Part shown: in pieces, positions 1 through 64,000 of the stretch
Numbering within the stretch: the first letter of the stretch is position 1
Layout of the letters: the number at the start of each line of letters is the position of its first letter
Notes under the pieces: model-generated
The model's database searches: none
Told to the model about the DNA's origin: nothing
What the model saw: only the letters and a program-made list of their open reading frames with translations
DNA from: Nitrosospira sp. 56-18
GTDB lineage: Bacteria > Pseudomonadota > Gammaproteobacteria > Burkholderiales > Nitrosomonadaceae
Assembly (NCBI GenBank): GCA_001899235.1
Contig: MKVR01000050.1
Location: 22,871 to 86,870 of the forward strand
DNA length: 64,000 bases
Reading direction: 5' to 3'
Made by a program: the position numbers and the translations under genes

Positions 1-823
1 GGTTTGCCTCGATCTCCCGGCGCATTTTTTGCACATCTCCATCAGCCACGCCCAACAATCGGGCGAATTCCTCGTCAACGTCCGGCAACCTGGGCGATTC
101 GACACCATTCAGCCTTACTTCAAATGTCACCGCTTTTCCCGCGATCTCCTTCCCATGATAGTCTGCAGGGAAAACAACTTCAAACGTTTTGCTCTGGCCG
201 GCGCCCATGCCGGCCAGCGGTGCTTCGAAGTCCTTGAGAAGCCTGCCCTCGCCCAGCACGAGGGTAAAATTCTCTGCCTTGCCGCCCGCAAATTCCGCTC
301 CGTCCACCAAGCCCTGGTAATCGATATTGATACGGTCTCCCGCCGCCGCCGGCCGGTTCGCCGGTTCGTACTGAACCCGCTGCTTGCGCAATGTTTCCAC
401 TGTCTGGTCGACATCGCTCTCCGTAACCTTTACTACGGGTTTTTCTATCCGAACATGAGCCAGATCACCCAACACCACCTCGGGATAGACTTCAAATGTT
501 GCACTAAATTCAAGATCCGAAGTTTTGCCTTCAGCCTGCTTTGGCTCAAAGCGAGGATAACCCGCCACCCGGAGATTCCCCTCACGCACTGCCTCGCTGA
601 AATTGCTTTTCAGCACATCGCCGAGCACCTCCTGCCGCACCTGGGATCCATACTGCTGAGCAACGATTTTCAATGGGACTTTTCCCGGGCGAAAACCGTG
701 TATTCTTGCCGTATGCGCCAATTTCTTCAGGCGATTTTCGACTTCTGCCTCGATTTTCTCCTGAGGGATCGAAACGCTAAGGCGACGCTCAAGCGCGCCA
801 AGGTCTTCGATATTCGATTGCAT
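1..823 (-). CDS. tig: Trigger factor, C-terminal part cut by window edge
   Basis: Ribosome-associated chaperone and peptidyl-prolyl isomerase that meets nascent chains at the exit tunnel. About 274 codons are visible. The N-terminal ribosome-binding region carries the family signature GFRPGKVP near residue 45, and the FKBP-like domain runs roughly from residue 155 to 240 (DRINIDYQGLVDGAEF). The C-terminal chaperone domain runs off the left edge. The ATG at 823 is preceded by AGGGA with 6 bases spacing. A second, out-of-frame ATG lies 5 bases upstream. A tRNA-Leu gene lies upstream on the same strand. Identification is confident; only the 3' end is missing. Confidence 0.95.
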   Translation of the reverse strand, partial: MQSNIEDLGALERRLSVSIPQEKIEAEVENRLKKLAHTARIHGFRPGKVPLKIVAQQYGSQVRQEVLGDVLKSNFSEAVREGNLRVAGYPRFEPKQAEGKTSDLEFSATFEVYPEVVLGDLAHVRIEKPVVKVTESDVDQTVETLRKQRVQYEPANRPAAAGDRINIDYQGLVDGAEFAGGKAENFTLVLGEGRLLKDFEAPLAGMGAGQSKTFEVVFPADYHGKEIAGKAVTFEVRLNGVESPRLPDVDEEFARLLGVADGDVQKMRREIEAN

Positions 824-940
824 TGCATTTCCCTGATTGATTGAGTGTTATTCCGCTTCCGCGCTTAATCCCAACGGCCTTGTCTTCGACGCGCCAGCCA
901 TATCATTGGCGATATGCGCCCGCCAGTGCCGCGATTCCGT

Positions 941-1025
<85 letters not shown>

Positions 1026-1116
1026 TCGCCGCTTTCCTGCTGGTGCCTCAGCAACCTCTGAACGACAACTGAACTGCATGGGAGGGTTTTCGAATGATTC
1101 CAAGATTCCCTGATCG

Positions 1117-1122
1117 ATTATA
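1117..1122 (-). promoter_or_regulatory. Possible -10 box for the tRNA-Leu transcript
   Basis: A perfect TATAAT is present on the minus strand about 90 bases upstream of the tRNA. No good -35 box is seen at the right spacing (CTGCGG), so the assignment rests on the -10 match alone. Confidence 0.35.
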
Positions 1123-1160
1123 CCTTTTTCTCCGGGCTGCCGCAGCCACACCGGAAAGCG

Positions 1161-1925
1161 CTAACAAAACACTGTTCTGCCGCTGACAGCTCTACTATCG
1201 GGACCGATGAGATACAGGTAAAGCGAGGTCAGGTCCTGAGGATCTCGCATCGTCTGCTTTATTTCCCCCGGATGGGTGCGCGCCCGTTGCGGACTGCGGA
1301 CAGGGCCGGGAATCAATGTATTGATCCGTAGATGCGGAACCATTTCCCATTCCTGGGCCTGGATCTTCACGAGCGCCTCCACGCCGGCCTTGGCAACGGC
1401 AAAAGCACCCCAGTATGCGGCCGGAGTATGTCCGTGAGTATCGGAGGTCATGACGACGCTGGCGTCCGCCGACGCTTTTAACAGTGGAAAACACGCGCGA
1501 GTAAGCGCAAATGGCGAAATCAGATTGACACGCAGAGATACATGCCATTGCTCGAACGTCTGATTATTCAAGGGACTCAAGCCAGGCAACAACGCGGCAT
1601 TATGCAGAATGCCATCCAGCCTGCCCAACTGGAGCTTGATCGCCTGGGCAAGCGCGTCAAAATCCTTCGTGCCGGCATTCTCCAAATCAAGCGGAAAAAT
1701 TGCGGGCTGTATTCCGCCGGCCTGCTCGATATCATCATACACCTGCTCCAGTTTTCCGACATTGCGTCCATGAAGGATGACGGTAGCTCCATGCACCGCA
1801 AATGCGAGGGCGGCCGCGCGGCCCAGCCCCTGTCCCGCCCCGGTGACGAGAATAACGCGGTCCCTGAGCAAGTCCCTGGATGGTCGATAATCGGTCAAAT
1901 CCGGAATGGGTGGAGATTCACTCAT
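1161..1925 (-). CDS. YciK-like short-chain dehydrogenase/reductase with Tyr-to-Phe change
   Basis: Classical-SDR fold protein of 254 residues resembling E. coli YciK. The Rossmann motif TGAGQGLG is at 28-35, HNAALLPG follows near 108, and an active-site Ser is at 161. Where YciK has WGAYAASK, this protein has WGAFAVAK: the catalytic Tyr of YxxxK is Phe175, while Lys179 is kept. The codon at 1401-1403 reads TTT on the minus strand. NAD(P) binding is likely but normal SDR catalysis is doubtful. The start at MSESPP is chosen for family length; another in-frame ATG lies 8 codons upstream. It follows hpnD on the same strand. Confidence 0.8.
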   Translation of the reverse strand: MSESPPIPDLTDYRPSRDLLRDRVILVTGAGQGLGRAAALAFAVHGATVILHGRNVGKLEQVYDDIEQAGGIQPAIFPLDLENAGTKDFDALAQAIKLQLGRLDGILHNAALLPGLSPLNNQTFEQWHVSLRVNLISPFALTRACFPLLKASADASVVMTSDTHGHTPAAYWGAFAVAKAGVEALVKIQAQEWEMVPHLRINTLIPGPVRSPQRARTHPGEIKQTMRDPQDLTSLYLYLIGPDSRAVSGRTVFC

Positions 1926-2001
1926 GAACAGACGCCCCATCCATAGCATTTCCGGACGAGATGCCGCCCATATGGAAAACGAATCCTGGATCTCATCCTC
2001 G

Positions 2002-2037
2002 ATTTATCCTATTTATCCTATTTATCCCATTTATCCC
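2002..2037. repeat. Four tandem copies of a 9-bp unit (ATTTATCCY)
   Basis: Four back-to-back 9-base units, two ATTTATCCT and two ATTTATCCC. The last unit covers the stop codon of hpnD. Slippage here could alter the end of that gene without harming its core. Confidence 0.9.
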
Positions 2038-2876
2038 TTGAGCCAGGTAGCCCATGCTATCCAGAGCTTGCGCACAGGCGTAAGACTCATACGCTGCCGC
2101 ATGACATGACAACCGTCTTCCCTGATCTCTTTCAGCAGCGTCCGATAAATGGCCGCCATGATGATTCCCGCCCGCTGGTTTTTACGGTCTTCCGCAGGCA
2201 GCGCATCGAAAGCGCTGATGTAATAGCTCTCCGCCCGCTCGATCTGGAATTCCATCATTCGCCGGAAGCCGTCGGTCTCTCGTGAATGAAGTATGTCCTC
2301 ATCGGTCACGCCAAATCGCGCCAATTCGTCCTGCGGCAGATAAATACGATCCCGGCGGGCATCTTCTCCGACGTCACGTATGATATTGGTAAGCTGAAAA
2401 GCCAGGCCCAGATCCTGCGCATATTTCAAGGTTTCGGGATTGCTATATCCGAATATTTCGGCGGAGCATAAGCCGACCACGCTCGCCACATGGTAGCAGT
2501 AAAGCCTCAGGGTCTCGAAATCGGCATAGCGGTTGTAATCGAGATCCATTTCCATTCCATCAATGATCTGATTCAACCGTTCCGCTGTCAGATTGAACGA
2601 GCCCGCCACTTCCGCCAAAGCCCTGGCCACCGGATGGCTGGGCTTGTTTCCTGCGGTGGCATCAAATATGGCGGCGGTTTCCTGTCGCCACCAGGCGAGC
2701 TTCGCCCGCGCTACCGACACATCGGTGCACTCATCCACCACGTCATCCACCTCTCGGCAAAAAGCGTAGAGCGCCGTAATGGCGCGACGCTTTTCCGAGG
2801 GCAGATAAAGAAAACTGTAGTAGAAACTGGAACCGCTCTGGATCGCCTTTTCCTGGCAATACTGATCTGGAGTCAT
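2031..2876 (-). CDS. hpnD: Presqualene diphosphate synthase HpnD (squalene/phytoene synthase family)
   Basis: Condenses two farnesyl diphosphates to presqualene diphosphate, an early step to squalene and hopanoids. The 281-residue protein has both Asp-rich metal-binding motifs: CREVDDVVDE near 40-49 and QLTNIIRDVGEDARRD near 166-181, followed by RIYLP. Length and the opening YCQEKA are typical of HpnD rather than plant-type squalene synthase. The usual partners hpnC and hpnE are not next to it here. Phytoene synthase is the alternative, less likely in a non-carotenoid betaproteobacterium. Confidence 0.85.
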   Translation of the reverse strand: MTPDQYCQEKAIQSGSSFYYSFLYLPSEKRRAITALYAFCREVDDVVDECTDVSVARAKLAWWRQETAAIFDATAGNKPSHPVARALAEVAGSFNLTAERLNQIIDGMEMDLDYNRYADFETLRLYCYHVASVVGLCSAEIFGYSNPETLKYAQDLGLAFQLTNIIRDVGEDARRDRIYLPQDELARFGVTDEDILHSRETDGFRRMMEFQIERAESYYISAFDALPAEDRKNQRAGIIMAAIYRTLLKEIREDGCHVMRQRMSLTPVRKLWIAWATWLKG

Positions 2877-3185
2877 ATAAATAAAGATGCCCGATAGCCC
2901 CGTTCCGACGTGGGGTGGCTTATGTTCGGCCGCTGCCGGCGGCCTGCAGCGGAGGAGCGATGTCCGTCAGTAGTCGCGGCTGGCCAGGGCCTGTTGACAC
3001 CTGTTTCGCGAAGATTGCCGGATTTACTCAAAATTTCCCGGTGGCAGCTCTCATGAACCCCTGATGGGATTTCTGATGACTTCGGATTATAAGGATTATA
3101 AGTGAGCAGGCGAATATTCGTAAATTCTCCCCTGGATGAACTGAAGTCATGAAGTCCGTATATACATACCAGGCATGCCTATTTC
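2877..3185. other. Intergenic stretch between hpnD start and groEL terminator
   Basis: I see no convincing coding sequence here. It should hold the hpnD promoter. At 2990-3010 a 21-base string (CCTGTTGACACCTGTTTCGCG) recurs with two changes at 32016-32036. Confidence 0.5.
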
Positions 3186-3212
3186 AAAAAAAACCCCGCC
3201 GCAGCGGGGTTT
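3186..3212 (-). terminator. Rho-independent terminator of groESL
   Basis: On the minus strand, AAACCCCGC and GCGGGGTTT form a GC-rich hairpin with a 4-base loop, followed by eight T residues. It lies about 30 bases past the groEL stop. Confidence 0.9.
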
Positions 3213-3244
3213 CCTGCATATCGAGCAAGATGGAATGCGCGAAA

Positions 3245-4912
<1,668 letters not shown>

Positions 4913-4952
4913 CTAATTTCCAGAAAATGTTGTGTAAGTCGCCGCTGGCCAA

Positions 4953-5243
4953 TCAGCCTTCGATTACGCCCATGATGTCTTCTTCCCGCATCACCAGGAG
5001 TTCATCGCCCGACACCTTGACCGTCTGCCCCGAATATTTGCCAAAGAGCACTCTATCTCCTACCTTCACTTCCAGTGGACGAACGCTGCCATCATCACCG
5101 ACCTTGCCTTTGCCCACTGCGACGATTTCGCCTTGATCAGGCTTCTCCGCGGCACTATCGGGTATGACGATGCCAGAAGCAGTTTTACGTTCTTCTTCCA
5201 GCCGCTTGACAATAACGCGGTCATGCAAGGGACGAATTTGCAT
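4953..5243 (-). CDS. groES: Co-chaperonin GroES (Hsp10)
   Basis: Heptameric lid of the GroEL chamber. The 96-residue protein has the canonical start [14 protein letters not shown], the mobile-loop region [15 protein letters not shown], and the end [12 protein letters not shown]. It is the first gene of the groESL operon. The leader upstream carries a CIRCE inverted repeat and a promoter fitting both sigma-70 and sigma-32 patterns. Confidence 0.99.
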
Positions 5244-5342
5244 ATTTCTTTCTCCTGTTGTTTAAGATGGGATTAACGATGAAAAGCTGCCGGAAAAGCT
5301 GATATTCTATAAAGCAAGCTTCCGGCGGGAGCTTGACTATTA

Positions 5343-5369
5343 TTAGCACTCACACTTGCCGAGTGCTAA
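5343..5369. promoter_or_regulatory. CIRCE operator (HrcA site)
   Basis: Perfect match to the consensus TTAGCACTC, nine bases, GAGTGCTAA. It overlaps the -10 region and start of the groES transcript. By family knowledge it is bound by the repressor HrcA; hrcA itself is not in the window. Confidence 0.97.
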
Positions 5370-5398
5370 TAATAGGGTTTCTCATGCTGAATTTCAAG
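5369..5398 (-). promoter_or_regulatory. groESL promoter (sigma-70/sigma-32 type)
   Basis: On the minus strand, TTGAAA (5392-5397) is followed by 17 bases and TATTAT (5369-5374), a good sigma-70 pair. The same stretch reads CTTGAAA, 14 bases, CCCTATTAT, close to the sigma-32 heat-shock pattern. The -10 abuts the CIRCE element. Confidence 0.75.
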
Positions 5399-5551
5399 TA
5401 GATGGACAATAAATACCTCTACGGCCATAGCCGGAAGGCGACTTGGCGCTCTTACATCCGGATGAGTCAGTGGTAAATGCCCCATAGGAATTACCGTGAG
5501 CAAACCCATGCGCCGCATTATTCCTGTTGCAAAGGAGCAGGTCACCGGCTC

Positions 5552-7066
5552 ATGCCTGTCAGGTTCGAACATGTGAGACAAGTACTGAAATTGCTCAAAC
5601 TGGCGATTTCGCTGCTTGTAGCGTTTCTTCTCCCGCCTCTGCACGCTTTTTCCAGCGAATTGCCGCCATCCGTCAGCCAGGCGCTACGGCGGGCAGCCAT
5701 TCCTGAATCCGCGACAGGAGTATATGTTCATGAAATCGGCGCGGGCAGGCCGCTGATTGCCTTGAATGCCGGCAGGGCAATGAATCCTGCATCCGTAATG
5801 AAGCTCCTCACGACTTTCGCGGGACTCGAAATGCTGGGACCGGCTTATACGTGGAAAACCGAGCTGTACGCGAACGGCATCATGAATGGCGACACTCTGC
5901 AGGGCGACCTGGTCATCAAGGGGTATGGCGACCCCAAGCTCAATCTCGAAAATTTCTGGCTCCTCACGCGGCGCCTGAGGCAAACGGGGTTGAGGGAGAT
6001 CACGGGAGATCTGATAGTCGATAACAGCTACTTCGATATTCCCCCCGGCGACCCGGCAGCGTTCGACGGAAAGCCCTACCGTGTCTACAACGTATTTCCA
6101 GAAGCGGTGATGGTCAATTACAAAACTCTTGCGCTGCGTCTCGTTCCGCAATCTGAAAGCAAGGCGGTTCGGGTCGTCATCGACCCCCTTCCCGACCTGC
6201 TCGATCTAACCAATAACCTGAAGCTCACCAGTGGTAAATGCGACGCGTGGCGAGATGCGCTTGGCGCTGAAATCCAGGGAAATTTCACGAACGGCAACCG
6301 TGCTTCGATCGCGCTCAACGGCACCTATTCCTCCGACTGCGGGGAAAAAAACCTGCATCTCAGCCTGCACGACAGCCTTTCATATACTTTCGGTCTTTTC
6401 AAGCAATTCTGGATTGAACAAGGAGGGCTGTTTCGTGGAAAAGTACGGCCCGGCACCGCACCCCAGGGGCAATTCCCGCTGGAGACGCACGAATCTCCGC
6501 CGCTATCCGAAATCGTCCGCGACATCAATAAATTCAGCAATAATATCGCCGCGCGGCAACTCTATCTTGCTTTGGGGTCCAGGCGGCAGGAGGGAACGGA
6601 ACTCCCGTCCGGTCCGGACAGCGGCCAGTCCAGCGGCACACCCGCCACTTTGGCCAGATCGGAAACGGCAATCAGGCAATGGCTCGCGTCGAGGGATTTG
6701 AATTTTCCGGAACTGGTAATAGAGAACGGATCGGGGTTGTCGCGCAACGAGCGCATCAGCGCGGGCCACATCGGCAAGCTCCTGCTTCGGGCGTTCCAGA
6801 GTCCGGTGATGCCGGAATTCATTTCATCCCTGCCCATCACGGGAATCGACGGCACCATGAAAAAACGGCTGGAAGGCACAGCCGCGGCCCGGCAGGCTCA
6901 CATCAAGACGGGGTTGCTGGAGGGCGCAAGAACCATGGCCGGCTACATGCTGGACAAGGCTGGGAGACGGGTTGTGGTCGTGTTCTTCGTAAACCATCCC
7001 AGATCCGGCGACGCCCAGACCGCCATGGATGCATTACTGCAATGGGTTTACGAAAGCGGAAGATAG
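5552..7066 (+). CDS. dacB: D-alanyl-D-alanine carboxypeptidase/endopeptidase (PBP4, DacB)
   Basis: Periplasmic class C low-molecular-weight penicillin-binding protein that trims peptidoglycan peptides. About 504 residues from the chosen start, which gives a clean signal peptide (LKLLKLAISLLVAFLLPPLHAFS). All three active-site motifs are visible: SVMK at about 81-84, SNN at about 329-331 and KTG at about 452-454. An ATG 75 bases upstream is also in frame, but would put a polar extension before the signal peptide. AAGGAG lies 14 bases before the chosen ATG, rather far. It converges on trpE. Confidence 0.92.
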   Translation: MPVRFEHVRQVLKLLKLAISLLVAFLLPPLHAFSSELPPSVSQALRRAAIPESATGVYVHEIGAGRPLIALNAGRAMNPASVMKLLTTFAGLEMLGPAYTWKTELYANGIMNGDTLQGDLVIKGYGDPKLNLENFWLLTRRLRQTGLREITGDLIVDNSYFDIPPGDPAAFDGKPYRVYNVFPEAVMVNYKTLALRLVPQSESKAVRVVIDPLPDLLDLTNNLKLTSGKCDAWRDALGAEIQGNFTNGNRASIALNGTYSSDCGEKNLHLSLHDSLSYTFGLFKQFWIEQGGLFRGKVRPGTAPQGQFPLETHESPPLSEIVRDINKFSNNIAARQLYLALGSRRQEGTELPSGPDSGQSSGTPATLARSETAIRQWLASRDLNFPELVIENGSGLSRNERISAGHIGKLLLRAFQSPVMPEFISSLPITGIDGTMKKRLEGTAAARQAHIKTGLLEGARTMAGYMLDKAGRRVVVVFFVNHPRSGDAQTAMDALLQWVYESGR

Positions 7067-7120
7067 GAGATCAGGACATCAGCCGTCATCGTTGCCATGG
7101 ATGAGCCCACTCGATTCATC

Positions 7121-7160
7121 GAAGAGGCCCTTGCCGGGCTGAAAAGCACGGCCTCTTTTA
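7121..7160 (+). terminator. Hairpin between convergent dacB and trpE
   Basis: AAGAGGCC and GGCCTCTT form an 8-bp stem with a 20-base loop, followed by a short T run. It overlaps the trpE stop. It probably ends dacB transcription; the loop is long and the T run short. Confidence 0.5.
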
Positions 7161-8639
7161 GCCGATTTTCGTATCCAGGCCCATCTCCGCTATTTCGGCG
7201 GCCCGAAGCAGCGCCTTGGCCTTATTTTGCGTCTCGACCCACTCGTTTATCGGGACCGAATCGGCAACGATACCTGCCCCGGCCTGTACATGCAGCTTTC
7301 CATCCTTGATTATGCCGGTACGAATCGCAATGGCGAGATCCATGTCTCCGTTGAATCCGAGATACCCTACCGCACCCGCGTAAATCCCCCGTTTGGAAAC
7401 TTCCAGTTCGTCGATGATCTGCATGGCGCGCACCTTCGGCGCGCCGCTTACCGTGCCTGCGGGAAAGGTGGCGCGCAGCACGTCCATCGCACCAAGCCTC
7501 GGTTTCAGCTTTCCATCCACGTTGGAAACGATGTGCATCACATGCGAGTAATGCTCGATTTTCATGTTTTCCGTCACCTTCACCGTACCCACTTGCGCAA
7601 CGCGCCCGATATCATTTCGCCCGAGATCCATCAGCATCACATGCTCGGCTCGCTCTTTAGGGTCCGCCAGTAAATCCTCGGATAGCGCCGCATCCTCCTG
7701 CAAAGTCTTGCCGCGCGGGCGGGTTCCGGCAATGGGCCGAACCGTGATGCTGTCTCCCTCGAGCCGCACCAGGATTTCCGGGGAAGCGCCGACCACCTGG
7801 CAGTCGCCGAAATCATAATAGAACATGTAAGGAGAAGGATTGAGGCTGCGCAGGGCACGGTACATCGCGAGCGGCGAGGCACTGTAAGCCCTACTCGTGC
7901 GCTGCGACAACACGACCTGCATGATGTCACCGTCAAAAATATAGCGCTTCGCGCGTTCCACCGCCTGGATGAAGTTCCCCTCGCTGAACTCCGAAGCTGT
8001 CTCCCCTGGCTCAGATGGCGCCTCGACCGGAATCTCCACAGGCTTGCGCAAATCGGCCAGCAATTGCTTGAGGCGGACCATTGCACTCCGGTATGCCTCC
8101 GACGGTCCTGTTTCCTGCGGGGCCGCATAGACGATGAGATAGAGTTTGCCTGCGAGATTGTCGACCACTGCGAGTTCTTCCGACAGCAATAGCAGTATGT
8201 CCGGGGAATCGATGGTATCGGGCCGGGCCTGGCCCGCGAGTTTTTTCTCGATATAGCGCACGGCGTCATAACCGAAATAACCGACCAGGCCACCGCAAAA
8301 ACGCGGCAGTGCGCCGTGCGGCGCAACCTTGAAACATGAAAGATAAGTCTCGATAAACGCCAGCGGGTCGGCGGCCTCGATTTCCTTTATCTTTGCGCCA
8401 TCCATGATGCGGATCAGGGTTCCACGCACCTCGATACGTGTCGACGCGGGAAGCCCCACAAACGAATAACGCCCAAAGCGCTCTCCTCCATGCACGGACT
8501 CGAGCAAATAGGAATATGGCTTGTTGGCTAATTTCAGATAAACGGACAGCGGCGTGTCGAGATCAGCGAAGGTCTCGAGCACGAGTGGAATGCGATTATA
8601 GCCTTGTGCCGCAAGGCTGTTGAATTCTGATTCAGTCAT
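7158..8639 (-). CDS. trpE: Anthranilate synthase component I
   Basis: Makes anthranilate from chorismate with ammonia supplied by TrpG, the first committed step of tryptophan synthesis. The 493-residue protein has the N-terminal Trp-feedback region with LLES near residue 46 and a chorismate-binding C-terminal half. That half includes RPIAGTRPRG, GRNDIGRVA and the signature PAGTVSGAPKVRAM. It is the third gene of an rpe-gph-trpE run typical of betaproteobacteria. The glutaminase partner trpG is not adjacent: downstream is convergent dacB. I see no leader-peptide attenuator upstream. Confidence 0.96.
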   Translation of the reverse strand: MTESEFNSLAAQGYNRIPLVLETFADLDTPLSVYLKLANKPYSYLLESVHGGERFGRYSFVGLPASTRIEVRGTLIRIMDGAKIKEIEAADPLAFIETYLSCFKVAPHGALPRFCGGLVGYFGYDAVRYIEKKLAGQARPDTIDSPDILLLLSEELAVVDNLAGKLYLIVYAAPQETGPSEAYRSAMVRLKQLLADLRKPVEIPVEAPSEPGETASEFSEGNFIQAVERAKRYIFDGDIMQVVLSQRTSRAYSASPLAMYRALRSLNPSPYMFYYDFGDCQVVGASPEILVRLEGDSITVRPIAGTRPRGKTLQEDAALSEDLLADPKERAEHVMLMDLGRNDIGRVAQVGTVKVTENMKIEHYSHVMHIVSNVDGKLKPRLGAMDVLRATFPAGTVSGAPKVRAMQIIDELEVSKRGIYAGAVGYLGFNGDMDLAIAIRTGIIKDGKLHVQAGAGIVADSVPINEWVETQNKAKALLRAAEIAEMGLDTKIG

Positions 8640-8780
8640 GGCGACTCCAGGAAACGGGAAAAGAAGATGGCAGGGCCAGGATTAAACGGGGGAGCGCCGC
8701 CAATGCAGAAAACGGCGCAGCCGGAAAATGGCGGCAACTCTGTAAGCTTCGATTCCGGTCTCAGAACTCATGACAGCGTA

Positions 8781-9509
8781 TTAGGAAGGTTTCCGGATCA
8801 ATCTCGCAGCATCAAGGATGGATAGGACAACAGCATCACAATCCAGCTCGCGCACGTCGCGGCCTTCATTGTATCCGTAGGGTACGCAGAAGATATGGCA
8901 GCCGGCGGCGCGCGCAGCCTCGGCATCGTTCAGGGAATCTCCGATCAGCAGCATTTCGGAGGGCAGAATGGCAAAATGGGTACACGCATGCAATAAGGGC
9001 ATGGGATCCGGCTTCTTTCTGGGCAAGCTATCGCCAGAGAGAGTGAGTTCGAAGTATTCGGCGAGGCCGGCAGCCCGGAGTAGCGGCAGGGTAAAAACTT
9101 CTGCCTTGTTGGTGACACAGGCAAGGTGAAAACCAGCCTCGCGCAAGATGTTCAGCCCATCGAGCACACCGGGATAAGGCCGGGTATTCACATATAGCGT
9201 TTTTGCGTATTCACGCTCATATATCGGCATGGCCCGCTCAAATAATTCTACGTTGGGCTCCTCATCGAAACTTCCGGTAAGCGCACGCTTCACCAGTTTT
9301 TGTACACCCTTGCCGATGTAGGATTGGATGGTCTCGAGTGGCAGTTCGCTTTTTCCCAATTCCCGCAGCATGCTATTGGCTGCCGCGGCCAGATCGGCTG
9401 CGGTGTCGAGCAGCGTGCCGTCCAGATCGATCATCACCGCTTTGACAGGCAATGAAAATTCCCCCGCAACCGCAGGTATATCCGCGATTGCGGAAAAGCT
9501 CTTGTTCAC
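8781..9509 (-). CDS. gph: Phosphoglycolate phosphatase (HAD family)
   Basis: Hydrolyses 2-phosphoglycolate formed by RuBisCO oxygenation or DNA repair. The 242-residue protein has HAD motif I as DLDGTLLDTAADL near 28-40, motif II Thr/Ser in VTNKAE, and motif III/IV in KKPDPMPLLHA and IGDSLNDAEAARAAG. The start is GTG at 9509 with GAGGA eight bases upstream. It lies between rpe and trpE; the rpe-gph pairing supports the phosphoglycolate assignment over other HAD hydrolases. Confidence 0.93.
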   Translation of the reverse strand: MNKSFSAIADIPAVAGEFSLPVKAVMIDLDGTLLDTAADLAAAANSMLRELGKSELPLETIQSYIGKGVQKLVKRALTGSFDEEPNVELFERAMPIYEREYAKTLYVNTRPYPGVLDGLNILREAGFHLACVTNKAEVFTLPLLRAAGLAEYFELTLSGDSLPRKKPDPMPLLHACTHFAILPSEMLLIGDSLNDAEAARAAGCHIFCVPYGYNEGRDVRELDCDAVVLSILDAARLIRKPS

Positions 9510-9624
9510 TTGGTATGTCCTCAGGTCAAATACTGATAGCCGAATAAAAAAATTTTACCGCTTCATGCAATGCGGAAATGTATCTCTGAAAATGATGTCC
9601 TTTCTCTTCCTGGCTGGAACCGGA

Positions 9625-10308
9625 TCAAACCTTTGCCAGCTCCGCCCGGAAAGCCGCCAGAACCGAGTCATAGCGATGTGGGTCGCTATCCTTCCCCGCA
9701 CCGTAGATGGCGGAACCCGCAACAAAAGTATCGGCGCCCGCCCGCGCGATCTTCGCAATATTGTCTACCTTGACCCCGCCATCGATTTCCAAAAGAATAT
9801 CCCTGCCCGAGTCATCGATGCGCTTGCGGACTGCAGCTAGTTTTCGCAGGGCTTCGGGAATGAACTGTTGTCCTCCAAAACCGGGGTTGACGGACATTAT
9901 CAGCACCAGGTCCAGCTTATCCAGCACGTGATCGAGGTAATCCAGGGGGGTTGCGGGATTGAATACCAGCCCGGCCTTGCATCCCTGCTCCTTGATAAGC
10001 CCGATGGTACGATCTATATGCCTTGTCGCTTCGGGATGAAAGGAAATGATATTTGCGCCAGCCTTGGCAAAATCGGGAACGATGCGATCTACCGGCTCGA
10101 CCATCAGGTGCACATCGATAATCGCGTCGGTTACGGGACGGATCGCTTCGCAAACAAGAGGGCCGATGGTGAGATTGGGCACATAATGGTTATCCATCAC
10201 GTCAAAATGGATGAAATCGGCTCCGGAAGCGATAACGGCTGTAATTTCATCGCCCAATTTGGCAAAGTTTGCGGAAAGAATACTTGGAGCAATGCGATAA
10301 TTAGCCAT
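9625..10308 (-). CDS. rpe: Ribulose-phosphate 3-epimerase
   Basis: Interconverts ribulose 5-phosphate and xylulose 5-phosphate in the pentose phosphate and Calvin cycles. The 227-residue TIM barrel has [14 protein letters not shown] at the start, [22 protein letters not shown], the metal/active-site Asp in [10 protein letters not shown], and the phosphate-binding [12 protein letters not shown]. It is first in the rpe-gph-trpE run and is divergent from apaG. Confidence 0.98.
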
Positions 10309-10513
10309 GGACAGCTTCCTTTATGGTCAAAGATGGGTCAAAGGCTCCATTTTAACCATAAATGAATGGCGTCGCATGCCAACAGGTTGAAAGGCTGTAC
10401 TTTATCTGCCTGGGGAGTTTTACCTTCCTTTTTCCGCTTCTCTGGATGGATCGGAAAACCTTGGCCTTGCCCCCGCTCTTGCCGTCAGGCAAAAAATAGT
10501 GTGCAATGTAATC

Positions 10514-10897
10514 ATGTCAGAAAGCAAAAAATATGAAATTGCAGTGAAGGTTCATACAGCCTACCTTCCGGAACAGTCGGACGAAGCGCTCGACCGTTAC
10601 GTATTCGCCTATACCATCGTGCTTGCGAATACGGGAACGGTTGCAGCGCAGCTCATCAGCCGGCACTGGATAATAGCCGATGGGGGCGGAGGCGTTCAGG
10701 AAGTACGCGGATTAGGCGTAGTCGGCGAACAGCCGCTCCTGAAGCCTGGCGACAGTTTCGAATATACCAGCGGCACTGCCATCTCAACGCCCGTAGGCTC
10801 GATGAAGGGCAGCTATCAGATGGTGGCTGAAGACGGCCTGCGCTTCGATGCACCCATACCCGAATTCATTCTAAGCGTTCCGAGGATACTGCATTAA
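10514..10897 (+). CDS. apaG: ApaG domain protein
   Basis: Small immunoglobulin-like-fold protein of about 127 residues. In other bacteria apaG is linked to Co2+/Mg2+ efflux and to Ap4A phenotypes; its biochemistry is unclear. The signature region SRHWIIADGGG...VQEVRGLGVVGEQPLLKPG is intact, as is the end RFDAPIPEFILSVPRILH. The start at MSESKKYEI fits family length; an ATG five codons upstream is also possible. Neither has a strong ribosome site. It stands alone and ends about 75 bases from the der stop, tail to tail. Confidence 0.93.
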   Translation: MSESKKYEIAVKVHTAYLPEQSDEALDRYVFAYTIVLANTGTVAAQLISRHWIIADGGGGVQEVRGLGVVGEQPLLKPGDSFEYTSGTAISTPVGSMKGSYQMVAEDGLRFDAPIPEFILSVPRILH

Positions 10898-10972
10898 GAA
10901 GTCAGTCCAGGAGGCAAGTCTTTCACCCAGCCCTGGCGGCGCTCCTCTGGATCTTCCTTCGAACTGCGGCAA

Positions 10973-12375
10973 TCAGCCATATCGCTTTCGGCCGTATCGT
11001 CGGCGCCGATGAGCGCGTTTTGCCTCCGCCTCGCTGAGAGGAGCCGGAGTCCTGTTGGCATAAGGGTTGCGGCCAGTCCTGAACTCCACCCGCAACGGCG
11101 TACCCGCCAACCGGAATGCTTCGCGAAATGTGTTTTCAAGATAGCGCTGATAGGATTGCGAAATCTCGTCGAGGGCATTCCCATGTATCACGATGAGAGG
11201 AGGATTGGAACCACCCTGATGAGCATAGCGGAGCTTGGGCCGGGATATTCCTGCACGGGGTGGCGGCTGCTTCTCTACCGCGGCAATCAGGGCACGGGTA
11301 AGCTTGGGAGTGGAAAGATCCGCCATTGCGGCGGCATAGGCTGCATCAACGGAAGGAAGCAGGCCTTTCAGCCCGTTTCCATGCAGTGCCGAAATATAGT
11401 GCACTTGCGCAAAATCGAGCACGAACGAAAGCTTCCGGGCGATCTCCGCCTTGATCGTATGGCGCGCATAATCGCTCAGGCCATCCCATTTGTTGACGGC
11501 CAGCACCAGAGCCCGGCCAGCCTCCCGAATAAATCCAGCGATATGCGCATCCTGATCGGAGATTTCGTTTTGCGCATCCAGCATCAGTATGACCACATTG
11601 GCGTCCTCTATCGCCTGCAGGGTTTTTACCACCGAAAACTTCTCCACGGTTTCGAACACCCTTCCCCGCCGGCGCAGGCCGGCCGTATCGATCAGTGTAT
11701 AGGTCCTGCCCTTGTGGCTGAAATCGATATAGATGCTGTCCCGCGTGGTGCCAGGTTGATCGAATGCGATAACGCGCTCCTCACCGAGCAAAGCATTCAC
11801 GAGGGTGGATTTTCCAGCGTTGGGCCGGCCCACGATGGCGACTTTAGGATGCCTCCCTTCACTCTCGCCGTCATCCGATTGCGGAAAATCCAGCAGGATC
11901 AGTTCCATCAATTCATTCACATTGTCGCCGTGGATGGCTGAAATAGCGTAAGGCTCGCCCAGGCCCAGCTCATGAAACTCCGCGGTGACTACAGCGGCCG
12001 GCATGCCCTCGGTTTTATTTACCGCCAGCACGATCCTGCGGCCGGTGCGCCGTAACTGGTCTGCAATGATTCGGTCGTGCGAGGTAACGCCTTGCCTTCC
12101 ATCCACCAGAAAAAGGACCTTATCCGCCTCATCCACCGCCTGCCGTGTCTGCCTGGCCATCTCGCTCAGAATACCCTCCTCGGATGTCGGCTCGAGGCCG
12201 CCAGTGTCCACTACCAGATAGGGTTTATGGCCCAACCTGCCGTGGCCATAATGGCGATCTCTGGTCAATCCGGGTATGTCGGCAACAATCGCGTCACGGC
12301 TGCGGGTCAGGCGGTTGAACAAGGCCGACTTGCCCACATTGGGCCGGCCGACCAGTACGAGGGTAGGCTTCATCA
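10973..12375 (-). CDS. der: Ribosome-biogenesis GTPase Der (EngA)
   Basis: Essential tandem-GTPase that matures the 50S subunit. The 467-residue protein has two G domains (P loops GRPNVGKS near residue 8 and GRPNAGKS near 181, each with NKxD: NKTE and NKWD) and a C-terminal KH-like domain ending in a basic tail. The start MKPTLVLVG fits family length; the frame stays open 26 codons further upstream. It is the last gene of the ispG-hisS-yfgM-bamB-der series. Confidence 0.97.
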
Positions 12376-12461
12376 TAAAAAAAATTCTGCTGTCGGGAAA
12401 ATCGGATACTGATGAAGGACAAGCAACAGCGGGGGTATCGCTGACGGTAAGCAAGCGGCTA

Positions 12462-13670
12462 TCAGCCGGTCACACCGAAGGCGTAAAGGCCGCCGTTTTT
12501 CGTTTGCACTACGAAACCGTTGGGTAGCGACGCCGGACGCGCAACTATGGCGCTTCCATCGGTACTGGAGCGTGCCACGATCGAGCCATTGTCTCTTCTG
12601 ATGAGACTGACATTTCCCAGGGTGTCAGCCACGACGATGTAAGGGCCCTGGATAAGTGGAGGAGACAACCGGAAACCGCTAAGCATGTCCTGTTTCCATA
12701 CGCTCGCGCCATCTCTTTTATCATATGCAATCAGTTCACCCTTGTTCTCGCTTACATAGACGTAGTATTCATCCATGGCAAGACCGGCGTTACTTGATAC
12801 GTCTCGTGCCCAGAGCTGATTTCCGCTTGCGGTGTCGAAGCAGGCAACCCGCCCCTGATAGGCAACCGCACATACCTGCTGCCCGTCCGTGACCGGCAAA
12901 CTGGTGATATCCGTGATTCTCTCAAGTTCAGTAGCGCCTTTTGGCCGCGCCACTACCGCTTCCCACGCCAGGCTGCCGCTGGACAGATTGAGCGCAACCA
13001 GTTTTCCTCCAGCAAAACCGGCGAAAACCATGTTGTTCGACATGGCTACTCCTGCGAAACTCCTGACGGTCAGCGCTGGAGTCGCACCCTGGTAAATCCA
13101 CTTGCGTTTGCCGCTACCGGCTTCCAGGCAAAAAATCCTTCCATCTCCCGTGCGAACGATTACCATGCCATTCCCCGCGTATGGCGGGCTCAGTACTTCG
13201 GTCGAGACATGAGTGCTCCACAAAAGCTTGCCATTTCGTTCGTCATAGGCCAGAACTTGCCCCTTGAAACTCCCAACCAGAATCATGCCCTCGCCAGCAC
13301 CCACTCCTCCGGACAATTGACTCTTGGTCTGTGTGCCTCCCGACTGTTTTCCCGAGATGGGATCGAAGCGCAACAGTTCTCCGTTAGTGCTGGCTGCGTA
13401 GACTGAACCATTTTCGAAAAGAGGCGAAAATACCGTCACCTTGCTTTCCTCCAGCGTGACTTGCCATAGAGAAGGGATGCGGGGAAGTTTGGTCAGCCTG
13501 GTCATCTGTTCCTGGCTCACCATAAGCGGTTCTCCGCCGAGCAGTCCTCCGCTCATGGCCTCCAGATCGATATCCGACAGATCGCGCACCAGATCGCGCG
13601 CCATTTCCGTCATACCGGAGCATCCGGAGAAACTTGCGATTGCCGCCAGCGCCAGAAGGCGCCACACCAC
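12462..13670 (-). CDS. bamB: Outer-membrane assembly lipoprotein BamB
   Basis: Beta-propeller lipoprotein of the BAM complex that inserts outer-membrane proteins. About 402 residues from the GTG chosen here. That start gives a short lipoprotein signal with the lipobox FSGC, and then PQQ-like repeats such as [16 protein letters not shown] and [17 protein letters not shown]. The frame stays open up to an ATG at 13862, but that 64-residue extension would bury the signal peptide. The extension is probably not translated, or reflects rearranged upstream DNA, since a repeat lies just beyond. It sits between yfgM and der as usual. Confidence 0.9.
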
Positions 13671-13879
13671 CGCAGCGCGCAATCGCGACAGTTGCCAGCC
13701 CAGCGTTTCCTGCCAGCCGATATCGAGCAAATCCGGATCGCCGAGTAGCAAGCTTCGATCGCCTTGAAATGCTCTTTCGTGCGAAGGCGAGCGGCCCGTT
13801 TCGTTGGAACCCGCGCTGAACTGGCGTAAGGACTTCGGGAAGGCGGGTTTGCCCACAGACATTGTCGGGTACTCAACAA

Positions 13880-14125
13880 CCAGCAGCTAAAGCTGGTGGG
13901 TTAGTGTTACGGACTGAAAGTCCGGATACGCGTCGCCTGAACGATACGTTCCTATCGGGTTTCATTTTGAATGCAACTGTAACAACTGTGGCAACGGTAG
14001 GATGGGTGGAGTGAAACGCGACCCATCAAAAAACATCTACCCAGCACCAGGAAAATGATGGGCTACGCTTTGCTCCACTCATCTTACCCAAACTAAAGCT
14101 GTCCGGCTAAAGCCCGTGGTGTTAA
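13880..14125. repeat. Palindromic, possibly mobile, repeat between yfgM and bamB
   Basis: Core arms at 13997-14027 and 14057-14087 are inverted copies of 31 bases with 23 matches. All eight differences are transitions, so most pairs survive as G-U in RNA. On both sides lie GCTAAAGC motifs (about 13887 and 14110) and short palindromes such as GGACTGAAAGTCC (13911-13923), reminiscent of IS200/IS605-type subterminal hairpins. No protein is encoded. It separates two genes that are normally tightly spaced. Confidence 0.6.
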
Positions 14126-14165
14126 ACCTTGGAATGGGAACTAAATAAAAGTAAGCGTGATTTGT

Positions 14166-14825
14166 TCAGCGCTTCCCTTGCTCTTCCTGCTTGGCCTGCT
14201 GCAAGGAATCGAGCTTCATTTGGACGATATTGTAATAAGTGCTGTTCTTCGCCATCTTGTCCAGCCCCGATTGATAGGCTATACGCGCCTCGGCCGGTTT
14301 GCCGGCGGCTGAGAGGATATCCCCCTTGAGATCAGCGTAAAGCCCGTCGAAGGATTCACCGTGCTTGACCTCCAGTAACTGCAAAGCTTCGTTGTGTTTT
14401 CTCTCGTCCAGCAATATGCCGGCCAGTCGCAGCCGCACAAGGTCTTTCAGTTCGTCTTCCTTGCTGTTATCCAGTACCCACTGCAGCCGGCTCCTGGTGG
14501 TTTGCATATCGCCCGCGTCAAAACTCGCGCGAGCAGAGATCAAAGCAGCGCGCGACGCGTAGCCGCTGCCGGGAAAACCTTGCATGAGCAGGCCGGCAGC
14601 AGCATCGATCTTCCTGGTATCGTCACTCCCTTTGACTTGCAGCAGCGAAGCGTACAGCTCGGCTGCCTGCTCGACCTGCTGCCTCTGATAATAATTCCAT
14701 GCCTGCATGCCGGCAATGCCGGCTATGAAAACAGCGATAGCCACAATGACCAGCGTGCCATACGTTTTCCACCAGGACTTCAGACTGTCTAATTTTTCCT
14801 GCTCTTCCAGATCGTATACGGCCAT
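14166..14825 (-). CDS. yfgM: YfgM-like tetratricopeptide membrane protein
   Basis: Inner-membrane protein with a periplasmic TPR-like domain; in E. coli YfgM is an ancillary SecYEG/PpiD partner. The 219-residue protein has an N-terminal cytosolic stretch (MAVYDLEEQEKLDSLKSWWK), one transmembrane helix near 24-43, and helical repeats to the end, with Ala- and Leu-rich spacing. It lies between hisS and bamB, the standard position of this family. Confidence 0.88.
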   Translation of the reverse strand: MAVYDLEEQEKLDSLKSWWKTYGTLVIVAIAVFIAGIAGMQAWNYYQRQQVEQAAELYASLLQVKGSDDTRKIDAAAGLLMQGFPGSGYASRAALISARASFDAGDMQTTRSRLQWVLDNSKEDELKDLVRLRLAGILLDERKHNEALQLLEVKHGESFDGLYADLKGDILSAAGKPAEARIAYQSGLDKMAKNSTYYNIVQMKLDSLQQAKQEEQGKR

Positions 14826-14849
14826 TTGACTTCCTGAATATTTTCCGTT

Positions 14850-16124
14850 TCAAATCATCCTTGGAGAAGCGCCAAGCAAATCCACGGCTTCCGCCAGTCC
14901 CACTCTTACCTGTTCCGCCGCCTCCCGCAGCGGCTTGACACTGATCTCGCCGGCCTGTGCTTCGTCATCGCCGACGATCACCGCAAACCGCGCCCCGCTC
15001 GCATCCGCTTTTTTCATTTGAGCCTTGAAGCTGCCATCGCCGCAATGCAGGATCGCCTTCAGTCCGCCATCCCGCAGGCGCCTTACGACTTTCCAGGCAA
15101 ATCCGTCCGCCACTTCGCCGCGATGTATCACATAGGCGTCGGGCGCACTGCCGGCAACCTTTGCACCCGATTCGAGCATGAGTGCGAGCGTTCGCTCTAT
15201 CCCCATGGCAAATCCGCACGCCGGAGCCGCCTTCCCTCCTATCTGCTCCACCAGCCCGTCATATCGTCCGCCTGCGCAGATGGTGCCCTGGGCGCCGAGC
15301 CTGGAGGTGATCCACTCGAATACGGTTCGATTGTAATAATCCAGCCCCCTTACCAGGCGGGGATTGATCTCGAAATCCACTCCCTGTTCCCGCAAGATAC
15401 CCTGCAACGCCTCGAAATGCGCGAGCGAATCCTCATCGAGATCGTCCAGCAGCCGGGGCGCGCCCTCGATGATCTCTTTCATCTCAGCGTTCTTGCTGTC
15501 GAGTATCCGCAACGGATTACTGTGCAGCCGCCGGGAGGCATCCTCGTCCAGCCTGCCCAGGTGCCGCTCCAGATAGCGTATCAATCGGCCCCGATGCAGC
15601 GCGCGGGATTCTGCGCTGCCCAGCGTGCCGATTTCCAGCCTGACATCGGAGATACCCAGCTTCTTCCACAATTCTCCGCACAGGATGATGAGTTCCGCAT
15701 CGATATCCGGTCCGGCATAACCCAGCGCTTCCGCGCCCACCTGATGAAACTGGCGATAACGTCCCTTTTGGGGACGTTCATGACGGAACATGGGCCCCGA
15801 GTAATACAGTCTTTGAGGTCCGGCATAGAGAAGATTGTGCTCCAGTGCCGCGCGCACACACGAGGCCGTGCCTTCCGGGCGCAGTGTCAGGCTATCGCCG
15901 TTGAGGCTGTCTGAAAAAGAATACATTTCCTTTTCGACGATATCGGTTACCGATCCGATGGAACGGACGAACAGATCGGTTTGCTCCACGATCGGCATGC
16001 GTATGTTGCGATAGCCGTAAGCCGCCATGCATTCACGGATGGCCTGTTCAAAGAATTCCCAGAGATATACCTGGTCGGGCAGGATGTCATTCATCCCGCG
16101 AATGGCCTGAATGGTTCTCGCCAT
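14850..16124 (-). CDS. hisS: Histidyl-tRNA synthetase
   Basis: Charges tRNA-His; class II aminoacyl-tRNA synthetase. The 424-residue protein has motif 2 ([17 protein letters not shown]), the histidine-binding region [13 protein letters not shown], motif 3 in [10 protein letters not shown], and a C-terminal anticodon-binding domain from about 330. Only one base separates it from the ispG stop, so the two are co-transcribed. Confidence 0.98.
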
Positions 16125-16125
16125 G

Positions 16126-17373
16126 CTAGCCGGCGGCCGTTTTCTTCGGATATTTCATCTGCACATAGTCATCGACGATCTGGCGAAATTCACCTGCGAT
16201 ATTGTCGCCCTTCAAGGTAACGGATTTGCGACCATCCACGTAAACGGGCGCCACAGGCCGTTCCCCCGAACCGGGAAGGCTGATGCCGATATTGGCGTGC
16301 TTGCTTTCACCGGGGCCATTGACAACGCAGCCCATCACCGCCAGGGTCATGTTCTCTACGCCATCATATTCTTCACGCCATACCAGCATCTGTTCACGAA
16401 CATATCCTTGTATGCTTTCCGCCAGCTCCTGAAAATAAGTGCTGGTTGTACGCCCGCATCCGGGGCAGGCCGCCACCAGAGGTACGAAAGCCCGCAAGCC
16501 CGTGGTCTGCAGGATTTCCTGGGCAACGACCACCTCGCGGGAACGATCCCCGCCGGGCTCCGGCGTAAGCGATATCCGGATGGTATCGCCTATGCCCTCC
16601 AGCAGCAGTACCGATAGCGCGGCAGTGGAAGCCACGATGCCTTTGGAACCCATTCCTGCCTCGGTCAATCCAAGATGCAGGGCATAGTTGCAATCCGCCG
16701 CCAGTTCCCGGTAAACACTGATCAAGTCCCGGACACCGCTTACCTTGCAGGACAATATGATGCGATCCCGTCCAAGGCCTATCTCTTCCGCACGCCTGGC
16801 GCTCTCCAGCGCCGAAGTGATGAGCGCCTTTCGCATCACCACCCCCGCATCCTGGGGATCGGCGGAGGAGGCATTCTCATCCATCATGCGCGCAAGCAAT
16901 TCCGGGTCCAGGCTGCCCCAGTTCACGCCGATGCGCACCGGCTTCTCGTACTTGCATGCGGCTTCAATCAGAATGGAAAATTGCTCATCGCGTTTCTTTC
17001 CGTGCCCTACATTGCCAGGGTTGATACGGTACTTGGCCAATGCCCTCGCACAATCCGGAAATTCGGTCACGAGCTTGTGGCCATTGAAATGGAAGTCGCC
17101 AATGAGCGGAACATGACAATCCATGGCATCGAGGCGGGCGCGGATACCGGGCACCGCTTTGGCAGCCGCGGCGGTATTGACCGTGATGCGGACCAGTTCC
17201 GATCCGGCGCGCGCGAGCTGGGCGACTTGCAATGCCGTGGCAACCTCATTTTCGGTATCGGTATTGGTCATCGATTGCACGACAATGGGCGCTCCCCCCC
17301 CGACGGTGATATTTCCGATGCGTACCCCCACACTATTGCGGCGCGGCGGAAAGCCATTCTGAGACATAGTCAT
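16126..17373 (-). CDS. ispG: 4-hydroxy-3-methylbut-2-en-1-yl diphosphate synthase IspG (GcpE)
   Basis: Iron-sulfur enzyme of the MEP isoprenoid pathway that converts MEcPP to HMBPP. The 415-residue protein has the barrel signature [17 protein letters not shown] near 25-41 and the 4Fe-4S ligands in ACPGCGR and [10 protein letters not shown]. Its product line feeds the farnesyl diphosphate used by hpnD elsewhere in the window. It is immediately upstream of hisS. Confidence 0.98.
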
Positions 17374-17666
17374 AATAGGTGTGAGATCCTTGTAAAGATG
17401 AAAATTATTCTAAATCCGGCAGTTGGACAGGGTGGTGTGTGCGGTTTTTGGAGTGCAGGGCAAGGTGCTGCGATGCGTAATGGCCATTCCATTCCAGGGA
17501 GCGGCAACGCAGCGCCCCTGTGCCGCAAAACTACAAAAATCACGTAATCCGCCCTGCAGCGAACCCGCCATATAGCTGAACGTCAGATGCCGCGGAAAGT
17601 CTTTGTGGATCATGGCTCCAAACTGGAAATGAACTGGAAATGAGCGGTCAACTGCCGGATTCGGGA

Positions 17667-18716
17667 CTATTGAAGCAACAGCCTGGCCGTTCCGCCATAA
17701 CGATTGATATAGGGCGAGAGATCGACTGACTTGCCATTGTAGACCAGGCGGACAGTCGCAGCATTGCCGATTGCAAGGGAAAACGGCGGCTCTCCACGCA
17801 GAAGCTGCTCTGTTCCCGGAGGATTGACCCTCGAAAGAAGCAACCTCCCGCGACCATCCTTCACCTCGGTCCATGACTCCCCCCCGAAAACAAGATGAAG
17901 AGTGTCTTTCCATTCGCGAATGACTTCGGGCGCATCCCCTGCTGGCAGCCGCTGCTGAACATTGCCGCCTTGTACGGAGCCATCGCCTTCATTCTGCACG
18001 CCGGCAGCCGGCGCGATTTGCTGAACCGGGCCAGCTACCGACACAGGAACCGGACCGGAAATGGGCGCGGAATCGGATCCAGGAGGCAAAACGATGCTTT
18101 TCTGCTCAATTGCTCCCCGGTCCCCAGAGAGAGATTCGGTCTTCCCCTCGTTTCCGTCATTCCCCGGCGGCATTGACAAAGGCGTTGGCAAGGGAAGGGG
18201 TTCTGTCACCTCGGGCGCGGCTCCGGCTTGAGATTCGGTCTTCGATGCCGGCTTTTGACTATCCATCGTGGCCTCATTCCCGCGATAAATTTCATAAATC
18301 AGCAGCGCCAGCGCCAGAATTGCTCCACTGACAATGAGGAAGCTGCGCACCCCCTGTTTCCGGTTCGAAGGGAACGGGATTCCCTCGGTCTGAGGGATAA
18401 TGGTCGGAGCAGGATCGGGGGGCAGCGATTGCTCCAGCAGCCGCAACAATGGCAAAGCATCGATCTCCACGACCTTGGCATAATTGCGGACAAACCCGCG
18501 CAAAAAGGTATTATTGCTTGCCAGCTTGCTGTAGTCATCTTCCTCAAGGGCAGTAATCTGCCGCACCGACAACCGCAACCGTCTTGCGACATCTTGCACG
18601 CTCAAACCACGACTCGTCCTGGCGGCGCGCAATAGCTGCCCGACCCTTTCCCTGGACTGGAACGGTCCCCGCTCGAGCTCATGATTCCTGTTATCCGGAT
18701 CTGGCGTATTTATCAT
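17667..18716 (-). CDS. rodZ: RodZ-like cytoskeletal protein (HTH plus DUF4115)
   Basis: Bitopic membrane protein that links MreB to the wall-elongation machinery. The 349-residue protein has a cytoplasmic helix-turn-helix (VGQLLRAARTSRGLSVQDVA, LSVRQITALEEDDY), one transmembrane helix at about 125-143 after a basic stretch, and a Pro-rich periplasmic linker. A C-terminal DUF4115 domain (WTEVKDGRGRLLLSR) follows. It lies between rlmN and ispG; pilF, often found between rlmN and rodZ in related bacteria, is absent. Confidence 0.88.
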   Translation of the reverse strand: MINTPDPDNRNHELERGPFQSRERVGQLLRAARTSRGLSVQDVARRLRLSVRQITALEEDDYSKLASNNTFLRGFVRNYAKVVEIDALPLLRLLEQSLPPDPAPTIIPQTEGIPFPSNRKQGVRSFLIVSGAILALALLIYEIYRGNEATMDSQKPASKTESQAGAAPEVTEPLPLPTPLSMPPGNDGNEGKTESLSGDRGAIEQKSIVLPPGSDSAPISGPVPVSVAGPVQQIAPAAGVQNEGDGSVQGGNVQQRLPAGDAPEVIREWKDTLHLVFGGESWTEVKDGRGRLLLSRVNPPGTEQLLRGEPPFSLAIGNAATVRLVYNGKSVDLSPYINRYGGTARLLLQ

Positions 18717-18834
18717 TCGAATCCAGTAAGGAAACTTCTTGGATTGCGTTGCGCTTCATGCGAAACCATCGATGAACGAAAACGGCAGCAAGCGTGGCAA
18801 ACGCAAGATGCCTTCCGCAGTTTCCTGGTTCCTC

Positions 18835-19995
18835 TCATTTTGTCATTTCCATCGCCTTGCGGCTTGTCCGCTGGCTTTTGTCATGCACCTTCCCGGCAAG
18901 CTGGCCGCAGGCGGCAGAAATATCGTCGCCGCGAGTTTTGCGGACGGTAGTCACCAGCCCAGCCTGTTGCAGCACGTCGCGAAACCGCGCTATCGCTTGT
19001 GAAGAGGAGCGTCGATAGCTGGAATGCGGAAATGGATTGAATGGAATCAGATTGAACTTGCATGGCGTATCCTGCACCAGCCGGACCAGCTCGCGCGCAT
19101 GCAATAGACTGTCATTGACGCCATCCAGCATGACATACTCAAAGGTAATGAAATCCCGGGGCGCGGATGCAAGATAACGCCGGCAAGCCGCCAGCAGTTC
19201 GCTGATCGGATATTTTCTGTTAATAGGCACCAGTTGGTTCCGCAGAGTATCATTAGGTGCATGCAAAGACACGGCGAGCGCCACCGGACACCGCTCGCGC
19301 AACCGGTCCATGGCAGGAATCAGGCCGGAAGTGCTCACCGTCACCCGCCGGCGGGACAGTCCGTATGCATTGTCATCCAGCATCAGATCAAGAGCGGTCA
19401 CCACGTTTTCGAAGTTGGCCAATGGTTCGCCCATGCCCATCATCACCACATTGGTGACAGGACGGCTCGCAACAGCGTGGCGAACGGAAAGTGCCGCTCC
19501 ATTCCCGCCAACCCCGGCAACCGGCGCTTCCCCTGCAGAACATTCCGCCGGATTGCTCATCAGTGTGGCGTTAGCCCACCATAACTGGCCGATAATCTCC
19601 GCCACAGTCAGATTGCGATTGAAGCCCTGCGCTCCGGTGGAACAGAAAGTGCAGGCCAGCGCACAGCCAACCTGGCTGGATATGCAGAGCGTACCCCGGT
19701 TGGCTTCCGGTATGAAGACTGTTTCGATACCGTTGCCCGCCCCCACCGACAACAGCCATTTGCGGGTGCCATCGCTCGCGGCATGGTCGCTCATGAGACC
19801 CGGTGGCTCAATGACGGCCATTGTGGCAAGCCGCTCCCGCAACGGCTTTGCCAAATCGCTCATCGATGCAAAATCCGCGGCTCCGGATTGATGTATCCAG
19901 CGCAGCAACTGCCTGGCGCGAAATGGCTTCTCTCCGATCTGCGCACAGAATTCGGAAAGGCCTCCGTAATTGAAATCAAGGAGATTAACGCTCAT
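18835..19995 (-). CDS. rlmN: 23S rRNA/tRNA adenine-C2 methyltransferase RlmN
   Basis: Radical-SAM enzyme that methylates A2503 of 23S rRNA and A37 of some tRNAs. About 386 residues from MSVNLL. The radical-SAM cluster CALACTFC is followed by [14 protein letters not shown], with [14 protein letters not shown] downstream and the conserved C-terminal Cys in [14 protein letters not shown]. Between the cluster region and MMGMGEP there is a roughly 20-residue low-complexity insertion rich in Ala, Gly and Val compared with E. coli. An ATG five codons upstream is also in frame. It lies downstream of ndk. Confidence 0.96.
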
Positions 19996-20023
19996 GACGT
20001 GGGGCAGCAATCCATTCTCATTC

Positions 20024-20449
20024 TTATCGGGAATGAATATCGAGGGCTGAGAAATAATAAGCTACTTCAATCGCGGCGGTTTCAGGCGAATCGGAACCGT
20101 GCACGGCGTTGGCATCGATACTGTCCGCGAAATCCGCCCGGATCGTGCCTTTCTCCGCCGCTTTCGGATCGGTCGCGCCCATCAGCTCCCGGTTTTTTTT
20201 GATTGCGCCTTCCCCTTCGAGTACCTGCACCATCACCGGGCCGGAAATCATGAATTTCACCAGGTCATTAAAAAATGGACGATGGCGATGCACGGCGTAA
20301 AAACCTTCGGCCTCCGCCCGGGAGAGATGCAGCATGCGCGCCGCAATGATTTTCAACCCATTGCTTTCGAAACGTGAATAGATTTCACCGATGACATTTT
20401 TTTCAACGGCATCCGGTTTGATGATAGACAAGGTTCTTTCAACGGCCAT
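20024..20449 (-). CDS. ndk: Nucleoside diphosphate kinase
   Basis: Transfers gamma-phosphate between nucleotides through a phospho-histidine. The 141-residue protein starts [18 protein letters not shown] and has the active-site segment [15 protein letters not shown] with the catalytic His. This ATG has GGAG six bases upstream, better than the ATG four codons earlier. The gene order ndk-rlmN is common in proteobacteria. Confidence 0.98.
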
Positions 20450-20704
20450 CGAATACTCCACTCATAAAGAAGCTCTGAACAAACCCACACTGGCGCAACG
20501 GCGGCCTTGCGGGATGGAATACGCGAAGGTCGACTGCACGAATGGTTGATCCCTTCGCTTCCTTAAGGAAATCAAGGGAGTATTTTAACAAAAAACCCCG
20601 CCGGAGTCCGAAAAAAACCGAAGATCCGCCCTGGCTGTGCCTGGAGAGGGAAATGCGAAATCGATTGCTTCCGGAATATGCATGCATTCCAGGGATACCA
20701 CGCC

Positions 20705-22786
20705 TCACTCCAGCCTGACCGTTTGCACGCGGGTTGGCCAGGCTCCTCGGCCGATGACCTTGGCTCCCTGGAACATCACGTAACTCTGGCGGCCATAATG
20801 CGGCAGCGGCCGTATCAGCGCTCCAAGCGCCGCTGTATCCTGTGCGGACACCACCGCAAGCGTGAAGCCGTCCGGACGGCGGACGGTCCAGGCCTGCGCC
20901 GAGCCCTTGCCTCGCACGTTGTCCGGCCGTGCGGGCAGTTTTTTGCTGGCCAGCCAGGAATCGACCTGCTCTTCCAGGCCAATCACCAGGGCCGGGACCG
21001 GGGGCAGATCATCCTTCCCCGAAACGAGGCTTGGGGAACGATTTTGAAGCTTCGATGCCAGCGTTTCGGCGGCACTCCGCAATTCGCCGCCCTCCGGCAG
21101 GAGAATGGCTACCGTGGTGCGATCCACCATGACCTGGCGCAGGATGGGGGGAGCTTCGTCGGGCGCCAGGCGGCGGAACAACCTAAGGTCGGGATCAAGC
21201 GTCACTTCGAGCGGCCGCGCCTGAATATCGAGCGTAAACGCCTGGCGTTCATTCTGCAGGTCCAGCAGGCGAACCTGCTCTCCCCCCTCGGTCCGAACCA
21301 AGACCGGCACACGCAGGCGGTATGCCGGCGGATCCTGCTCAATGGTCAGGGTAACTGAATAACCCGGTGTGGACCGTGCTTTCCTGGCTTCTGCGATACG
21401 CAGCACGGGTGCCCCTGCCCGCGTCAGCCACTGATCGAAAAACACATCCAGATTCCCTGATGACTGAGCCTGGAAAGCATTTTGCAAATCCTTCCAGGAA
21501 GCAATATGAAAGCGCTCCTTGCGCCAGAAACTCTGGAGCGAGCGATCAAAAATTTCCTGACCCAGCAGGTCGCGCAACATCAGAAACATCATTGCCGCCT
21601 TGTTATAGCCGACAATCTGAGAGGCGCCATGGGTACGCGAAGTAAATGTTGTGAGCGGGGAGTCCTGGCCCGGCGCCAGCGCCGCAAAATCGCGCAGCCA
21701 CCCCCGGCGCATTTCCCGCGCGGCGTCGTCACTCTCGCGTTCCTTGTAAGTGTAGTCCGCCATGAACGTCGTCAGGCCTTCCGACCAGTTGCCGTGCGCG
21801 TAATCGGGATAGACGCCATTTCCCCACCAGTTATGCAGCACTTCGTGCCCCAGAGAGGTGGAGCGGATGAAGGGCAGCCGAAGCACCTCGATACCGAGAT
21901 AGGTTAATGTGGGCATGCCGAACCCTGTAGGCGTCGGACTCGACACTACGCTGAATTCCGAGAAGGGATACGCACCTATCCAGGATTCATAAAACTGGAT
22001 GAAATGCCTGACTGAATCCAGATATCCCGGGGCCAGATCAGCGATCTGGGAATGAAAATATGTGCGCAACTGTATGGGTTTGCCACCCGCCCCCGTCATC
22101 TTGCGGGTTTCGATGGCATAGGGACCGGCCATCAGGTCGATACCCCCTGTGGGAGCCATGAATTCAAAACGCGCGTGATACCCTTCGTTGGTGTCGGATT
22201 CTTCGATCAAGCGTCCCGGAACGATGCCGCGTTGCCCTGCGGGAAGGCCGATGCTCACCCGGTAGCTGGCGAGCTTCCCGGCGATGTAGGGATACCACGC
22301 GCTCGAATCCGGAAGAAAGGTCCCCATTTCGCCGGTTGCCGGCTCATTCCTTCCCAGGGTCTGGGGGTGATCGAGGGACGTATCGAGCGCCGACAACTCC
22401 CCACGCCACTCGACTTCGATCCGGCGCGGCGTCTGCTCGCTGCCGGGAATGCTCCAGGCGCGCAGATTTCCGGAACTGGCGGCTGGCCCGAGCGCAACGC
22501 CATCGATGCGGGCGCTGAGCACGCCGAAGCGGCGGCCGAGCACCAGGGTCAGCTCTTCTCCTTTCTTTACTGTGATGATGCTGTTCCCCTGGATGCTGCG
22601 TTGCGCGGGATCGATACGCACCGTGATATCGTATTCGATATCCGCCGGCTCCTGCGCCGCTGGTGCCTGGGGCGCCACGGAAGCTCCGGAATCAGCCGAA
22701 GCGGCGGAAGCAATGCCCGCCGCGGAAAAAATTCCGAGGATCGAAAGCGCAATGCAGGCTTGCAGCCACTGGGTCATTACCTTCAT
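20705..22786 (-). CDS. Exported M1-family-like zinc metallopeptidase
   Basis: The 693-residue protein has a signal peptide (ends near IASAASA), a beta-rich N-terminal domain and a gluzincin catalytic domain. Its zinc site HEVLHNWWGN has the third ligand Glu in GNWSEGLTTFMADY. The substrate-anchoring GAMEN motif of true M1 aminopeptidases is missing: the equivalent place reads GFGMPTLTYLG. It may therefore not be an aminopeptidase. Its ATG overlaps the stop of the ChaN-PDZ gene by four bases, implying co-translation and perhaps a joint periplasmic or membrane role. Confidence 0.82.
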   Translation of the reverse strand: MKVMTQWLQACIALSILGIFSAAGIASAASADSGASVAPQAPAAQEPADIEYDITVRIDPAQRSIQGNSIITVKKGEELTLVLGRRFGVLSARIDGVALGPAASSGNLRAWSIPGSEQTPRRIEVEWRGELSALDTSLDHPQTLGRNEPATGEMGTFLPDSSAWYPYIAGKLASYRVSIGLPAGQRGIVPGRLIEESDTNEGYHARFEFMAPTGGIDLMAGPYAIETRKMTGAGGKPIQLRTYFHSQIADLAPGYLDSVRHFIQFYESWIGAYPFSEFSVVSSPTPTGFGMPTLTYLGIEVLRLPFIRSTSLGHEVLHNWWGNGVYPDYAHGNWSEGLTTFMADYTYKERESDDAAREMRRGWLRDFAALAPGQDSPLTTFTSRTHGASQIVGYNKAAMMFLMLRDLLGQEIFDRSLQSFWRKERFHIASWKDLQNAFQAQSSGNLDVFFDQWLTRAGAPVLRIAEARKARSTPGYSVTLTIEQDPPAYRLRVPVLVRTEGGEQVRLLDLQNERQAFTLDIQARPLEVTLDPDLRLFRRLAPDEAPPILRQVMVDRTTVAILLPEGGELRSAAETLASKLQNRSPSLVSGKDDLPPVPALVIGLEEQVDSWLASKKLPARPDNVRGKGSAQAWTVRRPDGFTLAVVSAQDTAALGALIRPLPHYGRQSYVMFQGAKVIGRGAWPTRVQTVRLE

Positions 22787-24030
22787 GCTCCGGACCTCGC
22801 CAACGCGGGAAACTTCGCGACAATGTCGATCGTCTCATCCCCCCGCTTCAATTTCAGCGGCAGCCATGTGCCGGGAGCCTGGTGCTTGACTATTTCCACG
22901 ATATCATCCATGCGGGTGATGGCGACACCTGCCGCTTCCCTTATCACATCGCTATCCCGGATCCCGGCCTGCTCAGCGATACTGCCTTTTTCCACCTGCA
23001 ACACCCGCGCGCCACCGTCCTGCGCCATTTCAAAGCGGATGCCCAGGCGCTGCCGCGGGGGTGATTCCGGCGAAGCAAACGAGAATGGAGCAACCCCGAA
23101 CACCGCGTCGGCCAGACCGGCGACAACTTGCGCGCAGGCGCTGCCCGCAGTCCAGGGCAGCAGGGCGGCAACATCGGGAATTCGCAAATCTTTCAACTGA
23201 TGAGGCACGCCATAGCCGTGCTTGATATGGCCCGAGCCCATGATCCCCACGACGAGGGGGTGATCAGGCCGATTCACTGCTGTCTGTATTCCTTGCGCCA
23301 TGGCCCGGTCCCAAAGCTGCTGGCTCTCGACAAAACGGCGGAAATCGGGATCGTCGCGGCTCAAAACCCCTTTCTTCTTGCCACTCCGTTCGTGTTCGCC
23401 GTAAATGGGCAGGAGATAATCGAGATAGGATGAACTGGGCAGCGCGGGCGCGCTGACTCCTTCGCGCTCTTCTTCGGGAACCCCGCTGAAGCCCTTGGCT
23501 GACACCGCCCTTCTCAATCGCGTGTCGATATTGAGCGCCACCATTGGAATGCGATTCATGCGCGCAAAATGGAACAGTGGCAGGTATAGGTTGAAATCCG
23601 TGCTCCAGACGTGGTTCCAATCCGATGCCGCGAGAAATTGCGCTTCCGAAAGCTCCCCTGCTATCCACTGGTCCAGGGCCTTTTGCACCCTCCGCGGAAA
23701 CATCTCGAACCCGATGACCATGCCGGGGCGAACGGCATGCAGCGCCGCCAATGTCTGCAATTGCCAGCGGTGATGGTCCGGGTTATCGTGCATCTCCCCC
23801 AATAAAACCACGGATTGTTTTGCAGCCTGTGCGATCACCGCGCTCTCGGCCAGCTTTCCGCCGCCCGGAACGCTCCAGCTGGCTGACGGCGCGCAGTCCA
23901 GGCTTTCCTTTTCCTTCAAACCGGTTTTGGTTTGTCCACTTGCGGTATTCGCGGCATTCATTGCCAGCAATAACAGTATGGCAGCAAGCGTATCACAGAG
24001 ACCGTTTCGGACACTTCGGCAACCGCTCAA
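22783..24030 (-). CDS. ChaN-like (haem-binding, TIKI superfamily) protein with PDZ domain
   Basis: The 415-residue secreted protein has an N-terminal signal peptide, then a ChaN/DUF399 domain (VVLLGEMHDNPDHHRWQ, GFEMFPRRVQ, VVGIMGSGHIKHGYGVP) and a C-terminal PDZ domain (RVLQVEKGSIAEQAGIRDSD). ChaN homologues bind haem or metal at the His/Glu positions, and the superfamily also includes proteases, so the activity is open. The start is TTG at 24030 with GGGGAG eight bases upstream. It overlaps the M1-like gene and follows purL. Confidence 0.82.
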   Translation of the reverse strand: MSGCRSVRNGLCDTLAAILLLLAMNAANTASGQTKTGLKEKESLDCAPSASWSVPGGGKLAESAVIAQAAKQSVVLLGEMHDNPDHHRWQLQTLAALHAVRPGMVIGFEMFPRRVQKALDQWIAGELSEAQFLAASDWNHVWSTDFNLYLPLFHFARMNRIPMVALNIDTRLRRAVSAKGFSGVPEEEREGVSAPALPSSSYLDYLLPIYGEHERSGKKKGVLSRDDPDFRRFVESQQLWDRAMAQGIQTAVNRPDHPLVVGIMGSGHIKHGYGVPHQLKDLRIPDVAALLPWTAGSACAQVVAGLADAVFGVAPFSFASPESPPRQRLGIRFEMAQDGGARVLQVEKGSIAEQAGIRDSDVIREAAGVAITRMDDIVEIVKHQAPGTWLPLKLKRGDETIDIVAKFPALARSGA

Positions 24031-24123
24031 ATTGGATACTCCCCATGGTGATGTTTCATGCCCTTCTGTCTTTCCGGCTGGCCGCTTCTGTATCCGTCCG
24101 GAACATCCATCCCTCGGCCTGCT

Positions 24124-27100
24124 TCATCCCACCCATTTTCGCGCATTCGCGAACATTCTCATCCAGGGCGAATCCCCCGACCATCCGGGATGCCAGGATT
24201 GCTGAACTGCGAGAAAACTTCGCTCGGGATGAGGCATGAGTATGGTGAAGCGGCCATTCGGAGTGGTCAAACCGGTAATCCCCAGCGGCGAACCGCTCGG
24301 ATTGAGAGGATAGACCTCCGTCGGATTGCCGCGGTTATCCACAAAAAGCAGGGGAACCTGCGGCAGGGCAGCCTTCATTCTGTTTTCATCCGGAAATTCC
24401 GCATAACCTTCGCCATGTGAAACAACCACCGGCAATCTGCTTCCAGCCATGCCCTCGAAGAATATCGAAGGACTGCGCTGAACCTCTACCATAACAAAAC
24501 GCGCCTCGAATTGCGCCGATTTATTGTGGACGAAATCCGGCCACAGCGCGGCGCCCGGAATGATTTCGCGAAGATGGCTCATCATCTGGCAGCCGTTGCA
24601 AACACCCAGCGCAAAAGTGTCGTCCCGCCGGAAAAAGTCTTCGAATTCCGTGCGGGCGCGAAGGTTGAACAGGATGGAACCAGCCCATCCCTTCCCCGCG
24701 CCCAGGACATCACCGTATGAAAACCCGCCACACGCCGCGAAACCCCTGTAATCCCTCAAGGACACACGTCCCTCGATAATATCGCTCATATGCACGTCAA
24801 CCGCGGCGAAGCCGGCGCGATCAAAGGCGGCAGCCATTTCCACGTGGCCGTTGACTCCCTGCTCGCGCAGGATCGCGATCCGCGGTTTCTCCCGTCCATG
24901 GATGGGAAGGAAAGGCGCCTCGGCGGCCATATCGAAGCTTACGTGCGCATGCAGGCCGGGGTCATCGGTGTCCAGGATCCGATCATATTCCTGCCGGGCG
25001 CATTCCGGATTGTCCCGCCGCTGCTGCATGTTGCAGGTGGTCTCCGACCAGGCGCGGTGCAGGTCGATGCGCTTCTCGGCCAGGACCGGCCGATTATTGC
25101 GCAGAAACCGGATTTCGTCCGTCCCGTTGAGTCCGCCAATAACAAAACCTGCCTCGCGCAAACCCTCCTGTGACAGCGCATCAAGCACTTCGGCCCGCTG
25201 TGCCGTTCGCACCTGGATCACGGCGCCGAGTTCCTCATTGAACAGAGCGGAAGCGATGCGCTCCCGGAACCTGCCATTCAGTACTTCCGGCCGCAATTCG
25301 TAACCGTCTATATCATTGGAAAGCTCATCGAAACACAACTGGTCCAGGTTTACTGTCACCCCCACCCGGCCCGCGAACGCCATTTCGCACAAGGTGGCAA
25401 ACAAACCTCCATCGGACCGGTCGTGATAGGCAAGTATCCTCCCTTCCTGGTTCATTCGCTGTATGGCAGCAAAAAAACTCTTTAGTTTCTGAGGACCCTC
25501 CGGACCCTCGATATCCGGCGCCTCGTTCCCGACCCGCTTGTAGATCTGCGCCAGCGCCGAGCCGCCCAGGCGATTTCTGCCCGAGCCCAGATCGATCAGG
25601 ATGAGTTCTGTCTCTCCTTCGTCTGTTCTCAGCTGAGGGGTAAGTGTGCCGCGCACATCCACTACCCTTGCAAATGCGGAAACAACCAGGGAAAGCGGAG
25701 CGATGACCTCTTTGGCTTCCATCACCCTCTCCCCGGCCTCCTCCTTTGCTTCGTTCCACGCTGTCTTCATCGACATGGAATCTTTGCCCACGGGGATGCT
25801 GATCCCCAACGCGGGACAGAACTCCATACCCACCGCGCGTACAGCATCATATAATGCCGCGTCTTCACCAGGATGGCCCGCTGCAGTCATCCAGTTTGCC
25901 GAGAGCTTGATCTCTTCGATATTCCGTATCCGCGCTGCCGCGATATTCGTTATCGCCTCGCCTATCGCCATGCGTGCCGAGGCAGCAGGATCAATCAAAG
26001 CCAGAGGCGCTCTCTCGCCCATGGCAAAGGCTTCGCCCTGATAACCCTGGTAGCTCATCAAGATCACTGCCACATCCGCTACCGGCACCTGCCATGGTCC
26101 AACCATTTGATCACGCGCTGTCATGCCTCCGATAGTGCGGTCCCCGATGCTGACGAGAAAGGTCTTGTCCGCTACCACAGGCAATCTGAGTATGCGGTAC
26201 GCGGCTTCCTGCAGGTTCCATTCCGCCGCATCGAATGACTCTGGCAGGTTCTTCCGGCGCGTGGCCTCCCGAACCATCCTGGGCGGCTTGCCCAGAAGCA
26301 CCGAGAGATCCATATCGACCGGCCGATTGTGAAAGAACGGATCAGCCACTATTAACTGCTCCCGGGACGTCGCTCTGCCTACCACCGCAAACGGGCATCG
26401 TTCCCGCTTGCAAATCGCCTCGAATAGTTCCAGGGATTCCGGCATGATCGCGAGCACGTAGCGCTCCTGCGCCTCGTTGCTCCATATCTGCATGGGCGAC
26501 ATTCCCTGTTCTTCCGACGGAATATCGCGGAGATCGAAAACCCCGCCCTGCCCGGCTCCATGCAGCAATTCAGGCAGCGCATTCGACAAGCCGCCTGCGC
26601 CCACGTCGTGAATCGAGAGTATGGGATTGGCGCCACCCTGGCGCTCCATCTGCCAGCAATGGTCGATCACCTCCTGCGCGCGCCGTTCCATTTCCGCATT
26701 GCCCCGTTGCACCGAGTCGAAATCAAGCCCTTCGGCATTTTCCCCGGTACCCATGCTCGAAGCGGCGCCACCGCCCAGGCCGATCAGCATTCCCGGCCCA
26801 CCCAGCTGGATCAGCAGCGCATCCTCCGCAAACCGCTCCTTGAACGAATGCAGGGCGGCCACATGCCCCATGCCGCCGGCGAGCATGATGGGTTTGTGAT
26901 ATCCGCGCATCTGGCCGGCCACAAGTTCCTCGAAAGTCCGGAAATACCCTGCGAGATTGGGCCGTCCAAATTCGTTGTTGAATGCCGCGGCGCCGATAGG
27001 CGCTTCCAGCATGATCTGCAAGGCCGATGCAATCCGCGCGGGCCTGCCATAGGATCGATCCTCCGCCTCTGCTTCCCGGTATACTTCCCATGGCTGGATA

Positions 27101-28170
27101 AACCCGGGAATATTCAGGTTCGATACCGAAAAACCGCTGAGCCCCGCTCTCGGCCTCGCGCCTCGTCCAGTGGCCCCTTCGTCGCGAATCTCGCCGCCCA
27201 CCCCGGTCGCGGCCCCCGGATAAGGAGAAATGGCGGTAGGATGATTATGCGTTTCCACTTTCATCGCAATATGCGTTTCCTCGTCGGCATAACCATAGAC
27301 GCCTGCCGGTCCTGGATAAAAGCGCGAGATCACTGCGCCTTCGATAATGGCCGAGTTATCCGCGTATGCCACCACGGTTCCCTGGGGATGGGCATGATGC
27401 GTATTGCGGATCATCGAAAACAAGGATTTCGCCTGCGCCTCGCCATCTATTATCCAGTCGGCGTTGAATATCTTGTGGCGGCAATGCTCGGAATTGGCTT
27501 GAGCGAACATCATCAGTTCCGTGTCCGAGGGATTGCGGTGGATACGCAGGAAGTAGCTGGCGAAATACGCCATCTCTTCAGGCGACAGGGCCAGCCCCAT
27601 GGTCTGGTTGGCCTGCTGCAAGGCAGCGGTTCCGCCGGCCAGCACATCGACGGTTGTGAATGCCGCGGGCTCGAATTGCCTGAACAGCCTGTTTTCCGCC
27701 TCAGCGAAGGACCCGAATACCGCCTCCGTCATCCGGTCATGAAGCAGTCCGGGCAGCCTGTTCGGACTATTTCCGCTATCCCCGGGACGGATGAATTCGA
27801 TATTCCGATCATCCTCGCCGCTGATATAAAAGACAACGCCCCGTTCCAGCCGGTCCACCGCATCCAGTCCGCAATGACGGGCGATATCGGTGGCTTTCGT
27901 CGACCAGGGTGATATCGTACCCGGGCGAGGCAGCACCAGCAGCAATCCCTCTTCGGGATCGGGCTGGTTCAGGCCCGCCTTATCTGTATCACATCCGAGC
28001 AGCGTGTGCAAAATGCGAAGTTGCCGCTTATCCAGGTCACCTGCCGTATTGCAAAAATACCAATACTCGGCGCGAATATGGGAAACTTGCGGAACCAGCG
28101 CTTTAACGGCGGCCAGCAGTTTTTCAAGACGAAAAGGAGAAAGCGCGTTGCCGCCACGAAATCGAAGCAT
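24124..28170 (-). CDS. purL: Phosphoribosylformylglycinamidine synthase, large single-chain PurL
   Basis: Makes FGAM from FGAR, glutamine and ATP in purine synthesis. From the ATG at 28170 the protein has about 1348 residues, the length of the proteobacterial single-chain enzyme. An N-terminal domain is followed by the FGAM-synthase core (HNHPTAISPYPGAATGVGGE, SIHDVGAGGLSNALPEL, DRSDGGL). The C-terminal glutaminase has the nucleophile in LGVCNGCQMMS and the His in PHPERSF. The frame is open about 139 codons further upstream, overlapping the divergent nnr, but that part is not PurL-like. Confidence 0.96.
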   Translation of the reverse strand: MLRFRGGNALSPFRLEKLLAAVKALVPQVSHIRAEYWYFCNTAGDLDKRQLRILHTLLGCDTDKAGLNQPDPEEGLLLVLPRPGTISPWSTKATDIARHCGLDAVDRLERGVVFYISGEDDRNIEFIRPGDSGNSPNRLPGLLHDRMTEAVFGSFAEAENRLFRQFEPAAFTTVDVLAGGTAALQQANQTMGLALSPEEMAYFASYFLRIHRNPSDTELMMFAQANSEHCRHKIFNADWIIDGEAQAKSLFSMIRNTHHAHPQGTVVAYADNSAIIEGAVISRFYPGPAGVYGYADEETHIAMKVETHNHPTAISPYPGAATGVGGEIRDEGATGRGARPRAGLSGFSVSNLNIPGFIQPWEVYREAEAEDRSYGRPARIASALQIMLEAPIGAAAFNNEFGRPNLAGYFRTFEELVAGQMRGYHKPIMLAGGMGHVAALHSFKERFAEDALLIQLGGPGMLIGLGGGAASSMGTGENAEGLDFDSVQRGNAEMERRAQEVIDHCWQMERQGGANPILSIHDVGAGGLSNALPELLHGAGQGGVFDLRDIPSEEQGMSPMQIWSNEAQERYVLAIMPESLELFEAICKRERCPFAVVGRATSREQLIVADPFFHNRPVDMDLSVLLGKPPRMVREATRRKNLPESFDAAEWNLQEAAYRILRLPVVADKTFLVSIGDRTIGGMTARDQMVGPWQVPVADVAVILMSYQGYQGEAFAMGERAPLALIDPAASARMAIGEAITNIAAARIRNIEEIKLSANWMTAAGHPGEDAALYDAVRAVGMEFCPALGISIPVGKDSMSMKTAWNEAKEEAGERVMEAKEVIAPLSLVVSAFARVVDVRGTLTPQLRTDEGETELILIDLGSGRNRLGGSALAQIYKRVGNEAPDIEGPEGPQKLKSFFAAIQRMNQEGRILAYHDRSDGGLFATLCEMAFAGRVGVTVNLDQLCFDELSNDIDGYELRPEVLNGRFRERIASALFNEELGAVIQVRTAQRAEVLDALSQEGLREAGFVIGGLNGTDEIRFLRNNRPVLAEKRIDLHRAWSETTCNMQQRRDNPECARQEYDRILDTDDPGLHAHVSFDMAAEAPFLPIHGREKPRIAILREQGVNGHVEMAAAFDRAGFAAVDVHMSDIIEGRVSLRDYRGFAACGGFSYGDVLGAGKGWAGSILFNLRARTEFEDFFRRDDTFALGVCNGCQMMSHLREIIPGAALWPDFVHNKSAQFEARFVMVEVQRSPSIFFEGMAGSRLPVVVSHGEGYAEFPDENRMKAALPQVPLLFVDNRGNPTEVYPLNPSGSPLGITGLTTPNGRFTILMPHPERSFLAVQQSWHPGWSGDSPWMRMFANARKWVG

Positions 28171-28266
28171 CCGGGAAGGGAACCGATAAGGCCGATAAGT
28201 TGAAGGCGCGATTTTACACGAGAAGGCAGGCGGCCCGAAAACTGATGAATATCTGAAGGGGATTGC

Positions 28267-29838
28267 ATGGACCTCGCCAGGCAGAATACCTCCAACCAGA
28301 ATACCTCCAACGCAATTTTTACAGCTGCGGAAATCCGGAACATCGAACAGCTTGTGGCTGCGGCACCTGGCCGCCCCGCCCTGATGGAGAAGGCGGGACT
28401 GGCAACCGCCGAGGTTGCGCGCGACAGGCTGCTGACGGGTGAAAAGCACAAGGTGCTGGTGCTCGCCGGACCGGGAAATAATGGCGGCGATGCTTTTGTC
28501 GCTGCCCGCCACTTGCGGATGTGGGGATTCGATGTGACGCTGATATTCACCGGTGAGCGCGCCAGCCTGCCGATGGATGCGCGGCACGCGCTGGATGCAT
28601 GGCTTGCCCAGGGAGGGGAAATCCTGGTCGAATTACCAGAAAACGAATGTTGGGATGGCGTCGTGGATGGCCTGTTTGGCATCGGACTGGATCAAAAGGG
28701 GGGGCGGGATCTCGCAGGGAAAGCTCTCGATCTGGTCCGCGCGGTAAACCGCATGAAACTGCCGGTCCTGGCGATCGATGTTCCAAGCGGCCTGGGCGGC
28801 GACACGGGCAATATACGCGGAGAAGCCATTCATGCTCTGCTGACCGTCACATTCATTGGGCTCAAGCCTGGCCTGCTCACGGCTCGGGGCCCGGAATATT
28901 GCGGAGAAATCATCCTGCGCGACCTGGGTCTCGATGTACCTTCCCTTCTTGAGCCCAACTGCTGGATGATGGACCACGCGCATGCCGATGAACTGCTACC
29001 GCCACCCCGGCCCGCAAGCAGCCATAAGGGCATGTTTGGCAGCGTTGGCATCATTGGCGGCGCGACGGGCATGGTTGGCGCCGCGCTTCTGGCAGGAACC
29101 GCAGCGCTGAAACTGGGCGCGGGCCGCGTTTATCTCGGCCTGCTTGCGGATAACGCGCCGCAAGTGGATACCGCGCAGCCGGAATTGATGCTGCGACCGG
29201 TCGCCGAAGTGCTTGATCTCGATAACCTGAATTGCCTTGTGATCGGCCCGGGATTGGGGATGGCAGTCGAAGCCGGCGCCTGGCTTCGCTGTGCCCTCGA
29301 AACCAGCCTGCCGCTGGTGCTGGATGCGGATGCATTGAACCTCATTGCCTTGCAACCCCGGCTCGCCAGCCTGCTGCGGGAACGCTCCCGGAAAAGAAAA
29401 GCTCCCTCCATTCTCACGCCACACCCCGCCGAGGCCGCGCGGCTGCTGGACAGCGATATTCCCGCGATCGAAAGCGACCGCTTGAATGCCGCAACAAGTC
29501 TCGCGAAGCGATATGATTGCCAGGCGTTATTGAAAGGCGCGGGCAGTATATCGGCCATGCCGTCCGGTAAATGCTATATCAACACCAGCGGCAATCCGGG
29601 GTTGAGCAGCGCGGGAACCGGCGACATATTGTCCGGCATGATGGGCGCGCTGCTCGCGCAGGGATTGGACCCGGAAAAAGCCTTGCCGCTGTCGGTCCAC
29701 CTCCACGGCGCGGCGGCGGATGTGCTGCGGGAAGATCATGGAGGTCCGGTGGGAATGGCTGCTTCGGAAATTCCCGATGCGGCGCGCCGCCTGTTGAATC
29801 AGTGGATCTACTCTCCCCGTAACCCCCGCAACTTCTGA
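28267..29838 (+). CDS. nnr: Bifunctional NAD(P)H-hydrate epimerase/dehydratase
   Basis: Repairs damaged NAD(P)H hydrates. The 523-residue protein fuses the YjeF N-terminal epimerase domain (about 15-215, with LAGPGNNGGDAFVAARHL) to the ribokinase-like ADP-dependent dehydratase domain (about 225-515). The latter has GMFGSVGIIGGATGMVGAA, LTPHPAEAARLL and the nucleotide signature SSAGTGDILSGMMGALLA. The first codons contain two copies of a 15-base unit (CAGAATACCTCCAAC). It is divergent from purL. Confidence 0.95.
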   Translation: MDLARQNTSNQNTSNAIFTAAEIRNIEQLVAAAPGRPALMEKAGLATAEVARDRLLTGEKHKVLVLAGPGNNGGDAFVAARHLRMWGFDVTLIFTGERASLPMDARHALDAWLAQGGEILVELPENECWDGVVDGLFGIGLDQKGGRDLAGKALDLVRAVNRMKLPVLAIDVPSGLGGDTGNIRGEAIHALLTVTFIGLKPGLLTARGPEYCGEIILRDLGLDVPSLLEPNCWMMDHAHADELLPPPRPASSHKGMFGSVGIIGGATGMVGAALLAGTAALKLGAGRVYLGLLADNAPQVDTAQPELMLRPVAEVLDLDNLNCLVIGPGLGMAVEAGAWLRCALETSLPLVLDADALNLIALQPRLASLLRERSRKRKAPSILTPHPAEAARLLDSDIPAIESDRLNAATSLAKRYDCQALLKGAGSISAMPSGKCYINTSGNPGLSSAGTGDILSGMMGALLAQGLDPEKALPLSVHLHGAAADVLREDHGGPVGMAASEIPDAARRLLNQWIYSPRNPRNF

Positions 29839-29977
29839 AAGCAATGCATGTTGGCCGCCAGCCACGCCGTTCCTGTGAGGTGCGGCGCACAGACGCGTTT
29901 ATGAAAACAGGCGAGAATAAAGAAAGTAATGCCCCGAACGTCTTGGGCGTCAATCCTGAATGGATCGGAAGACAGGG

Positions 29978-30002
29978 GCGAGGCCGGATTGGCCGGCCTC
30001 GC
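29978..30002. other. Strong stem-loop upstream of the peroxiredoxin gene
   Basis: GCGAGGCCGG and CCGGCCTCGC form a perfect 10-bp stem with a 5-base loop. No T run follows on either strand, so it is not a standard terminator. It lies 65 bases before the peroxiredoxin start. Confidence 0.5.
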
Positions 30003-30066
30003 GCAGAAAAACACGGGATTTTCGCACTTCAAATTTACCCAACTCTCATTGACCAGGAGGTTGTGA

Positions 30067-30669
30067 ATGTCTGTGCTCGTCACGCATCTTGCGCCTGATT
30101 TTACCAAGCCCGCCGTTCTCGCGGATGGCACCTTCAACGATGCTTTCAACTTTCATAATGAAATTTCCGGAAAGTATGCCGTCCTGTTTTTTTATCCTCT
30201 CGACTTTACTTTCGTCTGCCCATCGGAAATCCTCGCCCATTCCCACCGCGCGGAAGAGTTTCGCAAACGGGATGTGGTAGTCATTGGCGTATCCGTAGAC
30301 TCGCGATTCACCCACTATGCCTGGCGTAACACCGGAGTCGACAAAGGTGGTATCGGCCCTGTGGAGATTACCCTGGTATCCGACCTGGGAGGGGAAATCA
30401 TGCAGGCCTACGGCGTGGTTCATCCCGATCACGTGGCGTTGCGGGCTTCCTTCCTGATCGACAAGCAATGCATCGTGCGGCATCAGGTGGTCAATGACCT
30501 GCCGCTCGGCCGCGATGTCGATGAAATGCTGCGCATGGTGGATGCCTTGCAGTTTCATGAAAGCCACGGCGAGGTCTGTCCTGCCGGATGGAGAAGCGGC
30601 GAACCAGGCATGAAACCCAGTCCGGAAGGCGTAGCCGAATACCTGAGCAGCCATGCCGAGGCCCTATAA
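30067..30669 (+). CDS. Typical 2-Cys peroxiredoxin (AhpC/Prx1 type)
   Basis: Thiol peroxidase for H2O2 and organic peroxides. The 200-residue protein has the peroxidatic Cys51 in FYPLDFTFVCPSE, the catalytic Arg region, and the resolving Cys near 171 in GEVCPAGW. AGGAGG lies six bases before the ATG, a strong ribosome site. No ahpF is adjacent, so the reductant is probably thioredoxin. The ferritin-like gene follows, suggesting a joint oxidative/iron stress role. Confidence 0.95.
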   Translation: MSVLVTHLAPDFTKPAVLADGTFNDAFNFHNEISGKYAVLFFYPLDFTFVCPSEILAHSHRAEEFRKRDVVVIGVSVDSRFTHYAWRNTGVDKGGIGPVEITLVSDLGGEIMQAYGVVHPDHVALRASFLIDKQCIVRHQVVNDLPLGRDVDEMLRMVDALQFHESHGEVCPAGWRSGEPGMKPSPEGVAEYLSSHAEAL

Positions 30670-30762
30670 ATTATAGATTCTGGAAACACTACCGGCCTAT
30701 CGCCGCGAAGTGAATTTTAGGCTTGGACTTTACCTGAATTGTGCAACACAACGGAGGAACGC

Positions 30763-31227
30763 ATGGACGACAACTTTGATAAAGACAAGGCAATCGCATT
30801 GTTGAACAGGATCCTGGAAATGGAGCTCGCGGGGGTGGTGAGGTACACCCACTATTCATTGATGGTTTACGGCTACAATCGCATTCCTATAGTGGAGTGG
30901 CTGAAGAAGGAAGCGGAGGAAGGGTTGCTGCATGCGCATAAGGCGGGTGAAATGATCACTTTGCTGGGTGGATATCCTTCACTCGGTATTGGACCATTGC
31001 TGGAAAAACATCATGAAGATATCGGGGATATACTCAGGGAATCGCTTGCGCACGAGAGCGAGGCGTGTACGGCATATTATCAACTGCTGGAATTGACCCA
31101 GGGAAAATCGGTGGTGCTGGAAGAGTACGCGCGGGCGCTCATTGTCCAGGAAGAAATGCATGCCGACGAAGTGAACAAGATGCTGCGCAAGACAGGAAAG
31201 ACCGGGGTGTTCGTGCGCAGCTCCTGA
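30763..31227 (+). CDS. Bacterioferritin-like ferritin-family protein
   Basis: Four-helix ferritin-like protein of 154 residues. Di-iron ligands are visible in the usual pattern: ELAGVVRYTHY, EEGLLHAHKAGEM, HESEACTAYYQL and EEMHADE. At the position of the bacterioferritin haem-binding Met there is Leu (EEGLLHAHK), so haem binding is doubtful. The ATG has GGAGG seven bases upstream. It could store iron or act as a Dps/Bfr-type peroxide scavenger with the preceding peroxiredoxin. A bfd gene at 38.5 kb may be its partner. Confidence 0.85.
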   Translation: MDDNFDKDKAIALLNRILEMELAGVVRYTHYSLMVYGYNRIPIVEWLKKEAEEGLLHAHKAGEMITLLGGYPSLGIGPLLEKHHEDIGDILRESLAHESEACTAYYQLLELTQGKSVVLEEYARALIVQEEMHADEVNKMLRKTGKTGVFVRSS

Positions 31228-31314
31228 TGCCTTCCGGGCTTTCGCACCGCATCCGAATTGAGTGAAGCCGCGTTGGTCCGGGTTTGCTCGCCGGTCCGGC
31301 TAACAGCCGCTGCT

Positions 31315-31551
31315 TCATCCGGAAACCGGCTCGGTAAACTCCGGGTCTTCCATCCGCCAATCGTGGTTGACCATGCCGCTCAATTGCACCATGAGATCAA
31401 CCTCGGCTTCCTCCTCATCCTGGGTTTGACTGGCTTCATAAAACTCGATCAAGGCTTGAAGCACCGTGCCTTTTTTTTGAACGGGGAGAGATTCGACCGG
31501 CTGTTCGGCTTCTCCGGAATTCCTGCATGCCTCGGCTACGCGGATTATCAT
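31315..31551 (-). CDS. Small acidic protein, unknown
   Basis: The 78-residue acidic protein (MIIRVAEAC...) is rich in Glu and Asp. I recognise no domain. Support for reality is AGGGAG exactly six bases before the ATG. The preceding gene on the same strand ends just 75 bases upstream. The frame stays open to a TTG at 31623. It may form a two-gene unit with the 84-residue protein upstream. Confidence 0.5.
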   Translation of the reverse strand: MIIRVAEACRNSGEAEQPVESLPVQKKGTVLQALIEFYEASQTQDEEEAEVDLMVQLSGMVNHDWRMEDPEFTEPVSG

Positions 31552-31626
31552 TCGGGGCTCCCTGGGAGGTTCGGATTGAGCGCTACCCGGTTCACTTCGT
31601 CCGGGGTAAACAATTCGGGGCAATGG

Positions 31627-31881
31627 CTATCCAAAGCGTTTTTTTCCTTTGGAATAGCGCGGCATCTCCCTGAATAACCGAACAGGGGTGGAATTTCGGG
31701 ATCGCCAGGGAAATCCGCAATTCAGGTCTTCTTGCTCGATGAGATCCGCACGCCTGCTGCCGATCTCCGCCCTGTCGATTCGGCCCGGCATGAGGGCCGA
31801 GCCCTGCGCGCGCCGTTCACTGGTGGAAACGGGAGTGTTTGATTCCCTGGCGGCAGTCCGCAGGTGTGGTAGCGCCTTCAT
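31627..31881 (-). CDS. Small basic protein, unknown
   Basis: The 84-residue protein (MKALPHLRTAARES...) is Arg/Ser rich with a basic end (PRYSKGKKRFG). No domain is recognised and no membrane segment or signal peptide is seen. AGGAG lies six bases before the ATG, a good ribosome site. It is followed by the small acidic gene on the same strand, so a basic/acidic protein pair is possible. Confidence 0.5.
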   Translation of the reverse strand: MKALPHLRTAARESNTPVSTSERRAQGSALMPGRIDRAEIGSRRADLIEQEDLNCGFPWRSRNSTPVRLFREMPRYSKGKKRFG

Positions 31882-32015
31882 TGTTATCTCCTGTTATGAA
31901 CCGGCTGAAGCCAGTCTGAGGTCTTGGCGGTATCAGACTAACCGGAGCAAATGGCATTCGAATGAAGGTTTTTTTAAAATTTCATGACTTGCTGAAATGG
32001 TCGGGGCCTATTGAC

Positions 32016-32036
32016 CCTATTGACACTTGTTTCGCG
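32016..32036. repeat. Copy of a 21-base string also at 2990-3010
   Basis: CCTATTGACACTTGTTTCGCG here and CCTGTTGACACCTGTTTCGCG at 2990-3010 differ at two positions. Sequence on either side is unrelated. It may be the end of a dispersed element; too short to say more. Confidence 0.4.
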
Positions 32037-32114
32037 CCCGCCTTGCTGTGCGAAAAAGCGTGAGGGCAAGGCGCGAAGCGCAGGACATAGCCGGCCTATG
32101 GCCAAGCGCCTTGG

Positions 32115-32600
32115 TCAGCTCTGCTTCTTTGACATCGGGATGATGCTGCATTTTGGTCCCGAGTATTCAAAAGTGACGGGGTCGAGCGGAGTTCGCGCAT
32201 AATCGTCGCGCATCAATGCCGCTGTTTCCCCCAGGGCAAGTTCCTGCAAGCGGCAGCGCATATTCAGTACTCCGTCGCCTGATTCAAAAACGCCACAGGC
32301 ACCCGGCATTTCGTCGCCCATCGGGTCGATCTCCGAAGCTGCGGCCGCTCCCACGTCGCTCATTACCGCTACTGGCAGATGGGGAAAACGCCGCCTTGCC
32401 TCCCTGATCCACTGCAACAGGCTGGCCTGCTGGGCGCACCCATACACATTGCCATCGACGAGGACCATATCGTAGGCCTCCAGGTCCGACCCCGGAAAAC
32501 TATCCAGCGATTTCCGCTCCAGCCTGTGCTTGGATTTCTCAAGCAGCAGATACAATAATCCGCGCGGATTTTGCCCGCCTCCAACGAGAAGGATATTCAT
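32115..32600 (-). CDS. Receiver-like protein translationally coupled to luxI, function unknown
   Basis: The 161-residue protein opens MNILLVGGGQNP and shows an alternating pattern like a response-regulator receiver (YDMVLVDGN near 47-55, PVAVMSDVG near 78-86). It lacks the N-terminal acidic pair and the conserved Lys of true receivers, and has no output domain. Its ATG overlaps the luxI TGA as ATGA, so it should be co-translated with the AHL synthase. It might be a degenerate receiver acting as a partner or regulator of LuxI, but no function can be assigned. It is not a LuxR: no autoinducer-binding domain or C-terminal HTH is seen. Confidence 0.7.
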   Translation of the reverse strand: MNILLVGGGQNPRGLLYLLLEKSKHRLERKSLDSFPGSDLEAYDMVLVDGNVYGCAQQASLLQWIREARRRFPHLPVAVMSDVGAAAASEIDPMGDEMPGACGVFESGDGVLNMRCRLQELALGETAALMRDDYARTPLDPVTFEYSGPKCSIIPMSKKQS

Positions 32601-33211
32601 GCTGCCTTCCTTTGCGCATTTTCCGGAAGCGTGCCGAACAAGGCAAACTCGGTGATGGCGTCGATTTCTATATAGCAAGCCACGGTCAGTACCCGGCCTA
32701 TCCTGATGGGCGCGCCCAGTCTGGAAAGATTTACGCCGAGCTTGCGTATCAACCTCTCGACCGCCACTGTAGTCACGGTCACATATCGCTTTATTCCGTT
32801 ATGCCGGGCGAAAAGAAACAGCGTCTCCATCATTTTGACGGGGATATCGCTGAAGCCGAACCCTGCGCTCTGGTATTTCGGAACCGTCACCGCAAAGCGG
32901 CTGAGTTCCCATACGTCTGATTGCTGGGGTGCGGGCTGCCCGTGCAATAATTGCGGAAATGTATCGCGCAGCATGTTTGGACCGGTCGTCGGCAGCAGCC
33001 GCCAGCAACCGAGCACTTCATCCTCTTCTCCCTTCGCCAGGACATATACCGGATTGGCATGGTCGAACTCATCGTGCTCCATTCCATTATCCGTGGTAAC
33101 TTCCCAGCCCAGCCGATCGTGAAAAACTTCGTGCCTCAGCCGATACATTCCTAAAACCGTGCGCTGATCGAGAGATCCGTTTCCATGTTGCGCCAGCATG
33201 ATTTGTCCCAT
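32597..33211 (-). CDS. Acyl-homoserine-lactone synthase, LuxI family
   Basis: Makes an N-acyl-homoserine lactone signal from SAM and acyl-ACP or acyl-CoA. The 204-residue protein keeps the nine residues typical of LuxI enzymes: Arg26, Phe30, Trp36, Asp47, Asp50, Arg71, Phe85, Glu102 and Arg105. The ATG at 33211 has AGGA(CGG) at good distance; GTG at 33220 is an alternative. A lux-box-like palindrome lies about 65-85 bases upstream. No luxR is present in the window. Nitrosospira multiformis is known to carry a functional LuxI (NmuI) making long-chain AHLs, and this is probably an orthologue. Confidence 0.93.
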   Translation of the reverse strand: MGQIMLAQHGNGSLDQRTVLGMYRLRHEVFHDRLGWEVTTDNGMEHDEFDHANPVYVLAKGEEDEVLGCWRLLPTTGPNMLRDTFPQLLHGQPAPQQSDVWELSRFAVTVPKYQSAGFGFSDIPVKMMETLFLFARHNGIKRYVTVTTVAVERLIRKLGVNLSRLGAPIRIGRVLTVACYIEIDAITEFALFGTLPENAQRKAA

Positions 33212-33274
33212 TTTTTGCACCGTCCTGGTTGGTTAATGACGATGCTATGAAACAACTTATGGGCGTCCCCGAAT

Positions 33275-33294
33275 AGCTGTAAAATCTTACAGGA
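33275..33294. promoter_or_regulatory. lux-box-like operator upstream of luxI
   Basis: AGCTGTAAAATCTTACAGGA contains the perfect palindrome CTGTAA-AATC-TTACAG. It matches the classic Vibrio fischeri lux box (ACCTGTAGGATCGTACAGGT) at 15 of 20 positions. Its centre is about 73 bases from the luxI ATG, as expected for a LuxR-type activator site at -42 of a promoter. Binding by a LuxR encoded elsewhere is inferred. Confidence 0.75.
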
Positions 33295-33733
33295 GAAAGT
33301 GGTTAATATAAGACAATACTCTTACCAAACAATTAGTTGAGCAGGAATTCCAAGAAGCCAGGCGTCGTTTTTTTCCGCTCGATTTGATCCGGAATATGAA
33401 GCCATGCAGCACATTTGCGGGGGCCTGGACCCTATGGATCAGGGCTGGTTTCGAGGGGGATCGCCCAAATTGGCTGCTGGAACACAGCAACAGCCACTTC
33501 GGAAATGGATGGCCAGGTGAAGGCTGGTTGCTGGAAACCGGGTTCCCAGCAATGCCTGGTCTTCCACGCTGGCAGAAAAATCCCCAGCCGTTCCGTTCCG
33601 GCTGCGTTGAAAGCAACCACGCTATCGCGCCGCGACCCGGTTTGCGGAAGACGGTACCGTTCCATGGATTCAACTCCGGTTAACCATTCTGATCGCTGCG
33701 AACCCATCGGGATCCGCAGCCAGGGGTGGAAAC
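33295..33733. other. Non-coding stretch between lux box and TonB receptor gene
   Basis: About 440 bases with no supported gene. Open frames here look compositionally random and lack ribosome sites. There is no luxR remnant that I can recognise, and no clear terminator. Confidence 0.5.
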
Positions 33734-35923
33734 TTAGTTGAAATAGAAACGGATGGAACCGAAGGCGCTGAGCGGGTTGCCGGGCAGCGCGCCGGCAAAT
33801 GTGGGGGTGGTATAGTAGGTTTTGTCGGTAAGGTTTCTTACGTTGACCGCAACCTCCATTCTTTTTACCCGGTACGAGACAGCCGCATCGTAAACCACGT
33901 ATGACGGCACTCGCAACAGATTCAAGGTATCGGCGAAACTGTCGCCCTTGTAGGTGACGCCGAAGCCGAACATCAAACCCTGGGCAAGGCCGGTCTGTAT
34001 CTGGTAGGTGGCCCATAAATTGCCCATATTCGTAGCGACCCCTACCGGGCGGTTTCCTGCAATGCTCCTGAATTCTCCAGGAGCAAAGAGAATGTTATTC
34101 CGCGCAAGTGCTTTCGATAACGTTTCCGGATCCATCCACACACCGTTTCCGATAATGCTGAGTCCGGCAAAGGGGCGAACAGCCAAGGTGACTTCCACTC
34201 CGCGGGAACGGTCCTTTCCATCCTGCGTTTGAAGATTGGTTGCGGCCGGATTCAGGTTGATAAAATAATTGTTGCGGCTGGTCTGGAACAGCGCCACATT
34301 CAGGTCGACCTTGCCTTCCACCAATGTCGTTTTCGCCCCCACCTCGATCTGGTCGGAGGTTTCGGGCGCCGTCGCCACGGCGGTGGGTTCCGTCGACAGA
34401 TTGATGAACGCGCCCGTGCTGTAGCCGGCATAAAAGGATAGATATTTGGTAGGCTGGTAAACCCCCCCCGTCGAGTAGGTAGTCAATGAGCGGGAGCGTA
34501 CGATTTCCCGGTATCCCACCCCGGACTGAAAACCCTTGTCGCTCCATTCGACGAGATCGTTGCGAATGCCCAGACGAAGCTTGAACTGCTCGCTCAGATC
34601 GATCTGGTCTTGAGCATAGAAGGAAAACTGGTCGCTGTTGATCCGCCGATCGAATATTTGACCCTTCGAAGTGACGCCAGGACTGTTCAATGAAGTTTCC
34701 AGGCCAACTGGATTGAGAAGACTTATGTTGGGGAGCGAAAAATCATTACGCACGGTGGTGATATCCGTATTTTTATATTCGAATCCTCCCAGGAAGGTAT
34801 GCTTGATCGGGCCGGTGTACTTCTTCCAGATGAATTCGTTCTGGAACGTGGCAAATCCCTGGTGATCCGTTTGAAAGCGTACGTCACGTCCCGTAATCAT
34901 GCCTGCCGCGTTAGCCTGGTTACCGCCTCCATTCCGGACCAGATTGAGCAAGCGTCCATCGTAGGTGAATGCGGTACGCATATTCAGGTCCGCCGAGATC
35001 GCCCAGTTATGCACGGCGGTGACGCGGTTGATGGTATTGCTGGTGTTATTAAAGGGAGTGTAATAGCGGTTTTCGCGGGGAACCACCAGCTGTGAATTGA
35101 TATTAAAAAGCGTTCCATAATTGTCCGGCCTGATATGGATATCGCGATGATCGAAGTCTACCAGCAGTGTTTTGTCATCGGCCAGGCGCCACAACAGGGT
35201 AGGTGAAATCTCGAAGACATTGCGCTTGAGCCCGCGGAATCCGTCCGCATGCTCCAGATCGGCGATGACGCGCCCCGCGAAGTTCTGCCCGATGGGTCCG
35301 GTCACATCCGCATATCCGTTGCGCGTGCCGAAACTGCCGAGCATGGTTCCTGCAGACGCGGCAAAACCACTCCTCGGTTGCCTGGTTATCATGTTGATGC
35401 TGCCGCCGGGCCCGGCCGACCCGAATAACGCGGAACCCGGCCCTTTCAGCACCTCGATGCGCTCGACGTCATACATGGTGCGGTAGTAGCCGTTTTGCGG
35501 CGACGTTCCATCCGGCATGTCGTCGCGAAAAAAACTCAATGGCAGTCCGCGCGAGGTGTAATTGTTCGCAAACCCATAGCCGCCGCCCATCAGGGGTTGA
35601 ACGCTGCTGACGTTGCGCATGGCGTCATCCATGTTTATCACACCCTGTTCCTTCAGAAGGGACGCCGGCACGACCGCCACGCTGGCGGGAACATCGCGCA
35701 ACGGCGTATCTGTCTTGGTGCCGGTGCGGGCCACGTCCTCGAGCGTGCCCGGCCGCACTCGCCCGGTGCTCACCTTTATTTCCGGAAGCTCAGCCCCTTT
35801 TTCCTGATCCTTGGCGAGCGCATCCTGGGCTACCGCGTTTGATGAACTCCATACCCATGCGCCCAGTATGGCTATACGGACGATACCGCCCCTTCCCCTT
35901 TTGAAACCGAATAAATATTTCAT
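33734..35923 (-). CDS. TonB-dependent siderophore receptor
   Basis: Outer-membrane beta-barrel that imports ferric siderophores. About 729 residues from MKYLFGFKRG. A signal peptide ends near NAVAQ, the plug domain has TDTPLRDVPASVAVVPASLL and RIEVLKGPGSALFGSAGPGGSINMITR, and a barrel closes with Phe/Asn (SIRFYFN). There is no N-terminal signalling (STN) domain, so no FecIR-type control is expected. It is last in a minus-strand run with PepSY, DUF4198, multicopper oxidase and bfd, which points to iron or copper supply. The frame extends 20 codons upstream, but the chosen ATG gives a proper signal peptide. Confidence 0.93.
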   Translation of the reverse strand: MKYLFGFKRGRGGIVRIAILGAWVWSSSNAVAQDALAKDQEKGAELPEIKVSTGRVRPGTLEDVARTGTKTDTPLRDVPASVAVVPASLLKEQGVINMDDAMRNVSSVQPLMGGGYGFANNYTSRGLPLSFFRDDMPDGTSPQNGYYRTMYDVERIEVLKGPGSALFGSAGPGGSINMITRQPRSGFAASAGTMLGSFGTRNGYADVTGPIGQNFAGRVIADLEHADGFRGLKRNVFEISPTLLWRLADDKTLLVDFDHRDIHIRPDNYGTLFNINSQLVVPRENRYYTPFNNTSNTINRVTAVHNWAISADLNMRTAFTYDGRLLNLVRNGGGNQANAAGMITGRDVRFQTDHQGFATFQNEFIWKKYTGPIKHTFLGGFEYKNTDITTVRNDFSLPNISLLNPVGLETSLNSPGVTSKGQIFDRRINSDQFSFYAQDQIDLSEQFKLRLGIRNDLVEWSDKGFQSGVGYREIVRSRSLTTYSTGGVYQPTKYLSFYAGYSTGAFINLSTEPTAVATAPETSDQIEVGAKTTLVEGKVDLNVALFQTSRNNYFINLNPAATNLQTQDGKDRSRGVEVTLAVRPFAGLSIIGNGVWMDPETLSKALARNNILFAPGEFRSIAGNRPVGVATNMGNLWATYQIQTGLAQGLMFGFGVTYKGDSFADTLNLLRVPSYVVYDAAVSYRVKRMEVAVNVRNLTDKTYYTTPTFAGALPGNPLSAFGSIRFYFN

Positions 35924-36052
35924 CGTAGTACTCTCTGTTTTTGTAATTGTTTGCAGAAGCGCACACGCAAGCGCGCAGGCCATCCGCTCAGAAACGTCTT
36001 GCAGGCATCTTTAACGAAGCGCTTCCTTGATGGTGCTCCCCATATCGGGGCG

Positions 36053-36766
36053 TCATACAATCGAACTCAACGACAGCACCAGCACCCCGGTGAGCGTGGT
36101 GCCGATCAGGCCCGCGGCCAGAAGGCGCGGACCATGCAGACGGCTCCACAGCAGGGTGCCCGTTATGGCGAGCACGAGCAGGGCGCCGGCCAGGGTATCA
36201 GTAAGCAATATCCAGGCATTGGACATCCCGCTGCCTTTATGAAAACTGACCAGTGTTGCCCACACATTGGCTTCTTTCTGCTCGACATGCGTAGCCGCAT
36301 CTCCCTTCCAGTACTCCGCATTCACGCTCAAATTGGGAGTAGTCAGCGTGATGCGCCAGTTCTCCGGCTGCTCGATCCGGCCACCTCCCCAGGGAGCGGG
36401 GCCGCCCGGTTTTTTCTGAATGCGGGATTTGGCATCGGGCAACTTGAATTCGGCACGCAGCCAGGCTTCCAGCGCTTCCGGCGATTCGAGGCTTGCCCCG
36501 GGTGGAGTAAGCACTTGCCGTGTTTCCTCGTGCTTCGCCAGCGGGATCTTCATTTCGTTGCGGTGATTGAGCAGAATTCCGGTTACCCCGAACAGCAGCC
36601 CCATGGCCGCGCCCCACAATCCCATCCATGCGTGCGTCCGGCGCAGCCACACGAGGAACCGGCCTCGTTTCATGCCCTGCGATAAAAAGAGATATCCCCT
36701 GGGCTCCGCAGCCCGTGGACCGCCGTCCCGATTCCCGGCGGCAGGTGTGTCGTGGGCTATGCTCAT
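36053..36766 (-). CDS. PepSY-associated transmembrane protein
   Basis: The 237-residue inner-membrane protein has an N-terminal helix after a basic stretch (WLRRTHAWMGLWGAAMGLLF...GILLNHR), a periplasmic PepSY-like middle, and two C-terminal helices (TDTLAGALLVLAITGTLLW and a last hydrophobic segment). His residues in the first helix and loop (RTHAW, FHKGSG) fit the family of PepSY-TM proteins, some of which reduce iron bound to siderophores. Its start overlaps the DUF4198 gene stop by four bases. Confidence 0.85.
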   Translation of the reverse strand: MSIAHDTPAAGNRDGGPRAAEPRGYLFLSQGMKRGRFLVWLRRTHAWMGLWGAAMGLLFGVTGILLNHRNEMKIPLAKHEETRQVLTPPGASLESPEALEAWLRAEFKLPDAKSRIQKKPGGPAPWGGGRIEQPENWRITLTTPNLSVNAEYWKGDAATHVEQKEANVWATLVSFHKGSGMSNAWILLTDTLAGALLVLAITGTLLWSRLHGPRLLAAGLIGTTLTGVLVLSLSSIV

Positions 36767-37410
36767 TTGTAGAAACTGGCCGTCACTTTGTGGCTTTCGA
36801 TGGTATAAGGCTTGCCCTCGAATACCCCGGGGCTATTCAACTCATGCTTGGCCTCGATGACATAGAGACCGGGTTCCAGCAGCGAATAGGCCGTCTCGCC
36901 CTTTTCGTCTGTTTTGAAATGCTTTTCCCACCCGTTCGGCGCAATGACGATAATTTCAGTTTTTGCCAGCGGCTTTCCCATGAAGCTCAAGCGCAGCAAA
37001 TTGCCGGTATTCTCTATGTCGAGCGGCAGGCTGCCCCCGCTGCCGAAACGCGCGTACAGAAAGCGCCGGTACACCGCGCCGGGATTGTCCGCGCGCGGGT
37101 CCCGGATGCGCTGCTTGAGCGCCCGCACCAGTATCGTGCCGCCATCGGGTATGGCAAAGTAATTATCCAGGCGAGTGGCGGCGGCTGGCTTTTCGGCACC
37201 TGCGGAATCGATCACCGTCACCGCCGGTTCGATGATATCGTCTAGCCTGCCAGGCGAGGTTTCACGCAGATTTTCGCTATATTCGCCAAAATAGAGCCTG
37301 GCAGAAGCATTGTCCTGCTCCAGCCATAGCGCGTGGGCGCTTGCATTGAAGCTGAACAGCAGGCACGCAAGGCCGGCAATGGCGGCAGAATAGTTTTCCG
37401 GGAACTTCAT
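36763..37410 (-). CDS. DUF4198 periplasmic protein
   Basis: The 215-residue exported protein has a signal peptide ending SFNASA, followed at once by HALWLEQDN, the His-containing mature N-terminus typical of DUF4198/NikM-like metal-uptake accessory proteins. A C-terminal Ig-like domain (GEKGETAYSLLEPGLYVIEAKHE-type segment) follows. It overlaps the PepSY gene. The mature N-terminal His could bind copper or nickel. The role in metal delivery is inferred from family and neighbours. Confidence 0.82.
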   Translation of the reverse strand: MKFPENYSAAIAGLACLLFSFNASAHALWLEQDNASARLYFGEYSENLRETSPGRLDDIIEPAVTVIDSAGAEKPAAATRLDNYFAIPDGGTILVRALKQRIRDPRADNPGAVYRRFLYARFGSGGSLPLDIENTGNLLRLSFMGKPLAKTEIIVIAPNGWEKHFKTDEKGETAYSLLEPGLYVIEAKHELNSPGVFEGKPYTIESHKVTASFYK

Positions 37411-37446
37411 CAGATACTTTCCATTTTCCGTATGTTTTAAAAAGTT

Positions 37447-38430
37447 TCAGGGGAGCACATGCCAGCGGGTCGACATGCCCGCCATCATGTGGTCGTCCAC
37501 ATGACAATGCAGCAACCAGTGTCCGGGGGAACGCGGAACCATGTCCACCGAGGTCATGCTTGCCGGCATAACTTCGACGACGTCGGTTCGGCGCCCATGG
37601 TCAAGCACTGTCTGCCCATGCCAGTGCACCGTATGGTTATCGGTTTCATTCCCAAGCGCCACCACATGCCAGCGGACGCGTTTTCCCAGATGGGTTTTAT
37701 AGCCATCCAGATTGCCAAAGATGCGGCCGTTGATGGTGTGCTTCATCCCGCTTTCCTTGCCCTCTTCTTCATTGAAGATCATGAACAGCGATATGAATTC
37801 CTGATCAACGTCGCGTGGGGCCGGATCAGAGCTTGAGCGTTCCATGCCTTTGCGCGTGACGATGATGGTCCCCACCAGACCGAGATTGGGCTCTTCGTCT
37901 TCCATGACATGGGAGTGGTAGAGCCAGACAATGGAGGAGGGATCGGCGGGGCCCGGACCAGCGTCCTCATCCGCCACCCAGGTATAGGTATAGGACTTGT
38001 TGGGGGGCACGCTTGCTCCCGGCCCCGGCCCATCCGCGCCCTCGTTATTCTTGTCATAGAACAGTCCATGCGGATGCATCGAAAGCGGACGATCGGTCTT
38101 GTTCAGGAAATGGACCTTGACCGTGTCGCCGACCGCGGCCCGAAGCTGCGGGCCCAGGATGCCCATCCACTCGGGCTGGGGTAAAGGCGCGTTATATCGG
38201 CCATCCTTGTAGGCGACATAACGGTATTTCTGGTAAACCAGGGTTTCCCCCCATACCCCCAGCCCCGCTTCGGGCTTGATCCGGTTCTTGCCGGAGGGGG
38301 CATAATTCCAGGGGGTCTTTTCCGCGGCTATCCAGTATTCCCTCACCGCCGCATGGACCTGAGCCGATGCCCAGAAAGCCACCGCAAGGGCAATGGACGC
38401 GGCAATCCTGCCCGCGCTAGCCAGTTTCAT
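37447..38430 (-). CDS. Two-domain multicopper oxidase
   Basis: Periplasmic copper oxidase of about 327 residues with a signal peptide ending SAQVHA. Two cupredoxin domains are present rather than the three of laccases. Copper motifs are HPHG and HSH in the first domain and HWHG and the HCHVDDHMMAGM segment (T1 Cys, His, Met) in the second. A two-domain enzyme of this kind is structurally known from Nitrosomonas europaea. It probably forms a trimer with interdomain trinuclear sites and oxidises metal ions or phenols. The start has GGAG six bases upstream. Position next to bfd and a TonB receptor favours a ferroxidase or copper role. Confidence 0.88.
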   Translation of the reverse strand: MKLASAGRIAASIALAVAFWASAQVHAAVREYWIAAEKTPWNYAPSGKNRIKPEAGLGVWGETLVYQKYRYVAYKDGRYNAPLPQPEWMGILGPQLRAAVGDTVKVHFLNKTDRPLSMHPHGLFYDKNNEGADGPGPGASVPPNKSYTYTWVADEDAGPGPADPSSIVWLYHSHVMEDEEPNLGLVGTIIVTRKGMERSSSDPAPRDVDQEFISLFMIFNEEEGKESGMKHTINGRIFGNLDGYKTHLGKRVRWHVVALGNETDNHTVHWHGQTVLDHGRRTDVVEVMPASMTSVDMVPRSPGHWLLHCHVDDHMMAGMSTRWHVLP

Positions 38431-38482
38431 GCTCACTCCACTTCGGCCCATGCTCGTGGGCATATCCACGGCGTAGAGATGT

Positions 38483-38677
38483 CTATGCGACATGCCGGGA
38501 TGCCGCATTTTTTTGCATGAGGGCCTGCTCCAGAACTTCCTTGGCATGGCAGGCGCATATGCCGCACTGCCCGCTCACGCCCAGACCGCCCTTCAAGTCG
38601 CGCATCCGGTCCGCGCCCCTGTGGACGGCTTCCCGTATTGCGGTATCGGTTACACCTTTGCAGACACAAATGTACAT
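38483..38677 (-). CDS. bfd: Bacterioferritin-associated ferredoxin (Bfd-like)
   Basis: The 64-residue [2Fe-2S] protein has ligands Cys4, Cys6, Cys38 and Cys41 (C-X1-C-X31-C-X2-C), the exact BFD fold spacing. Bfd reduces the iron core of bacterioferritin to release Fe(II), and is typically induced by iron starvation. A Fur-box-like site lies about 225 bases upstream. It is the first gene of the metal cluster; the ferritin-like gene at 30.8 kb may be its substrate. Confidence 0.92.
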   Translation of the reverse strand: MYICVCKGVTDTAIREAVHRGADRMRDLKGGLGVSGQCGICACHAKEVLEQALMQKNAASRHVA

Positions 38678-38899
38678 ATCACTGTTTCCTGTTCACTTAT
38701 TCACTTGTTTGGCCAGGGCAAGCTTATCGTTGCAAACATGTTGCGGACATGCCGCAGGCGATGTTCAACCTGGTGTCGAGTGACCTCGTCACCCTGCGAA
38801 AACAAAGCGCTGTCATGGATACAGCTGCTCCTGCCAATCCTGCTTCCAGCAGTAATTTCGAAAATACGCCGCTATCCATCGGCTCTCTCAATATACAAT

Positions 38900-38918
38900 A
38901 CTAATGAGAATGATTCGT
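38900..38918. promoter_or_regulatory. Fur-box-like site upstream of bfd
   Basis: ACTAATGAGAATGATTCGT matches the 19-base Fur consensus GATAATGATAATCATTATC at 12 positions, including the core AATGAGAATGATT. It lies in an AT-rich stretch that could hold the bfd promoter (minus-strand TTACGA and TATATT are near). Iron-dependent repression of the bfd-to-TonB cluster is inferred. Confidence 0.55.
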
Positions 38919-39298
38919 AATTATATTATTTCTCAGGAAAAATGCAATCTTCCCATGAAAAAATTCATGAATGGTAAATATCCCGGATGTCGCAAATGTC
39001 GGTAATGAAAACGTGAACATCGCAGGGCTACCCGGTCTCCGTTTGCCCCATCGGGTCGCGAGCGCTTGGAATGGGCCAGTACTGCTGCTTCCAGATAGAT
39101 GGCCATTCCCGCGACTCCGAGGCCACCAACATAGTAGAATGCCCATCAGACAGACGATCGGGGCTCAAGCTCGCGTTTGTCATGCTGATCCGGCCGCAAG
39201 CCCGCTTTTGAACGGCTGCAGGATAAAAAGAACGCGGGCTGAAATTGAAGGATTTCGTAGATGCCCCGCACTCCCCACATGTTTTCTCGCACATCGAA
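38919..39298. other. Intergenic region between the metal cluster and the glycan locus
   Basis: About 380 bases between divergent units. No gene is supported. It should hold the promoter of the ABC exporter, but I see no clear -35/-10 pair. Confidence 0.45.
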
Positions 39299-40081
39299 AT
39301 GTTTGCAACCGCACTACGGGATCTGAGGTCAAGCCTCGCAGCATGGCGCTTATGGTGCCTCCTGGGCTGGCTGGAGATACGGCAGCGCTATGCCCGCTCC
39401 ACTTTGGGGCCCTTCTGGCTGACCATATCGATGGGAGTGATCGTCGGCTCGATCGGCGTGGTTTATGGAGCACTGTTCAATCAGAATATCGCCGACTACT
39501 TGCCTATGATGGGCATAGGCCTCGTTTTCTGGGGCCTGCTTACCAGCATCATCAATGAAAGCTGCATGGCCTATATCAATTCCGCGGGATATATCCGCCA
39601 GACTGCGACGCCCAAGCTGCTGTTCATGCTGCAGGCAGGATGGCGCAACTTTCTCATTTTCCTGCATAACTTTTTGATAGTCATACTGTTGCTCGCCGTC
39701 TTCGGCTCGAAGGACTGGTCAACCGTTTCTCTTTTTTTCCCCGGACTGGTACTCTTCATTCTCAACGCACTGTGGATCGGGCAGGTTGCGGGCATCATCT
39801 CGGCCCGGTTTCGCGATCTTCCCCAGATTATTTCCGCCATGCTGCAGATGGCGTTTTATGTGACGCCCATCCTCTTTCAGCCCGGAATGCTCAAGGATCA
39901 TCGCTGGATAATCGACTACAATCCGTTTGCGCATCTGCTCGAACTGGTTCGAGGTCCCCTGGTTGGCGCCGCGCCCGACACGCTGACCTGGACGGTGGGA
40001 ATCGTCATGGCGGTTGCGGGCTGGCTTCTGGCTCTGGCGTTGACTGAACGCTATCTCAAGCGCATTCCCTACTGGGTTTGA
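39299..40081 (+). CDS. ABC-2 type polysaccharide exporter permease (Wzm-like)
   Basis: Inner-membrane half of a two-gene ABC exporter for O-antigen or capsule. About 260 residues with six hydrophobic helices. The N-terminal LEIRQRYARSTLGPFWLTI is the family signature, and the end ERYLKRIPYWV is typical. It ends four bases before the ATPase gene. The start is uncertain: ATG at 39299 has a weak ribosome site, and a TTG 54 bases upstream is in frame. It opens the glycan locus. Confidence 0.9.
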   Translation: MFATALRDLRSSLAAWRLWCLLGWLEIRQRYARSTLGPFWLTISMGVIVGSIGVVYGALFNQNIADYLPMMGIGLVFWGLLTSIINESCMAYINSAGYIRQTATPKLLFMLQAGWRNFLIFLHNFLIVILLLAVFGSKDWSTVSLFFPGLVLFILNALWIGQVAGIISARFRDLPQIISAMLQMAFYVTPILFQPGMLKDHRWIIDYNPFAHLLELVRGPLVGAAPDTLTWTVGIVMAVAGWLLALALTERYLKRIPYWV

Positions 40082-40085
40082 CCGG

Positions 40086-40841
40086 ATGAGCGTCATTCGC
40101 CTGCATAATGTTTGTGTCGATCTGCCGGTATTTGAACTGAGCGGGCGTTCCCTGAAAATGCATCTTGCCCGCCTGGGAAGGCGCGGCCGCATCGGGAAGG
40201 ATAACGATGGCGTGGTAATCGTCCGGGCGCTGGATGACCTCACCCTGACCTTGCAGGAAGGCGACCGGGTGGGCCTGATCGGCCGCAATGGCGCGGGGAA
40301 GAGTACGCTGCTGCGGGTACTGGCAGGTATTTACGCTCCCACGGCAGGGCAGATATATAGCCGCGGCCGCATTGTGCCATTGCTCGATATCGCCCTGGGT
40401 ATGGATGAACTTTCGACCGGCCGCCAGAATTTGCGCCTTCGCGGTTTGCTCCTGGGAATGAGCAATGCCGAAATCAGGCGCAAGATAGAGGAAATCGCCG
40501 CCTTCACGGAACTCGGCGACCATCTGGATTTGCCGCTGCGGACTTATTCGAGCGGCATGCGGCTGAGGCTGGCCTTCGCGGTTTCCACCGCGGTTGATGC
40601 GGATATACTTTTACTGGACGAGGTGATCGGCGTAGGCGATGCATCATTCATGAAAAAGGCTGAAGGACGGATGCTCGACCTGCAAAGCCGCGCAAAAATC
40701 GTGGTGCTCGCTTCCCACAGTGATACCGTCATTCACCAGATGTGCAACAAGGCACTCTGGATGGACCGCGGCCGGATCCGTGAATTTGGCCCGATGGATG
40801 AGGTTGCCGCCCGGTATGCCGCGGCACAATCCGCCGGGTGA
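40086..40841 (+). CDS. Polysaccharide ABC exporter ATPase (Wzt-like, no C-terminal sugar-binding domain)
   Basis: Energises glycan export with the Wzm-like permease. The 251-residue protein has Walker A GRNGAGKS at about 66-73, the ABC signature as TYSSGMRLRL near 152, Walker B DILLLDEV near 172, and the H-loop SHSD. It stops after the nucleotide-binding domain: the carbohydrate-recognition domain of E. coli O8/O9a Wzt is absent. Export should therefore not depend on recognising a terminal cap. Confidence 0.92.
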   Translation: MSVIRLHNVCVDLPVFELSGRSLKMHLARLGRRGRIGKDNDGVVIVRALDDLTLTLQEGDRVGLIGRNGAGKSTLLRVLAGIYAPTAGQIYSRGRIVPLLDIALGMDELSTGRQNLRLRGLLLGMSNAEIRRKIEEIAAFTELGDHLDLPLRTYSSGMRLRLAFAVSTAVDADILLLDEVIGVGDASFMKKAEGRMLDLQSRAKIVVLASHSDTVIHQMCNKALWMDRGRIREFGPMDEVAARYAAAQSAG

Positions 40842-41250
40842 TCTGCCTCTTTTCGTCACGCGGGAACCTCTGCTGTCCGCGAGTTTGCCGGTCCCCGGCC
40901 AGATTTACGAATGCGGCAGCATCTTCTTCAGGTATACTTCGCAAAAAATCCGCATTACAAACGATAACCCGGCCATCAGGCACGTGACTGCTATAAAAAA
41001 GCATAAGGGATCGTATTCCACTTACCGAACAATCTTTTAGCGTTCGATAGCAAGCTGTTTTCTTTTTTCCCCTCTCGAAAGCCGAGTGGCACAAAACTTC
41101 CCTGATATGTAACGTGGGATGTTTTTTACAACAATAAATAAGAACAGGCAAACTGTAACTCAAACATCTGTAAAAGATATTGGGTTAATCGCTGAAGTAT
41201 TCCGCAGTGTTAATACGCCCCTATTGATCCGGTGAGCAAACAGTATAAAC
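40842..41250. other. AT-rich non-coding stretch downstream of wzt
   Basis: About 410 bases with no supported gene and no obvious terminator. Composition becomes noticeably AT-richer than the exporter genes, marking the left edge of the presumed acquired block. Confidence 0.45.
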
Positions 41251-41340
41251 GTCATACCGGCAGAAGCCGGTATCCAGGGACGTTCGAAACGTCGTATTTA
41301 CTGGCTGGGAGCTGGATTCCGGATCAAGCCCGGAATGACG
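41251..41340. repeat. Palindromic repeat element with GTCATNCCGG ends
   Basis: Starts GTCATACCGGCAGAAGCCGG and ends with CCGGAATGAC, the inverse of its start apart from one base. It contains internal hairpins (CCGGCAGAAGCCGG). This is the familiar form of small dispersed palindromic elements found in many proteobacteria. It abuts the decayed IS630-like transposase. Confidence 0.65.
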
Positions 41341-41344
41341 GGAT

Positions 41345-41870
41345 TCATAGTATTTTTTGGCCAGATCAATAGTATCCTGATTAACTCGTGTACAGAATCT
41401 ACCGACCGATTCGATGATCTGATCGGCAGTCTTATGCCAGACGAAAAGAGCCGGACTTTGGTTATAGACGGCGAGGTAATCGCGGATGGCGCGTTCGAGT
41501 TCGACCGTACTGCGGTGCGACCCGCGCTTGGTCTGGCGCTCGCTGAGCAGCGCGGCAAACAGCGTGATCGTGCTATGGTGTGCATAGTCATGACTGCGTC
41601 GCTCGGTCACACCAAATGACAGCGGCAGCAGCGGCTGCATGCGATCCAGCATCTGGACTTGCGATTTCTCATCAACGCACAGCACCACGGCGCGAGTGGT
41701 GATGCCGAATACAAATACAAGTCGGCGGTATCACACACCTCGTCGATGAACAGCGGATAGGTGGACAGCTTGAACGTTTCGTGGTAATGCGGCTGCAAAC
41801 CGAATGCGTGCCAGATACGACTCACCTTAGAGGCGGTATTTACATTTCGCATGCCCATATTGCCATGGAT
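41345..41870 (-). pseudogene. IS630-type transposase remnant, frameshifted and internally deleted
   Basis: One frame encodes SRIWHAFGLQPHYHETFKLS and [16 protein letters not shown] frameshift near 41690 then leads to [20 protein letters not shown] and THDY-like residues up to LFAAL. The text then jumps near 41548 straight to [40 protein letters not shown]. The middle of the DDE catalytic domain, about 80 residues by comparison with intact IS630 enzymes, is missing. It is inactive. Inverted repeats were not identified. Confidence 0.85.
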
Positions 41871-42042
41871 CTTGCATGATAGACGTAGCAATCGCTGATA
41901 GCGCTCCGCCGGACATCGTCCAGTTGCGATGACTATCATGAGCATTTAAGCTGGAATCGCATACATCCAGAAGGGTGAACGGATTAATTGGCTTAATTTT
42001 TGATTCGGTTGAGCTTCGTAATACACAAACACAACCTGACTT

Positions 42043-42840
42043 ATGAGCACTCAAAAATCTGATATGAGCCTGGATAAAAAATCAGCCATTTTTATACATA
42101 TCCAGAAAACGGCTGGTACCTCAATGGTTGACATAGCAAGGCTACATTATCAACAAAAAAATATCATTAGCCACGGTGACTATCTGAAAGGAGTTTATCA
42201 TTCTCCGTTCAAAAAAGACTTCTGGATCAATGAACAGGTTATCAGTGATTTTCGCAGCATACCCTTTCTATCCGGTCATTTTGGTTATGATTTTGCCAGG
42301 CTTTTCATGCATGGAAGATACACATTCACTTTCTTGCGCGACCCGATCGAAAGGGTTCTGTCTTTCTATTATTTCTGCAAGAATCGGGATCCAAATGAAT
42401 TTGAAACATACCGGCTGTGCCAGCAATTCTCACTGGATGAATTCCTGAAAATGGGCCTGGAGCAACCAGAAATCAAATTTTTTATATGGAATAACCAGGT
42501 TTGGCAGCTTGCCTGCGGTTTTGGCAATTTCGAAAATCGCGACCTATCGTCATTCGAGTCCACAGAGCTTCTTGATCTGGCGATCAAGCATCTTGAAAAT
42601 TTTTCTTATATCGGGTTGACAGAAACCTTTGAGCAAGATCGTGACAAAATACTTACGGATCTCGGAATCGCTCTGCCTGAAGAAAAACTTATTTCAAATG
42701 CCACCCTCGCTCGTCCCACATCGCAAGACTTGCCGCGATCGACATTAAAATTACTGGAGCAACTCACCCATCTTGATCAGATTCTTTACCAGAGTGTGTG
42801 GTCCCAACGAAATTCGGAACTCAAGGTGATAGAGCCATGA
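42043..42840 (+). CDS. Sulfotransferase-family protein
   Basis: Predicted to move sulfate from PAPS to a sugar. The 265-residue protein has the 5'-phosphosulfate loop FIHIQKTAGTSM at about 15-26 and the 3'-phosphate motif TFLRDPIERVLSFYY at about 93-107. No signal peptide or membrane helix is seen, so it acts in the cytosol on a glycan precursor. Its stop overlaps the next gene's ATG (ATGA). Composition is AT-rich relative to the housekeeping genes. No PAPS-synthesis genes are adjacent. Confidence 0.85.
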   Translation: MSTQKSDMSLDKKSAIFIHIQKTAGTSMVDIARLHYQQKNIISHGDYLKGVYHSPFKKDFWINEQVISDFRSIPFLSGHFGYDFARLFMHGRYTFTFLRDPIERVLSFYYFCKNRDPNEFETYRLCQQFSLDEFLKMGLEQPEIKFFIWNNQVWQLACGFGNFENRDLSSFESTELLDLAIKHLENFSYIGLTETFEQDRDKILTDLGIALPEEKLISNATLARPTSQDLPRSTLKLLEQLTHLDQILYQSVWSQRNSELKVIEP

Positions 42841-45077
42841 CTAACCGATCTGATATCCCTAAGCCAATAAACGACGCACGTCCGCATGAGAAATCAGACA
42901 ATTCGAGGCGAGCCATGGACGAGTTGCAACGCATACAGAATATCTATCTCGAACTGATGCAATCAACTTTAACCGGCAATATTTACCGGGACGAGTCGCG
43001 GGCGCCATTCGGATCAAACATATTTAACCCGCAGTTGCGCGAACATGGTTTGGATTGGCCCTCGCATGCACAGACGATGATTGGTATAAAACGGCTGGCC
43101 AACTTGCGGGCACTGACAGAGTCCGTGATTACCGACAATGTACCGGGTGATCTCATAGAAACAGGAGTATGGCGTGGAGGCGCATGTATCTTGATGCGCG
43201 CTGTCCTGTATGCATACAACATAACTGACCGGTATGTTTGGGTTGCCGATTCCTTCGAAGGATTACCGCCAGCCAATGAGCAGCAATACCCCGCAGACGC
43301 CGGTTCTGATTTTTATAAATACGATGAACTCGCAGTCACGCTTGAGCAGGTCCAGGAGAACTTTCGGATCTATAGTTTACTGGACGAACAGACGAAATTC
43401 ATCAAAGGCTGGTTCAAAGACACCCTGCCGGGTGCGCCGATCGAACAACTGGCGCTGCTACGGTTGGATGGCGATATGTATGAATCGACCATGGATGCCC
43501 TGACCAGCCTGTATCCGAAGCTGTCGCCTCACGGATATGTGATTGTCGATGACTATCATGTTGTGCCTGCATGCAAGTCTGCGATAGACGACTACTGCAG
43601 TGCTAACGGATTGCAACCGGAGATTATCGAGATCGACGGTGTAGGCGTTTATTGGAGAAAGCCGCCTATGACGAAGCACGGTGCGGAGATCATAAGGCCG
43701 AGCTCAGTGGAGTCCCCTGACATGCAGATCGGTCGACTCAACCAGGCCGTAATTGAATTGAGCCAAAATGTAATTACCCGGCTCAACCAGTCCGTGGCCG
43801 AGCGGGATGCGCAGATCACCCGGCTCAACCAAGCCGCCATCGAATTAAGCCAAAACGTAATTATCCGGCTCAACCAAGCCGTCGCCGAACGCGACGAGCA
43901 GCTTGCCGCACTCAACCAGTCCAATGCCAAACTTACCGGGAAGGTGACAGCACTCCTGTCGTCGACCAGTTGGCGAATCACCAAGCCAATACGCGAAACA
44001 AAAAATATCATCAATGCTGTCAGATCAAGATATCCGCCGATAGCCGCCTCACGCGATAGTGATCAGTCCATGTCAAAAACTGACCACCATCCCAGCACGC
44101 AGGAAGTAAGACTTATCGGTGCAACCTCAGTGCGCGACCGCAATCCTATTTTATCGAGTCAGGAAAGATCTGAAACCGGGGGGCGAATTTGTGAGCCGGT
44201 GATTGATAGCATGGAGGGCGCAAACATGAGTGTCGAAAAACGCCATGTTTACGAATATGCCGTTGATCTTTCTGGAAAAACCGCGCCTGTTTATGTAATG
44301 CATCTAGTTGGAAAATCAAAACGTGTACTGGAAGTTGGCTGCGGGCCTGGCTCGATTACGAAGATTCTGGCGCAGGAAGGGCAATGCCGAGTAACGGGTC
44401 TCGAGCTTGATCCGGAGGCAATCAAAAAGGCGACCCCTTACTGTGACACAGTCATGCAGGCCGATCTGAATTCCCCGGAATGGCCGCGTTTGCTTGATGG
44501 TATGGAACGATTCGACGTGGTAGTGGCGGCCGATGTACTGGAACACTTATATGATCCCTGGGTTGCTCTGAAACGTATGGTTTCTTTCATCAGCCCGGAT
44601 GGTTACCTCGTGATTTCGCTACCTCATGTTGGTCACGCAGCCGTTGCGTCGTGTTTGATTAATAGCGACTTCGAATATCGCGACTGGGGTTTGCTCGATC
44701 GTACGCATATCCGTTTCTTCGGTCTCAAGAACATCGAGGCGTTGTTTGCTCAGGCCAGTCTCAAAATCATCGAGGCAAGATACGTTATCAAGCCGCCAGA
44801 AGAAACAGAATTTGCAACAAGCTGGTCCAGGCTCCCCATCGCCGTGCAGGATGCACTAAAGACCTGCGCCTGCGCCGACGTATATCAAGTGGTGGTTAAA
44901 GCCGTTCCGCTTAATTACCCTGGTAGCGTGGTGGCATTGGTGCCACCTAAACATGAATACAACCATGCTTTCACGGCAAGCCCTCCATCATGGAAGAACC
45001 GTGTAGGACGATACCTAAGTCCCCAACTCAAGCAGCGTATACGCAAGAACTTCAAGATTCTGGGAATAGACCTATGA
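42837..45077 (+). CDS. TylF-type methyltransferase fused through a repeat coil to a second SAM methyltransferase
   Basis: The 746-residue protein has two methyltransferase modules. Residues about 60-285 resemble TylF/MycF sugar O-methyltransferases (IETGVWRGGACILMRAVL near 106, DSFEGLPP, LRLDGDMYEST, YVIVDDY). Residues 300-357 are two 29-residue repeats (RLNQAVIELSQNV...AERDAQIT) predicted to form a coiled coil. Residues about 480-680 form a class I SAM methyltransferase (VLEVGCGPGS near 497, VVAADVLEHLYDPW). It probably methylates two positions of the exported glycan, or caps the chain with the coil as a length ruler. The start overlaps the sulfotransferase stop, and its own stop overlaps the WbsX start. 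Confidence 0.85.
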   Translation: MTNRSDIPKPINDARPHEKSDNSRRAMDELQRIQNIYLELMQSTLTGNIYRDESRAPFGSNIFNPQLREHGLDWPSHAQTMIGIKRLANLRALTESVITDNVPGDLIETGVWRGGACILMRAVLYAYNITDRYVWVADSFEGLPPANEQQYPADAGSDFYKYDELAVTLEQVQENFRIYSLLDEQTKFIKGWFKDTLPGAPIEQLALLRLDGDMYESTMDALTSLYPKLSPHGYVIVDDYHVVPACKSAIDDYCSANGLQPEIIEIDGVGVYWRKPPMTKHGAEIIRPSSVESPDMQIGRLNQAVIELSQNVITRLNQSVAERDAQITRLNQAAIELSQNVIIRLNQAVAERDEQLAALNQSNAKLTGKVTALLSSTSWRITKPIRETKNIINAVRSRYPPIAASRDSDQSMSKTDHHPSTQEVRLIGATSVRDRNPILSSQERSETGGRICEPVIDSMEGANMSVEKRHVYEYAVDLSGKTAPVYVMHLVGKSKRVLEVGCGPGSITKILAQEGQCRVTGLELDPEAIKKATPYCDTVMQADLNSPEWPRLLDGMERFDVVVAADVLEHLYDPWVALKRMVSFISPDGYLVISLPHVGHAAVASCLINSDFEYRDWGLLDRTHIRFFGLKNIEALFAQASLKIIEARYVIKPPEETEFATSWSRLPIAVQDALKTCACADVYQVVVKAVPLNYPGSVVALVPPKHEYNHAFTASPPSWKNRVGRYLSPQLKQRIRKNFKILGIDL
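43734..43907 (+). repeat. Two 87-bp in-frame repeats in the methyltransferase fusion
   Basis: Units at 43734-43820 and 43821-43907 encode near-identical 29-residue segments. They align without gaps, and each unit holds two RLNQ-type sub-motifs. Repeat number could vary between strains by slippage. Confidence 0.85.
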
Positions 45078-46420
45078 CAGTGCATCTACCACATCATGGG
45101 TTGCCAAACGACAATGAAATTACAGCATCAAATAATCAGTCGTCTATCAGGTTGGTTTCTTTCTATCTTACCCAGTTTCATCCAACACCGGAGAATGACC
45201 TTTGGTGGGGCAAAGGGTTTACTGAATGGACCAACGTGACAAAGGCGGAACCTCTATTCGAAGGCCATCGCCAACCACATTTGCCCAGTGACTTTGGCTT
45301 TTACGATTTGCGTGTCCGGGAAACCAGACGCGACCAGATCAGGGTGGCAAAACAATATGGCATAGATGGGTTTTGCTATCACTACTATTGGTTCTCCGGT
45401 AAAAGAATACTAAATTTGCCGCTAGACGATATGCTCTCCGATGCTGAGAGCGATATGCCATTTTGTTTGTGCTGGGCTAACGAGAACTGGACTCGCCGTT
45501 GGGATGCGGCTGATCATGAAATCCTGATTGCCCAAAAATATTTGCCGAACGATGATTTGGATTTCATCAAATCATTGGTACCGTTCTTTCGAGACAAGCG
45601 CTATATCCGCGTAGATGAAAAGCCATACCTTATTGTCTATCGTCCCCAACACCTCCCCGATGCACGCAAGACGGTCGCGATCTGGCGGGATTATTGCCGC
45701 ACAATCGGTTTGGGGGAGATTCATGTGTGTGCAGCATTGACTCATGGTAACGAAGATTACTCCAGGTTTGGATTTGATAGTGGTGTAGAGTTTCCGCCGC
45801 ACAATCTCCGATCAGGCAATATCAATAACCTAGTAAAACCATATAATATTTTCAGCGGCAATATTATGCAATATGCATCTATTGCCCAATCATATCTAGA
45901 CAGAACTTACGGCACATGTCGCGTTTTTAAAACGGTATTTCCCTCGTGGGACAACACGGCACGCACTAAGGAGCGTGCACTTGTTGTGCTTAATGGTACC
46001 CCAGAAAATTATGAATATTGGCTCGCGTCAACCATTGATCTAGTAAAGCAGTCGAACGGAAAGGATGAGCTGTTATTCATTAATGCGTGGAATGAATGGG
46101 CAGAGGGCTGCCATCTTGAGCCTGATCAATGGTTTGGCCACGCATTCCTCAAGGCGACCCAGGATGCAAAAATGGGTCTGCGTAGATTTGCCAAATTTCC
46201 AGATGTTGACTTACCTCACACAAGTGAAGTGATTTACCGGACATTCTGGGCAGATATACGTAACACCATCAATTATCATGCCCAGTTGAAGATCGGAAAT
46301 CTAAAGCTCGTCGTGAATCAGATGCCATGGCTGCGTTTTATATTGCTGCCAGCAATCAAGGCGATACGTACTCTGCGAGCACGAATACAGCGGTCTCCTC
46401 AAGCCGAAAAGAATGGCTGA
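45074..46420 (+). CDS. WbsX-type glycan enzyme (Glyco_tran_WbsX family)
   Basis: The 448-residue protein matches the WbsX family found in O-antigen loci: LVSFYLTQFHPTPENDLWWGKGFTEWTNV near the start, GIDGFCYHYYWFSGKRIL, FCLCWANENWTRRWD and the C-terminal FINAWNEWAEGCHLEPD. The family is annotated as glycosyltransferase, but it has a glycoside-hydrolase-99-like barrel, so transferase versus hydrolase is unsettled. No signal peptide is present. The start overlaps the preceding stop (ATGA), so it is coupled to the methyltransferase fusion. Confidence 0.88.
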   Translation: MTVHLPHHGLPNDNEITASNNQSSIRLVSFYLTQFHPTPENDLWWGKGFTEWTNVTKAEPLFEGHRQPHLPSDFGFYDLRVRETRRDQIRVAKQYGIDGFCYHYYWFSGKRILNLPLDDMLSDAESDMPFCLCWANENWTRRWDAADHEILIAQKYLPNDDLDFIKSLVPFFRDKRYIRVDEKPYLIVYRPQHLPDARKTVAIWRDYCRTIGLGEIHVCAALTHGNEDYSRFGFDSGVEFPPHNLRSGNINNLVKPYNIFSGNIMQYASIAQSYLDRTYGTCRVFKTVFPSWDNTARTKERALVVLNGTPENYEYWLASTIDLVKQSNGKDELLFINAWNEWAEGCHLEPDQWFGHAFLKATQDAKMGLRRFAKFPDVDLPHTSEVIYRTFWADIRNTINYHAQLKIGNLKLVVNQMPWLRFILLPAIKAIRTLRARIQRSPQAEKNG

Positions 46421-46439
46421 TACCCACCACTAGAGCACT

Positions 46440-46830
46440 AACCAGTAATCAAACAGCGCCCCCGCTCAAGAACAAGAAGATTAAAAACGGCGGATAACAT
46501 GCTGCGGTAATCGCGGTTATAAAGTCGAGCGGTTGCTATCCATAGGTAGCATCTTCAAAATAGTCAAGGTCAAGAATCAGGACTTCGAGTAGTGGCGTAA
46601 CCTGCAATGAATGTTCCATTAATATGCGGGCGAATCGATACGCACTCTTACGGGTGGCGGCGTGTTCAAATCGGGTATGGTGGCTGATTATGTCAGCACT
46701 TCATCCCGATCAAACAGCTTGCGGCCCACACACCCAAAAAGCGCGGGTTCATTTCACAGCGAGTTGCTGTCGTTGCCGCCTTCATAACTGGATTGATAGA
46801 TACGCTGTTGTAGCCAAATTGCTTACGGGA
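46440..46830 (-). pseudogene. Degenerate IS1380-like transposase fragment
   Basis: Conceptual minus-strand translation, with several stops and shifts, gives QQRIYQSSYEGGNDSNSL, then a stretch like SATIPDLNTPP, then VLILDLDYFEDATYG. These follow the order of IS1380-family motifs (YE..ND...L, SQPTISRLEN, VLDIDDT.D..HG). It is badly decayed and assigned by pattern only. Confidence 0.45.
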
Positions 46831-47069
46831 TGTTTGATGTAATCAGAATCCGCTTGTCATTCGGTGCCCCAGTAATTCATGCGATCCATGCGATCAGCCC
46901 GATTTGGCGATCTATTTTACGCAGCAATAGTGATTCGAGATCGGAAGACAACTCGCCACCATTGAATTGGCCCGGATAGTGAAGCCCGCAGTTGGTGAAA
47001 AGCGTAACTGTTCTGGAATAGAGTGTGGCATGGGCAGAGCGCTGTATCTGTTTTATGTATACATTTCTT
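46831..47069. other. Non-coding stretch right of the IS1380-like remnant
   Basis: No gene is supported. Together with the remnant it forms a 750-base break between the WbsX gene and the pyruvyltransferase fusion, so the latter probably has its own promoter. Confidence 0.45.
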
Positions 47070-47104
47070 TATAACTATAATTATATCAGACAGTTATAGT
47101 TATA
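47070..47104. promoter_or_regulatory. Palindrome upstream of the glycosyltransferase-pyruvyltransferase gene
   Basis: TATAACTATAA and TTATAGTTATA are perfect 11-base inverted arms with a 13-base spacer, ending 71 bases before the start codon. A T run follows (TATATTTTT). It could be an operator or a weak terminator of the preceding unit; AT-only arms also allow chance formation. Confidence 0.4.
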
Positions 47105-47175
47105 TTTTTCCGTTTTTGAATAATTCAGAATAGATTGGGCTAAGCATAATTTAACGATTTGCACCAAAATCCTGG

Positions 47176-50100
47176 ATGGACACATACCCCATTAAATCTG
47201 ATAGCAATTTACCCCGAACCGTATACGTTGCCTTTGAAATGGAAGGCGACAGTAATGACAAAGTGTTTTCCTATCTGGCCCGACTGAACGAAAGCCTTGA
47301 AGGTCAAGCGAAGATCGAAAGGCAAATTTCGGAGCATTATCGCGACCCGCGACTGAACAAATCTGACCCAAAAGCACGCGTATTCCAAGCTGCCGACAGA
47401 TTGCTTGCCGGAAAAAGGTTTGATTTTCTCAGGGTGGCGTGGAGAAAAATCCAGCCTACTGGAAGCTGCTACTGGTTTTCCAATCTTGACGCCAGGCATC
47501 ACAGGATATTGAAATGGATGCAAAGCTGGGACCATTCAAACGCAAAAGCGGTTTTTTTTGTTCAAACTCTGGATGCAGGTTTAAAGCTCACCGAACTTGC
47601 TTTTCTATATGCAAAGACCGTTCCACATGGAATGATCGTCGTTCTACTCGGTGGCGAAACCTTAAACGAACAGAAACTGCGACGCCTCGAAAAATGGGGA
47701 GTCCGGATATTGCGGGATGACTCAAGCTACTCCTCCACTTCCAACTTATCGATTCAACAAATCCCATCACCGCACTTCGAGTCGTTGCAGGAAATGCCCT
47801 TGCGCTCGTCCAGCCTACGCAATGTCGATTGGAGTGAAGAATTATCGCGTGCAAATCTGATTGAACGAAACCCCGAAAAAGTCTTGTTTGTTCGGCCGGA
47901 CTGGATGAAATGCGGTAGTGCCACGACTTTCGGAAAACTCGGAAAATTGTTTCACGATAGGGGCGCAATCTTGATAGATATCGCCCTGCAACCACATAAG
48001 GTGCCTTACGACGGCATCACCATCCAGCACAAGCTCGCTGAAGTTGAAAACGATATTGCACCCTCGTTTCATTTCAATCTTCGCCGCGGATCACCCCCGC
48101 ACGCTTTGTTGGCGATCGGCATAGGCTATTTGCGCACTTGGCCTAAGACAGTCGCAGGCTTTATGCCACTTTTCTATAAACAGTGCATCACTCCGGCCGC
48201 CGTACGGAAGCTGATTGCCGATGCCCGAATCGATTATCTTTACGTCAATCATTATTTTACGCTTCCAGTCGCCAAGCGGCTTTGCCCCAACCGTCCGATT
48301 TTTCTCGATACTCATGACATTCAGTCCCTCAATTTTGTCAGTCATGATTATCACCGCTACATACATATGCGAGCGGCACCCTTTAGCGCTTGTCTGGATG
48401 AAGAGCTAAGAATCATTGATCAAGCGGATTGCGTGACAATGGTGAGCAGCGACGAGATTGATTTGGCCAGCAGATATCGGCCTACGAGGAATTTTTTCTA
48501 TTACATCCCCCTTTCCTCCGTAGCAATGCAACTTACGGAAGAGCAGCAAGATGAAAGAGATCGTAAAAATGTCCCAGTATCATTATTGATCGTTGCCAGC
48601 CGGAACCCGGCCAACGAGCGCAGTCTGAAATGGTTCTTGAATGCCGTATGGCCAGCGATAACCAAAATGGGGGCGCATCTGGAGATCGTCGGAGGAATAT
48701 CGAAATCTTTTGCGGGAGAAATTTTCGAGAGTGTCACATTCCATGGAATAGTGGATGATATTTCGTGTGCCTACCGCCAAGCAGATATCATTCTGCTCCC
48801 GATAACGAATGGAGGGGGAATAGCCATCAAAGCACTCGAAGCTATCCAATATGGCAAACCAATCGTTGCCACCCGTCATGCACTACGGGGATTGCCAACC
48901 GCGATCTATGAGGTACTAAACGGGTGTGTCGATGAAGAAGACTTTGTGATCGATTTATCGAACCTAATCGCAAACACCTCAGCTCGCAAGCAGCGGAAAG
49001 CAGCGACCCATCAGATGCGGGATATTCTTGCATCCATGCGATTTGATGACCAGATGCATGCGACACTTGACAGTATGCGAGCTGCCGAACGACCAATAGT
49101 TGGAAAGCAAACTAGTCGAGTAGCTGCGGACTCTAATTCCTCCACCTTCACGTTTCCGTCATCCAGCGTAGCAAGTAGAAGGGATAGTAAGACTGCAACG
49201 AGATATGTCGTGGTTACTCCTGCAAGTCCGGGCAGCAAGGGAGATGAGGGAATGGTAAGGGGGTGTCTTAGCCTTTTGGCAAACTCAACCGAATTCGTGA
49301 TGCTAAATCCTGACCACTCCCCGCTATGGAGCGATATTATCTTTGATAAAAATTCCTACCCGCCTAGAGAACACACTGGCGCATTTTCCAAATTTTATAA
49401 TTCAATTACCCCACACGATGTCTTTATTGTATTAGGAGCCGATGTTATTGACGGGACGTGCGGGCTCGAACCCAGCTTGAAACGCTTGAAACTGATTGAA
49501 GCAGCGCTGGCGGTTGGCGCTACCGTACATATCTTTTGTTCCTTCCGTTCTGATGTAAACAATCAAATCATCACCCAGCTTAAGCAGATACGGGATGCTA
49601 ACTTTTATCTAAGGGATCTGCACTCCCTTAAACGATTCAAGGACCAGACAGGGCTGGAGGCAGAATATTTTCCCGACTTCTTCATTTATTGCTCTAAACA
49701 GGAAACTGATCGGTGCCGGGCCGCGAAGAAGCTTCTTGCGGAAGTCAGAATAGCCGGAAAAACCATTATCGGGCTGAACTTCAGCGAGCATGCGTTCCGT
49801 TCATTCTCTGATATTCACGACAACACCAACAGGAAAAAGTATGTAGCAGACGTGCTAGTCAGCTTATGCTCGACGATTAATGATCCTTATTTTCTCTTGA
49901 TTTCGCATGATGACCGTCGTTGGAATAATTTCCCTCCTGATTCAGACTACCAGCACATTGCATATAAATGGCTCAAGGCGCACGGCTATAGGTCGAACAC
50001 ATCCTTGCTCGATCCCTATATTACGTATCCTCAAATATTAAGTCTGCTGGATGGGCTTGATATGGTGGTAAGTGGACGTATGCATCTCGCGCTTGCTGCA

Positions 50101-50403
50101 TTCCGTTGTCATGTTATTCCCATTTGTCTGATGGGAACAGGGAAAGGTTATTCGAGTGCGGATAAGATGCGCGGCATATTTGACAAATTTATTGGTCGGA
50201 CAGAGCTTGTGCCCTCCAACATGACGGAATTTATATCGGTCTTGAACATGCTATCGGATCAAAGTGACGTCTTGAAAGCACGATTGAAAGAATCATTGCT
50301 TGCGATCGAAAAAGAGAGTAACGAGAAAAAAATTTACTTTCAAAAAAAGCTGATGTTAGTGCAGCCCAACGGTACCTATCGGCGGTTATCAACTACCTTG
50401 TAG
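47176..50403 (+). CDS. Glycosyltransferase fused to polysaccharide pyruvyltransferase
   Basis: The 1075-residue protein has an N-terminal region without clear similarity (1-250). A GT-B glycosyltransferase section spans about 250-640 (FVRPDWMKCGSATTFGKL, FLDTHDIQSLNF, VASRNPANERSLKWFL, NGGGIAIKALEAIQYGKPIV at about 545-564). A pyruvyltransferase-like domain spans about 670-1050 (TPASPGSKGDEGMVRG at about 680, MVVSGRMHLALAA near 965). Such a protein would add a sugar and ketal-link pyruvate, giving the glycan negative charge. A Ser/Thr-rich linker joins the halves. The region is AT-rich. Fusion is unusual; the two activities are normally separate proteins. Confidence 0.82.
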   Translation: MDTYPIKSDSNLPRTVYVAFEMEGDSNDKVFSYLARLNESLEGQAKIERQISEHYRDPRLNKSDPKARVFQAADRLLAGKRFDFLRVAWRKIQPTGSCYWFSNLDARHHRILKWMQSWDHSNAKAVFFVQTLDAGLKLTELAFLYAKTVPHGMIVVLLGGETLNEQKLRRLEKWGVRILRDDSSYSSTSNLSIQQIPSPHFESLQEMPLRSSSLRNVDWSEELSRANLIERNPEKVLFVRPDWMKCGSATTFGKLGKLFHDRGAILIDIALQPHKVPYDGITIQHKLAEVENDIAPSFHFNLRRGSPPHALLAIGIGYLRTWPKTVAGFMPLFYKQCITPAAVRKLIADARIDYLYVNHYFTLPVAKRLCPNRPIFLDTHDIQSLNFVSHDYHRYIHMRAAPFSACLDEELRIIDQADCVTMVSSDEIDLASRYRPTRNFFYYIPLSSVAMQLTEEQQDERDRKNVPVSLLIVASRNPANERSLKWFLNAVWPAITKMGAHLEIVGGISKSFAGEIFESVTFHGIVDDISCAYRQADIILLPITNGGGIAIKALEAIQYGKPIVATRHALRGLPTAIYEVLNGCVDEEDFVIDLSNLIANTSARKQRKAATHQMRDILASMRFDDQMHATLDSMRAAERPIVGKQTSRVAADSNSSTFTFPSSSVASRRDSKTATRYVVVTPASPGSKGDEGMVRGCLSLLANSTEFVMLNPDHSPLWSDIIFDKNSYPPREHTGAFSKFYNSITPHDVFIVLGADVIDGTCGLEPSLKRLKLIEAALAVGATVHIFCSFRSDVNNQIITQLKQIRDANFYLRDLHSLKRFKDQTGLEAEYFPDFFIYCSKQETDRCRAAKKLLAEVRIAGKTIIGLNFSEHAFRSFSDIHDNTNRKKYVADVLVSLCSTINDPYFLLISHDDRRWNNFPPDSDYQHIAYKWLKAHGYRSNTSLLDPYITYPQILSLLDGLDMVVSGRMHLALAAFRCHVIPICLMGTGKGYSSADKMRGIFDKFIGRTELVPSNMTEFISVLNMLSDQSDVLKARLKESLLAIEKESNEKKIYFQKKLMLVQPNGTYRRLSTTL

Positions 50404-50538
50404 TGTCTCCCTCCGCGATTCTTTAAAAAATATCCTCGTATTACCGAGTTTAGATTCGCTTTCAAAAAGCTAGCTGAGAAATAAACAAGAGATGGGGTGA
50501 CGATCAGAATGAATTACTGTAATTACTGAGATAACCTC

Positions 50539-51834
50539 TTGCTAAATCGCCTAAGAAGAAATTTAAAACTATTTGTTTTTACTTGCCCCTACGTGGCTTG
50601 GAGGTTAATTTCGGCTAAGGGATATATCCTAAATCTGATCGAAATGAGATGGCATAGTGAACAGAATCGAGATTTCCCCGCTAATTCCCTCATTAAGAGA
50701 GATCATCCTTGGAATAAAAAGACTGACAAGAGGATTCTCTTTATAGAACAAAGCATTCCTCGTGCTGATACTAACGCCGGCGCGATAACCATCTACCAAT
50801 TCATGGAGATCTTCCTTCACGCGGGGTGGAGGGTGGCACTGTGGCCCCAGGACCGGCGCTTTGGCGGGAATTATGGCAACATGTTGGAGCAGCGCGGGGT
50901 GGAAATCCTGTCCTCGGATCGGCTGCTCACCACTTTCAGGGTCTGGTGGCGTGCTAATACGGACCGATATCCGGTGGTGATTTTAAGCAGGCCGGCTGTG
51001 TGCGCGGCTTTCCTTCCAGTTCTGAAAAAATACGGAAATCCGCGAATCCTTTATTATGGGCATGACCTGCATTTTTCCCGCCTGCAATCCGAGGCTGAGC
51101 TCACCAGGCTGCCCGAACTGTTCTGGTTCGCCAGGCGATTCAGGAAAATGGAATCGTGGATCTGGGGAAACGTTCATCGCACGTACTATCCTTCGGCCGA
51201 AGAAGCCGACACGGTACGCTCCCTCGTTCCTCATTCCGACGCGAGAAGCGTGATCCCTTATTTCTTCGATGGGATGGTGAAAACCAGCGAGTGCCCACCG
51301 GAAAACCATCGGATGTTATTTGTGGGAAACTTCAATCACCCGCCCAATATCGACGCCGTGGAGTGGCTGATCCAGGAAATATTCCCCGCCATCAAAAATC
51401 GGTGCACAAAAGCTGAGCTACGCGTAGTGGGCACTGGCCTGCCGGAAGACCTGCAACGGCGATGCAAAAAAGCCGGTATGGATTCCAGCGGATGGCTTTC
51501 CGAGGAAGCGTTGGCTGCGGCATACAAATCCTGCCGCCTGGTTCTGGTGCCGCTACGCTTTGGCGCGGGAGTCAAGCACAAGGTAGTCGCAGCCCTTGCC
51601 CAGGGACTGCCCGTGGTGATGACCCGGATCGGGGCACAAGGGATGGAATGGCTGGGCGATTCCGCCGATATAACCGATAACGGCCCCGAGTTTGCCGCCG
51701 CAGCCGCCCGTCTCCTGACGGATGACGCTTATTGGCTACAGCGGGCGGCAACCGCGTCACAGGCTGTCCGCAACCGTTTCAATGCACAAACCATGTCGAA
51801 GGCTTTTGATGAACTCGATCTCGTTGCCAGTTGA
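50539..51834 (+). CDS. Glycosyltransferase, GT4-like
   Basis: The 431-residue GT-B fold protein has LFIEQSIPRADTNAGAITIYQ in the N-terminal domain, YYGHDLHFSRL, and in the C-terminal nucleotide-sugar domain LFVGNFNHPPN (about 260), GAGVKHKVVAALAQGLPVV (about 342-360) and a late EWLGD segment. The start is a TTG at 50539 with no strong ribosome site; the next in-frame ATG is 35 codons later. Its stop overlaps the TTG start of hddA, so it is coupled to the heptose operon and may transfer the heptose. Confidence 0.88.
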   Translation: MLNRLRRNLKLFVFTCPYVAWRLISAKGYILNLIEMRWHSEQNRDFPANSLIKRDHPWNKKTDKRILFIEQSIPRADTNAGAITIYQFMEIFLHAGWRVALWPQDRRFGGNYGNMLEQRGVEILSSDRLLTTFRVWWRANTDRYPVVILSRPAVCAAFLPVLKKYGNPRILYYGHDLHFSRLQSEAELTRLPELFWFARRFRKMESWIWGNVHRTYYPSAEEADTVRSLVPHSDARSVIPYFFDGMVKTSECPPENHRMLFVGNFNHPPNIDAVEWLIQEIFPAIKNRCTKAELRVVGTGLPEDLQRRCKKAGMDSSGWLSEEALAAAYKSCRLVLVPLRFGAGVKHKVVAALAQGLPVVMTRIGAQGMEWLGDSADITDNGPEFAAAAARLLTDDAYWLQRAATASQAVRNRFNAQTMSKAFDELDLVAS

Positions 51835-52880
51835 ATCCAATTAACAAAAACTACGGGATCGTACGCGCGCGCGCGCCCCTGCGGCTGGGTCTCGCCGGAG
51901 GCGGAACTGATGTCGCCCCCTATTGTGACTTGTATGGCGGCTGCGTATTGAATGCCACGATAGACCGGTATGCCTACGCGGTAATCAAGCCTCTGGATGA
52001 ACCTTATGTGCGCTTCCTGGCCACCGACCAGCAAACCGAGAAAGTCATGAATTTGCCGGACTCGCTGGCGCTCGACGGCGAACTTGATCTGCATAAGGCG
52101 GTTTACAAGGCGATCATCGAGCACTATAACGACGGCAATCCGATCCCCATCGAGCTCAGCACTTTTTGCGATGCCGCGGCGGGCTCCGGACTGGGTTCTT
52201 CGTCCACGCTTGTTGTGGTAATGATTCGCGCCTTTGCGGAAATGCTGAATTTGCCACTCGATGACTACACCATCGCCCAGCTCGCCTACAAGATTGAACG
52301 CCTCGATTGCCGCCTGCAGGGCGGCAGGCAGGATCAATATTCCGCGACCTTCGGCGGATTCAATTACATGGAGTTCTTCGCGGGCGACCGGGCCGTCATC
52401 AATTCCCTGCGCATCAAGAACTGGATCATCTGCGAGCTGGAAGCTTCGTTGGTGCTGTTTTATACCGGGGTCTCCCGCGAATCGACGCGTATCATTGCTG
52501 ACCAGAGCGCCAACGTTCAGTCCGGCGTAAAAGAGACGATCGATGCGATGCACGGGCTAAAGCGCGAAGCTTTGGTGATGAAGGAGTGCCTCCTGAAAGG
52601 AGACTTTGAAGGAATGGTGAACAGTATGCTGCAGGGATGGGAAAGCAAGAAACGCTCGGCGAGGACGGTTTCCAATTCCCATATAGACGAAATATACGCC
52701 GCGGCAATGAAAGCTGGGGCGTTGGCCGGAAAGGTTTCTGGAGCGGGTGGAGGTGGATTCATGATTTTCTTCGTGCCGCCCGTCAAAAGAATGAATGTCA
52801 TTCGGGCCCTGAACCGGTTTCAGGGACAGGTCAGCAATTGCCATTTCACAAAGCACGGGACGCAGGCATGGAAGGCATGA
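51831..52880 (+). CDS. hddA: D-glycero-alpha-D-manno-heptose-7-phosphate kinase
   Basis: GHMP-family kinase that phosphorylates C1 of heptose 7-phosphate. The 349-residue protein has RAPLRLGLAGGGTDVAPYC near 13-31, the ATP loop GSGLGSSSTL, RQDQYSATFGGFN, and the C-terminal SGAGGGGFMIFF. The start is TTG overlapping the previous stop (TTGA). It is the kinase of the GDP-D-glycero-alpha-D-manno-heptose branch, distinct from HldE of the LPS-core ADP branch. Neighbours gmhA, hddC and gmhB complete the pathway. Confidence 0.93.
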   Translation: MNPINKNYGIVRARAPLRLGLAGGGTDVAPYCDLYGGCVLNATIDRYAYAVIKPLDEPYVRFLATDQQTEKVMNLPDSLALDGELDLHKAVYKAIIEHYNDGNPIPIELSTFCDAAAGSGLGSSSTLVVVMIRAFAEMLNLPLDDYTIAQLAYKIERLDCRLQGGRQDQYSATFGGFNYMEFFAGDRAVINSLRIKNWIICELEASLVLFYTGVSRESTRIIADQSANVQSGVKETIDAMHGLKREALVMKECLLKGDFEGMVNSMLQGWESKKRSARTVSNSHIDEIYAAAMKAGALAGKVSGAGGGGFMIFFVPPVKRMNVIRALNRFQGQVSNCHFTKHGTQAWKA

Positions 52881-53464
52881 CAAAAGAATATATCCGCCGC
52901 CAGATCGGGGAAGCGCAGCGAATAATGTCGGCGATGCTGGCGGACGAAACAATCATATCCACTCTTGGAGAAGCTGCCGAAGCGTGCATCGGCGCCATGC
53001 GGAGCGGACGGAAAGTTCTGCTGGCAGGAAATGGAGGAAGCGCTGCCGATGCGCAGCATATCGCAGGCGAATTTGTCAGCCGCTTCGCCTTTGACCGCCC
53101 GGGATTGCCCGCTATCGCACTGACCACGGACACGTCGATCATTACCGCGATTGGCAACGACTATGGGTACGAAATGCTGTTTGTCCGGCAGATACAGGCC
53201 AACGGAAATGAAGGTGACATATTCATCGGTTATTCCACTTCCGGCAGATCCCGCAACATTCTACGGGCATTCGAAGGAGCCAGGAACAAGGGCCTGGTAT
53301 GTATCGGCATGACTGGCAGCGGCGGCGGCCCGATGCGGGAGTTGTGCGATTATCTGCTGCAGGTACCCAGCACGGATACGCCCAAGATACAGGAAGGCCA
53401 TCTGGTGCTGGGCCACATCCTGTGCGGCCTGGTTGAAAATGCCATGTTCGAGGCCCCGGCCTGA
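52877..53464 (+). CDS. gmhA: Sedoheptulose-7-phosphate isomerase
   Basis: Converts sedoheptulose 7-phosphate to D-glycero-D-manno-heptose 7-phosphate. The 195-residue SIS-domain protein has LLAGNGGSAADAQHIAGEFVSRF near 44-66, YSTSGRSRNI, and the C-terminal active-site EGHLVLGHILCGLVE. The ATG at 52877 overlaps the hddA stop as ATGA; an ATG three codons earlier is also in frame. It is the first pathway step and second in gene order. Confidence 0.95.
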   Translation: MTKEYIRRQIGEAQRIMSAMLADETIISTLGEAAEACIGAMRSGRKVLLAGNGGSAADAQHIAGEFVSRFAFDRPGLPAIALTTDTSIITAIGNDYGYEMLFVRQIQANGNEGDIFIGYSTSGRSRNILRAFEGARNKGLVCIGMTGSGGGPMRELCDYLLQVPSTDTPKIQEGHLVLGHILCGLVENAMFEAPA

Positions 53465-54156
53465 TGGAAGCGGCAATCCTGGCGGGCGGGCTCGGTACTC
53501 GCCTGCGCGCCGCTGTTCCCGATCTTCCAAAGCCTATGGCCGCGATAGCGGGCCGGCCTTTTCTGGAAATTGTCCTCGCTTCGCTCGCGCGGAAAGGTTT
53601 TTCCCGCATCATCCTCTCTCTCGGGCATATGGCGGAAAAAGTGGTTTCCCATTTTGGCAGCAGTTTTGAGGGAATGGACCTGGTTTATGAAATTGAAGCG
53701 AGCCCCCTGGGTACGGGAGGGGCGTTAAGGCAGGCGCTGGCGCGCGCCAGTTCGGACCATGTGTTCGTCTTTAACGGAGATACCTTTATCGATCTCGAAG
53801 TTCTCGAGCTTGAAGCATTCTGGCAAACCCACCGCTTACCCACCATTGTCGGGAAAAACGTGGCGGACACCAGCCGTTATGGCCGGCTGGAGATGATAGG
53901 CGGACACGTAGTCGGCTTTGCCGCCAAAGGCATGCCGGGACCGGGACTCATCAATGCCGGGTGCTATGTGCTACCCAGGAGTGCGCTTGATATGTTTGAG
54001 CCTGGCCGGGCTTTTTCCCTTGAGGCTGATTTCCTGGTCGCTGCGGTCCAAACACAACCATTCGCGTTGTTCTCGACGAACGGCTTTTTCATAGATATTG
54101 GGATACCGGATGACTATCTTCGCGCCCAGACACAGCTTGCTGGCATCGTATCGTGA
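53464..54156 (+). CDS. hddC: D-glycero-alpha-D-manno-heptose 1-phosphate guanylyltransferase
   Basis: Nucleotidyltransferase that makes GDP-heptose, the donor for surface glycans. The 230-residue protein has the signature MEAAILAGGLGTRLRAAV and PKPMAAIAGRPFLE, the sugar-phosphate site LGTGGALRQA, and metal-binding FNGDTFIDL. Its ATG begins at the last base of the gmhA stop. GDP specificity is inferred from hddA/gmhB neighbours and sequence style. Confidence 0.9.
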   Translation: MEAAILAGGLGTRLRAAVPDLPKPMAAIAGRPFLEIVLASLARKGFSRIILSLGHMAEKVVSHFGSSFEGMDLVYEIEASPLGTGGALRQALARASSDHVFVFNGDTFIDLEVLELEAFWQTHRLPTIVGKNVADTSRYGRLEMIGGHVVGFAAKGMPGPGLINAGCYVLPRSALDMFEPGRAFSLEADFLVAAVQTQPFALFSTNGFFIDIGIPDDYLRAQTQLAGIVS

Positions 54157-54740
54157 CTGGCCGCCCGGCGCTCTTTCTGGACCGCGATGGAGTGGTCAAT
54201 ATAGACCACGCTTATGTGCATCGAAAGAACGATTTTGAGTTTATCGACGGCATTTTCGATCTCTGCCGCCACGCCAAAGCCCTCGGATACCTGATCATCA
54301 TCGTGACCAACCAGGCGGGCATAGGCCGTGGTTACTATACCGAAGAGGATTTTGCAGCCCTTACGCACTGGATGTGCGACATTTTCGACAGAGAGAGGGC
54401 GGCCATCGATAAGGTCTATTTCTGTCCTACGCATCCCGATGGCGCCGTTGAGCGATACAGGAAGCAGTCCGATTTGCGCAAGCCCGCGCCGGGGATGATC
54501 CTGCTCGCCGCCAGGGAATTCAATGTCAACCTGCAAGATTCCATTCTGGTGGGGGACAAATTTTCGGATCTTGAAGCCGGATTTGCGGCAGGCGTCGGAA
54601 GTAATATCCTTTACCGCCCCATCGCGGATCCTGGATCAGCTCCAGAACCCGCTCTCGTCGTTTCCGACCTGCGGCAGGTTTTCGGGTATATGAAGCGCTG
54701 GAATGAAGCGGGCGAGGCGGATGCGCCAGTTCGCCCTTGA
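54153..54740 (+). CDS. gmhB: D-glycero-D-manno-heptose-1,7-bisphosphate 7-phosphatase, zinc ligands missing
   Basis: HAD phosphatase that removes the 7-phosphate before guanylylation. The 195-residue protein has FLDRDGVVNID (catalytic Asp10 and Asp12), TNQAGIGRG (motif II) and VGDKFSDLEAG. In E. coli GmhB a zinc loop uses Cys92, His94, Cys107 and Cys109. Here the matching positions are Cys91, Thr93, Ser106 and Leu108, so three of four ligands are absent. The start is GTG overlapping the hddC stop. It is the last gene of the coupled heptose operon. Confidence 0.9.
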   Translation: MTGRPALFLDRDGVVNIDHAYVHRKNDFEFIDGIFDLCRHAKALGYLIIIVTNQAGIGRGYYTEEDFAALTHWMCDIFDRERAAIDKVYFCPTHPDGAVERYRKQSDLRKPAPGMILLAAREFNVNLQDSILVGDKFSDLEAGFAAGVGSNILYRPIADPGSAPEPALVVSDLRQVFGYMKRWNEAGEADAPVRP

Positions 54741-54847
54741 GGCCATGACGCATTGAGGCTTTGAGGCCTTGGGCCTTGGGCCTTGAGGCTCGCAGTATGC
54801 GGGCCTGCCATGCAACGCCTCTTTATCTGTAGCTGTAGCAACTCGAT
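54741..54847. other. Low-complexity GAGGC/GGGCC spacer after gmhB
   Basis: TTGAGGC and TTGGGCC strings recur between 54738 and 54790. No gene or clear terminator is seen. Confidence 0.4.
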
Positions 54848-55126
54848 ATGGCTCGCTTTGAAAACATAAACCCGTTCCTCAACCTATCCTCCATTCGGTC
54901 GCAAATATATAGCCAATCCAGGAACACGGGATACTTCGATAAAGTCCAAGCAGTATCAATGGAAAGGAAGGTTCTCGCGTGCTCAAATATATGGGTATGT
55001 GGAGAACAAGAGCAGACCCGATCCCCGGAACAGGCCGCTTCCATGCTTGAGCCCGATTATTGGTACTATTGTCAATATGCGAAGGATTACCATCCTTCCC
55101 TGCAAAGTTGTCCGGATGGCCGGTAA
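54848..55126 (+). CDS. Small protein with lipoprotein-tail motif, possibly a gene fragment
   Basis: The 92-codon frame ends PDYWYYCQYAKDYHPSLQSCPDGR. This resembles the YWYYC...YYP.VQ.CP tail common at the C-termini of betaproteobacterial surface lipoproteins, but stops just before the usual final Trp. No ribosome site or signal peptide is seen at the start, so it may be the decayed end of a larger gene. It is just upstream of a real lipoprotein gene. Confidence 0.35.
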   Translation: MARFENINPFLNLSSIRSQIYSQSRNTGYFDKVQAVSMERKVLACSNIWVCGEQEQTRSPEQAASMLEPDYWYYCQYAKDYHPSLQSCPDGR

Positions 55127-55180
55127 CAATCAGCTCCGCAATCCGCAGCCAATCGCCACGCAATAACCAGGATAGATACC

Positions 55181-55738
55181 ATGTCAAGAATACGAACCCT
55201 GCTTGCTTTACCTGCCGGATTGCTGCTGGCTTCATGCGCAAGCATGCCTTCAGGCCCCAGCGTAATGGTCCTGCCTGGCTCCGGCAAAAGTTTCGAGCAA
55301 TTTCGCGCTGATGATTATCAATGCCGGCAATTTGCAATCGAGCAGGCCGGTGGGTCCACGCCGAACCAAGCCTCGGCGGCGAGCGGCGTGGCAAGTGCCG
55401 CTGTGGGGACAGGGCTTGGCGCTGCGGCTGGGGCAGCGATTGGAGGCGGAGCAGGCGCTGCAATTGGCGCGGGCGGCGGCTTGCTGGGGGGAAGCCTGGT
55501 TGGCGCGGGCACGGGGCGCACCTCGGGGTATATCGCCCAGCAGCGCTATGACATGGGCTATATCCAGTGCATGTACGCAAATGGCCACCGTGTTCCCGTA
55601 TCTGGCCGAATAATGTACGATTCGCCCATGAGTAGTGGCACGCAGAATACGAGCATTCGATCTCCCTCTCAACCGGGAAATGCTCAATTTCAACCTCCTC
55701 CACCGCCACCGGGAAACCCTCCCCCGCCGCCGCCCTGA
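55181..55738 (+). CDS. Glycine-zipper lipoprotein
   Basis: The 185-residue outer-membrane lipoprotein has a signal peptide with lipobox LLASC at about 15-19. A conserved YQCRQFA segment is followed by a Gly/Ala-rich glycine-zipper stretch (about 70-110, GLGAAAGAAIGGGAGAAIGAG), then RYDMGYIQCMYANGHRVP, and a Pro-rich tail. Glycine-zipper segments insert in membranes and often act in envelope stability. Two Cys (YQCR, IQCM) could form a disulfide. Its role in the glycan locus is unknown. Confidence 0.85.
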   Translation: MSRIRTLLALPAGLLLASCASMPSGPSVMVLPGSGKSFEQFRADDYQCRQFAIEQAGGSTPNQASAASGVASAAVGTGLGAAAGAAIGGGAGAAIGAGGGLLGGSLVGAGTGRTSGYIAQQRYDMGYIQCMYANGHRVPVSGRIMYDSPMSSGTQNTSIRSPSQPGNAQFQPPPPPPGNPPPPPP

Positions 55739-55930
55739 TGTGCCGTTCGATAGTCTCATTGTTACTTTCGCGGACAAGGTAAAATAATCTGCCAAAACGA
55801 TTCAAAGCGATTCTTGGCGTCCAGCTTCCTCCCGGATCCCGGCGTAAAGAAGATCCTTTGCCGGACCAATACTGGTCAGGAAAACCCAATAGGAGGCGGT
55901 TTCATATTATCCTCATCTGACCAGGAACGG

Positions 55931-56854
55931 ATGGATCTGTCCTTATCTGATGCTGGCCTGGCCAGCGCGTCTGTCGTCGTCGTCAACCACAATGCCGGCC
56001 AGTTGCTGACCCAGTGTATCCGCGCCTGTCTGGCGCAGGCGGCGCAAGTCATTGTCGTGGATAACGCATCTTCGGATTCCAGCCTTGTGGATCTGGAGGC
56101 CGCCTTCGCCGGGGAACCGCGGCTCAAGCTGATTCGCACTGGCCGTAACCTCGGTTTTGCCCGGGGATGCAATATCGGAACAAACCATGTTACGCAGCGC
56201 TGCATCCTTTTCCTTAATCCGGACTGCATCCTCGGTGCGGGCGCGCTGGGCCGCATGATGCAGGTGCTGGATACGGTCCCCGGAGCGGGAATGGTCGGCG
56301 GCCTGCTCATCAACCAGGACGGCACCGAACAGGCAGGGGGCCGCCGGGCGATGCCGACCCCGTGGCGGTCTTTTATCCGGGCATTCGGCCTGCACCGTTT
56401 TTCAGCCTTCTCTCCAGGCTTGTTCGGCGACTTTCACCTGCACAAACAACCCTTGCCCAAGGCGCCGCTTGAAGTGGAAGCCATTTCGGGCGCGCTGATG
56501 CTGGTAAGCAGGGAAGCGGTGGATGACGTAGGCCTCTGGGATGAGGAATACTTTCTTCACTGCGAAGACCTGGACTGGTGCGAGCGATTCCGGCTGAAAG
56601 GATGGAAAATTCTTTTCGTGCCCGATGCGCCGGTAACTCATTATAAAGGAACATGCAGCAGATCCCGGCCGATCTTTGTGGAGTGGCACAAGCACAAGGG
56701 GATGCTGCGATTCTATCGCAAGTTTTTCAGGAACAAGTATCCGGCCGCAGTAATGTGGCTGGTGGGTTTGGGCGTGTGGTTGCGTTTCGGCGCCGTGACC
56801 ACTTACCATGGCTGCCGCCACATGAGTAAACTGATGGGCCTGAAACATGAATAA
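55931..56854 (+). CDS. Family 2 glycosyltransferase (rhamnosyltransferase-like)
   Basis: About 307 residues from MDLSLSDAG. GT-A fold with VVVVNHNAGQLL, VIVVDNASSDSS, LGFARGCNIG, LFLNPDC (the DxD equivalent is Asn-Pro-Asp) and the acceptor-side segment FLHCEDLDWCERFRLKGW. This arrangement is typical of WbbL-like rhamnosyltransferases; the donor sugar cannot be read from sequence. AGGA lies just before the ATG. The frame is open to a TTG 117 bases upstream. Confidence 0.9.
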   Translation: MDLSLSDAGLASASVVVVNHNAGQLLTQCIRACLAQAAQVIVVDNASSDSSLVDLEAAFAGEPRLKLIRTGRNLGFARGCNIGTNHVTQRCILFLNPDCILGAGALGRMMQVLDTVPGAGMVGGLLINQDGTEQAGGRRAMPTPWRSFIRAFGLHRFSAFSPGLFGDFHLHKQPLPKAPLEVEAISGALMLVSREAVDDVGLWDEEYFLHCEDLDWCERFRLKGWKILFVPDAPVTHYKGTCSRSRPIFVEWHKHKGMLRFYRKFFRNKYPAAVMWLVGLGVWLRFGAVTTYHGCRHMSKLMGLKHE

Positions 56855-56941
56855 TCCGCCAGGTGAGAATGGCCGGCGGGGCCGCTGCGTCTTCTTCCAT
56901 CCGTGCGGTAAGGACTGCCCGACAGGCGCGCCCGCCAACTC

Positions 56942-57826
56942 ATGCTAGAACCCGCCAACTGCCGGAAAGTTATCGTCACTGGGGCGACCAGCATGATCGG
57001 TCATTTCCTGCTGGACAAGCTGTTTGCCGAGGGCTATGAGGTTCACGCCGTCAGCCGCGCTTCCAGCCATTCCTCCAATACGGGCGACCCCCCATTGATC
57101 TGGCATCAGGCTGACATCAGCCAACCTCGGACGTTGGATGGAATCGATGCAGGGACACTTATTCACCTGGCGCCGCTTTGGCTGTTGCCGCCTCTATTGC
57201 ACTCGCTTGAGCTTGTACGGGTGATCGGCTTTGGTTCGACCAGTGTGTTCAGCAAAGCCAGTTCGGCGAATATCGGCGAGCGGCACCTCGCGGCACGGTT
57301 TGCCGAGGTGGAAGCAGCCATTGACTTCTTTTGTATTGAAAAAAACCTGGCCTGGACGCTGTTTCGTCCGACACTGGTCTACGACGGAGTTCGAGACCGG
57401 AATGTCACCCTGATCGCCCGTTTTATCAAGCACTATGGTTTTTTTCCTTTACTGGGACAGGCTTCAGGCTTGCGCCAGCCCGTCCATGCCGATGATCTCG
57501 CCCTTGCCTGCATACAGGCGCTCGATGAGCCCGCCACCTTCGATAAAACCTATAACTTGAGCGGAGGCGAAACCTTGAATTACCGTGAAATGGTCGAAAG
57601 AATTTTTCATTCTCTTGGCAAGGCGGTCCGTTTCCTGCCCGTGCCCGCGCCGCTTTTCAACGGTGCGATGCGCGCGATAGCCCTGCTTCCGGGTAAACGA
57701 AATATCACGCCGGAGATGGCATCGAGGATGAATATGGATCTCTATTTTGATCATTCGGATGCGGCACGGGATTTCGGGTATTCGCCCCGCGCATTTTTAC
57801 CACAGTGGGGAGATTTGCAGAGGTGA
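56942..57826 (+). CDS. NAD-dependent epimerase/dehydratase-like protein lacking YxxxK
   Basis: The 294-residue extended-SDR protein has the nucleotide motif VTGATSMIG near 12-20, IGFGSTSVFSKASSA, WTLFRPTLVYDGVRDRNV and the substrate-side LRQPVHADDLALA. The usual YxxxK catalytic pair is not present after STSVF, so ordinary epimerase chemistry is uncertain. Similar proteins sit beside WecA-like transferases in other proteobacterial O-antigen loci. It lies between the GT2 gene and arfB. Confidence 0.82.
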   Translation: MLEPANCRKVIVTGATSMIGHFLLDKLFAEGYEVHAVSRASSHSSNTGDPPLIWHQADISQPRTLDGIDAGTLIHLAPLWLLPPLLHSLELVRVIGFGSTSVFSKASSANIGERHLAARFAEVEAAIDFFCIEKNLAWTLFRPTLVYDGVRDRNVTLIARFIKHYGFFPLLGQASGLRQPVHADDLALACIQALDEPATFDKTYNLSGGETLNYREMVERIFHSLGKAVRFLPVPAPLFNGAMRAIALLPGKRNITPEMASRMNMDLYFDHSDAARDFGYSPRAFLPQWGDLQR

Positions 57827-57833
57827 TCCGGAT

Positions 57834-58373
57834 ATGAGCGTTACCGCAGGCCCAACACCGCCAATCCGGCCGCCAGTCCGGAAGGAAAGCATGGGCAGTC
57901 CCGGCAAAACCAGCAACCGCGACTCCGGTTCCGGATACGACATGCTAGGCGGCGTGCGCGATGCAAGCCTATCCCTCCCGGAAAACGAGATCGAAATAAC
58001 GGCGATCCGGGCGCAGGGACCGGGTGGTCAAAATGTAAACAAGGTATCCAGTGCCGTGCATCTGCGCTTCGACATCGGCGCTTCCTCGCTGCCCGATGCT
58101 TATAAAGATCGGCTTTTGAAGTTGCGGGACCGGCGGATTACGCAAAACGGTGTTGTCGTCATCAAGATCCAGAGATTTCGCAGCCAGGATAAAAACCGGG
58201 CGGAAGCGATGCGGCGACTGCATGAGCTTGTTGATAGCGCAATGGAGATACCACGCGAACGCAAGCCGACAAAACCGACCGCCGCTTCGCGGAAAAAGCG
58301 GCTCGCCAGCAAATCCCATCGGGGCGAGTTGAAGATTTCGAGAACAAAATTTTCAGGCGAGACAGAGATCTAG
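57834..58373 (+). CDS. arfB: Alternative ribosome-rescue peptidyl-tRNA hydrolase ArfB
   Basis: Releases nascent chains from ribosomes stalled without a stop codon. The catalytic GGQ is in GPGGQNVNKVSSAVHLRF at about residue 63, and the basic C-terminal tail (KPTKPTAASRKKRLASKSHRG) that enters the empty mRNA channel is present. The start at 57834 has AGAGGTG upstream and follows the epimerase by eight bases. A shorter start at 57942 (MLGGVRD) better fits the family length of about 140. Confidence 0.92.
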   Translation: MSVTAGPTPPIRPPVRKESMGSPGKTSNRDSGSGYDMLGGVRDASLSLPENEIEITAIRAQGPGGQNVNKVSSAVHLRFDIGASSLPDAYKDRLLKLRDRRITQNGVVVIKIQRFRSQDKNRAEAMRRLHELVDSAMEIPRERKPTKPTAASRKKRLASKSHRGELKISRTKFSGETEI

Positions 58374-58751
58374 GGAAGCACTGAACAAATCCTCGCTGAG
58401 CGCGTTGCCAGTAAAATCGGGGTGATCATAAGGCGCGCGACACAGGTCGTAGCCGGGACTACGATGCCAGGGAGCGCAACGCCATGGCTCCCCAGAGCGT
58501 GGCCCGAGGGACCCCGCGAAGCGGGGATCGGGCAGCGGCGGGGATGCCAGAGCGCGCCAAAGTACTGTTGGGGTGCCAACAGCCCGCTACGGGGTCGCAT
58601 CTTCCTTCGGAAGACACTGCTCCGCCCTGCGGTCTCGCCCTATTTTAGCGCAACACCCGCAATCCCAACACCTGTAAGGCCTATGCTTGGGTTATAGGGA
58701 AATTCGAAACCCGGTACGAGGCGAATGATCAAATGGATATTTGTCTGATAT
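58374..58751. other. GC-rich non-coding region with several hairpins
   Basis: No gene is supported. Short perfect hairpins are present (CCCCGCGAAGCGGGG near 58512, TGTTGGGGTGCCAACA near 58567, CTTCCTTCGGAAG near 58605). The region may be a degenerate mobile repeat; I could not pair its ends. GC content drops sharply at about 58700 before the vapBC promoter. Confidence 0.45.
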
Positions 58752-58772
58752 TGATATATGATGCATATATCA
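58752..58772. promoter_or_regulatory. Operator-like palindrome of vapBC
   Basis: TGATATATG and CATATATCA are perfect 9-base inverted arms with a 3-base centre, ending 17 bases before the vapB ATG. A -10-like TATGAT (58757-58762) lies inside. This fits autoregulation by the antitoxin or the VapBC complex. Confidence 0.75.
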
Positions 58773-58789
58773 CATATAGTGAGGATAGC

Positions 58790-59002
58790 ATGCGTGCACT
58801 GGTGGACATACCCGATAGGCAAATTAAGGAATTGACTCGGATCAGCAAGGCTGAGAAGGTATCCCGTGCTGAAATTATCCGTCAGGCAATCGCCGCTTTC
58901 ATCGAAATGAAAAATTCAGGAACGGTTGAGGCATTCGGCCTTTGGAAGGAACGAGAAATAGACAACGTGACGTACCAAGAGCAACTGCGCTCGGAATGGT
59001 AA
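58790..59002 (+). CDS. vapB: Ribbon-helix-helix antitoxin (VapB-like)
   Basis: The 70-residue protein has an N-terminal ribbon-helix-helix DNA-binding domain (MRALVDIPDRQIKELTRISK, SRAEIIRQAIAAFIE) and a short C-terminal toxin-binding tail (VEAFGLWKEREIDNVTYQEQLR). GAGG lies six bases before the ATG. An upstream in-frame start exists but overlaps the operator. Its end overlaps vapC by seven bases, which is typical of antitoxin-toxin coupling. Confidence 0.9.
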   Translation: MRALVDIPDRQIKELTRISKAEKVSRAEIIRQAIAAFIEMKNSGTVEAFGLWKEREIDNVTYQEQLRSEW

Positions 59003-59361
59003 GCGTGCTATTCGATACTAATATCCTGATAGATTACTTAAAGGGTGTTAGACAAGCCAGAACCGAATTGGAAAGATATTCAGATAGGGCGATTAGTCTT
59101 ATTACGTGGATGGAGGTAATGGTGGGAGCATCGCCCGAAACGGAGGAATCAACCCGGCACTTTCTAAACAGCTTTACCAATCTGCCGATTGACGATCAAG
59201 TAAGCAGCGTCGCGGTCATCTTACGAAAGAATAATAAAATTAAATTACCCGATGCAATTGTCTGGGCAACGGCTCAGGTCAATAAACGCATTTTTGTTAC
59301 GCGCAACACCAGGGATTTCCTTCCGAACGAGCCGGGAATACACATCCCGTATCAGTTGTGA
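58996..59361 (+). CDS. vapC: PIN-domain toxin (VapC-like ribonuclease)
   Basis: The 121-residue PIN-domain endoribonuclease has the acidic quartet Asp7 (VLFDTNILIDYL), Glu40 (TWMEVMVG), Asp86 (LPDAIVWATA) and Asp107 (TRNTRDF). All are intact, so the toxin should be active. VapC enzymes usually cleave tRNA-fMet or rRNA loops; the target here is unknown. It is coupled to vapB. Confidence 0.93.
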   Translation: MVSVLFDTNILIDYLKGVRQARTELERYSDRAISLITWMEVMVGASPETEESTRHFLNSFTNLPIDDQVSSVAVILRKNNKIKLPDAIVWATAQVNKRIFVTRNTRDFLPNEPGIHIPYQL

Positions 59362-59404
59362 CTTCATTGAATAAAAACCATCACATCATTTTTGATAGAC
59401 GTTA

Positions 59405-59560
59405 ATGCTGAGCTTCCTATCTGGCATCACCTATTTATGGACGAACGAAGGCTGGCTGTATGTGGCCATCGTGCTCGACCTGTTCAACCGTGAAGCGGTC
59501 GGCTGGTCGCTGAAGACGAAAAACCAGGGGAACCTCACTAACGCGAATGCTGGAAAATGA
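59405..59560 (+). pseudogene. IS3-type transposase (integrase core) fragment
   Basis: A 51-codon frame encodes ITYLWTNEGWLYVAIVLDLF and NREAVGWSLK, the beginning of an IS3-family rve catalytic core including the first Asp-like region. It then breaks into unrelated sequence and a stop. No start region, second catalytic residues or inverted repeats are present. It is a remnant. Confidence 0.8.
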
Positions 59561-59615
59561 TGGGAATTAGCGCTTGAAGAGGCGATAGAAACGAGGCGTG
59601 ATTCTACTGCTACTG

Positions 59616-61121
59616 CTACGTAGGCTCGCAGGCGCCATCGCGCTGTATCACCCGCCGTTCCGGCCTGTCATAGCTTTTTCCGGAATTCGGTTCGCTTGTT
59701 AGTCCGGAAAAAATGATATGGAATGTGGTTCCCCTGTTGGGCTCGCTGTCGACCTTGATATGCAGTTTATTGTTTTCCGCAACCGTCTTGACTATCGACA
59801 GCCCTATGCCGCTTGACTTTCTGTTGTGAAGCGCCGCGCGTGGAGCGTAAAAGTATTCGTCGAAAATGTGAGGCAAGTCTTTATCGCTAATCCCGATCCC
59901 ATGGTCGGCAATGCTTACGACGGCGGATGAGTCCTGCCAGTCGATGGCGGATGCGATTTCTACCGATGCCCCATCGTAGGAATAGATGATGGCATTCGAA
60001 ATAATATTTTCAAACAATATTTCAAGTTGATAAGGGATACCGGCAACCGCAAAATGTTCAGCCGAGCCGTTAATGGCGATTTGCCGCGAATGCGCGATAG
60101 GCTTTAGTTTATCGATGCACTTGCGGATAACCGCATCGATATTCACGCGTTCGAGATTGTTTGGGTCCCGTGCGGCGGCCTTCAACCGTTCAAGCTTGAG
60201 CACATCCAGAATCAACCCCGCCATGCCCGATGCGCGATTATCGATTTTTTCCAGTACCTCCTTGATTTCCGGCGAAGTCTCCCCGCAATAATCTCCCTTT
60301 ATCAATCCTATCTTACTGCGAATAGCATCAAGCGGGGCCTTGAGCTGGTGTGTCATGAGAACGGCATAGCGGTCCTTTTCCACCTGCGCCCGGCTGATAT
60401 GTTCGTAGGCATCCACAAGCTGCCGCTCATGGGTACGCACCACGATGGCAAGCCTTGATACAACATACCAGACGACCATAAACAACACATCGAGTGTAAG
60501 CATCCACAAAAGAATATTGATCTTCAGATGCGTAGCCATGGGCGCGCCGGAATCTGAATCGATGAGCACCGATTGTGGAGCCAGAAAAAGAAGAGGATTT
60601 TCGATAAGCAGCACGATGCCGTACATCACGCAAACCAGGCCCGCGACAACCAGGCTTTCCATCGTCGAGAAAAAGATGCACGACAAGGCGATATGCAGCA
60701 CGTAAAAGAATGGAGCAGGCGTACCTATGCTGCCGATATAATGCACGACAACCGACAGGCATAGAAGATCAACGATAATCTGCGTCCAGATATTGATCGA
60801 GGGGGAGTTGAATTCGGTTTGCGGACGGAAATCCAGGGCATAAATATAAAATATATTGGAAATGCATAATACCATCGTTATCGCGAGCGGCCAGCCCTGT
60901 TGATGGGTAATGCCGATCTCGGTCAAGGCATCCGAAGCGATGACCGCAAATATCTGGAAGACCAGAAGAATGGCGATGACGACCCACCGGAAGATGATGA
61001 ACCACCTGGCGTTGCCGATCAGTACTTCATCGCTCAGTTTCGAACCTTTCACCCCCGCGCGGGGAAAGGCGAAGCGATTTCTCGCCAGGTTCCAGGAAAA
61101 TTCAGCGATAGCCATGGTCAA
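59616..61121 (-). CDS. Membrane sensor histidine kinase
   Basis: The 501-residue protein has about six transmembrane helices between residues 40 and 235, a short coil, and the kinase core. The H box is YAVLMTHQLKAPLDAIRS with His at about 258, the N box LFENIISNAIIYS, the G1 box VSIADHGIGISDKDLPHIFDEYF and the G2 SSGIGLSIVK. No periplasmic sensor domain is evident, so it probably senses within or near the membrane. It lies about 20 bases downstream of the receiver gene; they form a pair. Confidence 0.92.
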   Translation of the reverse strand: MTMAIAEFSWNLARNRFAFPRAGVKGSKLSDEVLIGNARWFIIFRWVVIAILLVFQIFAVIASDALTEIGITHQQGWPLAITMVLCISNIFYIYALDFRPQTEFNSPSINIWTQIIVDLLCLSVVVHYIGSIGTPAPFFYVLHIALSCIFFSTMESLVVAGLVCVMYGIVLLIENPLLFLAPQSVLIDSDSGAPMATHLKINILLWMLTLDVLFMVVWYVVSRLAIVVRTHERQLVDAYEHISRAQVEKDRYAVLMTHQLKAPLDAIRSKIGLIKGDYCGETSPEIKEVLEKIDNRASGMAGLILDVLKLERLKAAARDPNNLERVNIDAVIRKCIDKLKPIAHSRQIAINGSAEHFAVAGIPYQLEILFENIISNAIIYSYDGASVEIASAIDWQDSSAVVSIADHGIGISDKDLPHIFDEYFYAPRAALHNRKSSGIGLSIVKTVAENNKLHIKVDSEPNRGTTFHIIFSGLTSEPNSGKSYDRPERRVIQRDGACEPT

Positions 61122-61142
61122 GCCCTTCCGGATGATGGATCG

Positions 61143-61607
61143 CTATGAGGACTCGGGACGCTCCAACCGGCTATGGACGATCGATAAAAAACTCTCCGGG
61201 TTGACCGGCTTTTCGATGATCAATATCCACTCATCCGACAGGTTTGTGAAGTAAGGACGGATTTCCTCCCCGAGCGATGTCATGAATACCATGTGAAGAT
61301 GGGGAAAACGCTTGCGGATTTCCACATAAGCGTCGAGCCCCGCATCCATCGTTTCCACCATCACGTCGAGAATCGCAAGATCGGGAGGCGTTGCATTTTC
61401 CCAGAGAGACGCAAGGAAATCGCTCATCGTCTGGTAACTATCGACGACATACCCGTTAGCCGTCAGGATGCGCTTGACTGTGTCCCGGATATCCGGGTCA
61501 TCGTCGACGTGCGCAATCCGCGACGATCCATTCTGGCTTGCTCGGGTTGAACTCTGGGGGCGGGCTGTCTGCTGATTGGATTGTTGATCCTGCATGGTCA
61601 TCTGCAT
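61143..61607 (-). CDS. Single-domain response regulator
   Basis: The 154-residue protein has a Gln/Ser-rich N-terminal extension (1-30) and one receiver domain: acidic HVDDDPDIRD at about 33-42, phospho-acceptor Asp81 (LAILDVMVE), conserved Thr/Ser in VFMTSLG, and Lys in IEKPVNPESF. No DNA-binding output follows, so it acts by protein contact or phosphotransfer. GAGGAAAG lies before the ATG. It is first in the operon with the histidine kinase. Confidence 0.9.
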   Translation of the reverse strand: MQMTMQDQQSNQQTARPQSSTRASQNGSSRIAHVDDDPDIRDTVKRILTANGYVVDSYQTMSDFLASLWENATPPDLAILDVMVETMDAGLDAYVEIRKRFPHLHMVFMTSLGEEIRPYFTNLSDEWILIIEKPVNPESFLSIVHSRLERPESS

Positions 61608-61674
61608 TTTACTTTCCTCAGTTTGTGTTCTGGTCGCCAAAATAACCCATGTAGAGGTTAATATAGCAGAATAC

Positions 61675-61693
61675 ACCCTGTTGGCAACAGGGT
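61675..61693. promoter_or_regulatory. Palindrome upstream of the receiver-kinase pair
   Basis: ACCCTGTTG and CAACAGGGT are perfect 9-base arms around a single G, 68 bases before the receiver ATG. Outer GAAT/ATTC bases extend it with a bulge. There is no T run, so an operator is likelier than a terminator. Confidence 0.55.
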
Positions 61694-61899
61694 ATTCCAG
61701 TATATGTGAAGGATATGTCAGATACGCATAAAGAATACGTGAAAATCAAAGCTCGAACGGCAGGAAAAGTGGTATGTACAGGGTTCGAGCACCACATCCC
61801 TGCTCGCCGCAGGCATATTTGCTCTCCTCGAGAAATCACGGCGCGCAGGCAGCCGCTATAACCTGCTTACTGTTTATATCGAGGGCAGCAGGTTCGGCA

Positions 61900-62586
61900 T
61901 CAGGCCAGGACTCGCGTCAACCAGATCCCGATATCCATTATCTCCTGTGCGCAAACGGAATGCGCCATCTCGTACTCCTGCCACTCCACTGCGTAACCCG
62001 CTTCAATCAGGGTTTGGCAAGACGAACGTGCAACGGCTGCTGGAATAACCAGGTCCGTCCTGCCGTGCGCCATGAAAATCGGTGTCGCCAGGTTCGCGCG
62101 ATGCCTTTCGGTGGCAAAGGTCTGCGCCGCGGGCAGGTAGCACGACAGGGCCATGATCCCCGCCAGTTTCTCGGGATAGCGCAACCCGGCTTGCAACGCC
62201 AACGCGCCTCCCTGGGAAAAGCCTGCCAGAACGATACGCCCGGCACTGATGCCGCGCTCTCTCTCACGAGCGATCAGTGCATCGACGGCAAGCTGCGACT
62301 GGCGCAGGCTTGCGATATCCTCGCGCACGAGGCCATCATGGCTGACATCGTCATAATCGAACCAGGCGCGCATGACCATGCCGCGGTTGATGCTCACGGG
62401 GCGCATGGGTGCGTGCGGGAATATGAACCGGATAGGAGGGACCGAAGACAGCGGGAGCTCGTCCACAACCGGGACAAAATCGCTGCCGTCGGCGCCGAGG
62501 CCATGCAGCCACAGGACGGTGGAGAGCGGACGCTGCCCGGTTTCGATTTCGATAGCCTGCAGCAAATTACCAGGATCAGCTTTCAT
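61900..62586 (-). CDS. Carboxylesterase/phospholipase-type alpha/beta hydrolase
   Basis: The 228-residue cytosolic hydrolase resembles bacterial carboxylesterase EstB/YtpA-type proteins (family of acyl-protein thioesterase). The oxyanion segment is VLWLHGLGADGSDF near 27-40, the nucleophile elbow GFSQGGALALQ, Asp in HGRTDLVIP, and His in YEMAHSVC. The start ATG at 62586 has no clear ribosome site. It stands alone, divergent from the transglutaminase-like gene. Confidence 0.9.
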   Translation of the reverse strand: MKADPGNLLQAIEIETGQRPLSTVLWLHGLGADGSDFVPVVDELPLSSVPPIRFIFPHAPMRPVSINRGMVMRAWFDYDDVSHDGLVREDIASLRQSQLAVDALIARERERGISAGRIVLAGFSQGGALALQAGLRYPEKLAGIMALSCYLPAAQTFATERHRANLATPIFMAHGRTDLVIPAAVARSSCQTLIEAGYAVEWQEYEMAHSVCAQEIMDIGIWLTRVLA

Positions 62587-62685
62587 CGGCAAGGAGGATT
62601 GAAGGAGGTTGACTTGGATAAAATGGAGGATTAGATTCGTATTTTTTTCATTCCCACGATCAAGCCGTACAGGCGGGAGAGCATC

Positions 62686-63792
62686 ATGAAACGCAGGGAT
62701 TTTATCAAAATCGCCGGCATAAGCGCCGCGCTACTTCCGGTCGCGCCATCCGTGTTCGGTGCGCAATCAGCTCCAGCCATTCCACAGCGAGCGCACAGCT
62801 ACCGCCTCACTTATCGGGTCGATCTTCCGGAGGGGGGGAAAAGAGCCCGTCTATGGCTGCCGTTGCCAGACACCGATGATACTCCTCATCAGTTTTCCCA
62901 GGGTAGCGTTTGGAGCGGCAACGCAGATATCGCGAAGTTCGAAAACATTCCGGGTACTGCCTCCCCCATGTTTTATGCGGAATGGCGTGGAACGGGCATC
63001 CGGCATGTCGTCGTGAGCAGCGTGGTAAAAACCACGGACCGCTTCGTGGACTGGAAGAATTATCCGGGCGAAGCCTCCGCGCCCCTGCCTGCCGACGTGA
63101 AACGTTTCCTCCGGCCGACGAAGTATATTCCCACTGACGGGATCGTCCGCAAAACGGCTTTATCCATCGTCAAGGATGCCAACGCCAAAACCCCCCTGCA
63201 AAAGGCCCAGGCCGTTTACGATTGGGTGGTCGATAACTCGTATCGCGATCCGGCGGTTCTGGGATGTGGACGCGGGGATATCAAATCCATGCTGGAATCC
63301 GGCAATCTCGGAGGAAAATGCGCGGACCTCAATGCCTTGTTCGTAGGATTGGCCCGCGCGGCCGGAGTTCCTGCCCGCGATCACTATGGAATTCGCATCG
63401 ATGACTCTGCATCGCATAAAAGTCTCGGGCAGGCTGACGATATCACAAACGCTCAGCATTGCCGCGCGGAGTTTTATCTTGCCGGGCTGGGCTGGGTGCC
63501 GGTGGACCCCGCTGATGTGCGCGAGCTGGCCCTCGAGGAAGAACTGCCCATCACCAATCCCCGGGTGGTGGCGTTGCGCGAAAAGCTTTTTGGCGCCTGG
63601 GAAATGAACTGGGTGGCATTCAACCATGCCAGAGATGTGGTGCTGGCTCGCGACAGCGCAATAGGCGAGCTATCGTTTTTCATGTATCCGGAGGCCGAGG
63701 TTGCCGGCAGAAAACTGGATAGTCTCGACCCGGCGGCATTTGCCTATAAAATTGTCTCGTCGGAATTGGTGGGAACCGGCGTCAAGTTTTGA
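62686..63792 (+). CDS. Tat-exported transglutaminase-like protein
   Basis: The 368-residue protein has a twin-arginine signal (MKRRDFIKIAGISAALLPVAP) and, after a beta-rich domain, a transglutaminase-like fold. The Cys-His-Asp triad is visible in GGKCADLNALFVGLARAAGVPAR (Cys about 211), AQHCRAEFY (His about 257) and WVPVDPADV (Asp about 274). Bacterial members are usually periplasmic peptidases rather than cross-linkers. The Tat signal suggests folding before export. GGGAGAG precedes the ATG. Confidence 0.9.
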   Translation: MKRRDFIKIAGISAALLPVAPSVFGAQSAPAIPQRAHSYRLTYRVDLPEGGKRARLWLPLPDTDDTPHQFSQGSVWSGNADIAKFENIPGTASPMFYAEWRGTGIRHVVVSSVVKTTDRFVDWKNYPGEASAPLPADVKRFLRPTKYIPTDGIVRKTALSIVKDANAKTPLQKAQAVYDWVVDNSYRDPAVLGCGRGDIKSMLESGNLGGKCADLNALFVGLARAAGVPARDHYGIRIDDSASHKSLGQADDITNAQHCRAEFYLAGLGWVPVDPADVRELALEEELPITNPRVVALREKLFGAWEMNWVAFNHARDVVLARDSAIGELSFFMYPEAEVAGRKLDSLDPAAFAYKIVSSELVGTGVKF

Positions 63793-63818
63793 TGCGGCTT
63801 CCCATTTTCATGCATTCC

Positions 63819-64000
63819 TCATTCATGCGCGCCGCCTGCTTCATGCTCTGGATTCTCTTCAGGAATGATCTGCTGAAGTTCGTGGAATAACGCGCGGAAG
63901 CTCCTGGGCGGCTTGTTCATGCGCTTCTCCTCGCGCGCGTTGCGAGCCAGCGTGCGCAAGTGCTGCAGGTCTTGCAGGCCTGGATAGCTGAGCTTCAATT
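63819..64000 (-). CDS. darP: DarP (YjgA/DUF615) ribosome-associated protein, C-terminal end
   Basis: Sixty codons are visible, cut by the right window edge. The text DLQHLRTLARNAREEKRMNKPP followed by RSFRALFHELQQIIPEE matches the conserved C-terminus of E. coli YjgA (LRTLVRNAKREAEKGKPPKS). DarP aids late 50S assembly and is often next to pmbA/tldE. A stop TGA at 63819-63821 ends it. Confidence 0.8.
   Translation of the reverse strand, partial: LKLSYPGLQDLQHLRTLARNAREEKRMNKPPRSFRALFHELQQIIPEENPEHEAGGAHE

Follow-up and report, generated by a model that had tools for sequence, protein, structure and literature searches.

A conserved lux box upstream of luxI and similar boxes at dispersed promoters in Nitrosospira

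The palindrome at positions 33275-33294 of the window, i.e., the whole stretch of 64,000 nt of Nitrosospira sp. 56-18 DNA analysed here, very probably serves this soil ammonia oxidiser as a genuine regulatory site for switching on luxI. We are confident that it represents a functional lux box at which LuxR and an acyl-homoserine lactone (AHL) would activate luxI and the adjoining gene X, and the same receptor would very probably also activate a set of dispersed promoters. The sequences, their conservation and spacing, and the occurrence of one LuxR in the genome were observed directly. An earlier note on this DNA had proposed autoinduction via a LuxR-type protein encoded elsewhere; this reading is supported, with binding and autoinduction remaining predictions. 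AHL synthesis in Nitrosospira and LuxI/LuxR in Nitrotoga are already known, and the value of the present data lies in the list of target promoters. In the literature searched, neither a report of the Nitrosospira box, the split luxR-luxI pair, gene X, or the regulon (parts of which may be in print) nor a paper naming what the AHL signal controls in Nitrosospira was found. The remark that quorum sensing is little mapped in this organism could not be maintained, since an AHL synthase of N. multiformis has been published (Gao 2014, as cited in an excerpt of PMC5767232).

Positions 33275-33294 read AGCTGTAAAATCTTACAGGA, corresponding to TCCTGTAAGATTTTACAGCT on the minus strand, which encodes luxI, and include CTGTAA-AATC-TTACAG, a perfect 6-4-6 palindrome. 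On either strand 15 of the 20 positions match the V. fischeri lux box, and no other place in the window reaches a match of at least 15 positions (0.215 expected from dinucleotide shuffles). Both the match and the perfection of the palindrome had been described correctly before. Nevertheless, the latter was rejected as evidence, since perfect 6-4-6 palindromes are common in the window (25 compared to 19.6 +/- 4.2 in 200 shuffles). The box is situated approximately 65 nt upstream of the luxI start instead of the 73 nt given previously, because the start codon conserved throughout the genus is the ATG at 33211. A -10-like hexamer, TTTCAT (33247-33252, minus strand), begins 25 nt past the CAG of the box, a position that is kept in most luxI promoters of the family. 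Hence, the site comprises an approximately 20-bp CTG-N10-CAG dyad whose spacing to the -10 element of the synthase gene is fixed, as is characteristic of class II lux boxes. For V. fischeri the corresponding distance is 24 by our own count, and the similar spacing therefore points to a LuxR class II promoter layout.

The gene downstream of the box (32597-33211, minus strand) encodes a LuxI homologue of 204 aa, whose autoinducer synthase domain scores 131.4 bits against PF00765 (curated cut-off 24) and which is a putative AHL synthase. Alternative in-frame starts are present at 33199 (ATG) and 33220 (GTG). Compared to the NCBIfam TraI models, the product remains below the cut-offs (131.6 of 250 and 135.7 of 292 bits). 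Our search for luxI covered 61 genomes, i.e., the genome under study and 60 relatives, and yielded 26 genes in the Nitrosomonadaceae: one in each of the 23 Nitrosospira genomes, in case of G002 distributed over two frames, and one in three of the five genomes of the sister genus g2. All 26 genes are preceded by a lux box, which is present in Ca. Nitrotoga, too. Thus the conservation among orthologous luxI upstream regions, the absence of which the earlier note had named as a refutation, was found throughout the family. The box occurs as CTGTAAGATTTTACAG, CTGTAAGATTCTACAG, or CTGTAAGATCCTACAG in the 23 loci of the genus and as CTGTAAGATTTGACAG in g2. In the alignment of the luxI promoters, the box and a GTTGTTTCATAGC-like block remain recognisable amid flanking sequences that have mostly diverged; this conservation is not built in, because the loci were picked by luxI and not by the box. 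The hexamer is located at +25 from the CAG in 24 of the 26 promoters (TTTCAT in 17, TCTCAT in seven) and at +26 in the remaining two. Likewise, it is found at +25 in all ten loci of the g2/Nitrotoga type, a set that shares three contigs with the 26. No CTGTAAGAT-type box was seen at L027, L028, L030, and L031, four luxI loci that belong to other families and were left out of the alignment and of the hexamer count. In case of loci L022 and L024, the promoters are near-identical from the box downstream and wholly different upstream, as would result from a recombination break at the box. Some luxI promoters carry a second box-like palindrome, e.g., CTGTAATCCGCTACAG, 49 bp upstream of the main box (G021:C1:79159, L033:842, L012, and L013), which is absent from the promoter under study.

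The statement of the earlier note that no luxR lies nearby holds for the window only, as luxR is located on the same contig at a distance of 34.4 kb from luxI. The homologue search in the whole genome (3.29 Mb, 54 contigs, 99.9% complete), for which a lack of LuxR had been named as refuting, returned one PF03472 match (C50:90486-90920, E 4.7e-43, 147 bits). It belongs to an intact, full-length protein of 249 aa (67556-68305 in window numbering, approximately 3.6 kb past the window end), which combines the autoinducer-binding domain with a C-terminal LuxR-type HTH and, among PDB entries, matches LasR best (E 1.6e-43, LasR residues 25-237). One PF03472 match over the cut-off occurs in 22 of the 23 genus genomes, the proteins being orthologous and 77-82% identical. 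The exception is G018, a 93% complete MAG in which no LuxR match was found and 13 boxes are present; in G017, a second PF03472 match remains below the cut-off. The ligand-contact residues W65, Y69, D78, T80, and W93 are invariant in all 24 aligned LuxR orthologues, the alignment excluding one truncated g1 copy (L079). They correspond to W60, Y64, D73, T75, and W88 of LasR.

In all 20 genus genomes with both genes on one contig, luxI and luxR point apart and are separated by 28.0-42.0 kb; in G002 and G017 they are situated on separate contigs. The protein encoded elsewhere, as claimed previously, was therefore found as a single PF03472 protein, albeit not scattered in the genome but confined to this distance genus-wide. 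The adjacency of luxR and luxI, which is usual (excerpt of PMC5080386) though not obligatory, is not realised here. In g2, however, both genes are arranged in tandem, 547-549 bp apart, in all three genomes having the pair, and the order luxR, box, luxI, X was observed in ten of ten g2/Nitrotoga-type loci (luxI taken from named records). Because the genes are contiguous in g2 and Nitrotoga and adjacency is usual elsewhere, the split in Nitrosospira is most simply explained as derived. Judged by these positions, the LuxR is the displaced partner of luxI and not an unrelated solo, because its distance to luxI stays within 28-42 kb in the whole genus and the two genes adjoin each other in related groups. 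An inversion was considered as the origin of the split; apart from luxR, luxI, and X, no convincing common genes were found between the flanks of the g2/Nitrotoga loci and the window, with one kinase match of 25% identity. An autoregulated luxR was considered and rejected, since no box-like site better than 11/16 occurs within 400 nt upstream of the gene in 30 loci (best site in the genome under study 9/16).

The search for the palindrome in the whole genome, as suggested in the earlier note, was carried out with the pattern CTGTA-N6-TACAG and its reversed form as control. It revealed 13 sites in the genome under study compared to none for the control, and 221 compared to 32 in the 23 Nitrosospira genomes. 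Outside the genus no excess was observed, with 14 sites versus 19 for the control in 14 other genomes of the family, 22 versus 17 in six order-level genomes, and eight versus six in five Nitrotoga genomes, three of which have a luxI box missed by the strict pattern. The 221 sites of the genus are composed of the 23 luxI boxes, 178 sites from 22 genomes that were studied further (none of them from G002), and 20 sites outside this set. Of the latter, twelve apparently have an atypical core or are a second site next to luxI, seven apparently originate from the incomplete genomes G002 and G018, and one is unlisted.

For the 178 non-luxI sites, we searched both sides of the box, at a distance of exactly 25 nt, for a hexamer of the type T....AT that agrees with TATAAT in four or more positions. 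It was found at 130 sites, compared to a mean of 3.9 at other offsets (24-26 excluded; maximum 24 at offset 12), 19 sites at offset 24, and ten sites at offset 26. In the genome under study, eight of eleven non-luxI sites have the +25 hexamer, a count that excludes the 13th site (C52:129129). A gene family recurring beside boxes in three or more genomes adjoins 128 of the 178 sites, and boxes in orthologous promoters do not represent independent observations. Conservation of the non-luxI sites relative to their flanks is weak evidence, as the rows were chosen by containing the pattern, and the sites at ATP-grasp genes are conserved no better than their flanks. Our reading is based instead on the promoters picked by luxI, the spacing, and the site counts.

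Where a box is flanked by two divergent genes, the hexamer consistently faces one of them. It faces a PAS histidine kinase in 21 of 21 cases and the divergent exbB in none of 15, a PEP-CTERM/exosortase-associated acyltransferase (TIGR03694, 285 bits, cut-off 112) in 11 of 12 and the divergent RNase R in none of 15, a TPR protein in nine of nine and the divergent EamA in none of ten, and a sigma-54 activator in seven of seven and the divergent IspD in none of six. Furthermore, it faces a tyrosinase (12/12) a hybrid histidine kinase (8/9), and a FadL-type porin (3/4), and to a partial extent CheW (11/16) and GGDEF/EAL proteins (3/6). Two candidate families, ATP-grasp (0/11) and glycosyltransferase (0/6), lack it. 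Consequently, RNase R, EamA, and IspD were rejected as targets, and so was exbB-exbD-tonB, which adjoins a site whose hexamer faces the PAS kinase. In the genome under study, further boxes are situated in front of a KpsM-like exporter and a GAF-GGDEF-EAL protein; both recur, each in two genomes. Targets were tabulated up to a distance of 500 nt, and the acyltransferase count may be too low, since three boxes (G005:C1:2774750, G009:C34:121185, and G019:C6:1011939) are situated approximately 0.8 kb from weak matches to PF00765 (LuxI-like acyltransferase). The list of candidate targets, for which amo, hao, and nirK were not specifically sought, points to functions other than ammonia oxidation itself, namely sensory kinases, a chemosensory operon, the export of polysaccharides, and an exosortase-associated acyltransferase.

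In the proposed circuit, LuxR, encoded 34.4 kb away, would bind the AHL produced by LuxI and attach to the palindrome that immediately precedes the luxI promoter. As a class II activator, it would touch RNA polymerase at the neighbouring -10 element and thereby increase the expression of luxI together with gene X, resulting in a positive feedback loop. Via the same box and spacing, the receptor would very probably activate the PAS sensor kinase, the hybrid kinase, the CheW/CheR chemosensory operon, the exosortase-associated acyltransferase, the KpsM-like polysaccharide exporter, and the GGDEF/EAL protein in the genome under study, and the tyrosinase and the sigma-54 activator in relatives. Binding, AHL dependence, activation, and the affiliation of the dispersed boxes to the same receptor are what we infer here from the sequences. 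Box, fixed -10 spacing, and a single LuxR together result in a short list of target promoters, and these candidates can be tried in E. coli without growing a slow ammonia oxidiser.

Three other explanations were weighed against this circuit. That the luxI palindrome arose by chance and luxI is not autoregulated is the least probable of them and hardly credible: perfect 6-4-6 palindromes are indeed frequent in the window and the 15/20 match alone would be expected 0.2 times per window, but the box is kept in every one of the 26 luxI promoters of the family while most flanks diverge. Also very improbable is an identity of the palindromes with SOS boxes, which would turn the regulon into a DNA-damage regulon of LexA. 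The LexA operator consensus is CTGT-N8-ACAG, which the scan pattern fits as well, and some sites of the order-level relatives are SOS-like with alternating AT. However, the LexA DNA-binding domain (PF01726) has no match in the genome under study, although the same search succeeded for 10 out of 14 controls, E. coli among them; none of twelve sites of this genome (luxI and eleven others) lies beside a recognisable repair gene; the cores of the boxes are AAGATYTT-like instead of alternating AT; and the fixed distance to the -10 element suits an activator. With RecA present and no LexA DNA-binding domain found, this organism may lack a classical SOS repressor.

Somewhat more weight, though still unlikely, is to be given to the possibility that the luxI box is real and the other boxes are read by another regulator, e.g., of the LuxR/FixJ type without an autoinducer-binding domain. 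Our regulator search covered PF03472 proteins, and HTH-only regulators of the same fold fall outside it. Moreover, Nitrotoga genomes with luxRI contain only 0-3 strict sites each, which is near the control, and luxRI therefore does not always bring along a regulon. On the other hand, box and -10 spacing are identical at luxI and at the other sites, and the enrichment of boxes is confined to the genus having this LuxR. We thus retain a single receptor for both luxI and the dispersed promoters as the preferred explanation.

Among known systems, LuxI/LuxR of V. fischeri likewise has a 20-bp palindrome next to the -10 element in front of the AHL synthase gene, with 15 of 20 bases alike and a box to -10 distance within one base of that in Nitrosospira. 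In contrast to V. fischeri, luxR of Nitrosospira is situated 34.4 kb off and not divergently from luxI across the box, and luxI is followed by gene X instead of lux structural genes. The PDB entry matching the receptor best is LasR of P. aeruginosa, and LasR/LasI has dispersed target promoters like those predicted for the receptor, whereas in the Nitrosospira genome only one LuxR with an autoinducer-binding domain was found. The following comparison to NspI/NspR1 of Nitrospira, a nitrifier as well, draws on an excerpt of PMC8553950. Its box is located 81 bp upstream of luxI, is shared by a GGDEF/EAL gene, and was tried by reporter assay and EMSA; it differs in its sequence, ACCTGGCGGTTCCGCCAGGT, and in belonging to a different phylum (PMC8553950). 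Most predicted lux boxes of Nitrospira were silent with their LuxR in the reporter assay (PMC8553950). For Ca. Nitrotoga, the LuxI/LuxR pair of which has been published (excerpt of PMC6050957), LuxI and LuxR are 71-75% and 60-64% identical, respectively, to those of Nitrosospira (L047, L048, L050, L051, and L054). Gene X, box, and -10 spacing are the same in both, whereas in Ca. Nitrotoga luxR, box, luxI, and X form one uninterrupted cluster and strict boxes are not enriched elsewhere in the genome.

Gene X (32115-32600, minus strand, 161 aa) shares four bases with the 3' end of luxI and directly follows it in all 26 loci of the family, in one of which it is cut by the contig end. Scanning the genomes of 84,980 species with peptide patterns yielded at least 80 matching stretches and, among the matches listed, at least 28 loci. 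All of these belong to Nitrosospira/Nitrosovibrio, Nitrosomonadaceae MAGs, or Ca. Nitrotoga, except for a single MAG with no label finer than Betaproteobacteria. No Pfam family exceeds its cut-off (best Flavodoxin_5, 14.6 of 27 bits), and no NCBIfam match was obtained. Profile searches yielded weak receiver matches (E 0.009-0.017; RpfC receiver 0.009, CheY 0.014), and according to our own reading of the alignment, the invariant Asp49 is located at the phospho-acceptor position of receivers. The structural model is poor (mean pLDDT 51.4), and Foldseek ranks receivers first, none of them at E 0.001 or better. As a best guess, these hints suggest a degenerate receiver domain.

It is tempting to speculate, although we consider it rather doubtful, that Nitrosospira split an original luxR-luxI-X unit, that the receptor came to govern approximately ten class II promoters throughout the genus, and that X tunes signal synthesis or reception. 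If so, the regulated functions would be sensing, surface polysaccharide, and protein sorting, and X would be a degenerate receiver-like protein translated with LuxI and common to ammonia oxidisers and Nitrotoga. Such an AHL circuit, having a third component of its own, would be without a described counterpart in the families searched.

The luxI-X pair is common to ammonia-oxidising Nitrosospira and nitrite-oxidising Ca. Nitrotoga (32115-32600 of the window; loci L046-L054 and L058) and thereby links both partners of nitrification. The LuxI tree unites g2 with Nitrotoga (100/100) and keeps both apart from Nitrosospira, although g2 is assigned to the same family as Nitrosospira; either a transfer or an odd root may account for this. 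The region upstream of luxI (33734-41000) contains genes for a TonB-dependent siderophore receptor, a PepSY protein, a multicopper oxidase, and an ABC-2 polysaccharide-type exporter, and its part up to approximately 38.5 kb is again found next to luxI in 13-14 of the 17 genus loci searched.
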